From: Candidatus Hemicellulosilyticus sp. P3
GTDB taxonomy: Bacteria; Bacteroidota; Bacteroidia; Bacteroidales; P3
Length of the DNA: 64,000 nucleotides
Direction: 5' to 3'
NCBI GenBank assembly: GCA_001543385.1
Contig: LPNH01000003.1
Span: forward strand, 62,001 to 126,000
Shown here: piece by piece, positions 1-64,000 of the stretch
How positions within the stretch are numbered: the first letter of the stretch is position 1
Layout of the letters: each line of letters begins with the position of its first letter
Program-made: the position numbers and the translations under genes
The notes under the pieces: generated by a model
What the model was told of the DNA's origin: nothing
Databases searched by the model: none
What the model saw: only the letters and a program-made list of their open reading frames with translations

Positions 1-2
1 AA

Positions 3-1271
3 ATCGGCGAGCTCAACGAGCGGCGCAACAGCATGAAAGCCCGTTGGCAGAGCGAGAAAACCGTCGTCGAAGCCATCCAGGCCGAGGTCAAAAACATCGA
101 AAGCTACAAATTCGAAGCCGAGCAGGCCGAGCGCTCCGGCGACTACGGCAAAGTGGCCGAGCTGCGCTACGGCCGCATCAAAGAAGCCGAGCAACACGTC
201 ACCGACCTGAAAGAGCAACTCAAAACCATGCAGGCTGACCAAGCCCTCATCAACGAAGAGGTCGACAGCGAGCAGATTGCCGAAGTCGTCTCCAAATGGA
301 CCGGCATCCCCGTCACCCGCATGCTGCAGAGCGAGCGCGAGCGCCTGCTGCGCCTCGAAAAAGAGCTGCATAAGCGTGTCGTGGGCCAGGACGAAGCCAT
401 CGCCACCGTCGCCAACGCCGTGCGGCGCAGCCGTGCCGGTCTCAGCGACGGCCGCCGCCCCATCGGCTCCTTCCTCTTCCTCGGCACCACCGGTGTCGGC
501 AAGACCGAGCTGGCGCGTGCCCTGGCCGAGACCCTCTTCGACGACGAGGAAATGATGATCCGCATCGACATGAGCGAATACCAGGAACCCCACAGCGTCA
601 GCCGGCTCATCGGCGCCCCTCCGGGCTATGTAGGCTACGACGAAAGCGGCCAGCTCACCGAGGCGGTGCGGCGCAAACCCTACAGCATCGTCCTCTTCGA
701 CGAGATTGAGAAAGCCCACCCCGATGTCTTCAACACCCTGCTTCAGGTGCTCGAAGACGGACGCCTCACCGACAACAAAGGCCGTACCGCCGACTTTCGC
801 AACACCATCATCATCATGACCTCCAACATGGGCAGCGAGATCATCCGTGAGCGCCTTGACGGCGACAGTGTCAGCGCCTACGACCTCGAGGAAACCCAGC
901 GGGCCGTCATGGAGTTGCTGCGCCAGCGCGTGCGCCCCGAGTTCCTCAACCGCATCGACGAGGTGGTCATGTTCCGTCCGCTCACCCGTAAGCAGCTGCT
1001 GGGCGTGGTGCGCATCCAGCTCGACGCCGTGGCGCGTATGCTTGAGCACAACGAGATTCTCATCACCGCCACCGACGAGGCGGTGGCCCACCTGGCCGAT
1101 GTGGGCTACGACCCCGCCATGGGCGCCCGCCCTGTCAAGCGTGTCATCCAGCGCGAGGTGCTCAACCCGCTCTCCCAAGAGTTGCTCGAAGGCAAAATCA
1201 ATGCCAAGGACAACATCGTCATCGACACCGTCGACAACCAGCTGGTCTTCTACAACCCGCAGAAGCAGTAG
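3..1271 (+). CDS. clpB: ATP-dependent chaperone ClpB, C-terminal part (runs off the 5' edge)
   Basis: Frame open to the window start; AAA-2 module with GTTGVGKTELARALAE Walker A, DEIEKAHPDV Walker B, and TSNMGSEII. Confidence 0.95.
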   Translation: MGELNERRNSMKARWQSEKTVVEAIQAEVKNIESYKFEAEQAERSGDYGKVAELRYGRIKEAEQHVTDLKEQLKTMQADQALINEEVDSEQIAEVVSKWTGIPVTRMLQSERERLLRLEKELHKRVVGQDEAIATVANAVRRSRAGLSDGRRPIGSFLFLGTTGVGKTELARALAETLFDDEEMMIRIDMSEYQEPHSVSRLIGAPPGYVGYDESGQLTEAVRRKPYSIVLFDEIEKAHPDVFNTLLQVLEDGRLTDNKGRTADFRNTIIIMTSNMGSEIIRERLDGDSVSAYDLEETQRAVMELLRQRVRPEFLNRIDEVVMFRPLTRKQLLGVVRIQLDAVARMLEHNEILITATDEAVAHLADVGYDPAMGARPVKRVIQREVLNPLSQELLEGKINAKDNIVIDTVDNQLVFYNPQKQ

Positions 1272-1333
1272 CCGGCGGTTCCTGTACACGGCCAACCGGA
1301 GGTGGAAATGTTCTGCCTCCGGTTTTTTTTTTT

Positions 1334-1431
1334 GTCCACGGACTTTCTTTTTTATCCACGGATTATTTTTTATCCACGGATTACACGGATGGGCACGGAT
1401 ATTCTTTATATCCACGGATTACATGGATTTT
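1334..1431. repeat. ATCCACGGATTACACGGAT-type dispersed repeat (inverse orientation to the copies at 7071 and 40902)
   Basis: Reiterated atccacggatta / cacggat words downstream of clpB. Confidence 0.8.
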
Positions 1432-1475
1432 TCGGCGATTGAAAATAATTTGATGAAAATAACATTTGAGATACC

Positions 1476-1607
1476 ATGATATATGAAGATGAATCCTACG
1501 CCATCAACGGGGCGATGATTGAAGTGTCGAAGCAGCTCGGAAGCGGTTTTCTTGAAAAAGTCTATCAGGAGGCGCTGATGATAGAATTCCAATGTAAAAA
1601 TGTGTAA
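1476..1607 (+). pseudogene. Truncated GxxExxY-family protein remnant
   Basis: MIYEDESYAINGAMIEVSKQLGSGFLEKVYQEALMIEFQCKNV* matches the N-terminal GxxExxY pattern, then stops. Confidence 0.6.
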
Positions 1608-1687
1608 ATAGGACATGAAAAGGAAGATATACAGGCAATTGCTAAATTGGAGGATCGGCAAGAAACCTATTTATTACATATGCGCAG

Positions 1688-1810
1688 AATGTGCCAGACA
1701 TCAGAGAATACCTGACAGCTCGCCAAGTCGTTGCTATATACGGAGTTGAGCGCAGTACACTATACCGTCTGGCTAAGTCAGGTAAGATTCTATGTATAAA
1801 AGCTTTGTGA
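1688..1810 (+). pseudogene. Remnant of a small helix-turn-helix (excisionase-like) protein
   Basis: NVPDIREYLTARQVVAIYGVERSTLYRLAKSGKILCIKAL*; no clear start codon in frame. Confidence 0.4.
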
Positions 1811-1834
1811 ATTCAAATTAAATCACTAATTTTG
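1804..1834 (+). promoter_or_regulatory. Bacteroidetes-type promoter (TTTG-N19-TAATTTTG)
   Basis: TTTG at 1804-1807 and TAATTTTG at 1827-1834; fits the -33 TTTG / -7 TAnnTTTG consensus, 28 nt before ATG 1862. Confidence 0.7.
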
Positions 1835-1861
1835 CAGCAATTCTACAAAATCAAACATGTA

Positions 1862-3091
1862 ATGATATTAAAAATCGAATTTGAAAATTTCTTTTCTATT
1901 AGAGATAGAATAAGAATCGACTTCAGAGCAGGAAACATCAATACGGCTCTTGCACGGGAGTTAAGCCATAATGTGATGGAGTGGAACGGTGTGCCTGTGC
2001 TTAAAACCATTGGACTGTTTGGCCCCAATGCTTCTGGCAAATCGAATATTCTGAAAGCCATTACTTTTTGCTGCAGAATGATTTTGGAGTCACATCTTCA
2101 TAACGAAGGGGTGACATTCAACTTTGAACCTTTCAAATTTGATGGTTGGCAGAAAAAGCCCAGCAAATTCCTTATTGATTTTGTTTGTGAGGATGTGGAG
2201 TATGAATACGCTTTTGAGTTAACCCGTGAACGAATCTTAAGCGAAAGTCTGTTCCATTATCCTATGGGAAGACGTGCGAAGGTTTTTGTGCGTGAAGCAG
2301 AAGGCAAATACAGTTTCGGTACTGGTGTGATGGTTAAGCCTTCAGATGTGGTGATCAATACTAGCGAAAAGAATCTATTCTTGAGCCGAGCCAGTTCAAT
2401 GAATAGAGAAATTGCACAAAAGCTATATCGTTATTTCATGAATCAATTCCTGCTGGGGCTTGTCAATGTGAATGACGTGATGGTGCTGGATAGTTTCAAT
2501 GCCTACAAGAAGGTGATTCTCAAAGCACTTGAAATATGCGATACGGATATTACTGACATCGAGGCAAGGAAAGAGCAAATGCCGGCTCCTGTGGTTGTGC
2601 CTGGACAAACGGAACTATCATACAAGTTGGTGGATGTGCTTCGCTTCAAGACGTTCCATCGCAACCAAAAGAACATCATGTTCGACATGGATATGGAAGA
2701 ATCAAATGGTACAAGAAAATTGTTCCAGATTCTAATACGTCTATTGGATGTGGTAAAGAATAAGAAGAGCATTATGATGGACGAGTTTGACATGGGGCTA
2801 CACACTCGTCTGGCTGATTTCATTCTCGACTTGATTCATGCTTCAGAAAGTAGTCAATTACTGTTTACTTCCCATAACACGAACCTTATCGATGTCAAAC
2901 GTCTGAGACGTGACCAGATTGTTTTTGTCAACAAGTCGGAGCAAGGCGCAACGGAGGTGTATTCATTATACGACTTCAAGGATTTCCGTGAGAATATGGA
3001 TGCCGAAAAGGGATATATACAAGGACGCTTTGACGCCGTTCCTTATGTTGATTCATCGGTGTCAAGTATCAAACAATTATTGGAAGGCTGA
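1862..3091 (+). CDS. AAA15-family ATPase, RloA/AbiLi-like
   Basis: MILKIEFENFFSIRD start, Walker A GPNASGKSN, Walker B SIMMDEFDMGLH, LLFTSHNTNL; ATG at 1862 preferred to the TTG at 1832. Confidence 0.85.
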   Translation: MILKIEFENFFSIRDRIRIDFRAGNINTALARELSHNVMEWNGVPVLKTIGLFGPNASGKSNILKAITFCCRMILESHLHNEGVTFNFEPFKFDGWQKKPSKFLIDFVCEDVEYEYAFELTRERILSESLFHYPMGRRAKVFVREAEGKYSFGTGVMVKPSDVVINTSEKNLFLSRASSMNREIAQKLYRYFMNQFLLGLVNVNDVMVLDSFNAYKKVILKALEICDTDITDIEARKEQMPAPVVVPGQTELSYKLVDVLRFKTFHRNQKNIMFDMDMEESNGTRKLFQILIRLLDVVKNKKSIMMDEFDMGLHTRLADFILDLIHASESSQLLFTSHNTNLIDVKRLRRDQIVFVNKSEQGATEVYSLYDFKDFRENMDAEKGYIQGRFDAVPYVDSSVSSIKQLLEG

Positions 3092-3093
3092 TT

Positions 3094-3654
3094 ATGGCAA
3101 GCAAAAGAGAACCGTCACCATCTTTGCGAATGCGAAAGATCGCCCTTGTCATTTGCGAGGGCGAGACAGAGGTCTGCTATATCAACCTTCTGAAATTGTG
3201 GTATAAGTCACCCATCAGAATCATTTCGCACATAGAAGGCACAAAGATCACGCCATCGTTGGTTGAGAAGCGTACAAAGGAGCTCAAAATCTCACAATGG
3301 GATAAGGTGCACACATTCCTCATGTACGACATGGATGTGCAGGCCATCAATGAGAAACTACACAAATGCAAGGCAGAAATGTTGTTGAGTAATCCTTGCT
3401 TTGAAATATGGTTGCTGCTTCATGCTAAAGACCAAAAGGCTGCAATCGAAACGGATGCACTCATCAAAGAGTTGAAGAAAAGCGCCCCCGTGTGGAAGAA
3501 TTACTCCAAGTCAGCCTTTACCGACACACAAAAGTCTTTTTTGAACGACCATACAGACTTAGCTGTTTCAAGAGCTAAGAAACTACGTGAGTTCCATAAT
3601 CCATCAACAGGTATCTACAAATTGATTGAAATGCTGAAAGAGGATGCGCATTAG
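3094..3654 (+). CDS. RloB-like protein (RloB / AbiLii family)
   Basis: ALVICEGETEVCYIN, FLMYDMD, LSNPCFEIWLLLH are RloB/Toprim-like motifs; 2-nt gap after the ATPase. Confidence 0.85.
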   Translation: MASKREPSPSLRMRKIALVICEGETEVCYINLLKLWYKSPIRIISHIEGTKITPSLVEKRTKELKISQWDKVHTFLMYDMDVQAINEKLHKCKAEMLLSNPCFEIWLLLHAKDQKAAIETDALIKELKKSAPVWKNYSKSAFTDTQKSFLNDHTDLAVSRAKKLREFHNPSTGIYKLIEMLKEDAH

Positions 3655-3857
3655 TATTCTTCCATCAAGAATTTATGCCAGAAAAATCCAGAATAACAGG
3701 CAATCCAACATCTTCCTTGATTGACAGAATGAAACAGGCAGTTCTTCGCTGTAATGGAAATAGAAATAGCTTTATGTGATGCCCCCCCTGCGGGTCTCTT
3801 CGCACTCCACAGGAGCTTGTGGTATGCCGTCGGCTCGGCCGACAACCCATTTGGCGT

Positions 3858-3897
3858 TCTCGACATGCCAAAACTCAAGCAGGCCTCCTTTGGTCAT
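3858..3897 (-). repeat. Copy A of a dispersed hairpin element (ATGACCAAAG..GCTTGA.TTTGGCATGTCGAGAA on the minus strand)
   Basis: Shares core with 7009-7063 and 39089-39147. Confidence 0.65.
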
Positions 3898-3940
3898 CTA
3901 TAAATCAAATAAACTCCTAACCCTGCGGGCAGAAATCCTG

Positions 3941-3999
3941 TAAATCCAGTAAATTTCTGATGACGCAACAAACGCGCAGCGAATATTTTACTGGATTTA
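3941..3999. repeat. Inverted repeat TAAATCCAGTAAA / TTTACTGGATTTA
   Basis: 13-bp perfect arms at 3941-3953 and 3987-3999, 33-nt spacer. Confidence 0.75.
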
Positions 4000-4115
4000 C
4001 TAGATTCCGCGATGCCGTAGGCGAACAGGAGAATGATGGATTTATAGAATTCATTCTTGATGGAAATCAAAGACTCCAGATAATACAACGAAAGATGTCC
4101 TAAAGTAAATATTAT

Positions 4116-4146
4116 TTTGCCAGAATGAAAATTTGTTGCATCTTTG
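4116..4146 (+). promoter_or_regulatory. Bacteroidetes-type promoter for the DUF4143 ATPase gene
   Basis: TTTG 4116-4119, N19, CATCTTTG 4139-4146 (one mismatch to TAnnTTTG). Confidence 0.6.
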
Positions 4147-4188
4147 CATTCCAAAAAGTAGCCAAAAAAGGCAAAGAAATGGAATCAT

Positions 4189-5436
4189 ATGGTTGTAGAA
4201 AGAGAACAATACGTTGATAATCTTGTTGGTTCGATGCATAATGGCCTCATTAAGGTCGTAACAGGGATACGTCGATGCGGCAAGTCTTTTTTGCTGAATG
4301 AGCTATTCCGCAAGAGACTGCAAGAGATGGAGATAAAAGAAGACAATATGCTTTTCCTTAAAATGGAGGACTGGCGCAATCGCAGTCTTCGTAATCCGGA
4401 CACTCTGCTTAACAGAATCGAAGCATTCGCGAGAAATAACAGCGATATGCACTATGTTGTTATCGACGAGGTCCAAATGGTGGATCATTTTCCCGAAGTA
4501 CTGAACAGTCTGCTGCTTTTTGACAACGTGGACACATACGTGACCGGGAGTAACTCACGTTTCCTATCCACAGACATCGCCACGGAATTTCGAGGCCGCA
4601 GTTATGAGATTCATCTTGCACCACTCTCTTTTTCGGAGTATATGAGTGCTTGTTCAGGCACGATACAAGAGGCTTGGGATACATATTCACTATATGGAGG
4701 GTTGCCTGGGCTTATGTCAATGGACACTGAAGATAAAAAAATGGCCTATTTGCGCCAGCTTTTCAACACAGTTTATCTGCGTGATATAATGGAGCGCAAC
4801 CGTGTTGAGAATGTCCCTGAAATAAAGGAGCTGATACGAGTGATGGCTTCTTGTGTAGGGTCGCTCACCAATACCAACAATCTGACAAACACCTTTGCCA
4901 CCAAGAAGAATCTGTCAATAACAAACAAAACCGTTTCCTCGTATATCGGGTATTTTGAGGAGTCGTTCATTGTCGAACAAGCCTTGCGATACGACATTCG
5001 CGGCAAAGGATACATAGGTGCTCAAGCGAAATACTACTTTCAAGACATCGGACTTCGCAATGCATTATTGTCCTTCCGGCAACTTGACAGAGGACACATT
5101 ATGGAGAATATCATATATAATGAATTGCGGCAGCAGGGCTACTCTGTGGATGTGGGCGATGTGGAAATCCGCACGGCGAATGGGTCAAGAGCTCACCTTG
5201 AGGTCGACTTTGTGGTGAGCAAAGGTCCCCGTCGCTACTATATCCAGTCGGCATACCAGCTACAAGATGCCCAGAAAGAAGAGCAAGAGAAACGGCCGCT
5301 TCTTCAAATTAAGGATTCTTTCAAAAAGATACTCATCGTGTCGGGACATTACCCTCCGATGTTCGACGACAACGGTGTTTTGTCAATAGGGCTTTTCCAG
5401 TTCTTGACCAACCCGAATATCATTGAGCAGGTTTGA
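4189..5436 (+). CDS. ATP-binding protein, AAA_14 plus DUF4143 type
   Basis: VVTGIRRCGKSFLLNEL Walker A, YVVIDEVQ Walker B, VTGSNSRFLS, C-terminal LEVDFVVSKG. Confidence 0.9.
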   Translation: MVVEREQYVDNLVGSMHNGLIKVVTGIRRCGKSFLLNELFRKRLQEMEIKEDNMLFLKMEDWRNRSLRNPDTLLNRIEAFARNNSDMHYVVIDEVQMVDHFPEVLNSLLLFDNVDTYVTGSNSRFLSTDIATEFRGRSYEIHLAPLSFSEYMSACSGTIQEAWDTYSLYGGLPGLMSMDTEDKKMAYLRQLFNTVYLRDIMERNRVENVPEIKELIRVMASCVGSLTNTNNLTNTFATKKNLSITNKTVSSYIGYFEESFIVEQALRYDIRGKGYIGAQAKYYFQDIGLRNALLSFRQLDRGHIMENIIYNELRQQGYSVDVGDVEIRTANGSRAHLEVDFVVSKGPRRYYIQSAYQLQDAQKEEQEKRPLLQIKDSFKKILIVSGHYPPMFDDNGVLSIGLFQFLTNPNIIEQV

Positions 5437-5514
5437 TGCAGTTTTCCAGTGATGCGTAAGAGTTGTCTCTTGGTTCTATATTCTCCTACCAATATCTTGT
5501 GGGGAATGGAAAAT

Positions 5515-5751
5515 TCATTTATTCCTATCCTGCTGTTTTTCTTTTTTTCGCTGCTTTGCTATATCCAACCTTGCGTGAACTACTGCAACCGGTAATACTA
5601 AAGCCACTGCCAAGAGCGTATAAACCAGAAAGATTCCGAAGTCTATAGAATGTGACCGAGAATATCTGATTGCAGCCAATACAAGCCTGAGCACCAAAAT
5701 AGCCAATATGTAGTGCTCTACATAACGAAGAGTGGTTTTAAGGATCATCAT
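5515..5751 (-). CDS. Small membrane protein with about two TM segments
   Basis: 78 aa with hydrophobic stretches YILAILVLRLVLAAI and IDFGIFLVYTLLAVALVLPVAVV, charged C-terminus. Confidence 0.55.
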   Translation of the reverse strand: MMILKTTLRYVEHYILAILVLRLVLAAIRYSRSHSIDFGIFLVYTLLAVALVLPVAVVHARLDIAKQRKKEKQQDRNK

Positions 5752-5767
5752 AGTCTACAATGAAAGG

Positions 5768-6556
5768 TTAGTTGGAACATGGAATACAATCATAGTGGCA
5801 GAGTCCTCTTCTCTTAAGACACTTTTTGTCGCTGTGTTCACAATTATGCTTATCCGTATCTAAACTCCTTTGACACTCCGTTTCAATCAAATCAACCGCA
5901 ATTGCGATTACTGCAGCGGCGGCGACAACTCTACCTCCAATTTTGAGAACCTTTTTTAAAAACGGCCAGACATCTTTTGTGTATTTTTCCTCGGCAAAGA
6001 AGGGATTTTCAACAATATCTAAATTTGACACATCTATTAGAAGTGACGCTACATCAAGACTGTCATGGAGAATCGTCTGCTTTATCAAATTCCCGCAGGG
6101 AGTATTGATGTCGAACGTTATTCCACCCTCAATATCGTTGAAGTTACAAAGGTGTACAGTCTCCTCCCAAATTGTCATATCAAAACCGTTTTCGTTCTGG
6201 TTTGAGAAAAAGAGAGCATCCAAATCATCCTCAAATGTGTAAAGAATGTCATTTTCATCCACAATATGACTGCCAACGCAAAGGGTCATTCTGATGAATT
6301 CATCCGGAGTCGTACCAAGTAATACCGCTGTTGTCCCAATCCTGTCATTTTCCGAAACCGCCAAAAAACCATTATCCGGTTTTTCAAACGTATATCCTGA
6401 AATCATTAAACCTTTATTTTCGTTGCTCTTATTGGAAATCAAATTGTTCATAAATGAGGCATCTTTCGTGCATGCAAAGATGGTAAATGCCATTCCGACA
6501 CCAATGAATAATGCACTCATGATGGCCAAGCAGTTTCTTTTATATTTCTGACTCAT
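5768..6556 (-). CDS. Predicted exported lipoprotein with Cys-rich C-terminal tail
   Basis: Lipobox-like MAFTIFACTKD; tail ETECQRSLDTDKHNCEHSDKKCLKRRGLCHYDCIPCSN; ATG at 6556 chosen inside the 328-aa ORF. Confidence 0.65.
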   Translation of the reverse strand: MSQKYKRNCLAIMSALFIGVGMAFTIFACTKDASFMNNLISNKSNENKGLMISGYTFEKPDNGFLAVSENDRIGTTAVLLGTTPDEFIRMTLCVGSHIVDENDILYTFEDDLDALFFSNQNENGFDMTIWEETVHLCNFNDIEGGITFDINTPCGNLIKQTILHDSLDVASLLIDVSNLDIVENPFFAEEKYTKDVWPFLKKVLKIGGRVVAAAAVIAIAVDLIETECQRSLDTDKHNCEHSDKKCLKRRGLCHYDCIPCSN

Positions 6557-7008
6557 TTGTTTTATTTTTTTATGATGCTTTCGTTGTCGCAGAAAACTTG
6601 CGGTTGCTACGGTGCCGTGTGGTTTTGCGCAACATTTCTTCTGCCACACAATAAAGCCGGTCACTGAACGTATAAGAAACACGTATAGCGACGGCTCTAT
6701 GCCTTGGATGCCGGCCGCGGGGATGCGTGCGTTGAGGACTTCGAAATCAATCACACGCTCCAGATTCCGGCGCCCTCGATTTTACGCCCCGTCACATCGG
6801 CACACCGAACCTGTGCGGGGCTTTGACAGATGAATTTTTTCATGATATATTATTTTTATTAAACCATATTTCAGATTCACTTTATATAATTAGTTGCAAA
6901 AATTGACGAAAACTGACTTTAGTAAACGTAGATTTAAGTTTTTTTATAATATTGGCAATTTGTCAATGATGAAAGGACTGTTATTGCGTGAGGGTGGGGG
7001 GAGCGCCG

Positions 7009-7063
7009 AAATTCAAGCAGACCTGAACTTTGATATGGCGAGAAAACGACTAATGAAATTGAA
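7009..7063 (+). repeat. Copy B of the dispersed hairpin element
   Basis: CTGAACTTTGATATGGCGAGAAAACGACTAATGAAATTGAA matches the reverse complement of 39089-39147. Confidence 0.65.
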
Positions 7064-7070
7064 ATTGATC

Positions 7071-7128
7071 ATCTGTGTTCATCCGTGTAATCCGTGGATC
7101 AAAAAGAAATCCGTGCAATCCGTGGGCG
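7071..7128. repeat. ATCCGTGTAATCCGTGG-type dispersed repeat
   Basis: ttcatccgtgtaatccgtggatc...atccgtgcaatccgtggg. Confidence 0.8.
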
Positions 7129-7222
7129 GGAATCCTCCATGTTTTGAAAACACCCGCCAGCGCAGGACTTCTCATTTTTTTTTGTACTTTTGTAGTTCAG
7201 AATTGTAATCTTAGTATTGTCT

Positions 7223-8311
7223 ATGGGCGATTATATTGTTTCGGCACGCAAGTACCGGCCGGTGACGTTTGACAGTGTGGTGGGGCAGCAGCACATCACC
7301 ACCACCCTCAAGAATTCCATCCGCAACAATCAGTTGGCGCAGGCGTTTCTGTTCTGCGGGCCGCGTGGCGTGGGCAAGACGACATGTGCCCGCATTTTGG
7401 CACGCACCATCAACTGCACCAACCTCACTCCCGATACAGAGGCGTGCGGGCAGTGTGAGAGCTGTATCAGTTTTAACAATGCCAATTCGATGAATATCTT
7501 CGAGTTGGATGCAGCTTCGAACAATGGCGTCGAGGCCATGCGAAGCCTGATCGACGAGGTGCGCATCCCGCCGCAGGCCGGACGTTACAAAGTCTATATC
7601 ATCGACGAGGTGCACATGTTGTCGGCAGCGGCGTTCAACGCTTTTCTGAAGACGTTGGAGGAGCCGCCGGCGTATGCCAAGTTTATCTTGGCCACCACGG
7701 AGAAGCACAAGGTGCTGCCCACCATTCTTTCGCGCTGCCAGGTGTTTGACTTCAAGCGTATCGGCATCGATGACATCGTGCAGCATCTGGCCCGTGTGGC
7801 GCAGCAGGAGCAGGTTTCGTATGAGGAGGAGGCGTTGCGCCTCATCGCCCGCAAGGCCGACGGCGGCTTGCGCGACGCGTTGTCTACATTCGACCAGTTG
7901 GTGAGTTTCACGTCGGGCAACTTGACGTATGCCCGGTGTGCCGAGACGCTTAATGTGCTGGACCACGAGTATTATCTGCGCTTGGTGGAGAGTTTCCGCG
8001 CGAATGACATCAGTTCGGCGTTGCTGCTCTATGAGGAGATCCTCGGCAGGGGGTTCGACGGGCAGCGTTTCCTGACCGGCCTGAGTGAGCATCTGCGCAA
8101 CCTGATGGTGTCGCTCGACCCTGCAACCCACCGCCTGTTAGAGGTGAGCGAGGGTGTGGCGTCGCGGCTGGGCGAACAGGCGGCGGCCTGCGGGCTGCCC
8201 CGCCTGTTGCAGTGGCTCGACATCGCCAGCGATTATGAGTATCGTTACCGCGACGCAGGCAATAAGCGGCTCTTTGTCGAGGTGGCGCTGATGAAGATGG
8301 CAGCAGGTTAG
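7223..8311 (+). CDS. dnaX: DNA polymerase III subunit gamma/tau, N-terminal (gamma-like) part ending at TAG 8309-8311
   Basis: GPRGVGKTTCARILART, CGQCESC zinc motif, IDEVHMLS, ATTEKHKVLPTILSRCQ. Confidence 0.95.
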   Translation: MGDYIVSARKYRPVTFDSVVGQQHITTTLKNSIRNNQLAQAFLFCGPRGVGKTTCARILARTINCTNLTPDTEACGQCESCISFNNANSMNIFELDAASNNGVEAMRSLIDEVRIPPQAGRYKVYIIDEVHMLSAAAFNAFLKTLEEPPAYAKFILATTEKHKVLPTILSRCQVFDFKRIGIDDIVQHLARVAQQEQVSYEEEALRLIARKADGGLRDALSTFDQLVSFTSGNLTYARCAETLNVLDHEYYLRLVESFRANDISSALLLYEEILGRGFDGQRFLTGLSEHLRNLMVSLDPATHRLLEVSEGVASRLGEQAAACGLPRLLQWLDIASDYEYRYRDAGNKRLFVEVALMKMAAG

Positions 8312-8947
8312 ATAGCAAGACCCCCGAAGCATCCACCGTCCCCGCCCGGTCCGCCGGCTGCCGTGGAGGCCGCTGGCGGGGCTGTGCCGCAGCCGCAACC
8401 TAAGCCGTCGCCTGAGCCGCAGCCCAAGGCGCAACCGACGGCTGTCCGGCCGTCGCAGTCTGTGGCGCAGCCCGAACAGTCGCAGCGGCCGCAGGCGGCA
8501 GACGGCCGTCTGCCGGGTATCATCTCTATCAAGATGAAGCCGGTGTCGGCACAGGTCCGTCCCGCGGTACAAGAGGAGGAGGTGCAGCCGCTGACGCAGG
8601 AGCGTCTGCAGGAGGCATGGGAGCGGTTGATTGCCGAGTGGAGCGAATCGAACCCCGAACAGGCGGCCGTGCTGCAGGGGCACGAGGTGGAGCTGAAGGA
8701 GCGCAACCTGTTTGCAATCAAGGCGAACAACAGCAATTTCGAGCGCGAATTGCGCACCTTCAAGACATCGATGCTGGAGCGGCTGCGCAGCCAGCTGCGG
8801 TGTCCCGCACTGCAGTGCCGTGTGGAGGTGTATGTCGAACGGCAGGAGAGCAAGGCTTACCAGCCAAGCGAGAAGTATGATGCCATGCTGCAGTCCAACC
8901 CGGAGCTGGCCCGGTTGCGTATGATGTTTCCCGATATTGATTACTGA
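8312..8947 (+). CDS. dnaX: DnaX tau-type linker and C-terminal domain, same frame as 7223-8311 beyond the TAG
   Basis: Same reading frame; Pro-rich linker, then LQEAWERLIAEW...SEKYDAMLQSNPELARLRMMFPDIDY. Confidence 0.75.
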   Translation: MARPPKHPPSPPGPPAAVEAAGGAVPQPQPKPSPEPQPKAQPTAVRPSQSVAQPEQSQRPQAADGRLPGIISIKMKPVSAQVRPAVQEEEVQPLTQERLQEAWERLIAEWSESNPEQAAVLQGHEVELKERNLFAIKANNSNFERELRTFKTSMLERLRSQLRCPALQCRVEVYVERQESKAYQPSEKYDAMLQSNPELARLRMMFPDIDY

Positions 8948-8971
8948 GACGAATGGCTAAAGTTTTGGCTT

Positions 8972-12912
<3,941 letters not shown>

Positions 12913-15559
12913 GCTTTCAGCACCTCCTCCACACGGGCTTTGTTCCATGGCTTGCTCATGTCGAAGATTTTTTCGACGGGTTGTGACAGTTTGGCTATAA
13001 GCACGTGGGTGTTGTCTTGGTGGTCGATGGTTTCCAAGGCTTTGGCCACAGCTGTCCAGTCGTGGGTGGAGTAGAGCAGCGGCACAAAGGTGTAGAGGTC
13101 GAAGTTGCTTACATTCATGTTGTCGACGCCTTCGGTTTCGATGCGTGAATGTGCGCGGGCTAGCTTGATTTCGCCCACCTCTTCCAGCACATGAAGGTAT
13201 TTTTCGTAGAGCACATATTCGTTGAGCAGGAATGCCACCACGGTGTCGCTCAGACTGTTCCATAGCTTTATGGGCAGCGGCCGCGCCACGAAGCGCCCCA
13301 GCATGAAGGAGCCGGCTTTCAACCCCGAAAGCCCTTTGGTTATGCATGTTTCGGCGGACTGCTTGAAGACTTCCGTCTTATGGGCGGTGCCGAGCAGGTC
13401 GAAAACGCGCGACTGGTCTTGGTGGTCGCCCATACGGCTGCCGAGCACCTGGTTGATGTAGCGGTCGGAGTGGGTCTCGTACCAGCTGTTGACGATGTTC
13501 CGCGCCACGTCAGGTTTGTTTTGCAGGTCGCACCGGATGAGGCGTGCCAGCTTGTCGACATCGGTGATATAGTTGACTTGTTCGGAGGTCACGATGTTTT
13601 GGTACTGCCGGTAGGCTTCTTTCATGGCCTGGAAGAATATTTTCTCGTCGTCAGACAGCTCCACGTTTTTGCCCTGCAGGTATTTGGTGAACCGGGCGGG
13701 ACGGAAGTCGGCTACGCCGCGGTAGATGCTCTGACGCTTGCTTGACAGGGTGATTTTCTCGCCTTCGGTCAGTACCGATCCCTGCTCGTTGCAGAGATAG
13801 GCCGGCCGCCCGTCGACGGCGGGGCGGAGTTGTATGCCGTAGTGTTGCAGGTCCAGGAAGGCGGGGATGCCGTAGCCGCGGCAGGCTGTCACGACGTGGA
13901 TGGCGGCGGGGGTGAGGCTGATGATGGCGTCGACTTCGTTGAGGGTGATGGTGTCTTCGGGGACGAAGCGCTCCTGGCAGAGGCAGACGTATTCGCCGTT
14001 CTCCTTGTGTTGCCGGGCTTCGTTGATGCTGAAGCAGAGGGTGGTGCTGATGGCGCTGCGCGGCAGCACACTCAGGCCCCGGCCGAAGAACTCGAGTTTG
14101 CGCAGCGAATGGTCGTCGATGGAGGCCGACACGATTTGGCGCAGGTGGTAGGGTTTGACCAGGTCGGTGACAGCGGATTCGTCGATGAGCCCTGCGTTGT
14201 ACATATCGGTGGCAGCCAGCAGTGCGGCGCGTCCGGTCATCTCCGACATGTTGAGCTGCAGCACCGAGAAGAGGCTCAGCCGGCGCGGACGCGATTCGAC
14301 GGCAAATTCGATGGTGACAGGCGATTTGTAGCGGCTTTCGAGTTTCGATAGCAACGGGTCGAAATGGTAGACGGCGGGAAATTCGTTTTTGATGTCGGCA
14401 CGGTTGTTGTAGGCGCGGTCTTCGGAGGTGACATCGCCGGTCATGATTTCTTCGCCGAAGATGTTGCGGTAGCTCTCGATCTGGCGCCCTTGCCCGGTGC
14501 GGCTGTGCCGGCTGTAGAGTACGCCGGGGTAGGATTCGTTGTTGCCGATGGTCCATACCATGCGTTGCAGGATGAACGACGGAAAGGCCTGCTTGCCTTG
14601 CATGAAGGTGAGGACGAGGTCTTGATTCTGGATGAAGAATCCGCGAACGTATTCCAGCAGTCGCAGTGTCTGATAGCGGGCGTCGTTCAGCAGCCGTTTG
14701 TCGACGATCTGTTCCTCCATCTCGGCGATGCGCCGGCGTTGGGTGTCGCAGTCCAGTTCGATGTCGTTGCGTATGTAGCGCCGGTGGATGTCCAGCATCT
14801 CGCACAGGGTGTGCAGGGTGCTCAGATAGACACGGTTGGCCATGGATTCGGCATAGGTGTGCCGCAACCCTTCATAGGCGGCACGGGTGACGCCGATGTT
14901 GAGCAGTGTGGGCATCAGGCCGGGAATGTATTGCGGCATGGCGCAACGGATGGCGAAGACGAGCGGCTTGTGGCTGTCGCCTAAGCGGCAGTCGGTCATC
15001 ACCTCAAGGTTGGCAATGGCGTCTTCGAGCAGCCGCGGCAGCAGGTCGTGGCGGCGGAAGGCTGCGGCGGTGAGGATGCAGAAGTCCGGCACGGGGTAGC
15101 TGTTGCGTGTCAGGTCGAGCAGCATACGCCCTTTGTGGCTGATCTCTTCGTCGGTGAAGGTGCCTTCACTGAGGGTGTGGATGAGGTATTCGTTGCCGAC
15201 GAGCGGATGCTGTTCCACGTACTGTTGGCACTGTTGCCGAAATGAGTCGCGTTGTAGCCGCAACTGGGCCGAACCGTCGGCGGAGATGGTGCCGTCGGCG
15301 GCTTCGATCAGCAGCTGGAGGTAGCGTTCGCGCCGGGTGTCGTCCATCTTGAGCAGGTGGTACATGTCGTACCAGCGCGGCGGCAGTTCGTGGCGCTCTT
15401 TGTCGTCGTCGCGGTAGTAGATGACGGTGCCGGGTTTGTTGCCTTCCAGCCGGTTGGCGGGGTCGTCGCTGTCGTGGTTGAATATTTCTTCTCCGTGGCG
15501 GGCGTAGAGATTCACCATGTAGAAGTTGGGGTAGCTGGCTCTGATGCGGTATTTTCCAA

Positions 15560-16621
15560 TCATGGGGCAGGATGGAGCTGGTTGTAGCGTTCGATGATCA
15601 GTGCAGCGGCGCTGTCGATGACATTGTCGCGGCCTGCGGCGGTGGCGGAAGGGTCGAGGATGACGGTGTAGTCGGGCGGCATGCCGTTTTCGTAGTTGCG
15701 GCCGTCGACCGCCAGCGTGCGGGTGATGCTGAAGCGGTAACGCCATCCGTTGGGCAGCTCGCCGCCGTTGGGCATCCCCAGTCCGCCACCGGTGGTGTCG
15801 CCGACGCAAAACATGTTGCTGTAGGCTTTGGTGCAGAGCGCAAAGATAGAGGTGGCGCTGTAGGAGCCGCGGTCGGTGAGCACGGCCACGGGCTGGCTGT
15901 AGGCGGTGTGGCGTGAGGCAGGGGCGGTGACGGCGGTCGGGGTGCTGAAGTCGTCGTGGCCGGGGCCGTTTTTGAGTTGGGTGGTGTAGAGGGTCTGTCC
16001 GTGCGCCGGCATCAGGCTCAGCAACTCCCGGATGTAGCGGATGGCACCGCCGCCGTTTTGACGAAGATCGAGTATCATCCCTTTGGCGTCGGGATATTGC
16101 CGGACGATGTAGTGGAGCTGTGTTACGTCGACGGAGTTCTCGAACGAGCTGTAGCGCACGTAGATGACGCTGCTGTCGGCGATGATGTTGTGTCTGAGGT
16201 TTCCGGTGGTGTGGTGGCCGATGCCCAGGTAATTGAGGTTGACCACACGTTCGTCGATGTTGCTGCGGGCTACACGCCGGTGCCACACGCTGTCGCTGCG
16301 AGCCATGTCGAACGGTGTGATAAGGTTGACATGGCCGTCCTGCAATGTGTTGAGCATCTGTGCCATCACTTGAAAGAGCGCTTCGCGGCTCATGTCGCTG
16401 TGGACTTTTGGCCGCAAGGTGTCGTAAACGGTCTGCCAGTCCACCTCTTTGACATCGAACAGGGCGTATTGCCGGTCGACACGTTGCCATAGATAGTCGA
16501 AGTTGACCACAGCGTCGCTGTCCTGCCGGTCGTCCATCAGCATCTTTTCGCACGAGTTGAGGCTAAAGAGCAATGCCGTCGCCAGGGTCGCCAGAATTAT
16601 GTTATGCGGATTTGTTTTCAC
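15560..16621 (-). CDS. S41 family peptidase, lipoprotein
   Basis: Lipobox LFSLNSCEK; MILDLRQNGGGAIRY, DRGSYSATSIFAL, GDTTGGGLG; GTG start. Confidence 0.85.
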   Translation of the reverse strand: MKTNPHNIILATLATALLFSLNSCEKMLMDDRQDSDAVVNFDYLWQRVDRQYALFDVKEVDWQTVYDTLRPKVHSDMSREALFQVMAQMLNTLQDGHVNLITPFDMARSDSVWHRRVARSNIDERVVNLNYLGIGHHTTGNLRHNIIADSSVIYVRYSSFENSVDVTQLHYIVRQYPDAKGMILDLRQNGGGAIRYIRELLSLMPAHGQTLYTTQLKNGPGHDDFSTPTAVTAPASRHTAYSQPVAVLTDRGSYSATSIFALCTKAYSNMFCVGDTTGGGLGMPNGGELPNGWRYRFSITRTLAVDGRNYENGMPPDYTVILDPSATAAGRDNVIDSAAALIIERYNQLHPAP

Positions 16622-16650
16622 TTTTGACAGGGTGTCTGTTGGTGCTGTTT

Positions 16651-17469
16651 TTACAAGGCCATGGTGAATTGCAGAAGCAGGCTGTGACGCGCGGCTTCGT
16701 AGGCCCATGCGCCGTTGTGCCGCGTGGTGAAGAAGTGCCAGGTGTAGTTTATGCCCAGCGTGTTGCCGTTCTGCAGGTGCAGCGTGGCTCCTAACCCGCC
16801 TGTGAGGTGGGGCAGGGGGGTGGTGCTCCATTCGTAATGGTCGCCGAAGGCCGCGATCTCTGTTTCGCCGTTGGTGTAGTTGTCGACGTAAGCGAATCCG
16901 GGACGGTACCACGCACCTATGGGTGCTCCTCCGGCGGTCATCCACAGGCTCCACGGCCCGGTGTGGTATTCTCCTTTGCCCCACAGGGTGACCGTTGCCA
17001 GGTTGCCCATGCCGACGCAGGCGTTCATGTAGCGGCTGTTGTAGGCGACGGCCAGCCAGTCTTCGGCTGCGCCGCCGGCCCAAAGGCGCCATCGGCCATG
17101 ACCGGCTAAGCACCGTTCGACGCCCATGTGAATTGCTGCGGTGACACGGTAGCCCGATATGCCGATGTCGCGTAGCGGCAGTGTCTGTTTGCACAGGATG
17201 CCGCCTGACAGGGTCAGCGCCGCCTCGTAGCGCCATGGCCCTTTGGCAATGCCGACAGCCCATCGGGTGTCGACACCGGGTGTTTGGTAGAGTAGGGGAG
17301 ACACGCCTTGGTCCCGCATGACACCGTAGCCTGGGCCTATGCCCATCGTCAGCGTCATTCGGTAGCCGTCGGGCTGCTGTTGCTGGCTCTCCTCTTGTGC
17401 TGCCGCGGGGCTTGCCGCAAGGGACAGCAAGAGGGCGGTGTACAGGCATCGGTGCCTCAATTTACTCAT
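16651..17469 (-). CDS. Outer-membrane beta-barrel-like protein
   Basis: Signal peptide AASPAAAQ, alternating aromatic strands, C-terminal LLLQFTMAL. Confidence 0.6.
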   Translation of the reverse strand: MSKLRHRCLYTALLLSLAASPAAAQEESQQQQPDGYRMTLTMGIGPGYGVMRDQGVSPLLYQTPGVDTRWAVGIAKGPWRYEAALTLSGGILCKQTLPLRDIGISGYRVTAAIHMGVERCLAGHGRWRLWAGGAAEDWLAVAYNSRYMNACVGMGNLATVTLWGKGEYHTGPWSLWMTAGGAPIGAWYRPGFAYVDNYTNGETEIAAFGDHYEWSTTPLPHLTGGLGATLHLQNGNTLGINYTWHFFTTRHNGAWAYEAARHSLLLQFTMAL

Positions 17470-17607
17470 GTGGTGTCCGGTTCTGACAGGCAAAGATACG
17501 AAATAATCCCCTCTATTCACATTTTATGTTTGATAAGTTTGTTTGTGTCGGATAGGTGTTTTTCATTCAATGTTTTTATTTTTGCATTTTAGATTCGGTA
17601 TAGATCA

Positions 17608-19284
17608 ATGTTTAATGCTATGAATATGAATTTTTCCAAGTCTCTACGCCACTTGTTGTGGTTTATGGTGGCCGGTTTGTCCATGGCGTCTGTAGTGTCG
17701 TGTCGCGACGATGCCAGCGTTTCGGAGGCCGAGATTGCCGCCTTGCAGCAGCGTCTGGACAGTATCAATGTCGAGTATGAGCGGCTGCGTGCCGCTGGCA
17801 GCGAATATGCCGGCGCTCTTTCGTCGAAAGACAGTATGATCCAAGTGCAGTCCGACGAGATTCAGTCGCTTATCATCCAGCTGCGCCGGGCACGGGCGTC
17901 GGCATCGCAGGGCGTTGACGCCAATGCCGGCGCGTTGCGCGAGAAAAATGCGCAGATTGCCCAGTTGCGCAGCCAGTTGGATGTCCAGTCCAAGCAGCTG
18001 AAGAAGCTTGAGGAGGCCGCCCGCCATGCCGGCGACGGCACCTCGGCGGAAATGCAGAGGCAGATTGACCGCTGCCGCGAACAGGTGTCGCAGCAGGAAC
18101 GGCTGATCGCCGACTTGAACCGTCAGATTGCCGGACTCAACGGTCAGATAGAGGCTCAGACGGGCACGATATCCTCCCTCAGCGGGGAGAAGGCCGCCCT
18201 TGCACTGCAGGTGACGTCGCTCGAACGCCAGGTTTCGGAGCTCGGCGAGCGGATGGCGTCGATGGCGCAAGACAAGGCCGACACCCGGCAATTGGCAGAT
18301 TGTCAGCAGCGCGTGTCACAGCTGCAAGGCGAGGCTGACCAGCTGCACGCCCAGATCGGTGCGCTGCAGGACCAGATACGGCAAAGCGGCGACGACTCCC
18401 GTCAGTCGGCTGCGCTGGGCCAGCAGGTGGCCTTGCTGAACCAACAGGTGGTTCAGCTGCAGGCTCAGCTGGAGCAGAGGGATGCGCGTATCAACGGGCT
18501 TGTCGCGCAGCAGGATGCGGCCGGCAAGAGCGGCCAGCAGGCGGCGGCCCAGATTGCCGCGCTGCAGCAGCAGGTGGCACAGCAGCAGGCTGACATCGAG
18601 CGGCTCAACGCCGAGGTGAATGCCAAGGAGGCTGAGTTGAAGCAGGCGCGGTCCGCGGCATCCAAGTCGGCGCAGACGGCGACAGCCGCCACGGCGGGCA
18701 AGAAGCTTGGCGAGCTGCAGGAGCTGTGTGAGAGTTACGCCCGCGAGATCGAGCAACTGCGTGCCGAGAATGCACGGCTGCACAGCGAGAACGAGCAGCT
18801 GCGGGATGAAATGGCGCAGGTGCAGCGCGACGCGGAGAAGGCCTTGACTGACAACAGCAAACTGGAGCAGAAGGTGGCCTTGGCCAGCATATTGGTGGCC
18901 GACGGGCTCACGGCGACGCCGGCCAAGAGCATCAGCGGCAACACGATCAAGCCGACAGAGAAAGCCTCGCAGGTGGTGGGTGTGCGTATCGAGGGCCGGC
19001 TGCTTGACAATAATGTCGTCGATCCGGGCACTATCACGATTTACGCCCGTCTTGCCACTGCCAACAACCGCATTGTGGCGAACGGAACGCCCGAGGATTT
19101 TGACATGCAGGGCGTTTCGATGCAGTATACGTTGAGCCAGGATATCGAATTTACGGGCGCCGGTCGCAAGGTGTCTATGGTGTGGCGTAAGCTGCCTGCC
19201 ACGGAGATGCCGGCAGGGCTCTATTGGCTGACGCTCTATGCCAACGGACATGAGATTGGCAAGACAAGTTTCCTCCTGAAGTGA
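17608..19284 (+). CDS. Coiled-coil lipoprotein with C-terminal beta domain
   Basis: Lipobox SMASVVSCRDD; Q/A/L-rich heptads over about 350 aa. Confidence 0.75.
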   Translation: MFNAMNMNFSKSLRHLLWFMVAGLSMASVVSCRDDASVSEAEIAALQQRLDSINVEYERLRAAGSEYAGALSSKDSMIQVQSDEIQSLIIQLRRARASASQGVDANAGALREKNAQIAQLRSQLDVQSKQLKKLEEAARHAGDGTSAEMQRQIDRCREQVSQQERLIADLNRQIAGLNGQIEAQTGTISSLSGEKAALALQVTSLERQVSELGERMASMAQDKADTRQLADCQQRVSQLQGEADQLHAQIGALQDQIRQSGDDSRQSAALGQQVALLNQQVVQLQAQLEQRDARINGLVAQQDAAGKSGQQAAAQIAALQQQVAQQQADIERLNAEVNAKEAELKQARSAASKSAQTATAATAGKKLGELQELCESYAREIEQLRAENARLHSENEQLRDEMAQVQRDAEKALTDNSKLEQKVALASILVADGLTATPAKSISGNTIKPTEKASQVVGVRIEGRLLDNNVVDPGTITIYARLATANNRIVANGTPEDFDMQGVSMQYTLSQDIEFTGAGRKVSMVWRKLPATEMPAGLYWLTLYANGHEIGKTSFLLK

Positions 19285-20687
19285 TGAACCGACAGAAGAC
19301 GTTTAATACTTTCAGGCAGACTTATCCCTCGTTTGTCTATGACAGTTACCATTACGATGTGCGACCCGACGGGTTGCACATCGTGTTTTCGTTCCGTGTC
19401 ATGGACCGAGAAGGCCGTCATCCGGTTGTTTTTTCGCCTTCCGCTTTTGTGCCGGCACGCCGTTTTCTCGATTTCCGCCAGTCTGCCGCCACGCTTGACG
19501 CCTTGGTGTTCCATATCGGAATGGCTGAGTTAGTCAGTTACTGGAAGTGCTTCTGCCCCCCGGCTGTGGAGGTCCGTTGTGGCTCGCTTGACGCGGTGCA
19601 GATTGCGTTTTGGAAGAGGTTGTATTTTTTGGGTCTGGGCGAGTTTTTCTATACGAACGGCATTGTCGTCTCCGAGGCGGATTTCATGACGATTGCGTCG
19701 AACGGCTCTACGCATATGCTGCCGCTTGCGGACGCGGGGGACCGGACGGCGTGTCTGTTGCCTATAGGCGGCGGCAAGGACTCGGTGGTCAGCCTCGAAT
19801 TGTTGCGCGGCGCAGGGGTCGGTGTCACCCCGCTTATACTGAACCCCCGTGGTGCGACGCTCTCCTGTGCCGCCGCCGCCGGTTTCGGGGTGGACGATAC
19901 GCTGGTGTTGCAGCGAAGTCTCGACCCGCTCATGCTGAAGCTCAACGGACAGGGGTGTTTGAATGGCCACACGCCGTTCAGCGCACTGCTGGCTTTTTAT
20001 TCCTTGCTGGCTGCGCAGCTGTCGGGTGTGCATGCCATCGCCCTCTCGAACGAGAATAGCGCTAACGAGAGTACGGTGGCCGGGACGGAGGTCAACCACC
20101 AGTATTCCAAATCGTGGATGTTTGAACGCGATTTCCGTCGCTATGTGGCGTCGTATCTGGGCGGAGGGTATGACTATTTCAGTCTGTTGCGGCCGCTTTG
20201 CGAGTTGCAGATAGCCATGCTGTTTGCACGCACGGAGCGTTATTTCGATATTTTCCGCAGCTGCAATGTGGGCAGCAAGCAGGATGTGTGGTGCGGGCGG
20301 TGCGCCAAGTGTCTTTTTGCTTTTATCATTCTTTCGCCTTTTATCGCCCCCGGGCGGCTGGCCTCGATTTTCGGCCGTAATATGCTGGACGACGCTGATA
20401 TGTTGCCGCTGTTACGGCAGCTGACGGGCCGGGCGGAGACGAAGCCTTTTGAATGTGTGGGTACCGTGGACGAGGTGTTGGCGGCTCTTGCGCTGACACG
20501 TCGCCGCTGGTACGACGGCGGCACGTTGCCGGCTTTGATAGCGGCGGCGGCCCCGTTGCCGTCGTGGCAGGATGCGGCGCGTCTGATAGCGCCGATGGCG
20601 GAGGAACATTTTCTGGACACAGGGCTTCTGGGCCATCTGGCATGCCGGTTGGAGGAAGCGCGGAAGGAATATATGATGCATTTCTGA
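19284..20687 (+). CDS. murL: MurL-like UDP-MurNAc-L-Ala-L-Glu epimerase
   Basis: LLPIGGGKDSVVSLELL, ALSNENSANESTVAGTEVNHQYSKSWMFE, CGRCAKC; next gene is a MurD-type ligase. Confidence 0.75.
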   Translation: MNRQKTFNTFRQTYPSFVYDSYHYDVRPDGLHIVFSFRVMDREGRHPVVFSPSAFVPARRFLDFRQSAATLDALVFHIGMAELVSYWKCFCPPAVEVRCGSLDAVQIAFWKRLYFLGLGEFFYTNGIVVSEADFMTIASNGSTHMLPLADAGDRTACLLPIGGGKDSVVSLELLRGAGVGVTPLILNPRGATLSCAAAAGFGVDDTLVLQRSLDPLMLKLNGQGCLNGHTPFSALLAFYSLLAAQLSGVHAIALSNENSANESTVAGTEVNHQYSKSWMFERDFRRYVASYLGGGYDYFSLLRPLCELQIAMLFARTERYFDIFRSCNVGSKQDVWCGRCAKCLFAFIILSPFIAPGRLASIFGRNMLDDADMLPLLRQLTGRAETKPFECVGTVDEVLAALALTRRRWYDGGTLPALIAAAAPLPSWQDAARLIAPMAEEHFLDTGLLGHLACRLEEARKEYMMHF

Positions 20688-20709
20688 TTTTTTCGAGTTC
20701 TCAATTATT

Positions 20710-22050
20710 TTGGTTTTGGAATCTTCGTTTTATCGCTCGGAGCAGTTGCGGCAAATGCTGGACGGGAAACGTCTGTTGCTGGCCGGCTATGGACGCGAAG
20801 GGCGCAGCAGCCACCGCCTTTTGCAGACATTGTGTCCCGACGCCAGTGTGAGTGTGGCCTGCGACGACAAGGAGGCGGTCGGTATGTTGGCGCAGGAACC
20901 ACCCTTTGATTTGGTGCTGAAATCGCCGGGCATCCCGATGTCACTTTTGCGCCCCCATGTCGACTTGTCGCGTGTCAGCTCGCAGAGCGACATCTTTCTG
21001 CAGCTTTATGCCGACAGAACGGTGGGTGTCAGCGGCACGAAGGGAAAGAGCACCACCACGGCGCTCATCGGCCACATATTGAGCCGCTCGCTTCCGGCCC
21101 CGCGGCGTGTGCTTGTGGCGGGCAATATGGGCATCCCTCTTTTCGACATCATTCCGCAGATGGATGATCATACGGTGGTGGTGGCCGAATTGTCGTGTCA
21201 TCAGCTGCAGGGCATCCATCGCGCCCCGCATATCGGTGTGCTGCTTAACTTGTATCAGGAGCATCTGGACCATTATGACGGCTATCGCGATTATCAGATG
21301 GCCAAGATGCAGCTGATGCTCCGCCAACGACCTGGCGATGTTTGTTTTTATTGTTCCGATTCGGCAGATCTGGCCGCTCTCGTCGGCGAGGTGCAGGCGC
21401 AGGTAAGGTCCGAGGTGCTTCCCTATAGCGCCGCCGAGGCGGCTGCCGATGTTTCGGCGCAGTGGCCTTCTGTGCTGGCCGGGGCTCACAACCGCACCAA
21501 TATTTTTGTCGCGCGAAGGGTGGCGCAGCGTTTCGGGGTCGACGACGCGGCCTGTGCCGCTGCCGTGGCTTCGTTCGAAGGGCTTCCGCACCGGCTGCAG
21601 CGTGTGGGGACATGGCACGGCGTCACTTTCTATAACGACAGCATTTCCACCATCCCCGAGGCGACTATTGCCGCCTTGCAGGCGCTGCCTGACGTTGATT
21701 CGCTTATTTTGGGCGGCTATGACCGCGGCATCGATTATTCGCCCATCGTTGATTATCTGGCCGCTCACGACGCTGTCCGCAACGTTGTCTTTGTCGGTGC
21801 GGCGGGCCGTCGCATGGCAGGGGCGCTCTCCGCCTGCGACGTGCAGCGGCGATCTTTTGTCTGTGACGACTACCGCGCCATTGTGGAGTGGTGCTACGCA
21901 CATACGGCGCCGGGCCGCATCTGCCTGCTCTCGCCGGCGGCGGCCTCGTATGACGCTTTTGCCAATTTCGAGCAACGCGGCGAGACTTTCTGCCATTGGG
22001 TGAAGGTGGTCGGTGAATCCGCATTGCAAACGGTTCATCATGCTCTTTAG
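20710..22050 (+). CDS. MurD-type UDP-N-acetylmuramoyl-L-alanine glutamate ligase (MurD2-like by context)
   Basis: GVSGTKGKSTTTALIGHIL, ELSCHQLQGI, HNRTNIFVA, LPHRLQRVGTWHGVTFYNDS. Confidence 0.8.
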   Translation: MVLESSFYRSEQLRQMLDGKRLLLAGYGREGRSSHRLLQTLCPDASVSVACDDKEAVGMLAQEPPFDLVLKSPGIPMSLLRPHVDLSRVSSQSDIFLQLYADRTVGVSGTKGKSTTTALIGHILSRSLPAPRRVLVAGNMGIPLFDIIPQMDDHTVVVAELSCHQLQGIHRAPHIGVLLNLYQEHLDHYDGYRDYQMAKMQLMLRQRPGDVCFYCSDSADLAALVGEVQAQVRSEVLPYSAAEAAADVSAQWPSVLAGAHNRTNIFVARRVAQRFGVDDAACAAAVASFEGLPHRLQRVGTWHGVTFYNDSISTIPEATIAALQALPDVDSLILGGYDRGIDYSPIVDYLAAHDAVRNVVFVGAAGRRMAGALSACDVQRRSFVCDDYRAIVEWCYAHTAPGRICLLSPAAASYDAFANFEQRGETFCHWVKVVGESALQTVHHAL

Positions 22051-22055
22051 TTATT

Positions 22056-23135
22056 ATGAATGCTTCTGTTCGCCAAGATTTGCATTGTCATCCCGGTGTT
22101 TCGGGTGACGAACATTACGCCCACGACTTGATTGTATCGCGGCTGCGGGCGCTGCATCCGGATGCGTTGCATACACATGTGGGAGGCTACGGGGTGGTGG
22201 CTTATTTCGGCGTCGCGCCAGGCTTGCCTGCCGTGGCGTTGCGTGCCGATATCGACGCATTGCCTATCGGCCACCGTTGTGGCCATGACGGACACACCGC
22301 CACGCTGTTACGGGTGGCGGAACTGCTCGGCACACGGCGGCAGGAGCGCGGTGTGCTGCTTGTCTTCCAGCCTGAGGAGGAGACGGGGACGGGCGCACGG
22401 AAGGTGCTTGACAGCGGCGTTCTGGATACCTATGACATCCGTGCCTTTTTGGCTGTCCATAACATACCGGGCTACCCGTTGCATGAGGTGCTGCTCAGCG
22501 AAGGAACGTTTGCGGCAGCCTCGTCCGGGGTGGTGTACTGTTTGCATGGACGCCCCACCCATGCCTCGACACCGGAGATGGGTGTCAACCCCGGATTGGC
22601 GGTGGCGGAGATTGTGCAGCGGATGCAGCGTTTGACCGATGTGGATCCGACACGGCCTGCCGGCTTCCGTCAGGCTACGCTTGTCGGCATACGTTTGGGC
22701 GACAGGACGTTTGGCACGTCGGCGGGCGACGCGGAGGTGATGTTTACGTTGCGTGCGTTCACCAATGCCGCCATGCGCGTGCTTTTCGACGCGGCGCATC
22801 GCATGGTGGCGGATGTCGCTGCCGGCTATCGGCTGTCTGTGACGTATGAACGGGTCGAGCCGTTCTCCGCCACTGAGAACAGCCCGCAGGTGGTTGGTCG
22901 TTTGCGTGCTCTCGCCGAAAGTGAGGGTTGTCATTGCACTATGCTGCAACGCCCTTTCCGTTGGTCGGAGGACTTTGCTGATTATCTGATGCGCTATCCG
23001 GGGGCGTTGCTTGGCATCGGCGCGGGCGAGGATCATGTTGAATTGCATCATCCCGACTATGATTTCCCCGACGCGCTTATCGAGCCCACAGCCCGTTTGC
23101 TGGCGGCGTTTGCCGAGAACTTGGCTATCGTGTGA
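22056..23135 (+). CDS. M20-family amidohydrolase
   Basis: RQDLHCHPGVSGDE, ALRADIDALPI, HRCGHDGHTATLL, VFQPEEETGTGA. Confidence 0.85.
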   Translation: MNASVRQDLHCHPGVSGDEHYAHDLIVSRLRALHPDALHTHVGGYGVVAYFGVAPGLPAVALRADIDALPIGHRCGHDGHTATLLRVAELLGTRRQERGVLLVFQPEEETGTGARKVLDSGVLDTYDIRAFLAVHNIPGYPLHEVLLSEGTFAAASSGVVYCLHGRPTHASTPEMGVNPGLAVAEIVQRMQRLTDVDPTRPAGFRQATLVGIRLGDRTFGTSAGDAEVMFTLRAFTNAAMRVLFDAAHRMVADVAAGYRLSVTYERVEPFSATENSPQVVGRLRALAESEGCHCTMLQRPFRWSEDFADYLMRYPGALLGIGAGEDHVELHHPDYDFPDALIEPTARLLAAFAENLAIV

Positions 23136-23162
23136 TTTTGTATTTCTTAACTGCATTGTACT

Positions 23163-24758
23163 ATGAAACGTTTGTTATTTCTCCCGTTGTTTCTTGCTGT
23201 TTTCACTTTTGTCCGCTCGCAGGAGGAGTTTTTCGACGGCCAGTCCTGCACCTCTATTATGGCGGGCCGGAAGGCGACGGTTGACGGCAGTGTCATCACC
23301 TCGCACACGTGCGATGGCCGTTATCGTACGTGGCTCAGTGTCGAACCGGCCGCCGACTATCCTGAGGGGGCGATGATGCCTGTCTATAAAGGCACCGCGC
23401 ACACGGTTTCGCGCGACGACACCACCGGTGTGCGTCTGGCCGGCGAGATACCGCAGGTGCGCCATACTTTTGCCTATCTCAATACGGCCTACCCTTGTAT
23501 GAATGAGAAGCAGCTGGCTATCGGTGAGACCACGTTCGGCGGCCCTGACACGTTGCGCAATCCCGACGGGATGTTTCTCATCGAGGAGCTGCAGCGTGTG
23601 GCATTGCAGCGTTGCTCCACAGCTCGTGATGCGGTGGTGCTGATAGGCAGTCTTGTCGAGCGTTATGGCTATGGTGACGGGGGCGAGTGTATCACCCTTG
23701 CCGACAAGAACGAGGTGTGGCAGATGGAGATACTCGGCGCAGGCCGCCACGCGAAGGGCGGTGTCTGGGCGGCTCAGCGCATCCCGGACGACCATGTGGC
23801 GATCAGTGCGAACATTCCCCGTATCGGACGTCTGCAACGCAATAATCCCGCCGCTTTCCTTTGTTCCGACAATGCGGAGTCGGTGGCGCGGCAACACGGC
23901 CTCTGGGACGGTAAGGGCGAATTTGTATTCTGGCGTGCGTTTCTGCCGGAGTATGCCGGCGGACGCAACTTCCGTGAGCGGGAGTTTTTTATACTCAACG
24001 CATTGGCGCCGTCGTTGCATCTGAATTATGAGATGGATGAGCTGCCGTTCAGTGTGCGGCCCGACAGCAATGTGTCGGTCGAATGTGTCATGGCATTGTT
24101 GCGCAGCACTTATGAGGGCACCGACATGGATATGTGCCGCAATGTGCTGATGCCTGTCGAACGTAAAAACTCCGAGGGCGACCCGTATACGGATTATGTG
24201 GTCAGCCCGTTGGCCAATCCCTGGATGACATCGGCGATGCAGAAGACGCTCAATTATCTGCGCCCCGGCACGGTCGATTTCCGGCGCACGGTGAGTGTGG
24301 CATGGTGTTCCTACAGCTGGGTGGCGCAGCTGCGCGGACGTATGCCCGACGCAGTGGGCGGTGTCTGCTGGTTCTCGGTCGACAATCCGGGCCAGTCACC
24401 GCGTATTCCCGTCTTTGCCGGCACGACCCGTCTGCCCGACGCTTTCGGCCGTTGCGGACAGAAGCGGTACGACCCCAATTCGTTGTTGTGGCAGTACCGT
24501 AAAGCCAATAAGCTGGCGACATTGGCGTGGCAACGCACCAAAAAGGAGATGACCGATACGCTGTTGCACCGGCAGCAGGCGGCATTCGACGGATTGAGGA
24601 AGCTGGAGTCCGATGTGCAGCTGTATTATATGCAAGGCATGATCTCTGACTGTGCACGACTGCTCGACGGCTATACCGAACGGGTCTATCTCGACACCCG
24701 CGACGCTTGGGCCGCCCTCGAGGCACGTTATTGGCACCTTTTCGGCATGGGATTCTGA
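23163..24758 (+). CDS. Secreted C69-family dipeptidase
   Basis: Signal peptide, CTSIMAGRKATVDGSVITSHTCDG, AIGETTFGG. Confidence 0.9.
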   Translation: MKRLLFLPLFLAVFTFVRSQEEFFDGQSCTSIMAGRKATVDGSVITSHTCDGRYRTWLSVEPAADYPEGAMMPVYKGTAHTVSRDDTTGVRLAGEIPQVRHTFAYLNTAYPCMNEKQLAIGETTFGGPDTLRNPDGMFLIEELQRVALQRCSTARDAVVLIGSLVERYGYGDGGECITLADKNEVWQMEILGAGRHAKGGVWAAQRIPDDHVAISANIPRIGRLQRNNPAAFLCSDNAESVARQHGLWDGKGEFVFWRAFLPEYAGGRNFREREFFILNALAPSLHLNYEMDELPFSVRPDSNVSVECVMALLRSTYEGTDMDMCRNVLMPVERKNSEGDPYTDYVVSPLANPWMTSAMQKTLNYLRPGTVDFRRTVSVAWCSYSWVAQLRGRMPDAVGGVCWFSVDNPGQSPRIPVFAGTTRLPDAFGRCGQKRYDPNSLLWQYRKANKLATLAWQRTKKEMTDTLLHRQQAAFDGLRKLESDVQLYYMQGMISDCARLLDGYTERVYLDTRDAWAALEARYWHLFGMGF

Positions 24759-24830
24759 ACTATTTGTGATAAAATTGCTATCTTTGCACACATTATATTA
24801 TTTTCAAATTAAAAATATTGTTTTCGCAAT

Positions 24831-26081
24831 ATGAAAGTCAACCGCAGAAAAGAGCTTTTCCCCCAGGTCACCGACGAGGAGTGGAATGACTGGAAATGGC
24901 AGGTGAAAAACCGCATTGAAACCTATGAACAGTTGAGTCGTTATTTCACTTTCACGCCCGAAGAGGCTGAGGGTGTCAAGAAGGCTCTGGCAAAGTTTCG
25001 CATGGCTATAACGCCTTATTATCTGAGTTTGATCGACCCCGCCGACCCGTATGACCCGGTGCGCCGCCAGTGCATTCCTGCCGGCGAGGAGTGCAATATC
25101 GCCCCCGCCGACTTGAACGACCCGCTGCATGAAGACGAGGACTCGCCGGCCCCCGGCTTGACGCACCGTTATCCGGACCGCGTTTTGTTTCTGATTACTG
25201 ATATGTGCTCGATGTATTGCCGCCATTGCACCCGCCGCCGTTTTGCCGGTCAGAAGGACGACGAGAGTCCCAGTGAGCGCATCGAGAAGTGTCTGGCTTA
25301 CATCGAACGGACTCCTGAGGTGCGCGATGTGTTGCTCAGCGGCGGCGATTGCTTGATGGTCAGCGACAAGAAACTGGAGTATATCATCCAGCGTCTGCGT
25401 GCCATCCCCCATGTGGAGATCGTGCGTCTCGGCAGCCGTACCCCGGTGGTGTGCCCGCAGCGCATCACGCCCGAGTTGTGTGAGATGCTGAAGAAGTACC
25501 ATCCCGTTTGGCTCAACACCCACTTCAACCACCCCAACGAGTTCACCCCCGAGGCCGAGGCCGCTCTGGCACGTTTGGCCAACGCCGGCATCCCGCTGGG
25601 CAACCAGACGGTGCTGTTGCGCGGCGTCAATGACTGCGTGCATGTGATGAAGAAGTTGATGCACGAGCTGGTGCGCAACCGTGTGCGTCCATACTATATC
25701 TACCAGTGCGACCTTTCGATGGGTCTGGAGCATTTCCGCACGCCGGTCAGCAAGGGTATTGAGATCATCGAGAATCTCCGCGGCCATACCAGCGGTTATG
25801 CGGTGCCCACGTTTGTGGTCGACGCGCCGGGTGGCGGCGGCAAGACACCGGTGATGCCGCAGTATGTCATCTCGCAGAGCCCCGACAAGGTGATTCTGCG
25901 TAACTTCGAGGGTGTCATCACCACCTACACTGAACCGCGCGAATACCACGAGGAGTGCCATTGCGAAGCTTGCGAACAGCGGCGGCGCGTGGACGAGGGC
26001 GTGGCTTCGTTGCTGGAGACTGACCGCATGGCGCTTGAGCCCAGCCATCTGATGCGGCATGAGCGCAACAAGAAACACTGA
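24831..26081 (+). CDS. kamA: Lysine 2,3-aminomutase family radical SAM enzyme
   Basis: CSMYCRHCTRRRFAG radical SAM motif, LLSGGDCLMVSD, NTHFNHPNEFTPE. Confidence 0.92.
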   Translation: MKVNRRKELFPQVTDEEWNDWKWQVKNRIETYEQLSRYFTFTPEEAEGVKKALAKFRMAITPYYLSLIDPADPYDPVRRQCIPAGEECNIAPADLNDPLHEDEDSPAPGLTHRYPDRVLFLITDMCSMYCRHCTRRRFAGQKDDESPSERIEKCLAYIERTPEVRDVLLSGGDCLMVSDKKLEYIIQRLRAIPHVEIVRLGSRTPVVCPQRITPELCEMLKKYHPVWLNTHFNHPNEFTPEAEAALARLANAGIPLGNQTVLLRGVNDCVHVMKKLMHELVRNRVRPYYIYQCDLSMGLEHFRTPVSKGIEIIENLRGHTSGYAVPTFVVDAPGGGGKTPVMPQYVISQSPDKVILRNFEGVITTYTEPREYHEECHCEACEQRRRVDEGVASLLETDRMALEPSHLMRHERNKKH

Positions 26082-26101
26082 CTTTAAGTAGATACAGAAA
26101 A

Positions 26102-27169
26102 TTGAAAACCGGAAGAGCATTCCTCTGTGGGTTTTGCGGGCGGATGTTTCTGCTTGCCCTGCTTTCCAGTTTTCAATTTTCTTTTATCAACACGGCCTCA
26201 GCCCAGGTGGCGGGGCTGTCGACGCTGGCGGTGCTGGACATGCCGTCCGACGCGCGTTCCGCCGCTTTTTCGATGGATTATCTGCCCGTGCTGGACGCCG
26301 GCGCCATGCAACGGTTGGACAATCCGTCGTTGCTGTTTCGCCCGCAGCGCCAGGTGTCGCTGAATGTCGTCACGCTTTTTGCCAGCTCGGCATCCGGCGC
26401 GGTGGCTTATGCTTTTGAGGCGCCGCATGTCGGACAAGTTACACTGGGGCTTCGTTTTTGCAGCTACGGCAGCTTTGAGGGCTATGATGTGAACGACCAG
26501 CCGACAGGCGAGTTTCGGGCCGGCGACTATATGCTGGTGCTGGGTTGGGGGTTGGTTGTCGACTCCAATTTTTCTATCGGCGCCAACTTGAAACCGGTCT
26601 TTTCACAATATGAGTCTTACAAGGCGTGGGCTGTCGCCGTCGATGTGGCCGGAAGCTATGTGAGCGACAGCCGCCGGCTGGTGGCTTCGTTGGCGGCCCG
26701 TAATATCGGTGCGCAGGTGGCGACATTTGACGACGAAGTGGAACGTCTGCCATTTGAACTTTCCGCGGCATGCTCTTACAAACTGTTGCGGGCGCCGTTC
26801 CGCCTGTTTGCCGCCTTGACGGAGCTGCAGCGGTGGAATCTTCGCTACGAGGATGCGCTGAATCCTTCGTCGTCGACAGACCCTTTCACGGGAGTGACGA
26901 CACGCGACTCTGACGGCAAGGTCTTTTTCGACCGCTTGGCCCGCCATGTTGTCGTGGGATTGGAGTTGGACTTCAACAGCCGTTTCTTTGCCCGTGTGGG
27001 GTATAATTACCGTCAGACCAAGGAGACGCAGTATGCCGGCAATACCAACGGCAGCGGTTTCTCGTTCGGTTTGGGCCTGAAAGGCAAGCGTTTTGATTTC
27101 TCCTATGCACGCAACAACTACCATCTCTCGCAGGCGGTGAATTATTTTACGTTGGAGTTCAGTTTGTAG
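26102..27169 (+). CDS. porQ: Type IX secretion system PorQ-like protein
   Basis: Signal peptide; beta-barrel with DARSAAFS...DNPSLL and GYNYRQTKETQYAG...GFSFGLGLKGKRFDFSYA. Confidence 0.75.
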   Translation: MKTGRAFLCGFCGRMFLLALLSSFQFSFINTASAQVAGLSTLAVLDMPSDARSAAFSMDYLPVLDAGAMQRLDNPSLLFRPQRQVSLNVVTLFASSASGAVAYAFEAPHVGQVTLGLRFCSYGSFEGYDVNDQPTGEFRAGDYMLVLGWGLVVDSNFSIGANLKPVFSQYESYKAWAVAVDVAGSYVSDSRRLVASLAARNIGAQVATFDDEVERLPFELSAACSYKLLRAPFRLFAALTELQRWNLRYEDALNPSSSTDPFTGVTTRDSDGKVFFDRLARHVVVGLELDFNSRFFARVGYNYRQTKETQYAGNTNGSGFSFGLGLKGKRFDFSYARNNYHLSQAVNYFTLEFSL

Positions 27170-27224
27170 CAGTCGGCGTTGAATATACGTAGTCAGGTCT
27201 TTTAATCATTTTTTTCTCTTTGCT

Positions 27225-28190
27225 ATGCGTCTATCTGTTGTCATCAGCCCGTTGGACAACCCCTATTGGAACTTGGCTGTCGAAAATTATCTGGTGGCGT
27301 CGTCCGATCCGGATGAGTGTACACTATACTTATGGCAGAACCGTCGCACGGTTGTCATTGGCCGGCACCAGAACCCTTACAGTGAATGTGACGTAGACTT
27401 GCTGCTTGCCGACGGTGGCTTTCTGCTTCGCCGCACAACGGGCGGCGGCGCAGTGTATCACGATGGCGGCAATCTTAATTTCTCCTTTGTGGTGCCGACA
27501 GATGCCTATGATGTGGAGCGCCAGTTTGAGGTGTTGCGCCGCGCTGTGGCGGATTACGGCTTGTCGACGTCGCTTAGCGGACGCAACGATGTGCTTTGCG
27601 AGGGACGTAAATTCAGTGGCAATGCTTTTTTGAAGGGGCCTGTGCATTGCCTGCATCACGGCACGATTCTCATCGCAGGCAATATGGCGGATATGCAGCG
27701 TTATCTGAGGCCTAAGCCGGCCAAACTGGCCAAGCACGGCGTGGCATCGGTGCAGAGCCGTGTGGTGAATCTGTCGGCGTTGGCGGCGGTGAGCCGCGAA
27801 AATATCAAACCCCGTCTTGTGGAGGCGTTCGAGGCGGTCTATGGCGCTACCGCCGGGCGGCGTCCGTTCGAGGAGTTACAGCGGCTGCCCGAGGTGGGTA
27901 GACGCTTTGAACAATACAGTGGCGACACATGGCTGACTGCGGGCTGGCGCGATTTCCGGGCAGAACGCAGCGCCCGTTTCGAATGGGGTGAGGTGGAATT
28001 GTCGTTGCAGGTCAGAGAGGGGCAAATCGTTGCGCTGCAACTGGCCACTGACGCGCTATCGACCGATACGGTGGAGGTGTTGGAACATATGTTGGTGCAT
28101 GCAGATTTGCAGCACTGTCCCGCACTGCCCGACAACGTCGATCGTGCCATGGCGGAGGATATTCTTTCCATGATTTATACCCGGAGGTGA
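27225..28190 (+). CDS. lplA: Lipoate--protein ligase A
   Basis: QNRRTVVIGRHQNPYSECD, LRRTTGGGAVYHDGGNLNFSFV, KFSGNAF. Confidence 0.92.
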   Translation: MRLSVVISPLDNPYWNLAVENYLVASSDPDECTLYLWQNRRTVVIGRHQNPYSECDVDLLLADGGFLLRRTTGGGAVYHDGGNLNFSFVVPTDAYDVERQFEVLRRAVADYGLSTSLSGRNDVLCEGRKFSGNAFLKGPVHCLHHGTILIAGNMADMQRYLRPKPAKLAKHGVASVQSRVVNLSALAAVSRENIKPRLVEAFEAVYGATAGRRPFEELQRLPEVGRRFEQYSGDTWLTAGWRDFRAERSARFEWGEVELSLQVREGQIVALQLATDALSTDTVEVLEHMLVHADLQHCPALPDNVDRAMAEDILSMIYTRR

Positions 28191-28766
28191 GTGCGGTATC
28201 TGCTTTTTGACAGGATGGACCAATGCACTGCCGCCGCAGTGGATGAATTGCTGTCTGCGGTGCCGCCTCAGCGCCGCGAAGAGGCGCTGCATATCCGGCA
28301 TCTGAGCGGTCGTTTTGCCGCGCTCAAGTCGTTTCAGCTGCTGCAACAGTTGCTGCCCGATCTGGATTGGCGGAATACCGTGTATCGGCGCACGGAGCAT
28401 GGCAAGCCCTATCTCTGTGGCCGCGACGGCAATCCGTTGCCGGATGTTTACTTCAGCATCAGCCACTGTGCCCGCGGGCTGCTGGTGGCGGTGTCGGAGC
28501 AGCCCATAGGGGTGGACATTGAGTCATTCCGCCATTTTTCCGATTCGTTGCTCCGCCGCTGCATGAATGAGCAGGAGCAACGTCAGATACTCCAGTCCGT
28601 CAATCCGCAACGGGAGTTTGCACAGTTATGGACCTGCAAGGAGGCCGTGTGTAAATTGCGCGGCACCGGGCTGACGGACGATTTGCCGGACCTGCTTTCG
28701 GGCTCTGAGACCACCAAGACGTATTGCAATCCGGCGACTGGTTACGCCTACTCATTTGCATGGTGA
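28191..28766 (+). CDS. 4'-phosphopantetheinyl transferase (GTG start)
   Basis: YFSISHCARGLLVAVSEQPIGVDIESF, LWTCKEAVCKLRGTGL. Confidence 0.85.
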   Translation: MRYLLFDRMDQCTAAAVDELLSAVPPQRREEALHIRHLSGRFAALKSFQLLQQLLPDLDWRNTVYRRTEHGKPYLCGRDGNPLPDVYFSISHCARGLLVAVSEQPIGVDIESFRHFSDSLLRRCMNEQEQRQILQSVNPQREFAQLWTCKEAVCKLRGTGLTDDLPDLLSGSETTKTYCNPATGYAYSFAW

Positions 28767-28799
28767 CAACACCTCTTGCCGGTGTCGAAAGAGATGACA

Positions 28800-31385
28800 T
28801 CACATCCGGCTAATGGGAGCCTTGCCGGCCACCAGCCGGGCTTCTATCGGCACAGTGCTGTCCATCAAACCGATGCGGGTGTCTGATGTGTGCCGGTTGA
28901 CACCGGTGTAGGCCAACGAGGCATCCTCGTAGCGGCGGAATTTCAAGATGGCGTCGTTCATTTGGGCGCGGTTGAACACCCCGACGCGCAGCAGCAGGTC
29001 GAAGTCGTCAATGGCCAATCCCGTGACCCTCCCGAATAGCGAAGGCTCCAATTTTCGGATCACATCCTCGAGACTTTCCTCGCGGTAGTCGGTGAGGTAC
29101 ATGAATATGGGGATGCGTGTGGCGAATTTCATCAGTTTCTCCTGTACCTCGCGTCGTTTGGAACGGTACTCTTTCTCTACTGCAGAAAGTTCCTTTTTCT
29201 TGCTGGAATTTTTTTTGTCGCCCATTTCACGTTTGAGTCTCTTGATTTTGTCGGCCTTGTTGACAATGCTCTCGATGATATCGCTGCCCAAGGCGCGGAA
29301 ACCTTCAATCTTCATGATGGTGGCCAACGCCTCAGGGTTGTCCAGCACCCGTTGCAGGGTGGCATTGTCCACGTTGACCAGCTGGGCGCTGTTCCATCGG
29401 CGTGCCAGCAGGGTGCCGCTGGTTCCGTTGTCCACAAAGTCGAGAATCTCGGTGGCGTCCACCCGTTTCATCGAACTGCCGTCGAATTGCAGGATGGGCA
29501 GGAAGTTGATAAATGCGTCCACCTTGTCTGTGATGCGTCGGTTGCAGTCAATGTCTAATTGGTTGGCGTAGGTCACCACCTCGCGCAAGGCGCGGTTAGG
29601 CGCGAAGTCGAAAACATAACAGGTTGTTTTCAGGATGTTCTTCTTCGTTGGGTCGTCTTTGTCAGTGGCTGTCCAGGGACTTTGCACACGAAAGGCTGTC
29701 TGGAAATAGGTCTCGGGGCTCGAGCAGTTGCGCAGCATCAGCAGTCCGCCCAGAGGCCGGAGGGTCACGCCCGTGGTCAGTTTGCCGCAGGTCAGTGTGA
29801 TGGTGCGGCTTTGCAACGGGTTGTCGCCCATTGCCTCGCGCACCGGTCTGAGGGCATCCACTCCGACGCCGGCCTTCGATCCGCTGCAGTTGATGATGGT
29901 ATAGTTTTGATAGAAGCCGTTGGCCGGGTGGTGTAACAGCGCCTCCATGGCATCGCACGAGGCCACATTGGGCAGGAACCACATCGTGTGGGCACAGCGG
30001 TCGAGCAGACGCGAGTCCTCGAAGGGTAGGGCGGGCCGTACATTGAGTGGCGAACTGCCGTCGCCGAAAATGGGTGCTTTTCCGCGGATGATGTCGAGCC
30101 ATTTCTGTACAGCTTTCTCGTGAACAAACGCGGCGACTGTTGCTTGCCTGCCACCGTTTGAATCCTTGCTGTCGGCTACTGTCTCGGCGCGGAAAAACTC
30201 GTTGAGGTCGAAACCGTCCATATCCCATTGCTCTATCATGGCACCCAGATCCTGTGGCATCTGGTAGGTCATCATCACCATAGTGGGCATCTCCATGTAA
30301 GGGCCGCCAACGGTCTCTTTTGCCGCCTGCTCGTCCTGGTAGGTCCAGTTGAAAATCTGATTCTCAACAAACTCACCGGTGGCCAGTGCACGGAACGGCG
30401 TGCCGCTGAGGTAAAGGTAATGCTTGCCCTTGATGGGCACCTCGCTGTCGTCCCAGGCGCGTCCACTCTCCACGTCGATGCCGCTTTCGCGCATCACCTC
30501 GTCCGCCTCTTTCAGGCGCTGTTTGTCTTCGTCGCTGCCCATGTCGAGCAGACTCTTGGCATTGTCGTTCCATGCCCCGAAGTGATATTCGTCCAGTACA
30601 ATCAAATCCCATTCGATGCGGTGCACCCACTCGTTTTTGGGCTTGATATTGCCGTAGCGGTCACGTCCGAGATAGTCTTGGAATGAGCCGAACACCACCA
30701 ATGGTTTCGATGACGACAACGACGGAAGCTGTTGTTCCTCCAAGCGACTGCTGTAGTATCGCCATCCGTCAAAGTCGCGGTGGCGCAGCAGGTCGTCGCG
30801 CCACGAGTCCTCCACGGCGGGTTTGAAGGTGAGCACCAATACCCGTTTGGCATTCATCCGCTTGGCCAGTTGATAGGTGGTGAATGTCTTGCCGAAACGC
30901 ATCTTGGCGTTCCACAGGTAGTGGCTGGGACGATTGGGCTCCTCTCCATCCATTCGGGCAAAGTAGTCGGCGGTCTGCGTTACAGCTTGCTTCTGCTCCG
31001 GCCGCAACGGATAGTCCAGGTCGCGCACGGTCTCTATCTGGGTCTGGCGATGGCGCACCGCCACATAGGCGGCTTTTGCCTCGCGCAGACTGCACTTGCA
31101 CCACTCACCGACAAGTTCCTTGCCCATGTGGCGCAGACACTCGTGCAGATCGTGGTCGCTGAAGCTCTCGCCGCTTCCGTCGGCATAGAAGGCATTGTCG
31201 TACCATAGCAGACGGTAGGTCTTGTGCGGCTCCGTGACGGGGTGCTGCTCGTCAATGCGCTTCCGCACGTCGGAGCGTGTCGTTTGCCCAATCTTGATCC
31301 AGCCGGGGAACGACGTGTCGTCATACATATAAATCTGCGGCACCGTGCGCTGCCCGGTGGGGAGTATCTGTTCTGTTGTCGCCAT
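28800..31385 (-). CDS. GIY-YIG/T5orf172-like domain plus DEAD helicase protein (restriction/defence)
   Basis: N-terminal IYMYDDTSFPGWIKIGQTTR; AKMRFGKTFTTYQLA Walker A, DLIVLDEYHFG Walker B, LYLSGTPFRAL. Confidence 0.85.
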   Translation of the reverse strand: MATTEQILPTGQRTVPQIYMYDDTSFPGWIKIGQTTRSDVRKRIDEQHPVTEPHKTYRLLWYDNAFYADGSGESFSDHDLHECLRHMGKELVGEWCKCSLREAKAAYVAVRHRQTQIETVRDLDYPLRPEQKQAVTQTADYFARMDGEEPNRPSHYLWNAKMRFGKTFTTYQLAKRMNAKRVLVLTFKPAVEDSWRDDLLRHRDFDGWRYYSSRLEEQQLPSLSSSKPLVVFGSFQDYLGRDRYGNIKPKNEWVHRIEWDLIVLDEYHFGAWNDNAKSLLDMGSDEDKQRLKEADEVMRESGIDVESGRAWDDSEVPIKGKHYLYLSGTPFRALATGEFVENQIFNWTYQDEQAAKETVGGPYMEMPTMVMMTYQMPQDLGAMIEQWDMDGFDLNEFFRAETVADSKDSNGGRQATVAAFVHEKAVQKWLDIIRGKAPIFGDGSSPLNVRPALPFEDSRLLDRCAHTMWFLPNVASCDAMEALLHHPANGFYQNYTIINCSGSKAGVGVDALRPVREAMGDNPLQSRTITLTCGKLTTGVTLRPLGGLLMLRNCSSPETYFQTAFRVQSPWTATDKDDPTKKNILKTTCYVFDFAPNRALREVVTYANQLDIDCNRRITDKVDAFINFLPILQFDGSSMKRVDATEILDFVDNGTSGTLLARRWNSAQLVNVDNATLQRVLDNPEALATIMKIEGFRALGSDIIESIVNKADKIKRLKREMGDKKNSSKKKELSAVEKEYRSKRREVQEKLMKFATRIPIFMYLTDYREESLEDVIRKLEPSLFGRVTGLAIDDFDLLLRVGVFNRAQMNDAILKFRRYEDASLAYTGVNRHTSDTRIGLMDSTVPIEARLVAGKAPISRM

Positions 31386-31436
31386 AATCTTTGTTGTTTA
31401 TGACGCTCAGAGAAATAAATATGTGATAGCTAAAAC

Positions 31437-31628
31437 CTAAAACAAGCCTGAATGTGAGCCCGTGTCGAGCATCAGCAACATCAGCGCCTCGTCTTCAAGT
31501 GCTTGCTCAATCCCATTCTTACGCTTTCGTTTGGCAGGCACAATGTCGATACCGTTGATACTCCGTATCAACTTGCGAAAACTGGGCAGCAGACTTTCAT
31601 TACTTACTCTTAACGTAATTTCAGCCAT
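31437..31628 (-). CDS. Small antitoxin-like protein, orphan and possibly truncated
   Basis: MAEITLRVSNESLLPSFRKLIRSINGIDIVPAKRKRKNGIEQALEDEA; resembles small Bacteroidales antitoxin-like proteins; no adjacent toxin ORF. Confidence 0.45.
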   Translation of the reverse strand: MAEITLRVSNESLLPSFRKLIRSINGIDIVPAKRKRKNGIEQALEDEALMLLMLDTGSHSGLF

Positions 31629-31751
31629 TTCAACCTCCTTTTGTGTCTGTACCGCATGGTTTTCGTTTTTATTGCATTGCTACCACATTTTAATTCAAAG
31701 AGCGTTCTGTTTTATATTTTTTACCGAGCCTTTCCCTCGGCGATGTCGGCC

Positions 31752-31792
31752 TATTCCATCGGTCGTATCATGCTTTCGATAAAGGCAATCTC
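31752..31792. repeat. 41-bp direct repeat, copy 1 (relic of methylase 3' end, KEIAFIESMIRPME*)
   Basis: TATTCCATCGGTCGTATCATGCTTTCGATAAAGGCAATCTC identical to 36731-36771. Confidence 0.95.
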
Positions 31793-31803
31793 CTTAAACA
31801 GGG

Positions 31804-33588
31804 TTAGAACCAGTCTGAGTACCCATGTTCATATCGGTCATGGCTATTGTTTTGTTGTTTTGAACTATATGCTTCTTCCACATTTTTGAACAAATCTTGT
31901 ATGGTTTGCAATTGGATTTCACTGTCATTATCCCTACATATAGCCAGGCCAAGTGCCGTTGAAAGAATAGACATCATCTCAATCACATGTTTCCAGTCCT
32001 CTATCAAAATTCCGTCTCCAACATTGTCACGTAGGTATTTGATGTCACTGAAGCCTGCATATCCGCAACATAATTCCTTTCGTGTTGATCCTCCGCCAGT
32101 GTAAACGATAGGCCTTTTCTGTAACACTCGGCTTATTTCATTTTCCGGCACTCCAATATTTCGTGCATGGCTTTCTATACGATGCACAATTTCATACATA
32201 CTTCGTGAAACGGCTGATTTATGGCTTTCTATACCAAGATCCATAACCGCATTGAGCCCATATGGGACAGAAATATAGTCATAGATTATAACCTCCTCAC
32301 CATTAGGTGCAGAAAACAAACTTATGTCTGTGGTGCCGCCACCGATATCAATAACCATATTCATTCCATCACCGAATTTTCCGTTCAACGCCATCGGATT
32401 GAGGTTCGCGCATGCTTCTGGAAACACATAAATAGAATTATCGCGTTTAGCTTCATTACTATAGGGCATGATATCAGTCAGCCGTACCAATTCGTCCACC
32501 GTACAACGCAAAAAAGCCTCTTTGTCATGGTGGAATACCTCTTCAATCAGATGATACACCGTCAGTATCACTTGCGTCGCCACCTCTTTGTTTTTCTGCC
32601 AAGTCTTTGTACTACTACAAGTCCCCATATTTACCGTAAGGTTTTCAGTGCCATATTTCTCATCGAGTTCAAAGAAGACATAGGTTAGATACCAGACACT
32701 CACCTGCAGAGGCGACCATTCATAGCGCCATTTTAGGCCGGAGGAGAAAAGAGACTGTTTAAAATACCTCATTATTATTGGCTGTAGACGTTTTTTTTCT
32801 TCTTTCCACAACTTGAGTTCCTTCTCGTAATTGGCCATACGCCCGTCCATTGATTCTTGGTTTCGTTTGTTGTGCTCATCCACCTCCTGACACCGTTTTT
32901 CATGGTTTTTTATCAGACTGTCACGTTTAGCCCTGATAGCCTCATATGCGTCAAGTTTGGAGCGGTAGTGAAGAAGTTGTTCCCTGTAATAGCGGTCCGC
33001 CCTGATTTTCGCCTTCTTCAACCTGGAATTATAAACTTTTATCTTTTTCTCATAGCGCTGCTTGGCTTTTAGGTATTCAATAAAGGCTTCCCCGAAGCTT
33101 TTGGGTTGTGTCGGCGTAGCGACCTGCTCCTTTATCAAGGTGCCGAGATCCGACAGGTCGTTGAACGTCTGAGTCGTTGCTTTAGTGGATTGTTGTTCCT
33201 CAATCTGAGGTGGCTCTGGCATAACAGGCTTGTGGAGTCGTGCTGCAATTTCCTCATAGTTAGGCTGCACAGGAGGATCGCCAACTTCAGGCAATTCGGG
33301 CAATATCGGATTCGGAGGATATGACCACAGAGCCAGTGTCGGTTTGACCGGTTCTTCTGTCAATGGGGCTATACGAGCCTGAAGAGCCTCGATCTCATCC
33401 ACGAAACCGTATGCCAGCGTTCGGTCTTTTCTGACCATGACCGTTGAGGGTATAGTGTACTGTTCCTGACCTTTGTCATCAACAAATCGATGAAAAAAGT
33501 ATAGCTTATTGCGGCGGTCGCTACTGTCCTCCAGACACACCTTTGTCTGGTGTGTTCCAAAATCCAGTCCTATCGTGTATGATGCCAT
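31804..33588 (-). CDS. Hsp70/actin-like ATPase with central coiled coil
   Basis: IGLDFGTHQTKVCLED, MVIDIGGGTTDISLFS, YTGGGSTRKELC. Confidence 0.8.
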   Translation of the reverse strand: MASYTIGLDFGTHQTKVCLEDSSDRRNKLYFFHRFVDDKGQEQYTIPSTVMVRKDRTLAYGFVDEIEALQARIAPLTEEPVKPTLALWSYPPNPILPELPEVGDPPVQPNYEEIAARLHKPVMPEPPQIEEQQSTKATTQTFNDLSDLGTLIKEQVATPTQPKSFGEAFIEYLKAKQRYEKKIKVYNSRLKKAKIRADRYYREQLLHYRSKLDAYEAIRAKRDSLIKNHEKRCQEVDEHNKRNQESMDGRMANYEKELKLWKEEKKRLQPIIMRYFKQSLFSSGLKWRYEWSPLQVSVWYLTYVFFELDEKYGTENLTVNMGTCSSTKTWQKNKEVATQVILTVYHLIEEVFHHDKEAFLRCTVDELVRLTDIMPYSNEAKRDNSIYVFPEACANLNPMALNGKFGDGMNMVIDIGGGTTDISLFSAPNGEEVIIYDYISVPYGLNAVMDLGIESHKSAVSRSMYEIVHRIESHARNIGVPENEISRVLQKRPIVYTGGGSTRKELCCGYAGFSDIKYLRDNVGDGILIEDWKHVIEMMSILSTALGLAICRDNDSEIQLQTIQDLFKNVEEAYSSKQQNNSHDRYEHGYSDWF

Positions 33589-33590
33589 TG

Positions 33591-36500
33591 TTATAAAATA
33601 TGTATTAGGTTAATCATCATTAGTTTGCTGCTTACCACAGGCTGTGGCACGTGGTCCAATTCATGTAGTTTGGCGTCTCGCTCGTCAATGCGTGACTGTA
33701 GCAAGCTTCGTTCAGCAGGCATCACACGCTGCAGATCCCGCATACGGTCCTCTATACTCTTACCATTGTCGAACTCGTCGAACCACAGCCCGAGTTGGCA
33801 ACGTTTTACCTCGTCCTCATGGCTTTCAATTCGTGCCTCAAGTTGTTCGATTTCGTTGTTGTAACGCTGCGCCAAGAAGAAGCGTTGGTTTTGTACGTCC
33901 GAATTCTGCCTCATCAACACTTCGTTCAATTGCCTGTCGCAGCATTCGCGAACATGTTCTTTTATAGCTACACGCATATCGGCCACTGTACCATCATCGA
34001 TGACATAGCGGTCTTCGGCCGTCCAGGGTTTGCCCTCGTTCTGTACAGCACGGCGCAATGATTCCACAGACTCCTCGTCCTCTAAAATGTCTCCCTTCTG
34101 AATACTGTATACCACAGGCAGTATCTCCTGCCGGTTTCGTGTGGTGCCATATCGTTGCTGTCGGGTGCTGACATTGTACAAAGCCATGATATAATAGCCC
34201 GAGTCAGGCATCTGCCTGTCAGATTCATCGCGGTGAATGTGGAATCGGAATGTCTGATCGGTAGGATTATACGATTTGAGATAGCTTTCCTTTGCGGCCA
34301 CCACAAGTGGATGATAGATGTTAAGGTATGTCACATTGCGATTGCGTTCGGCCACCTCTTGCGAGAAGGTGACTTCGAATTGCTGTTTGTCGCGGACTTT
34401 GGCGGCAAACTCGCTCATGATGACTCCTTTTTCGCCCACCAATGTAGAATAACGCAACAGGAAGTTGCTCACTTCTTTGGTGTTGTTTTGCGGTGTGCTG
34501 ATAGTGACAATTCCGTCTACCACGGGTCCCACATTACAGGTTGGTAATTCATGGCTGAATAGGCCGCGCACATAGTTTTCCAGTTCCTGCTCAGTGACGT
34601 AAGACTGGTTGTGGATTATCTTGTTCAGGTTGTTACGAAAATAAGCATCGCTGGTGAAGCTTTCCTGCAGTTCGCGGTTCAGCAACTCGCTGTTGTACAG
34701 ATTACGCTGCATGGCTTGCTCCACAGCTATCATCTTTTCCTCCAGCTCCGCATCTGTCAGCTTTGTCCTGTAGAGATCGTCTATAGCGTCTTCGATAGTG
34801 CTGTTGGCATCGAACTGCCCGCCGAGGATCGGTTCCAGGTCGCCAACTGTCTGGCGGAACGCCTCTATACGTGTCAGCAGTCGATTGTATACCCTCTGCT
34901 GTATCGACCCTTTTACGACAAGGTTGTAGATATGCACCACCGGCGATCGCTGTCCTATTCGATCCACGCGGCCAATGCGTTGCTCCACCACCATGGGGTT
35001 CCAGGGCAGGTCGTAGTTGACCACCGTGTCGCAGAATTGCAGGTCCAAACCCTCACCGCCTACCTCAGTCGAGAGCAGCACTCTCACATCGATCTTGTCT
35101 CTGAAATCGTCTACTGCTTCCACGCGTTCCTCACGAGCCTGATGGCCGCTGATGTGGCGGTATTTTATATGTCGGCGATCGAGTTGTAGAGCAAGATAGT
35201 CGAGTGTGTCGTGGAACTGGGCGAAAACAATCACTTTCCCAATCCCCTTTTTCTCAGTTTGTCGCAGAATATGCATCAGGGCTTCCACTTTGGCATCGGC
35301 AATGCCCATGGGGGCAGACCCGCTGTTGCGGAAACCGTATACACTGCTGGCTACCTGCATCTTTCGCGTGGTGGCTGGCAGCGGATCCATCAAATCGGCC
35401 TCGTCCATATATCTGTCGAAAAGCCTTTGCTCGTCGGGATATAGTTCCACGGCTATGGCTTGCGTGTCGCGAGTGGCTTGCGAAAGGTCGGTGGTCACGT
35501 CCACCTTGCGTGTACGTGTCATTATTCTGCCGGTACTGTTGAGGGCATAGAGATCGCTCTGCACCAACATGCGAAGCCTTGCCGACTCCGGCTGGCCTAA
35601 CTGATCCATAATGTGCAGGAAGAGCTCGTCATTCCACACGTAGTTGTCTTCGGGATATGAGCTTTGCAAGAACTGCCTGATTTCCATCAATGGTACCCCG
35701 GCTCCCAACATGCTCACCGCACGCACTACTGGTTTGTTGTGCTCCATTTCCTCACTGAAAGCAGACTCATACGGATAGCGCTGCTCGTTGAGCAGGTTCA
35801 GCAGGTGGAAAAGATTGTCACGCCCAGTCATCATCGGGGTGGCGGTGAGAAAAACCGCAGCCGTCGACAGTTTCAGCAGTCTCTTGATGTCCTTGTTGGT
35901 ACTGCCTGTATTGCGCACCTTGTGAGCCTCATCGCAGATGACGATGCTGTAACGCAACCCCTTCTCTTCCATATATTGCAGCACGCTGCGGCGGCTGTCT
36001 TTTCGTATCACCTCCCTTTTACGCTCCTTGAGACGGCTAATCTCTCGAGGAGTCAGACCGGTTAGTTCCTCAGGCTTGATATCACCTTTGTGGAGCCTGT
36101 CAGTGACTGAGTCGTATGTGATAATGCCTCGCGAGTTGCCGTTGTGGCTATCCAAGTCTTCGCGCATGGCTTTCTTGTCGTCGAATATGCTGAATGTCAG
36201 GCCAAATCTTTCCAGTAATTCATCCTTCCACTTCGTGGTGAGCGATTTTGGGCATACCACCAGCACATTTTTCAGTTCACCACGCGCCTTCATCTCGAGC
36301 AGTATATGACCCGCCTCGATAGTCTTGCCGAGGCCCACTTCGTCGGCGATTAGCAGGTGTTGCGTGTCGCTGTTCAGAAACTTCATCAGCGGTATGTACT
36401 GGTAGGTCTTGAAAATTGTTTTCGATGCCTTGATTGACGATAATGTGTTGTTGTTTGAGTTCTGTATTTTGAAAGTAGTGTTGTTTATCTGGAAATCCCT

Positions 36501-36716
36501 ATATCCTTGATAATCACCAATTATACAGCGGTCGAAAAGGTCGTTAACCACCACGTGACGTTCCAGGTCGCGTTCGCTCTCATCTTCCTCCTCATCCTGA
36601 CTGTAGAACACGCGGTAGAGCTGTTGACCACGCCTCCGCTCATATACATGAACTATACGCCCCGTTTTTTGTGTCATTACATTGCGCACACAATCGTTGA
36701 TGCTGAAATCTGCCAT
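33591..36716 (-). CDS. SNF2/HepA-like helicase-translocase
   Basis: LLIADEVGLGKTIEAGHIL, ICDEAHKVRN, FLTATPM, QRIGRVDRIGQ. Confidence 0.93.
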   Translation of the reverse strand: MADFSINDCVRNVMTQKTGRIVHVYERRRGQQLYRVFYSQDEEEDESERDLERHVVVNDLFDRCIIGDYQGYRDFQINNTTFKIQNSNNNTLSSIKASKTIFKTYQYIPLMKFLNSDTQHLLIADEVGLGKTIEAGHILLEMKARGELKNVLVVCPKSLTTKWKDELLERFGLTFSIFDDKKAMREDLDSHNGNSRGIITYDSVTDRLHKGDIKPEELTGLTPREISRLKERKREVIRKDSRRSVLQYMEEKGLRYSIVICDEAHKVRNTGSTNKDIKRLLKLSTAAVFLTATPMMTGRDNLFHLLNLLNEQRYPYESAFSEEMEHNKPVVRAVSMLGAGVPLMEIRQFLQSSYPEDNYVWNDELFLHIMDQLGQPESARLRMLVQSDLYALNSTGRIMTRTRKVDVTTDLSQATRDTQAIAVELYPDEQRLFDRYMDEADLMDPLPATTRKMQVASSVYGFRNSGSAPMGIADAKVEALMHILRQTEKKGIGKVIVFAQFHDTLDYLALQLDRRHIKYRHISGHQAREERVEAVDDFRDKIDVRVLLSTEVGGEGLDLQFCDTVVNYDLPWNPMVVEQRIGRVDRIGQRSPVVHIYNLVVKGSIQQRVYNRLLTRIEAFRQTVGDLEPILGGQFDANSTIEDAIDDLYRTKLTDAELEEKMIAVEQAMQRNLYNSELLNRELQESFTSDAYFRNNLNKIIHNQSYVTEQELENYVRGLFSHELPTCNVGPVVDGIVTISTPQNNTKEVSNFLLRYSTLVGEKGVIMSEFAAKVRDKQQFEVTFSQEVAERNRNVTYLNIYHPLVVAAKESYLKSYNPTDQTFRFHIHRDESDRQMPDSGYYIMALYNVSTRQQRYGTTRNRQEILPVVYSIQKGDILEDEESVESLRRAVQNEGKPWTAEDRYVIDDGTVADMRVAIKEHVRECCDRQLNEVLMRQNSDVQNQRFFLAQRYNNEIEQLEARIESHEDEVKRCQLGLWFDEFDNGKSIEDRMRDLQRVMPAERSLLQSRIDERDAKLHELDHVPQPVVSSKLMMINLIHIL

Positions 36717-36729
36717 AGTTTTTCTTGTT

Positions 36730-38229
36730 TTATTCCATCGGTCGTATCATGCTTTCGATAAAGGCAATCTCATCCTTGTCCAAGCCGTATTTCTTGTACA
36801 GCATTTCGTCCGTCCACGGGTGAGAGAAGTCTTGGAGGGGGACGAATTGAAATTTTTCCTTTGAAAGATTAATAGATGATACAGCCATAAGAATCATAAA
36901 CCGTACAAATCTAGTTGTAAGATAGCTATAAAGATTTTCCGCTTCTTCTCTATTATTGAAACCACCAATAATTATATATGAATCGGTGCAAACGAAATTC
37001 TGTGCAATTACTTCTGTTCTCGAAAGCACCTTGAACTTCCCTTCCTTATCAGGTTCACCTGCATGCTCAGCTGTTACTTTACTGATTAGCACTTTGTACT
37101 TGTCAACGAGACTTTTGCCTTGCGATACATCTTTCTTCTCAATAAAAAAAGCTCCTTGACTTGTAATTAAAGTAACATCATCTTTCTTTTTATCATTATG
37201 TCCACGTTCTTTTGACGATATGCCAAAAGGATTACGAGTGGAAATAATGCTTTCTATACTTTTTTGTTGGAAGGACTTTACTTTGTTGACTATGTTTATT
37301 GCTTCATTAAATCTAATAAATACAGGATATTCGTTTAATGATCGTGTAGTTTCATTTCTGTTTTCTCCATTAATATTTATGACTTTACATTTTCCATTCC
37401 AAGAAGCATCCCATAGAAAATAGGAAACGCCTCCTCCAATACTGTTGTTTGGGAAACAATCTTTCGCATTAGCATAATCAACAAGAATCTTGATATGTTT
37501 GTCTGATAGCATTCTGTTACGATAATTATCCAAACCCTTACCGCCTGCGAACCAGCGTGATGGTGTAATCATAACCAAATACTTTGGCTTTAATTCAATC
37601 GATTGCTCTACGAATAGATTATAAATTGGTTTTGCACTTGCTCCGTTTCCTCCATCGCTCATTTGGTACGGCGGGTTGCCTATGATTACATCGAATTGCA
37701 TTTTGAATATTTCTTTGATGGGTTTATGGATAAAGGGATAGGCGTAGGTTTCGCGGCTGTCGGATCGGGCATATTCGCCTTTGCTGGCACCGCAATGTTC
37801 GCAGCGGCCTTGGGCGTTCCAAGTGTGCTTGCATCGTTGATACCACACATTGCCGACATCGTTGTGGAAGGCCTCTGTGACGCTGTACTTGCCGTTGGCA
37901 TGCTTGGAGCAGTAGAGTGTGCGACGGCTCATTTCGGCGGTGAGGTCGGTGCAGGCAATGCCGAAGACCTGTTGGGTCATAATATGGTCGATACGATCCT
38001 GAAGGTTTGGAATCTGCTTTTCGAGGCCAGATAGCAGTCGTTTGGCAATCTCGCGCAAGAAGACGCCGCTCTTGCAGCAAGGGTCAAGGAAGCGCGTCTT
38101 TGGGCTGCGGAACAGTTCCTGCGGCAACAGGTCGAGCATCCGGTTGGCGAGTTCCGGCGATGTAAAGACCTCGTCGCTGCTCAGATTGGCCAAGCAATTG
38201 AGGATGTCGGGACTATAGTTGTTCTTCAT
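36730..38229 (-). CDS. N6-adenine DNA methylase, Eco57I-like
   Basis: FLDPCCKSGVFLREIAKRL, DVIIGNPPYQMSDGG; true start MKNNYSPDILNCLANLSSDEVFTSPELANRMLDLLP. Confidence 0.85.
   Translation of the reverse strand: MKNNYSPDILNCLANLSSDEVFTSPELANRMLDLLPQELFRSPKTRFLDPCCKSGVFLREIAKRLLSGLEKQIPNLQDRIDHIMTQQVFGIACTDLTAEMSRRTLYCSKHANGKYSVTEAFHNDVGNVWYQRCKHTWNAQGRCEHCGASKGEYARSDSRETYAYPFIHKPIKEIFKMQFDVIIGNPPYQMSDGGNGASAKPIYNLFVEQSIELKPKYLVMITPSRWFAGGKGLDNYRNRMLSDKHIKILVDYANAKDCFPNNSIGGGVSYFLWDASWNGKCKVININGENRNETTRSLNEYPVFIRFNEAINIVNKVKSFQQKSIESIISTRNPFGISSKERGHNDKKKDDVTLITSQGAFFIEKKDVSQGKSLVDKYKVLISKVTAEHAGEPDKEGKFKVLSRTEVIAQNFVCTDSYIIIGGFNNREEAENLYSYLTTRFVRFMILMAVSSINLSKEKFQFVPLQDFSHPWTDEMLYKKYGLDKDEIAFIESMIRPME
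36731..36771. repeat. 41-bp direct repeat, copy 2 (intact methylase 3' end)
   Basis: Identical to 31752-31792. Confidence 0.95.
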
Positions 38230-38866
38230 ATTGGTAGAGGTGGGTGTAATGCAAAGGGGGATAGGAACGGATAGGCTCGTCGATGTTCTGCGCCTGTCCT
38301 TGCTCGTCGAAAAGGCTGTACTGGTGTTCTTTCGTAACGAGGAAGTCAAACTGGAAGTCGCGACGCGAGAACTGCTTGCTGCCCGCGATGGGCGTCCATT
38401 CGCAGAAGGTGATGGGCTTGCCCTCGGCGGTGCGATAGGTCAGTGCGTCGCCACAGACGATATTTTTCTGCAACATATATCGGAGGCTTTTTTTATAGCC
38501 TTCCACCGTCTCCCTTTTACCCATTTGCGTAACCACCTCACAGAACAACCTTTTCCGGCAGGCCTCTGCATTGTCGGGCAGGATGTCAATCCCGTAGCAG
38601 GAACCCACAGCAATAAGGCTTTGAAATCCCCACTCTATGGGTGATTTGGTGGATTCAAGCAGCGACATCTTTCGCCGCAGTATCTCAATCAGGAAATTGC
38701 CGTCGCCACAAGCGGGCTCCAGAAAACGGCTGTCGAGCCGGAACGACTCGTCGCGCACCAGGTCGAGCATGGCGTTCACCTCGCGAGGGTTTGTGAACAC
38801 CTCGCCGTGGTCCGCTACCCGTCGTCGGCTTTTGATTTGTGATGTGGTGTTTTCGTGTGCAGGCAT
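38213..38866 (-). CDS. DNA methylase-like protein, first gene of operon
   Basis: VADHGEVFTNPREVNAMLDLV, FLEPACGDGNFLIEILRRK, CYGIDILPDNAEACRKRL; no NPPY in this ORF; overlaps the next gene. Confidence 0.8.
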   Translation of the reverse strand: MPAHENTTSQIKSRRRVADHGEVFTNPREVNAMLDLVRDESFRLDSRFLEPACGDGNFLIEILRRKMSLLESTKSPIEWGFQSLIAVGSCYGIDILPDNAEACRKRLFCEVVTQMGKRETVEGYKKSLRYMLQKNIVCGDALTYRTAEGKPITFCEWTPIAGSKQFSRRDFQFDFLVTKEHQYSLFDEQGQAQNIDEPIRSYPPLHYTHLYQYEEQL

Positions 38867-39001
38867 AAAAAAATCGTGGAACTTTGCCCATGACTCCTTG
38901 GGTGTTCCACGACCCGCACATCAAAAGGTAAAGCCCACGATGTTCTCGTGAGCGTTTACGACTTTACCAGATGTGCTTGATTTGTGGAACTTCAAGGAGT
39001 C
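38867..39001 (-). ncRNA. Nested inverted-repeat leader RNA with alternative terminator directly before the methylase ATG
   Basis: Stems (plus coords): 38892-38900/38993-39001, 38904-38910/38984-38990, 38916-38922/38970-38976, 38927-38933/38962-38968, 38934-38940/38946-38952; terminator 38874-38882/38904-38912 then U7. Confidence 0.75.
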
Positions 39002-39088
39002 GGTAGGAGCGAAAACGCTTTAGATTATTTTGTTATCGTTGTTTCTTTGTCTTGTTTTCTGGTTTTAGTTAGTACCTTTTTATTCATT

Positions 39089-39147
39089 CAATTTCATTAG
39101 ACGTTTTCTCGCCATGCCAAAGTTCAAGCAAGCTTGACTTTGGTCAT
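39089..39147 (-). repeat. Copy C of the dispersed hairpin element
   Basis: Minus: ATGACCAAAGTCAAGCTTGCTTGAACTTTGGCATGGCGAGAAAACGTCTAATGAAATTG. Confidence 0.65.
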
Positions 39148-39237
39148 TTGGCTTAACGAAATCCGTTTCTCTTATGATACGGATACAGTGTTTAGGTTGG
39201 GTCTGTCAAGTTGTGTGGCGTCGGGCGGCCACCCTTG

Positions 39238-40770
39238 TTATTTCTTCGTAATCGGCTGGATGTGCCGGTGCAGGTAGGCGGGCAGCTGGTCGATGCTGAC
39301 ACGTTCCTGCTGCATGGTGTCGCGGTCGCGCACGGTGACGCTGTTGTCTTGCAGCGTGTCATTGTCGACGGTGATGCAGTAGGGGGTGCCTATGGCGTCC
39401 TGACGGCGGTAGCGGCGTCCGATGGCGTCTTTTTCGTCGTATTGCAGCATGTAGTCGTACTGTAGCATCTGCATGATTTCGCGGGCTTTCTCGGGCAGGC
39501 CGTCTTTTTTGACCAACGGCAGGATGGCGGCTTTGTAGGGAGCCAGAATGGCGGGCAGGCTCAATACGGTGCGCGTGCTGCCGTCCTCGAGCTGTTCGTC
39601 TTTCAGCGCGTGGCTGAAGATGGCCAGGAAGGTGCGGTCAAGACCGATGGAGGTCTCGATAACGTAGGGGGTGTAGCTCTCGTTGAGTTCGCTGTCGAAG
39701 TATTGCAGTTTCTTGCCGCTGAATTCGCTGTGGCGGCTTAGGTCAAAGTCGGTGCGGCTGTGGATGCCTTCCAACTCTTTGAAACCGAAGGGGAACTCGA
39801 ATTCGATATCGGTGGCGGCGTTGGCGTAGTGGGCCAGCTTCTCGTGGTCGTGGTAGCGGTATTTGTCGGCCGGGATGCCCAGCGCCAGATGCCATCTGAG
39901 GCGTTCTTCTTTCCAGTATTTAAACCATTCCAGCTCGCTGCCCGGACGTACAAAGAATTGCATCTCCATCTGTTCGAATTCGCGCATGCGGAAGATGAAC
40001 TGCCGTGCCACGATTTCGTTGCGGAAGGCTTTGCCGATTTGGGCGATGCCGAAGGGTATCTTCATGCGGCCGGACTTCTGCACGTTGAGGAAGTTGACGA
40101 AGATGCCCTGGGCGGTCTCGGGGCGCAGGTAGAGGGTGTCGCTGTCGTCGATGACGCTGCCCATCTTGGTGGCGAACATGAGGTTGAACTGGCGCACGTC
40201 GGTCCAGTTGCGGGTGCCGCTGACGGGGCAGACGATGCCGAGATCGAGAATGAGTTGTTTCAATCCGGCAAGGTCGTTGACGTTCATGCAGGCGGCGTAA
40301 CGGGAACGGATGTCGTCGATCTCTTTTTGGTGTTCCAGCACGCGGGCGTTTGTGGAGACAAACTGTTGGCGGTCGAAGGCGTCGCCGAAGCGTTTCTGCG
40401 CCTTGTCGCATTCTTTTTTGATTTTATCTTCTATCTTTGCGATATGGTCTTCGATGAGCACATCGGCACGGTAGCGTTTCTTGCTGTCACGGTTGTCGAT
40501 AAGGGGGTCGTTGAAGGCGTCGACATGGCCAGAGGCTTTCCAGATTTTGGGGTGCATGAATATGGCGGAGTCAATGCCGACAATGTTTTCGTGGTATTGC
40601 ACCATCGAGCGCCACCAGTATTGTTTGATGTTGTTTTTGAGCTCGGTGCCCAATTGTCCGTAGTCGTAGACGGCGCCCAGTCCGTCGTATATTTCGCTGG
40701 ATGGGAATATAAAGCCGTATTCTTTGGCGTGCGACACCACTTTTTTGAAAATATCTTCTTGATTAGCCAT
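39238..40770 (-). CDS. glyS: Glycine--tRNA ligase
   Basis: KEYGFIFPSSEIYDGLGAVYDYGQLGTELKNNIKQYWW, PETAQGIFVNF, QIGKAFRNEI. Confidence 0.95.
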   Translation of the reverse strand: MANQEDIFKKVVSHAKEYGFIFPSSEIYDGLGAVYDYGQLGTELKNNIKQYWWRSMVQYHENIVGIDSAIFMHPKIWKASGHVDAFNDPLIDNRDSKKRYRADVLIEDHIAKIEDKIKKECDKAQKRFGDAFDRQQFVSTNARVLEHQKEIDDIRSRYAACMNVNDLAGLKQLILDLGIVCPVSGTRNWTDVRQFNLMFATKMGSVIDDSDTLYLRPETAQGIFVNFLNVQKSGRMKIPFGIAQIGKAFRNEIVARQFIFRMREFEQMEMQFFVRPGSELEWFKYWKEERLRWHLALGIPADKYRYHDHEKLAHYANAATDIEFEFPFGFKELEGIHSRTDFDLSRHSEFSGKKLQYFDSELNESYTPYVIETSIGLDRTFLAIFSHALKDEQLEDGSTRTVLSLPAILAPYKAAILPLVKKDGLPEKAREIMQMLQYDYMLQYDEKDAIGRRYRRQDAIGTPYCITVDNDTLQDNSVTVRDRDTMQQERVSIDQLPAYLHRHIQPITKK

Positions 40771-40830
40771 GGGAAGAGGAGATTATGATGAATAAAACAA
40801 CGTTGCAGTCAACCGTGGACTGTAGTTTTG

Positions 40831-40838
40831 CAAAGGTA
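40831..40838 (-). promoter_or_regulatory. Putative -7 element TACCTTTG for glyS
   Basis: TAnnTTTG on minus strand 61 nt upstream of ATG; no clear -33 identified. Confidence 0.45.
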
Positions 40839-40901
40839 CACAAAATATGCCAATCCATCGAGGCCAGCACCGGCGGAATCTGCCAAAGCCCAATTATGAA
40901 A

Positions 40902-41147
40902 CCCATCCGTATAATCCGCGGACAAAAGAAATCCCATCCGTGTTCATCCGTGTCCTCCGTGGATAAAAGAAAGTCCCCTCCGTGTAATCCGTGTCCTCCG
41001 TGGACAAAGGAAATCCCATCCGTGTTCATCCGTGTCCTCCGTGGATAAAAGAAATCCCATCCGTGTTCATCCGTGTCCTCCGTGGATAAAAGAAATCCCA
41101 TTCGTGTAATCCGTGGACAAAAATACTTCGCACCCATCCGTGGATGC
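40902..41147. repeat. ATCCGTG repeat array; five 41-bp tandem units starting at 40929, 40970, 41011, 41052, 41093
   Basis: aaatcccatccgtgttcatccgtgtcctccgtggataaaag and variants at exact 41-bp spacing. Confidence 0.9.
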
Positions 41148-41160
41148 CCCCGGCCGGCAG

Positions 41161-43128
41161 CTAATCAAAGAATTGCCACGTCAGGCCGTAGTAGATCCCG
41201 AACTTGTTGCCCGGGTAGTGGGGGAGAAGGAAGTAGTCGGGTGCGGTCTCCCATAGGGCGTTAAGGTGGCCGGCTTTAAGAAAGATGGTGACTTTGCGCA
41301 CCTGCATGTTGACAAAGAGGTCGCCCCACAGGTAGTTGCCCACCTCGATGTCGCGTTGGCGTACAAAGGCGCCGGCAGGAGCATTATAGGCGTCGGCAAA
41401 GAAAGGGGTGTGATAGCGTATGTCGATGCCTGCCTGCATCCGCATGGCGTTGTGGAAAAGCCGGAAGTCGGCGTAGATGGAGTTTTTGGTGGCCCATAGC
41501 GGCGCGTCCCATTGTGTGTTGTCGCTGCTGTATTGCATGAATTGTTCCATGTCGCAGTGCAGCCAGCGCCACAGTGGCATGTGCAGCGCGATGTGGCCTT
41601 GCAGCAGCCAGAATCCGATATTGCCCTGTACGGGGCTGAGTGTGCCGCCGCTTTCGGTCAATTGGACAAGGTGGTTGATATGGTTGGCGGTTATCTCACA
41701 TTGCAGGGCGCCGAACCGCTCGTAGCGCAGGTTGAGGCGATGTATGTCGGTTTTATGGAGAGAAGGGGCGTCCCAGGCGTATCCGTTGCTATGGTAGTGC
41801 AGGTAGAAGAAGTCGGGACTTTTACTGCTGGCAGAAGCGCTGAAGGTGATGCTGCGCAGGGAGTCGATGCGGTGGGTGAAGTGTGCCGCGGCCATCCGGT
41901 CGCCGTGCATACAGCTGTCGCCCAGTGTGTAGTGCATCTGCAATCCGACGGTGTCGTCTCCCAGCCGAACGGCGAGCTGACCGGAGGTCGTGAGCGTTTG
42001 CCAGTGGTAGTGCAGGCTGTCATGTTCGTTGATGCGGTACCAACGGGGTTGCAGGGCGAGCTTGAGTTTGACGGGTGGGCTGTATCGACTGTCGGGATAG
42101 GCGTCGTTGGTCCAGTAGAGCCACAGCATATATTGGTGGATGGTGGTGGAGTCGCTATATCGCCGGGCGGAGCGTCCGGCCGAGAAGTCCAGGCCGACAA
42201 CACCGGGGTTGGCGATATGTGGCGGTGCGGGCATCAGTGTGTCGTAGGTGACCACTGTATCTATTTGTGTGCTGTCCTGCGCGTTGACAATTAACTCGAT
42301 ATGTTCGCGTGTCTGTTGCATTTGCCGCACCAGATTGTAGCTTTGGTGGGTGTATAGTTGCCGGCTGTTGTACAAGCTGCGCGCGGTGTAGCTGTTCACA
42401 GGTATGCCGCTGAAGTCGCTGAGTGTGTTGTGGCGGAAGGTGTTGTCGTCGGCAACGCCTCCGTTCTCCCCGATATGGCAACGCTGCCAGAGGATGGCGG
42501 CATAGGCTTGATAACGGCTGTCGGCGGAGTAGTAGTTGGTGGTGACGGCCAAGTGGTTGTTCTTGGTGTCTTCGTTGCTGAATATTGGATCAGGGTTGAG
42601 TAACAGGTAGTCGAGGGCGATGTTCCAGCGCGGCATTATGTTTTGAGTGTGTCTGACGCGCAGGGTGTATTCTTTCTTCAGTGAACTGGAGTAGCTGAGC
42701 AGGCTGTAGGGTTTACGGGTTTGGTAGTATCTTATGTTATAGGGGGTCAGTGTGTACCCTTCTCCGACATCGGGCTGGTAATGCCAGTCAACGGTGCGAC
42801 CCAGGTTCGGGTAGATGGGCAGGTGAGACTGTCCGACGATGCCTTTTGAGAGGTAGTATTGTCCGTGGTATGAATCGAGGGGGTCGTGGTGCTGGGCGCC
42901 AGTCGGGTCAAGCAATATGTTTCCGATGTTTTCGATTTTTACAGACATCGGATGCAGGTGAAAGAGGTAGACGCTGTTTTGCAGCACCGAGTCGGGCTCT
43001 TCGGGGTTGTCTGTCACACCGCGAGCCCGTTGTTCTTGCGTTGTGTCGGTGGTGCCGGCGGTTTGTGCATAGACGGGAACGGCGGCCAGCAGTGTGACAA
43101 GGAGCGAGGTCAGCGCGGACGGTTTCAC
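41161..43128 (-). CDS. Putative Bacteroidetes porin / outer-membrane protein
   Basis: Signal peptide LLVTLLAAVPVYAQ; long beta-strand-rich protein ending in LTWQFFD; GTG start chosen. Confidence 0.65.
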   Translation of the reverse strand: MKPSALTSLLVTLLAAVPVYAQTAGTTDTTQEQRARGVTDNPEEPDSVLQNSVYLFHLHPMSVKIENIGNILLDPTGAQHHDPLDSYHGQYYLSKGIVGQSHLPIYPNLGRTVDWHYQPDVGEGYTLTPYNIRYYQTRKPYSLLSYSSSLKKEYTLRVRHTQNIMPRWNIALDYLLLNPDPIFSNEDTKNNHLAVTTNYYSADSRYQAYAAILWQRCHIGENGGVADDNTFRHNTLSDFSGIPVNSYTARSLYNSRQLYTHQSYNLVRQMQQTREHIELIVNAQDSTQIDTVVTYDTLMPAPPHIANPGVVGLDFSAGRSARRYSDSTTIHQYMLWLYWTNDAYPDSRYSPPVKLKLALQPRWYRINEHDSLHYHWQTLTTSGQLAVRLGDDTVGLQMHYTLGDSCMHGDRMAAAHFTHRIDSLRSITFSASASSKSPDFFYLHYHSNGYAWDAPSLHKTDIHRLNLRYERFGALQCEITANHINHLVQLTESGGTLSPVQGNIGFWLLQGHIALHMPLWRWLHCDMEQFMQYSSDNTQWDAPLWATKNSIYADFRLFHNAMRMQAGIDIRYHTPFFADAYNAPAGAFVRQRDIEVGNYLWGDLFVNMQVRKVTIFLKAGHLNALWETAPDYFLLPHYPGNKFGIYYGLTWQFFD

Positions 43129-43160
43129 GGTGATTTTGCGATGAAGAGCGGGTGTGGTGA

Positions 43161-44090
43161 TTAGCCGTTTTGGAGAAAGCGTTCGACATCCATGGCGGCG
43201 ATGCATCCGCTGCCGGCGGCTACACAGGCTTGACGGTAGTGGGGGTCGCATACATCGCCGGCGGCGAAGATGCCTTCCACACTGGTGGCGCTGCCAGGGC
43301 GGCGGACACGGAGATAGCCTTGTTCGTCGCATTCCAGTTGGCCGTCGAGAAAGGCGGTGTTGGGTGTGTGCCCGATGGCGACGAAGAAGCCCGACACGTC
43401 GATGTGGCGCACTGCGCCGGTGGTGACGTCACGCAAATCGGCGCCGGTGACACCGTCGAGGTCGTTGCCGCAGATCTGTTCGGTGGCGGCGTTCCAGACG
43501 ACTTCGATTTTGGGATTGGTGAGCACACGGTGCTGCATGGCTTTGGATGCACGCAGGCTGTCGCGGCGGTGGATAAGATAAACTTTGCGGCAGATGGAGG
43601 CCAGATAGTTGGCTTCTTCGCAGGCGGTATCGCCGCCGCCAACAACGGCGACATCCTGGTTTTTATAGAAATAGCCGTCGCAGGTGGCACAGGCCGAGAC
43701 TCCTTGGCCGTAGAGCTGCCGCTCACTCTCCAACCCCAGCCAGCGGGCCGAGGCTCCGGTGGCCACGATGACGGTGTCGGCAACGATGGTGTTGCCTTTG
43801 TCATCGGTGCAATGGAAGGGACGTCGGGCACAGTCGATTTTTGTGATGACGCCCGGACGTATCTTTACGCCGAAACGTTGGGCCTGACGCCGCAGGTCGT
43901 CCATCATTGCGGTGCCGCTCACACCGTCGGGATAGCCGGGAAAGTTTTCGATTTCGGTGGTGATAGTGAGCTGTCCGCCAGACTGCATGCCCTCGTAGAG
44001 GACAGGGTGCAGGTCGGCGCGGCCGGTGTAGATGCCGGCGGTGTATCCGGCAGGGCCGGAGCCTATTATCAAACAACGGGTGTGTTCCAT
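43161..44090 (-). CDS. trxB: Thioredoxin-disulfide reductase
   Basis: IIGSGPAGYTAGIYTGRA, CATCDGYFYK, VVGGGDTACEEA, GIFAAGDV. Confidence 0.95.
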   Translation of the reverse strand: MEHTRCLIIGSGPAGYTAGIYTGRADLHPVLYEGMQSGGQLTITTEIENFPGYPDGVSGTAMMDDLRRQAQRFGVKIRPGVITKIDCARRPFHCTDDKGNTIVADTVIVATGASARWLGLESERQLYGQGVSACATCDGYFYKNQDVAVVGGGDTACEEANYLASICRKVYLIHRRDSLRASKAMQHRVLTNPKIEVVWNAATEQICGNDLDGVTGADLRDVTTGAVRHIDVSGFFVAIGHTPNTAFLDGQLECDEQGYLRVRRPGSATSVEGIFAAGDVCDPHYRQACVAAGSGCIAAMDVERFLQNG

Positions 44091-44097
44091 GCGGTTT

Positions 44098-45123
44098 CTA
44101 TTTTATGGTTATATTGGTTTTTTCCCCCCCTCGCTTTTTCAGCGAGAAATATATCAGGAATCCAAGACCGGAGACGATAACGATGGCTTGTTGCGAACTC
44201 CAGAGCAGCCAGCCTGCGGCAGTGCCGGTCTGTGTGTCGACGCCGTAGAGCGAGAGGGCCATCTGGATGAGCACAGGGTATAGCCCGATGCCGCCCTGCG
44301 AGAAGGTCATGCCGAGCGAACCGAAGAGATAGATGACAAATGCAGCGCCGAATGAGAGGTGCACAGTGGCGTCAAAAGCTCGGAATATAAGGAGGCCGGC
44401 TATGATGTAGAGCAGGTAGATGGTTGCACTGTAGAGCAGGAAAAGCAGGGTGTCGCGGCGGCCTAAATGGAAAATACTGCGCAAGCCGGCGGCGCATCCT
44501 GAGAGAAAACGGTCTGTTCGTTGGATCAAACGGCTGCCGGCATACCGTCGGCGACAGTGCCGGTAGAGCAGTATGGCAAAAGCGGCGAGTAGCAGCAACG
44601 CTAACACGATATGCCACATGGCAGGCAGACTCTCAACACGTTGCGCCAAGGTTTCCTGTATCCATTGACGGGCCTGTCCGTAGAGGAATATGAGGCCGAT
44701 GAGCACGATGACGAAGAAGGCAAGGACGTCGACGATGCGTTCGGTGACGACGGTGCCCAGCGATTTGTCAAGGGGTATCTGTTCGCTGGTGCGCATGGTG
44801 GCGCAACGCGCCACTTCGCCCAGGCGCGGGAAGGCAAGGTTTGCCATGTAGGCAACAATGACGGAGCCGAAAGTGTTGCTTAGACGCGGATGGTGTCCCA
44901 TGGTGCGGTATAGCAGCTGCCAGCGCAGAGCCCGTATGAGGTGGCTCAACAGGATGACACCCATGACGGCGACAGCCCATCCATGGCGTGCATGAAGAAA
45001 GGATTGCCAAATGGCGGCTTTTTGTCCGGCGTCGAGTTTGAGCAGGAACCAGTAGATAAAAAAAACTCCGATCCCGAGAAAGAGGCAGAATTTGATTATG
45101 TCGCCAAATCTGCCTTTCTTCAT
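44098..45123 (-). CDS. UPF0104 / lysylphosphatidylglycerol synthase-like transmembrane protein
   Basis: Multi-pass; RALRWQLLYRTMGH, NLAFPRLGEVARCATM, GGIGLYPVLIQ. Confidence 0.8.
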   Translation of the reverse strand: MKKGRFGDIIKFCLFLGIGVFFIYWFLLKLDAGQKAAIWQSFLHARHGWAVAVMGVILLSHLIRALRWQLLYRTMGHHPRLSNTFGSVIVAYMANLAFPRLGEVARCATMRTSEQIPLDKSLGTVVTERIVDVLAFFVIVLIGLIFLYGQARQWIQETLAQRVESLPAMWHIVLALLLLAAFAILLYRHCRRRYAGSRLIQRTDRFLSGCAAGLRSIFHLGRRDTLLFLLYSATIYLLYIIAGLLIFRAFDATVHLSFGAAFVIYLFGSLGMTFSQGGIGLYPVLIQMALSLYGVDTQTGTAAGWLLWSSQQAIVIVSGLGFLIYFSLKKRGGEKTNITIK

Positions 45124-45464
45124 TGTAGCCGGTTGTTCTTCGGGAAGATGACGGTGGGATGCCAGTGGCGGGCTTCGTCAAGTTCCATCTGGGCGTATGC
45201 GGCAATGATGATCAGGTCTCCGGTGCGGGCTTTGTGGGCGGCGGCGCCGTTGATGCCGATGACGCCCGATCCGCGTTCGCCTGTGATGACGTAGGTGCAG
45301 AAACGCTCACCGTTGGTGATATTATATATCTCCACCTTCTCGTTCTCAAAGAGGCCGGTGGCTTCCATCAAGGCGGCATCGATGGTGATGCTGCCAATGT
45401 AGTCAAGGTTCGACTCCGTGACGACGGCACGGTGGATTTTCGACCTTAGGACTTCTATCAACAT
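45120..45464 (-). CDS. panD: Aspartate 1-decarboxylase
   Basis: MLIEVLRSKIHRAVVTESNLDYIGSITID with G-S cleavage site, GINGAAAHKARTGDLIII. Confidence 0.95.
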   Translation of the reverse strand: MLIEVLRSKIHRAVVTESNLDYIGSITIDAALMEATGLFENEKVEIYNITNGERFCTYVITGERGSGVIGINGAAAHKARTGDLIIIAAYAQMELDEARHWHPTVIFPKNNRLQ

Positions 45465-45524
45465 TGTAGTTGTATTTTTTTGCAAAGATACGTAAAATAA
45501 TGTGGACACATGACGCCCGGCCTG

Positions 45525-45986
45525 TTAAAAGAATATCCAGTAGAGGAGCAGGCAGACTATGAAGCAATAAAGGATGATGCGGGTGCCGGAAACGGGTTTG
45601 AAGTAGTCTTCGTCGTCAATGTTGAACCGGCGTCGTATCTTGATCGGACGTCGCAAGCCCGTTGTGGTGTCGGCCGTGTTGTCGCTTCCGGCGTCGGATA
45701 AATCACCGGTGTTGAACCGTGGTGTGTAGTGGAATTGCGGCATCGTGCGTTTTCGGAAGAGGTCGCGCCAGCCCAACTTGGCCGGTTGTTGCCGTTTGTT
45801 CCGCTCCAGTTGGCGCACACGCTCTTCAAAATAGGCCAGTTCGTCAGATTCAGAAACGGCGGCAGGCGTGTCGTCAGCGGGATGCTCGTCGGCATATTTT
45901 TTTTTCAGCGCCTCCCAGCGCTCTTTCTCCGGGTCGTAGAAACGTGGTGTGTAGCGGAACTGGCGGGGCTTGGGAACTTCAAACAT
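45525..45986 (-). CDS. Hypothetical protein with C-terminal TM segment
   Basis: MFEVPKPRQFRYTPRFYDPEKERWEALKKKY; second FHYTPRF motif; TM at ILYCFIVCLLLYWIFF. Confidence 0.6.
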   Translation of the reverse strand: MFEVPKPRQFRYTPRFYDPEKERWEALKKKYADEHPADDTPAAVSESDELAYFEERVRQLERNKRQQPAKLGWRDLFRKRTMPQFHYTPRFNTGDLSDAGSDNTADTTTGLRRPIKIRRRFNIDDEDYFKPVSGTRIILYCFIVCLLLYWIFF

Positions 45987-45987
45987 G

Positions 45988-46539
45988 TCAATTTCGGGTA
46001 TTGGGCTCGGCTTCGCTGACAACGAGGTCCATGGCAATGTCGTGCGGTTCGACAGGAATGGCGTCGCGCATTTGGAAAGAAAACGCCACGCCGATTTTAT
46101 AAGCGCGGGGTGTGCACTGAAGCAGACGGTCGTAGAAACCGCGGCCTCGGCCCATGCGGTTTCCGGATTGGTCGAAGGCGACACCGGGGACGATAACGAG
46201 GTCTATGCGGTCGTAGTCTGTGAATTCGTCGCCGACGGGCTCGCCGATGCCGAATTGTTCGCCAGCAATCATTCTGTCAAGCCCCTCATAGACCCGCAGC
46301 CGCAGCCGGTCGCCGTCGACGCAGGGCAGCAGGATGGTTTTTTCGTGCCGCCAGCGCTCAACGAAACGATGGGTCTGCACCTCATCGTCCATGGACCAGT
46401 AGAGCAACACGACACGGGCGTCGGCGAAACGGGGCAGGGCGGCTACCTGCTGCATGATGGCTTCGGAGCGCTGTGCTTTCTCATGAAAAGGGACGGCTTT
46501 TTTTGCCGCCCTTATTTCACGCCGGAGTGTTGTCTTGTC
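45988..46539 (-). CDS. 5-formyltetrahydrofolate cyclo-ligase
   Basis: LRREIRAAKKAV, VPGVAFDQSGNRMGRGRGFYDRLL. Confidence 0.93.
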   Translation of the reverse strand, partial: DKTTLRREIRAAKKAVPFHEKAQRSEAIMQQVAALPRFADARVVLLYWSMDDEVQTHRFVERWRHEKTILLPCVDGDRLRLRVYEGLDRMIAGEQFGIGEPVGDEFTDYDRIDLVIVPGVAFDQSGNRMGRGRGFYDRLLQCTPRAYKIGVAFSFQMRDAIPVEPHDIAMDLVVSEAEPNTRN

Positions 46540-46641
46540 CATGGGTTGACGGGTTGTGGCACAATGGTTGCACACTGCTGTTTTCGAAAGGCGTCCGCTG
46601 GAGTTCCTCGTTTGACGGACCCTTTCGGCGGCTCCTTGTCG

Positions 46642-47076
46642 TTAAAAGGGCAGGTCGTCGCTCGAATTGGGCATCTCGGCGGCGGGAGCCGACGCAAAAG
46701 GTGCCGGGCTTGCCGCCGGAGCGGGAGCAGCGGCGGGTGTGGCCGGTGCCGCTGTGGAGGCTGCGGCATAGGAGTAGCCGGTGGCGGGTGCCGGCATCTG
46801 TCCGGGAACGTATTGCTGCACGTTGCTGCAGCGCAGGTTTGTGTACCACTTTTCGTTGAATTCGCGTGATTCGGGGTTGAAACGCACGATGACGGGACTG
46901 TTCATGGGGATGTTTTTGACCATGGCCACCCGGTCTTCTCCGAAACAGTCGAATGCCACTTGGCGGGGATAGTCCCCCTCGGTCTCGATGACAAAGCCGC
47001 CTCTGACCCAAGGGCCACGGGCTGATTCACCACGGGTTTCTGCCAATATGCGGATAAGCCTTCCTGTGATTTCCAT
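46642..47076 (-). CDS. ssb: Single-stranded DNA-binding protein
   Basis: OB-fold segments and acidic C-terminus SSDDLPF. Confidence 0.75.
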   Translation of the reverse strand: MEITGRLIRILAETRGESARGPWVRGGFVIETEGDYPRQVAFDCFGEDRVAMVKNIPMNSPVIVRFNPESREFNEKWYTNLRCSNVQQYVPGQMPAPATGYSYAAASTAAPATPAAAPAPAASPAPFASAPAAEMPNSSDDLPF

Positions 47077-47219
47077 AATGTTTTTTGTTTTTTTATTCTA
47101 TGTTTACGTCCGGACGGGACGCTCTGACTTACAAAAGTAGAAAAAAAACTTTCGCGCGGGATGAAAAGTTATTAACAGGTCTCGGGAGGCAGGGCTGTTC
47201 GATAATGATTATCTAATGA

Positions 47220-48149
47220 TTATCTGCGGGTCTGGCGGCGGAAGAAGACGATGAGACCTGCCGTGATGAGAATCATGGCAAAAACGATGGTCCAGAAGGC
47301 GCGGACGTTGGTGACAAAGGGGAAGTCTACATTCATGCCGAAGATGCCGGTGACCACGGTGAGGGGCAGCATCACGGTGTTGAAGTAGGTAAGCACCTTC
47401 ATTATTTCATTGGTCTTGTTGGCCTGCAGGGAGTCGAATGTTTTGGAGAGACCTTCGACCAATTCGCCGTAATCTTCGATGGAGTCGAACATCTTTTGGT
47501 ATTGGTCGAGAATGTTGCCCCAATAGTCTTCCATGTCCATGTCGTCGGGGTTGACGAAGCCTTTGATTCCGCCGCTTTCGAACATGTGCAACACGCGCAG
47601 CTGGGGTTTGAAGGTGGTGTTGAGCAGAATGGTGTTGCGGCGCGTCACGGAGATGAGCTCAATGATGCTTTGCGCCTTTTTGTTGAAGATGTCGTAGTTG
47701 ATGAGTTCGACTTCGGCACCCACACGCATGACGAGTGTGTAGGTCTCGCGCATGAGCCGGTCGAGTATGTGGTAGAGAAGTATGTCGCTGGAGGTTAGCT
47801 TCAAGGCCACCTCTTCATTGCCTTCGGCAAGGTCTTCCTGAATTTCGTCGAAGAGTTTTTTGACAACCCAATGGGAGCGCCCGATGGTGATGATGTAATC
47901 ACGGCCCCAAAAGATTTTCACCTCACGGACCCGGATGAATTTATTGCCTTTGTCAAAGTAGGGAAAGTGGAGAATGAGGAAGTAGTAGTCATCGTACTCG
48001 TCTATTTTCGGACGTTGGTTGGTGCCACGGCAGTCTTCGATGTCGAGAGGGTGGAAATGGTATTGCTCCAACAGGTAGTCATAGTCGTCTTCACTGGGAT
48101 TGGTGATGTGCTGCCATTTCAAATGCTGATAGCGGATACTCTCTATCAT
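47220..48149 (-). CDS. corA: CorA-family magnesium transporter
   Basis: VLTYFNTVMLPLTVVTGIFGMNVDFPF with the GMN motif and two C-terminal TMs. Confidence 0.93.
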   Translation of the reverse strand: MIESIRYQHLKWQHITNPSEDDYDYLLEQYHFHPLDIEDCRGTNQRPKIDEYDDYYFLILHFPYFDKGNKFIRVREVKIFWGRDYIITIGRSHWVVKKLFDEIQEDLAEGNEEVALKLTSSDILLYHILDRLMRETYTLVMRVGAEVELINYDIFNKKAQSIIELISVTRRNTILLNTTFKPQLRVLHMFESGGIKGFVNPDDMDMEDYWGNILDQYQKMFDSIEDYGELVEGLSKTFDSLQANKTNEIMKVLTYFNTVMLPLTVVTGIFGMNVDFPFVTNVRAFWTIVFAMILITAGLIVFFRRQTRR

Positions 48150-48263
48150 GGGTTCCTCCCTTCTGTTTTATTGGACTTTGTGGCCTGTGGTCTACATTCC
48201 GTGGATGTGTTGCGGGTTGATTGTGCAAAGGTACGCTTTTTTTTTGAAAGTGGTCCGTGGACG

Positions 48264-48872
48264 CTACATCCGGAACGGGTGCCGGCGCCACCAGAGGATG
48301 AGCAGCAGCCCGAAAAGCATCCCGCCGAGGTGGGCGAAATGGGCGATGCCGTCTGCGGAACGGAAGACCCCTTCGAACAGTTCAATGGCGGCATAGCCGA
48401 TGACAAACCACTTGGCTTTGATGGGGAACAAAAAGTAGAGGTAGATGTATTCGTTGGGGAAGGTCATCCCGAAAGCGAGCAGGATGCCGTAGACGGCACC
48501 GGAGGCGCCGACGGTGGGGCCGGCCGGGGCGACAAGAAGGTTGATCAGGGCCGCACCGATGCCGCAGACGAGGTAGTAGACCAGAAACCGGCGTGTGCCC
48601 CAATAGTTCTCAAGGATGCATCCGAACATCCAGAGGGCAAACATGTTGAAGAAAATATGATCCAAGCTGGCGTGCATGAACATGTAGGTGAACGGCTGCC
48701 AGATGCTGAAATGGCCGCTCTGTAATGACCATAACGCCATGGCGTTGGTGATGTTGTAGAAGCCGTAGCGTTCAAGCGACAGGGTGGACAGGAATACGAG
48801 CAGGTTGATGAGGAGCAGATGTTTGACTCCTGTCGGGAGCATGCGGAATGCCTGGGGTTGATATTGTGCCAT
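48264..48872 (-). CDS. Rhomboid-family intramembrane serine protease
   Basis: HASLDHIFFNMFALWMFG, GASGAVYGILLAF, AHLGGMLFGLLL. Confidence 0.9.
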   Translation of the reverse strand: MAQYQPQAFRMLPTGVKHLLLINLLVFLSTLSLERYGFYNITNAMALWSLQSGHFSIWQPFTYMFMHASLDHIFFNMFALWMFGCILENYWGTRRFLVYYLVCGIGAALINLLVAPAGPTVGASGAVYGILLAFGMTFPNEYIYLYFLFPIKAKWFVIGYAAIELFEGVFRSADGIAHFAHLGGMLFGLLLILWWRRHPFRM

Positions 48873-48896
48873 GGGGATTTGGGATTGATGACGGGT

Positions 48897-50678
48897 TTAT
48901 CGGGTGTTGATGACTTCGGTCAGCTCTTGGTCGGAGAGCACTGCCATGCAACGCTGGCCGGAGGGACTGTATTGCGGTGTCTGGCATCGGAACAGGTCGG
49001 CGACGATTTGCTGCATTTCTTCCTGGCAGAGCGTGACTCCCTGCTGTACAGCCATGCGCCGGGCCAGCGCCAGACATAGCGGGTCTTTGTCGGCGGGTTG
49101 CATGAGCGACGCCTTGTAATCGGCTATCGTTTCTTGCAGGAGTTGCTGCAGCTGCGGCTCACAGCCGTTGTCGGGTACGGCGCTGACGACATAACTGTTG
49201 CGTCCGAACGGTTCGGCAATGATGCCCTGCCGCCGCAAGGCGGGCAGCAATTCGGCGAGTATTTCGGCATCGGCCGGCGAGAATGTGCAGGTGACGGGGA
49301 AGAGCAGCTGTTGCGGGCTGGCGTCGTCGTTCCGTGCGCAGTAGCGTTCGTAAAGAATCCGTTCGTGCGCCCGCTGTTGGTCGACGATGAGCAGCCCGGA
49401 GGGTAGCGCACCGACAATCCACCGGCCACCGACCTGGATGCATGTTGCGGGTTGGACGGGCTCTTGTGGCGGCAACTGGAGCTGTGGCGCCGGTTCATGG
49501 GCGGAGGACTTGTCCTCCTCGTCGAAAAAGTTCTCCCACTGCTGCCTGCCGCCACCGGCGGAGCGATGTTCGTTGAATGGGTTGTAGGCCGAGTTGTATT
49601 GGATTTTTGGCTCGTGCGGGATATAGCCTGCCGGCGCCGGTGAAAAATCGATTTCGGTCGAGGGGTCGAACTCAATCCTGCTGTCCAGGCTGTATAGCCC
49701 CAAGGCTTTCTTGACGGCGGCACGCAGGATGGCGAAGATGGCGTGCTCGTCGATGAATCTGACCTCGGTTTTGGTGGGGTGGATGTTGACGTCGATGCGG
49801 TCCGGATGGACTTCGAGCATGACAAAATAGCCGGGATAGTGGCGGTCGGGAATCAGGTCGGCATAGGCTTTCTCGATGGCGGCGCCGAGAGACGGGTGTT
49901 TGATGAATCGCCCGTTGACATAAAGATACTGGTCGCCACGGGTGCGCCGTGCAAAGTCGATTTTGCCGACGTAGCCGTGCAGCGACACAATGTCGCTGTG
50001 CTCTTCAATGTAGTATAGACGCTCCTTGTAGGCGTCGCCGAACAGATGGGTGATGCGTTGGGCCAGGTTGGCGACACGCAGCTCATAGAGCGGCCGGTCG
50101 TTGCTGTAAAAACTGAAGGCTACGTCGCAATGTGCCAGTGCGATGCGTCGGAATGTCTCCTCGATATGGCTCAGCTCGACACTGTCGCGTTTGAGAAAAT
50201 TGCGGCGGGCCGGTACGTTGAAAAATAGATTTTTGACCGATATGGAGGTGCCGGGCGCGGTGCTGCAGGCGCTTTGATTCAGGATGCGCCCGCCTTCGAC
50301 GGTGACGGCGGTGCCCAGCTCGTTGTCGTGCGTGCGCGTTTGCAGTTCGACCTGCGCGATGGCGGCGATGGCGGCCAAGGCTTCGCCTCTGAATCCCATG
50401 GTGTGGAGCGCGAAGAGGTCGTTTGCCTGGCGGATTTTCGAAGTGGCATGGCGTTCAAAACATCGCCGGGCGTCGCCCTCGCTCATGCCGCAACCGTCGT
50501 CGACAACTTGTATCAGCGTGCGTCCCGCGTCTTTCACTATCAGTTGTATGTGGGTGGCACCTGCGTCGAGGGCGTTCTCCATCAGCTCTTTCACTGCCGA
50601 TGCAGGTCTGTCCACCACCTCACCGGCGGCAATCTGGTTGGCGACGCTCTCGGGCAAAATGTTGATGATATCTGACAT
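48897..50678 (-). CDS. mutL: DNA mismatch repair protein MutL
   Basis: IAAGEVVDRPASAVKELMENALDAGA, GFRGEALAAIAA, VNIHPTKTEVRF. Confidence 0.95.
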   Translation of the reverse strand: MSDIINILPESVANQIAAGEVVDRPASAVKELMENALDAGATHIQLIVKDAGRTLIQVVDDGCGMSEGDARRCFERHATSKIRQANDLFALHTMGFRGEALAAIAAIAQVELQTRTHDNELGTAVTVEGGRILNQSACSTAPGTSISVKNLFFNVPARRNFLKRDSVELSHIEETFRRIALAHCDVAFSFYSNDRPLYELRVANLAQRITHLFGDAYKERLYYIEEHSDIVSLHGYVGKIDFARRTRGDQYLYVNGRFIKHPSLGAAIEKAYADLIPDRHYPGYFVMLEVHPDRIDVNIHPTKTEVRFIDEHAIFAILRAAVKKALGLYSLDSRIEFDPSTEIDFSPAPAGYIPHEPKIQYNSAYNPFNEHRSAGGGRQQWENFFDEEDKSSAHEPAPQLQLPPQEPVQPATCIQVGGRWIVGALPSGLLIVDQQRAHERILYERYCARNDDASPQQLLFPVTCTFSPADAEILAELLPALRRQGIIAEPFGRNSYVVSAVPDNGCEPQLQQLLQETIADYKASLMQPADKDPLCLALARRMAVQQGVTLCQEEMQQIVADLFRCQTPQYSPSGQRCMAVLSDQELTEVINTR

Positions 50679-50927
50679 GATAAACCGATGAAATTATGCA
50701 AAGGTACGAAAAAGTGTCAAGAAACGGGAATGGAAATCGGAATTACAGTTTGGCGCGGTGCACAACAAAGCCCGACGAAGCATATTTTACGTTTTTTCCG
50801 GTGGCGGCGCGGAGATGGCGGAAGAAGATGAGCGGACGGTTGGCCGTGTCAGGATGAAAAATCAGTTGATAAAAAGGACGCAAGGGGAGGCCCCGATGCC
50901 GTTTTATTTCGTAATTTTGCACCTATT

Positions 50928-53582
50928 ATGAAAGAAGAAACCCCCGAACCTTCTGTTCTGCAGGCGGAACCTGCGTCGAATCAGGAAGGCGGAACACTCT
51001 CTCTCGGAGCGATGTTCCGCGACTATTGGGTGGACTATGCCTCGGATGTGATATTGGACCGGTCGGTGCCGCACATAGACGACGGGCTGAAGCCTGTGCA
51101 GCGTCGTATCTTGCATGCCATGAATGAGATGGATGACGGCCGCTTCAATAAGGTGCAGAGCATCGTGGGCGCCACGATGGCCTATCACCCCCATGGTGAC
51201 GCCTCTATCAAGGACGCACTTGTCAACATGGGGCAGAAGGATCTGCTCATCGACTGTCAAGGAAACTGGGGCAATATCCTCACTGGCGACGACGCGGCAG
51301 CCGGCCGTTATATTGAGGCGCGTCTCTCCAAGTTTGCCAAGGATGTGGTGTTCAACGCCAAGACGACGCATTGGAAGCCCAGTTACGACGGCCGCAACCA
51401 AGAACCGGACACGTTGCCTATCAAATTCCCGCTACTGCTCTCGCAGGGCACCAAAGGTATCGCGGTGACGTTGACGTCCGTCATTATGCCCTACAATTTC
51501 TGCGAGTTGCTGGAGGCTTCGGTCAACATCCTGCGCGAGGAACCTTTTGAGATATATCCTGATTTTCCTACGGGCGGCATGATCGACGTGTCTCGTTATA
51601 ACGACGGCGCCTTGGGCGGCCGCCTGCGCATCCGCGCCAAGATGCACTATGATGAGAAACGCAAGGCGATTATTATAACCGAGATTCCGTATGGCGTCAC
51701 GGTCGGTGACATTCAGGACAGCATTGTCAAGGCTAACGAAAAGGGCAAAATAAAAGTCAAGAAGGTGGAAGACAACACTGCCGCCACGGCGGAGATCGTC
51801 GTCTACCTGCCATCCGGCATCTCACCGGACCAGACGATCGATGCTTTGTATGCTTTCACCAGCTGTCAGGTGAGTTTTTCGCCGCAGACCTGTGTCATTG
51901 TCGATAACAAGCCTGTCTTTATGACGGTGAGCGAAATCTTGCGGCACTCTACAATGCGAACAAAGGAGCTGCTCCGCAGGGAACTGCTTATCCAACTTGG
52001 CGAGCTGGAGGATCGTTGGCATTGGGTGTCGCTGGAGAAACTGTTTTTCGAGAAAGGTATTTATAAGGTCTTGGAGAAGCGCGGCTTTGCCAGTTGGGAC
52101 ACACAGGTGACCGGCATTGAACGGGCTTTCGATCCGTACCGCGACATGTTTAAAAAAGATATTACGCGCGACGATGTGCTCAAACTCTGCGAGAAACCGG
52201 TGCGCAAGATATCTATGTTTGACATCAAAAAGGCGGAGGAGGAAATCGCCAAAATCGAGTCCACTATGGATGAGGTGCGTAATCACTTGGGGCATCTTGT
52301 GGACTATGCTGTCAGCTATTTCCAGCATATACTTGAGAAATACGGCAAAGGTCGTGAGCGCAAGACGGAGATACGCAGCTTTGAGGATATCCAGGCGGTG
52401 TCTGTCGCGGTGGCGAACGAGAAACTTTATGTCAACGCCAAGACAGGATTTGCCGGCTACGGGTTGAAACGTGACGAGGGGGTTGTGGCTGTATGCGAAT
52501 GTTCCCGCTTGGACGACATTATTGTTTTCCGCACCGACGGCACCATGATGGTGACCAAGGTGCAGGAAAAGGTTTTTGTGGGAAGCAAGGAGTGTACGGA
52601 ACTGCTCTATGTTTCGGTCTTCCGTAAGAAGGATGAACGCACGGTGTATAACATGATATATCGAGACGGCGCTTTCGGCTTTATCTATGTCAAGCGTTTC
52701 TCTGTTGTCGGCATAACCCGCGATAAGGATTACGCCTTGACCAAGGGCGCCAAGGGCACCAAGGTCCTCTATTTTACGGCCAACCCCAACGGCGAAGCGG
52801 AAGTGGTGACGGTGCACCATGTCAGCAAGCCCAAGCTGAAGAAGGTCAGCTTTGACTTCGATTTCGCCACCCTGGCGATCAAAGGCCGTCAGTCAATGGG
52901 AAATATATTGACACGCAACGCGGTGCGCCACATCAACTTGAAAGGGGAGGGGGTCTCCACCTTGGGGGCACGCAAAATCTGGTTTGACGAAAGCGTCAAG
53001 CGGCTCAATGTCAACGAGGCAGGCCGCTATCTCGGCGAGTTTAAAGGTGCCGACAAGATATTCACTCTCACGCAGTCCGGTGTTATTCGCCAGGTTGGAT
53101 TTGATCTTGCCAGCCATTTCGACGACGATTTGGTGGAAATACGCAAGTTCAGCAGCCGGCAGATTGTCACCGCCGTATACCGCGAGGCGTCGCAAGGCAG
53201 TTATTACATCAAGCGATTCCTCTGCTCGGATGCGACAGACAAAAAGACCTCTTGCATTGATGTGGAAAACGGCGACACGCTCGTGACTTATTCTCTCGAT
53301 ACGTTCCCGCGGTTGGAGATGTGCTATAATCCTGCATCCGGAAAAAAAATTGCGCAGGAAATTGTCGAGGTGTCGGAGTTTATTGCCGTCAAAGGCTTCA
53401 AGGCCAAAGGCAAGCGCCTTACGGCTGCAGAGGTGTCGGAGTTCCGTTGGCTCGACCCCTTGCCGGAACCGGAACCAGTTGATGACGACGAGGCTGACGG
53501 ACAGCCTGGCGCCGACGCGCCGGATATGCCTCCGGACGAACACATGGGCTACGCCGAAGGTACCCAGACTTCGATGTTTTGA
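50928..53582 (+). CDS. parC: Topoisomerase IV / gyrase subunit A (ParC-type)
   Basis: RSVPHIDDGLKPVQRRILHAM, YHPHGDASI, QGNWGN. Confidence 0.88.
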   Translation: MKEETPEPSVLQAEPASNQEGGTLSLGAMFRDYWVDYASDVILDRSVPHIDDGLKPVQRRILHAMNEMDDGRFNKVQSIVGATMAYHPHGDASIKDALVNMGQKDLLIDCQGNWGNILTGDDAAAGRYIEARLSKFAKDVVFNAKTTHWKPSYDGRNQEPDTLPIKFPLLLSQGTKGIAVTLTSVIMPYNFCELLEASVNILREEPFEIYPDFPTGGMIDVSRYNDGALGGRLRIRAKMHYDEKRKAIIITEIPYGVTVGDIQDSIVKANEKGKIKVKKVEDNTAATAEIVVYLPSGISPDQTIDALYAFTSCQVSFSPQTCVIVDNKPVFMTVSEILRHSTMRTKELLRRELLIQLGELEDRWHWVSLEKLFFEKGIYKVLEKRGFASWDTQVTGIERAFDPYRDMFKKDITRDDVLKLCEKPVRKISMFDIKKAEEEIAKIESTMDEVRNHLGHLVDYAVSYFQHILEKYGKGRERKTEIRSFEDIQAVSVAVANEKLYVNAKTGFAGYGLKRDEGVVAVCECSRLDDIIVFRTDGTMMVTKVQEKVFVGSKECTELLYVSVFRKKDERTVYNMIYRDGAFGFIYVKRFSVVGITRDKDYALTKGAKGTKVLYFTANPNGEAEVVTVHHVSKPKLKKVSFDFDFATLAIKGRQSMGNILTRNAVRHINLKGEGVSTLGARKIWFDESVKRLNVNEAGRYLGEFKGADKIFTLTQSGVIRQVGFDLASHFDDDLVEIRKFSSRQIVTAVYREASQGSYYIKRFLCSDATDKKTSCIDVENGDTLVTYSLDTFPRLEMCYNPASGKKIAQEIVEVSEFIAVKGFKAKGKRLTAAEVSEFRWLDPLPEPEPVDDDEADGQPGADAPDMPPDEHMGYAEGTQTSMF

Positions 53583-53663
53583 ACCGAAAAGAGTGTCGCA
53601 TTCGTGTCTTCAATAATAATATGTCGATTTAATCCCACCCTTCCTTTTTAATTTCTACTCCCT

Positions 53664-54863
53664 ATGAAGATATTGGTAGTTTTGCCGCGATTCCCTTACC
53701 CCTTGGATAAAGGCGACAAGTTGCGGGCCTATCATCAAATACGCATCCTCTCCCAGCGCCACGAAGTTTATCTTTTCGCGGTGTCGCACAACAAGGTCGC
53801 CGCCTGGTATGTCGACCAGCTCCGCCCCTATTGCAAAGAGATATGTATTGTCAACTCACCGCGTCTGGCAAACTATAAAAATGTTGTCCGCAATTATTTG
53901 TATGCAAAGTCTTTGCAGATAGGCTACTGGGATTCGCAGCGTGCCCGTAAACGTTACAAGGCTTTTGAACGGCGTGTATGCCCCGACGTTATCTATAGCC
54001 AGATGGTCCGCACGATGACGCTTGTCAGCCGGTCGCCGATACCTAAGGTGATGGATTTTCAGGATGCCCTGTCTATGAACACAGAGCGTCGTATGGATTG
54101 CTCCCGCGGTCTGTGGCACTATGTACTCCATTTTGAGTTCAAGATGCTTCGCAGCAGTGAATATAACGCCTTTAAAATCTTCGACGCGCTGACCATCATC
54201 TCCGACGCCGACAGCGAGGCTATCCCTCACAAGAAAAACGGCAATATCTGTATCATTCCGAATGGTGTTGATTTGGAGTTTTTCCATCCCATGCCCGAGG
54301 TGGAGAAATGTTACGACGTGGTCTTCTGCGGCAATATGTCTTACGAGCCCAATGTTCGTGCGGCGAACTTTCTGGTGGAGCGTGTCATGCCTCTCGTTTG
54401 GCAACGCCGTCCGCAAACACGAGTCCTGCTTGCCGGCACCTCGCCGAAGCCGGCTGTGATGCGTCTGGCCTCGGAGCGTGTCACGGTGTCTGGGTGGGTG
54501 CCTGACATACGGGAATCTTATGCTCAGGCCCGTCTTTTTGCCGCTCCTATGCAGACGGGCTCCGGACTGCAAAACAAACTTCTCGAGGCGATGGCTATGC
54601 AGATACCGTGTATTACAACCCCGATTGCCAACAACTCGCTGCATGCCGTCGACGGACAAGAATTGCTCGTTGCATCCGACCCATACCACTTTGCAGACCA
54701 TATTATCGAATTGCTGGAACACGACTCGCAACGCCAGGCGCTGGCACAGGCAGGCTATGACTTTGTGCATCGAAACTATAGTTGGGAGCGCTACGTCGGA
54801 CAGCTGGAAGAGGTGCTGCGCAATGCCGTGGAACGGCACGGGCAGAGCCGTTTTGCTGATTGA
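53664..54863 (+). CDS. Glycosyltransferase (GT4-like, TIGR03087-type)
   Basis: FPYPLDKGDKLRAYHQIRIL, IIPNGVDLEFF, APMQTGSGLQNKLLEAMAMQIPCITT. Confidence 0.85.
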   Translation: MKILVVLPRFPYPLDKGDKLRAYHQIRILSQRHEVYLFAVSHNKVAAWYVDQLRPYCKEICIVNSPRLANYKNVVRNYLYAKSLQIGYWDSQRARKRYKAFERRVCPDVIYSQMVRTMTLVSRSPIPKVMDFQDALSMNTERRMDCSRGLWHYVLHFEFKMLRSSEYNAFKIFDALTIISDADSEAIPHKKNGNICIIPNGVDLEFFHPMPEVEKCYDVVFCGNMSYEPNVRAANFLVERVMPLVWQRRPQTRVLLAGTSPKPAVMRLASERVTVSGWVPDIRESYAQARLFAAPMQTGSGLQNKLLEAMAMQIPCITTPIANNSLHAVDGQELLVASDPYHFADHIIELLEHDSQRQALAQAGYDFVHRNYSWERYVGQLEEVLRNAVERHGQSRFAD

Positions 54864-55051
54864 GAAGATGTGTTCGGCCCGATTCGGGCACTCGGTTTGG
54901 CGGTTTGGCCCAACCGTGACGGCATACTTGCAACACGCTCCGCTTGTGCGCAGCAGGAAGTGACAACATCACATTCCGCAGAATCATTCCGATGACATAT
55001 TAAGGACTCGCTTAAAAATGGTTTGGATAAATAAAAGATAATTGAAGCAAA

Positions 55052-55082
55052 TTGCTGATGTCTGTTTTTTATTATACCTTTG
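55052..55082 (+). promoter_or_regulatory. Putative promoter TTG-N20-TACCTTTG for hflX
   Basis: TTG 55052-55054, TACCTTTG 55075-55082; start codon about 115 nt downstream. Confidence 0.5.
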
Positions 55083-55197
55083 CAGTGTTCCTCGGAGAAT
55101 GTGTGCCATCTTTGATGTGATGCGTTTTTTTATAGGTATACTATCGGTGTCAGTTTAAAATGAAAATGAATTTTATTTACAATCGGTTACGAAAGAG

Positions 55198-56493
55198 GTG
55201 AATATTACGAATTATAAACAGAACCAAGGCAAGTGGCGTAACTCCCACGACGATGTGGAGGTCCCGGAGCCTCGTCTGTCGCGGCGTGAGCGCAATACTG
55301 TCGACAATTCGCCGCAACCCGAACGTGCCATCCTTGTCGCCGTCTGCACGGCACAGTCGGAGGTGGAGCGTTGTCAGGAGAGTCTCGACGAATTGGCCTT
55401 TCTGCTTGACACCGCCGGCGGAGTGGCGGTCCGACAGGTGATGCAGCGGCTGCCGCGCCCCGACAGCCGCACCTATATCGGAAGTGGAAAAATCGAAGAG
55501 GTGAAAGAGTTTAAGCAGGCGCTGGATGCCGATATGCTCGTTTTCGACGATGAGTTGACACCCACTCAGTTGCGCAATTTGGAACGTGACTTTTCATGCC
55601 GTATACTCGACCGTACCACTCTGATTCTTGATATTTTCGCCAAGCGGGCGCGCACCAGCACCGCCAAGACACAGGTGGAGCTGGCCCAGTTGCAATATAT
55701 GCTTCCGCGCCTAACCCGCATGTGGACCCATCTGGAACGGCAACGCGGCGGCATCGGCATGCGCGGCCCCGGCGAGACGCAGATCGAGACCGACCGCCGG
55801 CTTATCACCGAGAAGATTGTGCTGCTCAAAGAGCGTCTGGCCTCTATCGACCGGCAGAAAGTGCAGCAACGCAAAAGCCGTGAGGCACTGGTGCGGGTGG
55901 CTTTGGTCGGTTATACCAATGTGGGCAAGTCGACGTTGATGAATCTGATAAGCAAAAGCGACGTCTTTGCCGAAAACAAGCTCTTTGCCACACTCGACAC
56001 CACCGTGCGCAAGGTCGTCATCGGCAACCTGCCCTTTCTGCTTTCCGATACGGTCGGTTTTATCCGGAAGTTGCCTCACGGTCTGGTCGAATCGTTCAAG
56101 TCTACGCTGGACGAGGTGTGCGAAGCGGATATCTTGATTCATGTGGTCGATATCTCCCACCCCTCGTTCGAGCAACAGATACAGTCAGTCAACGCCACCT
56201 TGGCCGAGATCGGCGCCGCCGGCAAACCCACGTTGCTGCTCTTCAACAAATGCGACGCTTTTCGCTTTCAGCCCAAGGATCCCGATGACCTCACACCTGT
56301 CTCACGTGACAATTGGTCGCTCAACGACTGGGAGGCCTACTGGCAGGAGCAGGTGGCAGCCATGCCCGACACCGCCGCGCTTTTTGTCAGTGCGCACAAG
56401 CGCGACGGCATCGACGCGCTGCGTGATGTGCTCTATCATACCGTGCGGCAGATTCATAGCCGCCGTTTCCCCTACGACAATTTCCTTTGGTAG
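55198..56493 (+). CDS. hflX: GTPase HflX
   Basis: TYIGSGKIEEVKEF, RGGIGMRGPGETQIETDRRL, VGYTNVGKSTLMN, LSDTVGFIRKLPHGLVESFKSTLDE. Confidence 0.95.
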   Translation: MNITNYKQNQGKWRNSHDDVEVPEPRLSRRERNTVDNSPQPERAILVAVCTAQSEVERCQESLDELAFLLDTAGGVAVRQVMQRLPRPDSRTYIGSGKIEEVKEFKQALDADMLVFDDELTPTQLRNLERDFSCRILDRTTLILDIFAKRARTSTAKTQVELAQLQYMLPRLTRMWTHLERQRGGIGMRGPGETQIETDRRLITEKIVLLKERLASIDRQKVQQRKSREALVRVALVGYTNVGKSTLMNLISKSDVFAENKLFATLDTTVRKVVIGNLPFLLSDTVGFIRKLPHGLVESFKSTLDEVCEADILIHVVDISHPSFEQQIQSVNATLAEIGAAGKPTLLLFNKCDAFRFQPKDPDDLTPVSRDNWSLNDWEAYWQEQVAAMPDTAALFVSAHKRDGIDALRDVLYHTVRQIHSRRFPYDNFLW

Positions 56494-56592
56494 CAGTCGG
56501 TGGCATTGCGCCGGATGGTTGTTGTTTTTTTTGTATTTTTGCAGAATGTATTATTGACACATGTGTGTCGCACTTTCAACTGAAACCCTGTT

Positions 56593-58284
56593 ATGGAAGA
56601 ATTATCTGCTGAAAAGAGCCTCAACTTTCTGGAGGAAATCATCGAAAACGATTTGCGCGAGGGACGTCACAAGTCGATTCTGACCCGTTTCCCGCCGGAA
56701 CCCAACGGCTACCTGCATATCGGCCACGCCAAGTCGATCTGCATTAATTTCGGACTGGCGAAGAAGTATGGCGGCAAGACGAACCTGCGTTTCGACGACA
56801 CAAACCCCGTCAAGGAAGACACCGAGTATGTCGACTCGATTCAGGAAGACATCCACTGGTTAGGTTTCGACTGGGTGGAGAAACGCTATGCCTCCGACTA
56901 TTTCGACCAGCTATACGAGTGGGCCGAGGTGCTGATACAGAAAGGTCTGGCCTATGTCGACGACCAGTCGCTCGACGAAATTCGCGAGGGCCGCGGCACA
57001 GTGACTTCGCCAGGCAAGAACAGTCCCTGCCGCGACCGTTCGGTGGAGGAGAACCTCGACTTGTTCCGTCGTATGAAAGCCGGCGAATTTCCCGACGGCG
57101 CCAAAGTGTTGCGGGCCAAAATCGATATGGCGCACCCCAACATGATGTTCCGCGACCCTATCATGTACCGCATCCTCCACGCCTCGCATCACCGCACAGG
57201 CGACAAATGGTGCATCTATCCCATGTATGACTACGCTCACGGCCAGAGCGACAGCATTGAAAATATCACCCACAGCATCTGTACGCTGGAATTCGACATC
57301 CACCGTCCGCTCTACGATTGGTTTATCCAGCAGTTGGGTATCTTTCCCAGCCATCAGTACGAGTTCGCCCGCCTCAATATCAATTATATGGTGATGAGCA
57401 AGCGCAAGTTGCTGCAACTCGTCAAGGAGAACTACGTCAGCGGCTGGGACGACCCCCGCATGCCGACCATCTGCGGTTTCCGCCGCCGTGGCTATACGCC
57501 CGAGAGTATCAAGGCTTTCTGCGACCGCATCGGTGTGGCCAAGCGTGACAATATCATCGACTATTCGTTGTTGGAATTCTCTTTGCGCGAGCATTTGAAC
57601 AAGGCGGCACAGCGCCGTATGGCGGTGCTCGACCCTGTCAGGGTGGTCATCGACAACTATCCCGATGGACAGACCGAGATGCTGACGGCTGTCAACAATC
57701 CCGAATGCGAAGCCGACGGCACCCGCGAGGTGCCGTTCAGTCGAGAACTCTACATCGAGCGCGACGACTTCATGGAGGTGGCTCCCAAGAAATATTTCCG
57801 CATGGCCATCGGCCAGGAGGTGCGACTGCGCTACGCCTATTTCGTCACCGCACAGTCTGTCGAGAAGGATGCCGACGGCCGCATCACCTGCATCCATTGC
57901 ACCTACGACCCCGCCACGCGCGGTGGCGACGCGCCCGACGGGCGCAAGGTGAAAGGCACCATCCATTGGGTCAACGCCGCCACAGCTGTCGACGCCGAGG
58001 TGCGCCTGTTCGACCGTCTCTTTGCTGTCGAGGCCCCGGACGACTGCCCTGAAGGCAAGACCTTCCTCGACAATCTGAACCCCGACAGCCTTCATGTGGT
58101 CACCGCCAAGTGCGAACCCTCCCTCGGCGAGTGGAAAGTGGAAAGTGGAAAGTGGAAAGACGGTATCGTCCGCTACCAGTTCGAGCGTATGGGGTATTTC
58201 TGCGTCGATCGTGACTCCACCCCCGGCCACCCGGTCTTCAACCGCACCTGCACACTGAAAGACAGCTGGGCGAAGATGAAGTAA
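56593..58284 (+). CDS. glnS: Glutamine--tRNA ligase
   Basis: [39 protein letters not shown]. Confidence 0.97.
58131..58158 (+). repeat. (GTGGAAA)x4 heptanucleotide tandem repeat inside glnS
   Basis: gtggaaagtggaaagtggaaagtggaaa read directly; encodes WKVESGKWK. Confidence 0.95.
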
Positions 58285-58290
58285 AGAGTT

Positions 58291-58821
58291 ATGGTTATAG
58301 GAGGTAAAGGCGGTGGAAACACCAAAACAGGATTGATATACGAAGGCAAGGTTGAGCTTGCAACATTCCTCGATAATCAGGTGGGTTATTTTGTGGATGA
58401 CGGCAGAGTCTTTTATCGCGGAGAGCTTATCGCCCGTCTTTTCAAGAAGCATAAGTTGTACAAGTATCTTGAAGAAAACGGTGTGGATTGGAAAAGACAT
58501 TTATCGAAGAAATTGTTGCCCGATGATTGTATATATGTCATCATTAACAACACGGTTTTCATCATTGAGGTGAAGCACCAGCAAGTGGCAGGAAGCGTTG
58601 ACGAGAAGCTGCAAACTTGTGATTTCAAGAAGAAGCAATACATTAAGTTGTTCTCGGAGCTGAATTACAAGGTTGAGTTCTTTTATATTCTTGACGATTG
58701 GTTTAAACAGGAGCAGTACAAGGATGTGCGTGACTACATTATCAGTGTTGGTTGTCGTTACTATTACAATTATATTCCTTTACAGGAACTTGGACTGCCT
58801 GTTCCCGAAGAAAAACAATGA
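58291..58821 (+). CDS. Type II restriction endonuclease candidate (PD-(D/E)XK-like)
   Basis: GGKGGGNTKTGLIYEGKVELATFL; VIINNTVFIIEVKHQQ fits D-X(n)-ExK; partner methyltransferase overlaps. Confidence 0.7.
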   Translation: MVIGGKGGGNTKTGLIYEGKVELATFLDNQVGYFVDDGRVFYRGELIARLFKKHKLYKYLEENGVDWKRHLSKKLLPDDCIYVIINNTVFIIEVKHQQVAGSVDEKLQTCDFKKKQYIKLFSELNYKVEFFYILDDWFKQEQYKDVRDYIISVGCRYYYNYIPLQELGLPVPEEKQ

Positions 58822-59699
58822 ATAGCATAAAGCCATATTATCGTTCCGACGACCGAGACTTCACCTTGTTGAACGGCGACTGTTTTGAGTTGTTGCCGCA
58901 GTTCAATTTCCAATTCGACATGGTGTTTGCCGACCCTCCTTATTTCCTCTCCAACGACGGCATTTCGGTTCAATCGGGAAAGATTGTCAGCGTGAATAAA
59001 GGAGAATGGGATCGCGGCGGTTCGCAACAAGATATTGACAAATTCAACAAACGGTGGATTAGTCTGTGCCGCGACAAGCTGAAAGAGGACGGTTCAATTT
59101 GGATTAGCGGAACATATCACAATATTTTCTCCGTCGCCAACAGCCTCACCGAGTTGGGTTTCAAGATTCTTAATGTGGTGACTTGGGTGAAGACCAACCC
59201 TCCACCAAATATCTCGTGTCGCTATTTCACATATTCCACCGAATTTGTCATTTGGGCACGTAAGAGTGCGAAGCGTCCGCACCATTTTAACTACGAGTTG
59301 ATGAAGCATCTCAATGACGACAAGCAGATGACCGATGTGTGGCGTTTACCAGCTATCGCGCCATGGGAGAAGTCGTGTGGCAAACATCCCACGCAAAAAC
59401 CACTCTCACTTCTGACGCGTATTATCCTTGCATCGACGGAAAAAAATGCATGGGTGCTTGACCCGTTTTCGGGATCTTCGACCACGGGCATTGCTGCAAA
59501 TCTTATTGGTCGTCGGTTTCTTGGCATAGAAAAAGAGACAGAATTTGCAGATATAAGTAAGAATCGTCGACAAGAGATTGATAATATCTGCACCTACAAT
59601 GAGTACCGGTCCAAAATAAAAGACATTGCCCGCGCAGAAACACATCAACAGGCTTGTGCTGTATGTGAAGAAGATGTGTATGATGAACTTCCATTTTAA
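58818..59699 (+). CDS. DNA adenine methyltransferase, DpnA/HinfI-like beta class
   Basis: FADPPYFLSNDGISVQSGKIVSVNKGEWD, KHPTQKPLSLLTRIILAST, LDPFSGSSTTGIAA; ATGA overlap with upstream ORF. Confidence 0.85.
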   Translation: MNSIKPYYRSDDRDFTLLNGDCFELLPQFNFQFDMVFADPPYFLSNDGISVQSGKIVSVNKGEWDRGGSQQDIDKFNKRWISLCRDKLKEDGSIWISGTYHNIFSVANSLTELGFKILNVVTWVKTNPPPNISCRYFTYSTEFVIWARKSAKRPHHFNYELMKHLNDDKQMTDVWRLPAIAPWEKSCGKHPTQKPLSLLTRIILASTEKNAWVLDPFSGSSTTGIAANLIGRRFLGIEKETEFADISKNRRQEIDNICTYNEYRSKIKDIARAETHQQACAVCEEDVYDELPF

Positions 59700-59737
59700 A
59701 GTATAATTTGCAATTATTGATTCAATAATAGATAATA

Positions 59738-62218
59738 ATGAATATTTCATTCGATTGGCTAAAAGAGTATGTGGATTTGGGCGATATGACGCCCGAGCAA
59801 CTCGACGATCTGTTGACTTTTAGCGGCCTGGAGGTGGACAGCCGGGAGAAAGTGGAGACAGTCAAGGGTGGTCTGGAGCATGTGGTGATTGCGCAGGTGA
59901 TGACTTGCGAGCCGCATCCCGACAGCGACCATCTGCACCTGACCACTGTCGACGTGGGCGGCGAGCGTCCGCTCAATATTGTCTGTGGCGCCCCTAATGT
60001 GGCCGCCGGTCAGAAGGTGGTGTGCGCCCGGATCGGTGCCAAAATCTATACTTCCGACACGGAGTTTTATGAAATCAAGAAAGGTAAGTTGCGCGGTGCC
60101 GTCAGCGAGGGTATGCTCTGCGCTGCCGACGAGCTGCAGCTGGGTCACGACCACGACGGCATTATGGTGCTGCCGGCCGACGCCCCTGTGGGAATGCCGG
60201 CCAAGGAGTATTTCGGAGTGAAGGATGACTGTCTGCTCGATGTGGCCATCACCGCCAACCGCATGGACGCTATATCGCATATCGGCGTGGCACGCGATGT
60301 GGTGGCGGTGCGCAACACCCGCGAGGGAATGCATCTCAAGTTGAAATGGCCGGAGGTGGCTGACGACCTTACCCCCACAACCGCTGGCGAGGCCATCAAG
60401 GTCACTGTCGAGGATGCGGACCTTTGCCCACGCTACACGGGTATCACGCTACGCAACGTCAGGGTGGGGGAGAGCCCCCAGTGGCTGCAGGACCGCCTGC
60501 GCACCGTGGGGTTGCGTCCGATTAACAATATAGTCGATGTCACCAACTTTGTCATGATGGAGGTGGGGCAGCCGCTGCATGCTTTCGATGCCGACCGGAT
60601 TGGGGGCGGCCATGTCGTTGTGCGCTGTCTGCCGCAAGGCACCAAGTTTGTCACGCTCGACGGTGTGGAACGTGAACTGGACAAGCGCGACCTCATGATT
60701 TGCGACGAACACGAAGGTATGTGTATTGCCGGTGTCTTCGGCGGACAGAAAAGCGGTGTGACGATGGAGACGCGCAATGTTTTTCTTGAGTGTGCCTACT
60801 TCAACCCTGTCAGCATCCGCAAGACCAGCCAGCGCCACACGTTGAAGACGGACGCCAGCTACCGCTACGAACGTACCTGCGATCCCAATATCACTGAGTG
60901 GGCGTTGCGCCGCGCGGTGAAGCTTGTTCGGGAGCTGGCCGGCGGCGATGTGTGCGGAGCGATGGTCGACCTCTACCCGCAGCCGATAGAGAAACCTATG
61001 GTGGAGGTGAGTTTCCGCCGGGTCTTCGATTTGGCGGGGCAGGAGATTCCGGTTGAAAGCATACGCACTATCCTCACTTCGCTCGACATCGAGATAGCGC
61101 GTGAAGATGCCGAAGGCATGACACTGCGGGTGCCGACCTGCAAGGCTGATGTGACGCGAGAGTGCGACATTGTTGAGGAGATTATGCGCATTTACGGCTA
61201 CAATAATATTCATGTCGACGAGCGGGTGAACAGCTGTCTCTCTTATAGCAGCAAGCCCAACCCGCGCCGATTGCAGAATGTTGTCAGCGACTACTTGAGC
61301 GACAACGGCTTTTCGGAGATTATGAACAATTCGCTCACCAAGTCGGCATATTATACCGGCAATGCCGATTTCCCCGAAGATGCATGTGTGGCGGTGGTCA
61401 ACCCGTTGAGCAAGGAACTCAATGTGATGAGGCAGACGTTGCTCTATGGCGGACTCGAATGTGTGGTGCGCAACCTCAACCACCGCATCCTGGACCAGAG
61501 GCTGTATGAGTTCGGCCGTTCTTACAGCCGCAATGCGGAGTGTGCCGACGACCTTTCGCAGCCGGTCACCAAACGCTATGTCGAAACCCGGCACCTGTCG
61601 CTGTGGATGACGGGTGATCAGTATGCGGAGAGCTGGAAGGTGGCGCATACTCCCACCGATTTCTTCTTCTTGAAGTCGTATGTGATGAATATCTTGCGTC
61701 GTATGCGTGTCAATATCTCGTGTTTGGAGTCACGGCCTACAACTTGTGGCTACCTCTCCGACGGTGTGGATTTTCTGTTCCGCGACAGCCGGAAGCGTTT
61801 GCTCAGCATGGGTGTCGTCAGTAAGCAGTCGCTGAATCTGTTGGATTGCAAACAGCCGGTCTTTTATGCCGACATTGACTGGGATTTGTTGCTCAAAAGT
61901 TATCCTTCGAAAGAGGTGACATATTGTGATATACCACGATTCCCCGAGGTGCGGCGCGATTTGGCGCTGGTGCTGGACAATGCGGTTACCTTCGAGCAGA
62001 TTGAACAGGTGGCCTATGCTACCGAGCGGAAGTTGTTGCGGCGTGTGGGCCTCTTTGATGTCTACGATGGCAAGGGCATTGCCGCCGGCATGAAGTCCTA
62101 TGCCGTCAGCTTTGTCCTGCAAAGTCCGGACAAGACATTGACAGATAAACAGATTGACGGCGTAATGGAGCGTATCAGGAAAAATCTTGAGTCGCAATTG
62201 GGTGCCAAATTGCGGTAA
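59738..62218 (+). CDS. pheT: Phenylalanine--tRNA ligase beta subunit
   Basis: MNISFDWLKEYVDL, HPDSDHLHLTTVDVG, VCGAPNVAAGQKV, ITANRMDAISHIGVARDV. Confidence 0.95.
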   Translation: MNISFDWLKEYVDLGDMTPEQLDDLLTFSGLEVDSREKVETVKGGLEHVVIAQVMTCEPHPDSDHLHLTTVDVGGERPLNIVCGAPNVAAGQKVVCARIGAKIYTSDTEFYEIKKGKLRGAVSEGMLCAADELQLGHDHDGIMVLPADAPVGMPAKEYFGVKDDCLLDVAITANRMDAISHIGVARDVVAVRNTREGMHLKLKWPEVADDLTPTTAGEAIKVTVEDADLCPRYTGITLRNVRVGESPQWLQDRLRTVGLRPINNIVDVTNFVMMEVGQPLHAFDADRIGGGHVVVRCLPQGTKFVTLDGVERELDKRDLMICDEHEGMCIAGVFGGQKSGVTMETRNVFLECAYFNPVSIRKTSQRHTLKTDASYRYERTCDPNITEWALRRAVKLVRELAGGDVCGAMVDLYPQPIEKPMVEVSFRRVFDLAGQEIPVESIRTILTSLDIEIAREDAEGMTLRVPTCKADVTRECDIVEEIMRIYGYNNIHVDERVNSCLSYSSKPNPRRLQNVVSDYLSDNGFSEIMNNSLTKSAYYTGNADFPEDACVAVVNPLSKELNVMRQTLLYGGLECVVRNLNHRILDQRLYEFGRSYSRNAECADDLSQPVTKRYVETRHLSLWMTGDQYAESWKVAHTPTDFFFLKSYVMNILRRMRVNISCLESRPTTCGYLSDGVDFLFRDSRKRLLSMGVVSKQSLNLLDCKQPVFYADIDWDLLLKSYPSKEVTYCDIPRFPEVRRDLALVLDNAVTFEQIEQVAYATERKLLRRVGLFDVYDGKGIAAGMKSYAVSFVLQSPDKTLTDKQIDGVMERIRKNLESQLGAKLR

Positions 62219-62220
62219 AA

Positions 62221-62733
62221 ATGTTTGAGAATCTTTTGTCTGGCCTTGAACAATATGATGTGAAGATTTTGGCGGCTCTCACCAAGAGTATTGCCGGGCG
62301 TAAGGATTTTTTCCATTGGCTGTTGCAGGGCGGCTACCCCGAACTTGCGGCGTTCAGCAATGCCATCCGGGGCGACGAGGAGGCGATGGTGTGGTTGTTT
62401 CAGCATGACTGTGCCTGGCTGGCTATATTGAGCAATGCTATCGACGGCGAGGTGGAGGCCCGGCAGTGGATGGCCCGGGCCTGTACGCCGGTCAACCTGG
62501 TTTTCGCTTTGGCCTGTCGCGAAGATGCCACGGCATTGCGCTGGCTGCAGGAGCGTAAGCTCTTTATTTTTATGCTGATGGCGCGGGAGGTGCATCAGGT
62601 GCTCGACACCCAAGCCGTCGAAAATGCGGGCCCTTACACCCGTAAGTTTGGCGGCAATGTGCGAGTGGTCGAAGCCATGCAGCAGTGGATGCGTGATAAT
62701 AATATAAACAATGGCCGCGAAGAGCGTGACTGA
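62221..62733 (+). CDS. Hypothetical protein downstream of pheT
   Basis: 170-aa ORF 2 nt after the pheT stop. Confidence 0.6.
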   Translation: MFENLLSGLEQYDVKILAALTKSIAGRKDFFHWLLQGGYPELAAFSNAIRGDEEAMVWLFQHDCAWLAILSNAIDGEVEARQWMARACTPVNLVFALACREDATALRWLQERKLFIFMLMAREVHQVLDTQAVENAGPYTRKFGGNVRVVEAMQQWMRDNNINNGREERD

Positions 62734-62829
62734 ACACTAATCCATTCCCGTCACACACATCGTGTGGCAATTTGAAACAGTTTGCAGACCTCGTCCCGAT
62801 TTGACGCACTGCATATACGATTGAAAAGT

Positions 62830-63816
62830 ATGATGAAATCAGAAAGAAACGATAAAAGAGGTGGGGAAAACCGACGTAAGGATTCCCGCCAGATGTCGAA
62901 CAACCGCAAGGTGACGGAAAAACAAGTTACACCGAAGGGGCGCCGAGCCAGCGGGCGTGCAGCCGACGACAATGCGAACGGATCTGCTGCACGGCCTCGT
63001 GCGGCAAAGCCCCGTGCGACAATGCCTCGAGACACCAAGTCCCGCGCGCCAAAGCCCCGTGAGGCGACGAACCGTCCGCAGTCAAAATCCAAGGTGTCCG
63101 ATACTGAGGAAATGCGGTTGAACAAGTATATTGCCCATGCCGGCATCTGCTCGCGCCGCGAGGCTGACGTGTTGATCGCGGCAGGAGGGGTCAGCGTCAA
63201 CGGCAAGGTGGTCACCGAAATGGGCTATAAGGTACAGCCTGGCGATGTGGTGAATTATGGCGGAGAAACATTGCGCAGCGAGCCGTTACGCTATTTCTTA
63301 CTCAATAAACCCAAAGGATATATCACTACTGTTGATGATCCGCAGGAGCGCAAGACGGTGATGATGCTTATTGACGGTGCCTGCACGGAACGAATCTATC
63401 CTGTGGGGCGCCTGGACCGTGCCACGACGGGATTGCTGCTGTTCACTAACGATGGCGAACTGGCTCGCAAGTTAACGCACCCTTCATCGAGAGTCTACAA
63501 GGTGTATCAGGTCGAACTCGACCGTCCGCTTGTGGCGGCCGACATGCGTCAAATCCGTGACGGCGTGGAGTTGGACGACGGCCCCATTCAGGTGGATGAT
63601 ATTCAATATGTAGAGGGTTTGAACGATAAGCGCATCCTCGGTGTGCAGCTTCACTCGGGACGCAACCGTATTGTGCGCCGCATCTTTGAGCACTTGGGCT
63701 ATGAGGTCCGTAAGCTTGACCGTGTTGCTTTTGCCGGGCTTACCAAAAAAGATCTTCCCCGTGGCCGCTACCGTGAGTTGACTGCAAAGGAGGTGGGGTT
63801 TCTCCGGATGATTTGA
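62830..63816 (+). CDS. rRNA pseudouridine synthase (RluB/RsuA family) with basic N-terminal tail
   Basis: S4 domain MRLNKYIAHAGICSRREADVLI, KPKGYITTVDDP, YPVGRLDRATTGLLLFTNDG. Confidence 0.93.
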   Translation: MMKSERNDKRGGENRRKDSRQMSNNRKVTEKQVTPKGRRASGRAADDNANGSAARPRAAKPRATMPRDTKSRAPKPREATNRPQSKSKVSDTEEMRLNKYIAHAGICSRREADVLIAAGGVSVNGKVVTEMGYKVQPGDVVNYGGETLRSEPLRYFLLNKPKGYITTVDDPQERKTVMMLIDGACTERIYPVGRLDRATTGLLLFTNDGELARKLTHPSSRVYKVYQVELDRPLVAADMRQIRDGVELDDGPIQVDDIQYVEGLNDKRILGVQLHSGRNRIVRRIFEHLGYEVRKLDRVAFAGLTKKDLPRGRYRELTAKEVGFLRMI

Positions 63817-63850
63817 CCTCTCGTACGCCTTTGCACGATACGGGCAGTTC

Positions 63851-64000
63851 TTATTCTCCAAAAAGGAACACGGTGTTTCTTTTATGCAGGTCTGTCTTGC
63901 TGCGCTCGGACTTCCATCTGCCGGCAGGGAGGGTGCGAATCAGTTGTGAGGGCAGTGTCAGGTCGCAAGCCACGCAGAGCCGCGTCTCGGACTGCAGGAG
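63851..64000 (-). CDS. rsmI: 16S rRNA 2'-O-ribose methyltransferase RsmI-like, C-terminal fragment at window edge
   Basis: Minus: LLQSETRLCVACDLTLPSQLIRTLPAGRWKSERSKTDLHKRNTVFLFGE*. Confidence 0.65.
   Translation of the reverse strand, partial: LLQSETRLCVACDLTLPSQLIRTLPAGRWKSERSKTDLHKRNTVFLFGE

Follow-up and report, generated by a model that had tools for sequence, protein, structure and literature searches.

A 161-nt segment upstream of a methyltransferase operon in Candidatus Hemicellulosilyticus sp. P3 is probably one copy of a Bacteroidota-wide family of ~160-nt cis-acting leader RNAs that act as bistable transcription attenuators; on the sequence comparisons below, we put the probability of this reading at roughly two in three. 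The element runs on the minus strand from 39022 down to 38862 of the window, the whole 64,000-nucleotide stretch of contig LPNH01000003.1 that was analysed, and lies between proS (39238-40770) and MT217, the first gene of the operon (Table 1). Members of the family share a structure with mutually exclusive, covarying pairings, a leader position and a U-tract. In the proposed read-through conformer (A), P1, the Ha:Hb loop-loop pairing, P3 and the tip hairpin S2:S3 would form one long rod that leaves S4 unpaired, and RNA polymerase would proceed into the gene. In the stop conformer (T), S0 would pair with S2 (GCGUUU:AAACGC) and free S3 for S4 (UCGUGGGCUUU:AAAGUUCCACGA), which together with the U-tract would constitute an intrinsic terminator. 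We infer that the choice of fold is regulated by a cellular signal, which could be a small molecule, an RNA-binding or NusG-like protein or the speed of transcription. Restriction/defence operons and surface-protein genes would then be turned up or down together.

Table 1 Features of the leader element and of the downstream operon, in window coordinates
Feature	Position	Strand	Evidence
Whole leader RNA core	38862-39022	-	Covariance model match: R1 172.2 bits, E 2.8e-33 (the R1 model includes the window sequence itself); R2 155.5 bits
S0/P0, 5' hairpin AGCG-UUUU-CGCU; its GCGUUU is switch strand 1, alternative partner AAACGC of S2	39008-39019	-	P0 94.7% paired
P1 5' arm GACUCCUUG	38993-39001	-	Pairs with 38892-38900; both sides change at every counted pair; swap test z -38
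P1 3' arm CAAGGAGUC	38892-38900	-	Same P1 covariation and swap test
Hairpin Ha CUUG-AAGUUCCACAAAU-CAAG; loop GUUCCAC (38984-38990) pairs with the Hb loop (P2)	38976-38996	-	Swap test, P2 covariation
Hairpin Hb GGGU-CGUGGAAC-ACCC; loop GUGGAAC (38904-38910), the central segment of the original prediction	38900-38915	-	Loop pairs with Ha
P3 5' arm GCACAUC, variable stem	38970-38976	-	P3 96% paired, 7/7 pairs double-changed; swap test z -39.7
P3 3' arm GAUGUGC; with the next GGG, complementary to the ORF start CCUGCAC	38916-38922	-	Own versus swapped duplex, 27 leaders
S2, tip 5' strand GUAAACGCUCACGA, strand 2	38946-38959	-	P5 with S3 97.4% paired
S3, tip 3' strand UCGUGGGCUUUAC, strand 3; partner S2 (rod) or S4 (predicted terminator)	38928-38940	-	Base triple S2/S3/S4 and S3:S4 helix
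S4, predicted terminator 3' strand AAAGUUCCACGA, strand 4	38874-38885	-	S3:S4 covariation
U7 tract	38867-38873	-	U-tract count across copies
MT217 start codon and codons 2-6, complementary to P3 3' arm	38849-38866	-	Own versus swapped duplex test
MT217, methyltransferase-like first gene; SAM motif I FLEPACGDGNF, without NPPY	38213-38866	-	
MT539, Eco57I-type adenine methyltransferase; own motif I and NPPY	36730-38349	-	Pfam Eco57I 1.9e-36
SNF2/DrmD-like helicase, 1041 aa	33591-36716	-	PADLOC DrmD 3e-108; NCBIfam 329 bits, below the 610 cut-off
594-aa operon protein, no confident family	31804-33588	-	
861-aa ResIII helicase; resembles the N-terminal part of the PADLOC IIG restriction enzyme PDLC03626	28800-31385	-	

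The original prediction described five nested pairings on the minus strand, and all of them are present and nested in that way within 38862-39022. The innermost pair, CTCACGA/TCGTGGG, contains one G-U wobble. RNAfold assigns positions 38850-39020 a free energy of -62.4 kcal/mol, compared with -41.4 +/- 4.2 kcal/mol for 200 dinucleotide shuffles (z -5.0, 0/200). The stem of Hb reads AGGU..ACCU in most homologues; the local Ha and Hb stems are a by-eye reading of the sequences rather than a count. Another near-perfect hairpin, CCAAAGTCAAG/CTTGAACTTTGG, lies downstream of proS at 39115-39145 (minus strand) and is possibly the proS terminator or a processing site.

The rod is composed of P0, P1, P2, P3, P4 and P5 and covaries at nearly every pair in homologous leaders. 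Across 96 distinct copies, 96.2% of cells are paired in a covariance model (CM) alignment, which is fitted to the structure and hence leans towards it; it was used because MAFFT by itself placed the variable stems of divergent copies incorrectly. Double-sided changes occur at 33 of the 39 pairs and in 1077 cells, against 322 in shuffled alignments. The covariation score is 0.763 versus 0.212 for shuffled alignments, and sliding one strand abolishes the signal (0.086 at most). Similar values come from a class-level set of 48 matches, of which 47 had no part in training the model: 94.7% paired, 35/39 pairs changed on both sides and a score of 0.747 versus 0.194. P2 is paired in 99-100% of cells, with all seven pairs double-changed in both sets. 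One way to draw it is as a kissing-type loop-loop pairing of the local hairpins Ha and Hb, whose loops co-vary (GUUCCAC/GUGGAAC, CUCGAC/GUCGAG, CUGGAA/UUCCAG and others).

A swap test, which depends little on the alignment, sets the duplex energy of two segments from one copy against that of segments exchanged between copies. The first set comprised 139 copies, reduced to 103 representatives at 85% identity, and yielded z values, inflated by the relatedness of the copies, of -38 for P1, about -40 for P3, about -26 (-25.8) for Ha:Hb and -13 for S2:S3. For 44 new class-level copies, Ha:Hb scored about -15 (-15.3) and S2:S3 -6.5. The G-U wobbles of the tip speak for the sense strand as the RNA. 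The sequence of the tip is conserved beyond what pairing needs, and the stems are variable but covarying.

The two strands of the tip and the two ends of the leader make up, as judged from covariation, a 1:2+3:4 versus 2:3 switch. In the conserved predicted terminator, the 3' strand S4 pairs with the hairpin tip (UCGUGGGC, strand 38930-38940). This main helix S3:S4 is paired in 94.1% of cells and in 98.7% of those of the class-level set. The S0:S2 helix is paired in 94.9%, with GC-to-AU double changes, and in 83% at class level, with 13 double-changed cells at one pair. Taken together, the two helices are paired in 92.3% and 87.5% of cells (first and class-level set), their double-changed cells exceed those of shuffles, and slid controls reach 51% at most. 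The swap test returns z -11.5 for S3:S4 and -8.6 for S0:S2 in the 103 copies, and -8.1 and -5.2 in the 44 class-level copies. One strand thus has two mutually exclusive pairings, both of which covary.

Individual copies illustrate this. A base triple of S2, S3 and S4 reads A-U-A, C-G-C or G-C-G depending on the lineage, the S3 base beside CGUG being U, G or C. Two copies have the tip CGCGGG and an S4 with CCGCG. GCGUUU of S0 is complementary to AAACGC of S2, and other lineages have GCAUU/AAUGC in place of GCGUU/AACGC. When S3:S4 is forced in the window sequence, S0:S2 forms spontaneously. The rod is more stable than the nested S3:S4 fold by ~14 kcal/mol (median of 92), so the terminator would need to form during transcription or with kinetic, ligand or bound-factor help.

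The original prediction had chosen another partner for the end of the leader. GTGGAAC (38904-38910) is indeed complementary to GTTCCAC(GA) at 38874-38882 (GTTCCACGA), which is followed by the U7 tract (38867-38873) and the ATG (38864-38866). A terminator formed by GUGGAAC and GUUCCACGA would be in line with this 9-bp complementarity in the window lineage and with the stability of the segment from about 38916 onward, which folds alone at -20.1 kcal/mol. Across copies, however, this pairing is found in about 67% (66.9%) of cells, with essentially no covariation or pair-type excess over shuffles. Its swap z is -2.6 in the 103 copies and 0.0 (259/500) in the class-level copies outside Bacteroidales. 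Relatedness should inflate all pairings alike, and the contrast with S3:S4 is therefore informative. The comparison indicates that the GTGGAAC pairing is lineage-specific and that the conserved partner of S4 is the hairpin tip S3, which makes this exact model very unlikely.

S4 is directly followed by a U-tract (at least 6 of 8 U) in 128/139 copies, compared with 8/139 random positions. S3:S4 therefore has the form of an intrinsic terminator and is predicted to terminate transcription in vivo. Some Prevotella and Flavobacteriia copies keep S4 but have a poor U-tract. Most copies (125/136) are co-directional with the next gene, at a median distance of 50 nt upstream of it, and a -33/-7 Bacteroidota promoter lies up to ~160 nt upstream in 46/136 copies versus 16/685 random windows. 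Across copies, the element is thus positioned in sense between a promoter and the first gene; no clear promoter or -7 element was found upstream of the window copy. In five copies from other orders of the class (L236, L238, L243, L248, L251), a small, divergently oriented HTH-like gene adjoins the element upstream.

Dispersed imperfect palindromes are also typical of REP/BIME elements, MITEs and integron attC sites. A mobile repeat of the REP/MITE type, or an attC-like folded-DNA recombination site, that lies near genes by chance could explain why some genera carry many copies per genome, why the element is a large imperfect palindrome and why copies are found at contig ends in some assemblies. 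In contrast to such repeats, the family is sense-oriented (125:11), promoter-linked and followed by a U-tract, and it covaries as RNA: paralogous copies differ at nearly every stem through compensatory changes, and the G-U pairs are strand-specific. REP/MITE elements would be near-identical copies without orientation bias, whereas the 139 copies retain 103 representatives at 85% identity. We consider a mobile repeat or an attC-like site extremely improbable. A retron ncRNA was also rejected, with no reverse transcriptase among the first genes scanned.

In 27 window-type leaders, no more than 3 nt separate the U-tract from the ATG. The 3' arm of P3 is complementary to the first codons, and the duplex computed with those of its own gene has -13.9 kcal/mol versus -9.4 kcal/mol for swapped pairs (0/1000 permutations). 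The arm and the first codons vary together, which suggests a possible translational layer in the window lineage: where an ORF begins right after the U-tract, as in the window, the P3 3' arm may cover codons 2-5 and block translation. The same complementarity in 27 leaders could also point to trans-acting sRNA genes with their own promoter and terminator, the terminated ~160-nt RNA being the product that pairs with other mRNAs or with the start of its own, and read-through being incidental. A leader fits better with the sense position ~50 nt before genes (125/136) and with the retention of the element beside the same operon while the flanks change, and we regard sRNA genes as improbable.

S4 and the 3' half of the element have further complementarity downstream of the U-tract, with an S4 swap z of -7.6 in the class-level set. 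Simple termination does not explain this complementarity, which a pure terminator would not need. In copies of genus g7 (L129, L131, L137, L139, L142) and in L235, L239 and L253, S4 contains AAGUCCC or AGUUCC, complementary to a GGGACUU or GGAACU that sits ~30-60 nt past the U-tract and near the start codon. Flavobacteriia-like copies likewise have an S4 complementary to a segment past the U-tract. In the Prevotella-type methyltransferase leaders L045, L050, L066 and L070, the U-tract is followed by a second occurrence of the P1 5' arm sequence (e.g. CAAGUACCCGAGG), which is therefore complementary to the P1 3' arm.

The proposed bistable attenuator resembles trp/his-type attenuators in its four strands with mutually exclusive pairings (1:2+3:4 versus 2:3), the last of which is followed by a U-tract. 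It differs from them in the additional structured domain (P1, Ha:Hb, P3) between the strands and in not being tied to one pathway. No consistent leader peptide or short leader ORF was seen in the few upstream regions inspected by eye.

Two special cases of the bistable attenuator would specify what chooses the fold. In the first, P1, Ha:Hb, P3 and the conserved bulge-and-tip GUAAAGCG-GUAAACGCUCACG...CGUGGGCUUUAC would form a small-molecule aptamer, with S3:S4 as expression platform. As in terminator-type riboswitches (purine, SAM, TPP), the family has a 5'-leader position, a loop-loop-paired domain, a conserved core and an integrated terminator, and it forms a multi-copy regulon. The architecture is complex, conserved and of tertiary type, the loop-loop pairing covaries fully, and the tip is strongly conserved beyond pairing needs, making the structured core a candidate aptamer. 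The tip conservation is, however, partly due to the need of S3 to match both S2 and S4. The family also departs from known riboswitches in having no Rfam 15 match and in a regulon of defence and surface genes, and the downstream genes (restriction systems, LRR proteins, peptidases, TonB receptors, FecI-like sigma) suggest no single metabolite. A ligand-binding riboswitch is a tentative proposal.

In the second special case, a phylum-wide RNA-binding protein or NusG paralogue would recognise the tip and choose the fold, in a manner similar to LoaP, PUT and ribosomal-protein leaders. A conserved tip with variable, covarying stems is typical of protein-recognised leaders, and the family has both. 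The element is located just past the promoters of long genes and operons, comparable to the conserved hairpin early in long transcripts of protein-directed leaders, from which the covarying bistable switch sets it apart. We view protein-dependent attenuation or antitermination as possible, though somewhat unlikely.

Covariance models place the window hairpin, by sequence and structure, in a large, previously uncatalogued leader RNA family across Bacteroidota. A blastn search with the 171-nt segment alone found relatives in 58/190 genomes of the same taxonomic family, some preceding the same gene and others unrelated genes. Model R1, built from 14 copies, matches 140/190 genomes of that family and 65/295 genomes of the order (48 genera). 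Model R2, built from 100 copies, matches 61/246 sampled genomes of class Bacteroidia and 32/297 genomes of a phylum sample, and none of seven non-Bacteroidota control genomes (~26 Mb). Only the top-ranking candidates of each genome were scored, and these counts are therefore lower bounds. Several copies per genome, each an RNA of ~160 nt, are common; the window's own genome has eight matches at E<=1, five of them below 1e-4.

Rfam 15 contains no family that matches at gathering score and nothing meaningful at E<=10 for the window element; the flanks gave only tRNAs. The literature on Bacteroides transcriptomes and RNA discovery, mainly its freely readable main texts, yielded no description. 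Fremin and Bhatt (2021, PMC8040213) predicted 3161 structures in human microbiomes, some of which are palindromic, terminator-like and Bacteroidetes-specific. Compared by description, the parts of that survey consulted describe no phylum-wide leader family of such kind, and it may contain the window RNA as an unnamed candidate. The window element has no near DNA match on plasmids; copies on two named plasmids lie there without annotation. No hit came from two consensus-pattern scans of viral contigs, which thus give no evidence of common phage carriage, and one unverified phage contig carries a copy.

A contig in a bin labelled Clostridia (L041, JAFWXY010000056.1) carries a Bacteroidales-type element and operon. 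It is probably mis-binned, because its element, at 149-150 bits, scores as close relatives of the window copy do. At loci L104 and L110, the element precedes what is left of the MT217 start, beyond which the sequence is unrelated, and L127 has a truncated element; these are possible cases of decay.

The window operon encodes a putative restriction system. MT539 matches the C-terminal part of PDLC03626; its listed TTG start is probably too far upstream, and the methionine at residue 41 fits better. The 1041-aa DrmD-like helicase is part of this Eco57I-type methyltransferase operon, not of a recognised DISARM locus. The element is kept before the same methyltransferase operon in 53/80 related loci, distant Prevotella-type ones included, and was not found at related methyltransferase loci of other phyla.

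Restriction and defence genes downstream of the family comprise the Eco57I-type system of the window, type I R and M-S subunits, type IIG and type IV-like enzymes, DrmD/HKD-Snf2 helicases and an EVE-HNH protein. Other copies precede genes for BspA-type LRR proteins, C10 and S8 peptidases, Kelch, WD40 and fibronectin proteins, DUF6175, RmuC, TerB and an AMP-ligase. In other orders, translated ORFs, read without a family search, include TonB-dependent-receptor-like proteins and a FecI-like sigma-factor-like gene. Signal-peptide-like proteins follow 50/91 other leaders versus a background of 32%, as estimated with a crude proxy. A defence-only regulon was rejected, as about half of the other leaders precede such proteins. 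The specificity for a defence operon implied by the original prediction is not supported: with many copies before secreted, surface and TonB-receptor genes, the link to defence is real but not exclusive. What remains of that attenuator or riboswitch interpretation is the leader RNA itself, with its two mutually exclusive, covarying folds, one of which ends in a U-tract; the partner segment and the restriction to defence are not retained. The refuting condition named with that interpretation, a lack of covariation or conservation among homologous leaders, did not apply, since both are present.

The window RNA and its relatives represent, as far as sequence can tell, a new RNA family with textbook attenuator logic, no Rfam entry and an unusual combination of target genes. 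The family probably governs the choice between continued and halted transcription of restriction and cell-surface genes. We speculate, with less confidence, that it is a hitherto unknown, phylum-wide class of bistable regulatory RNAs, perhaps a novel type of riboswitch, through which restriction/anti-phage systems are coordinated with surface receptors and secreted proteins. A single signal would then determine both what phages can attach to and the systems that destroy them. Little is known of cis-regulatory RNAs in Bacteroidota. If the attenuator reading is right, one uncatalogued RNA family would control many genes in a dominant gut, rumen and environmental phylum. It would offer a concrete handle on the switching of defence operons and surface proteins, provide a usable genetic part for Bacteroidota and annotate leaders that current pipelines leave blank.
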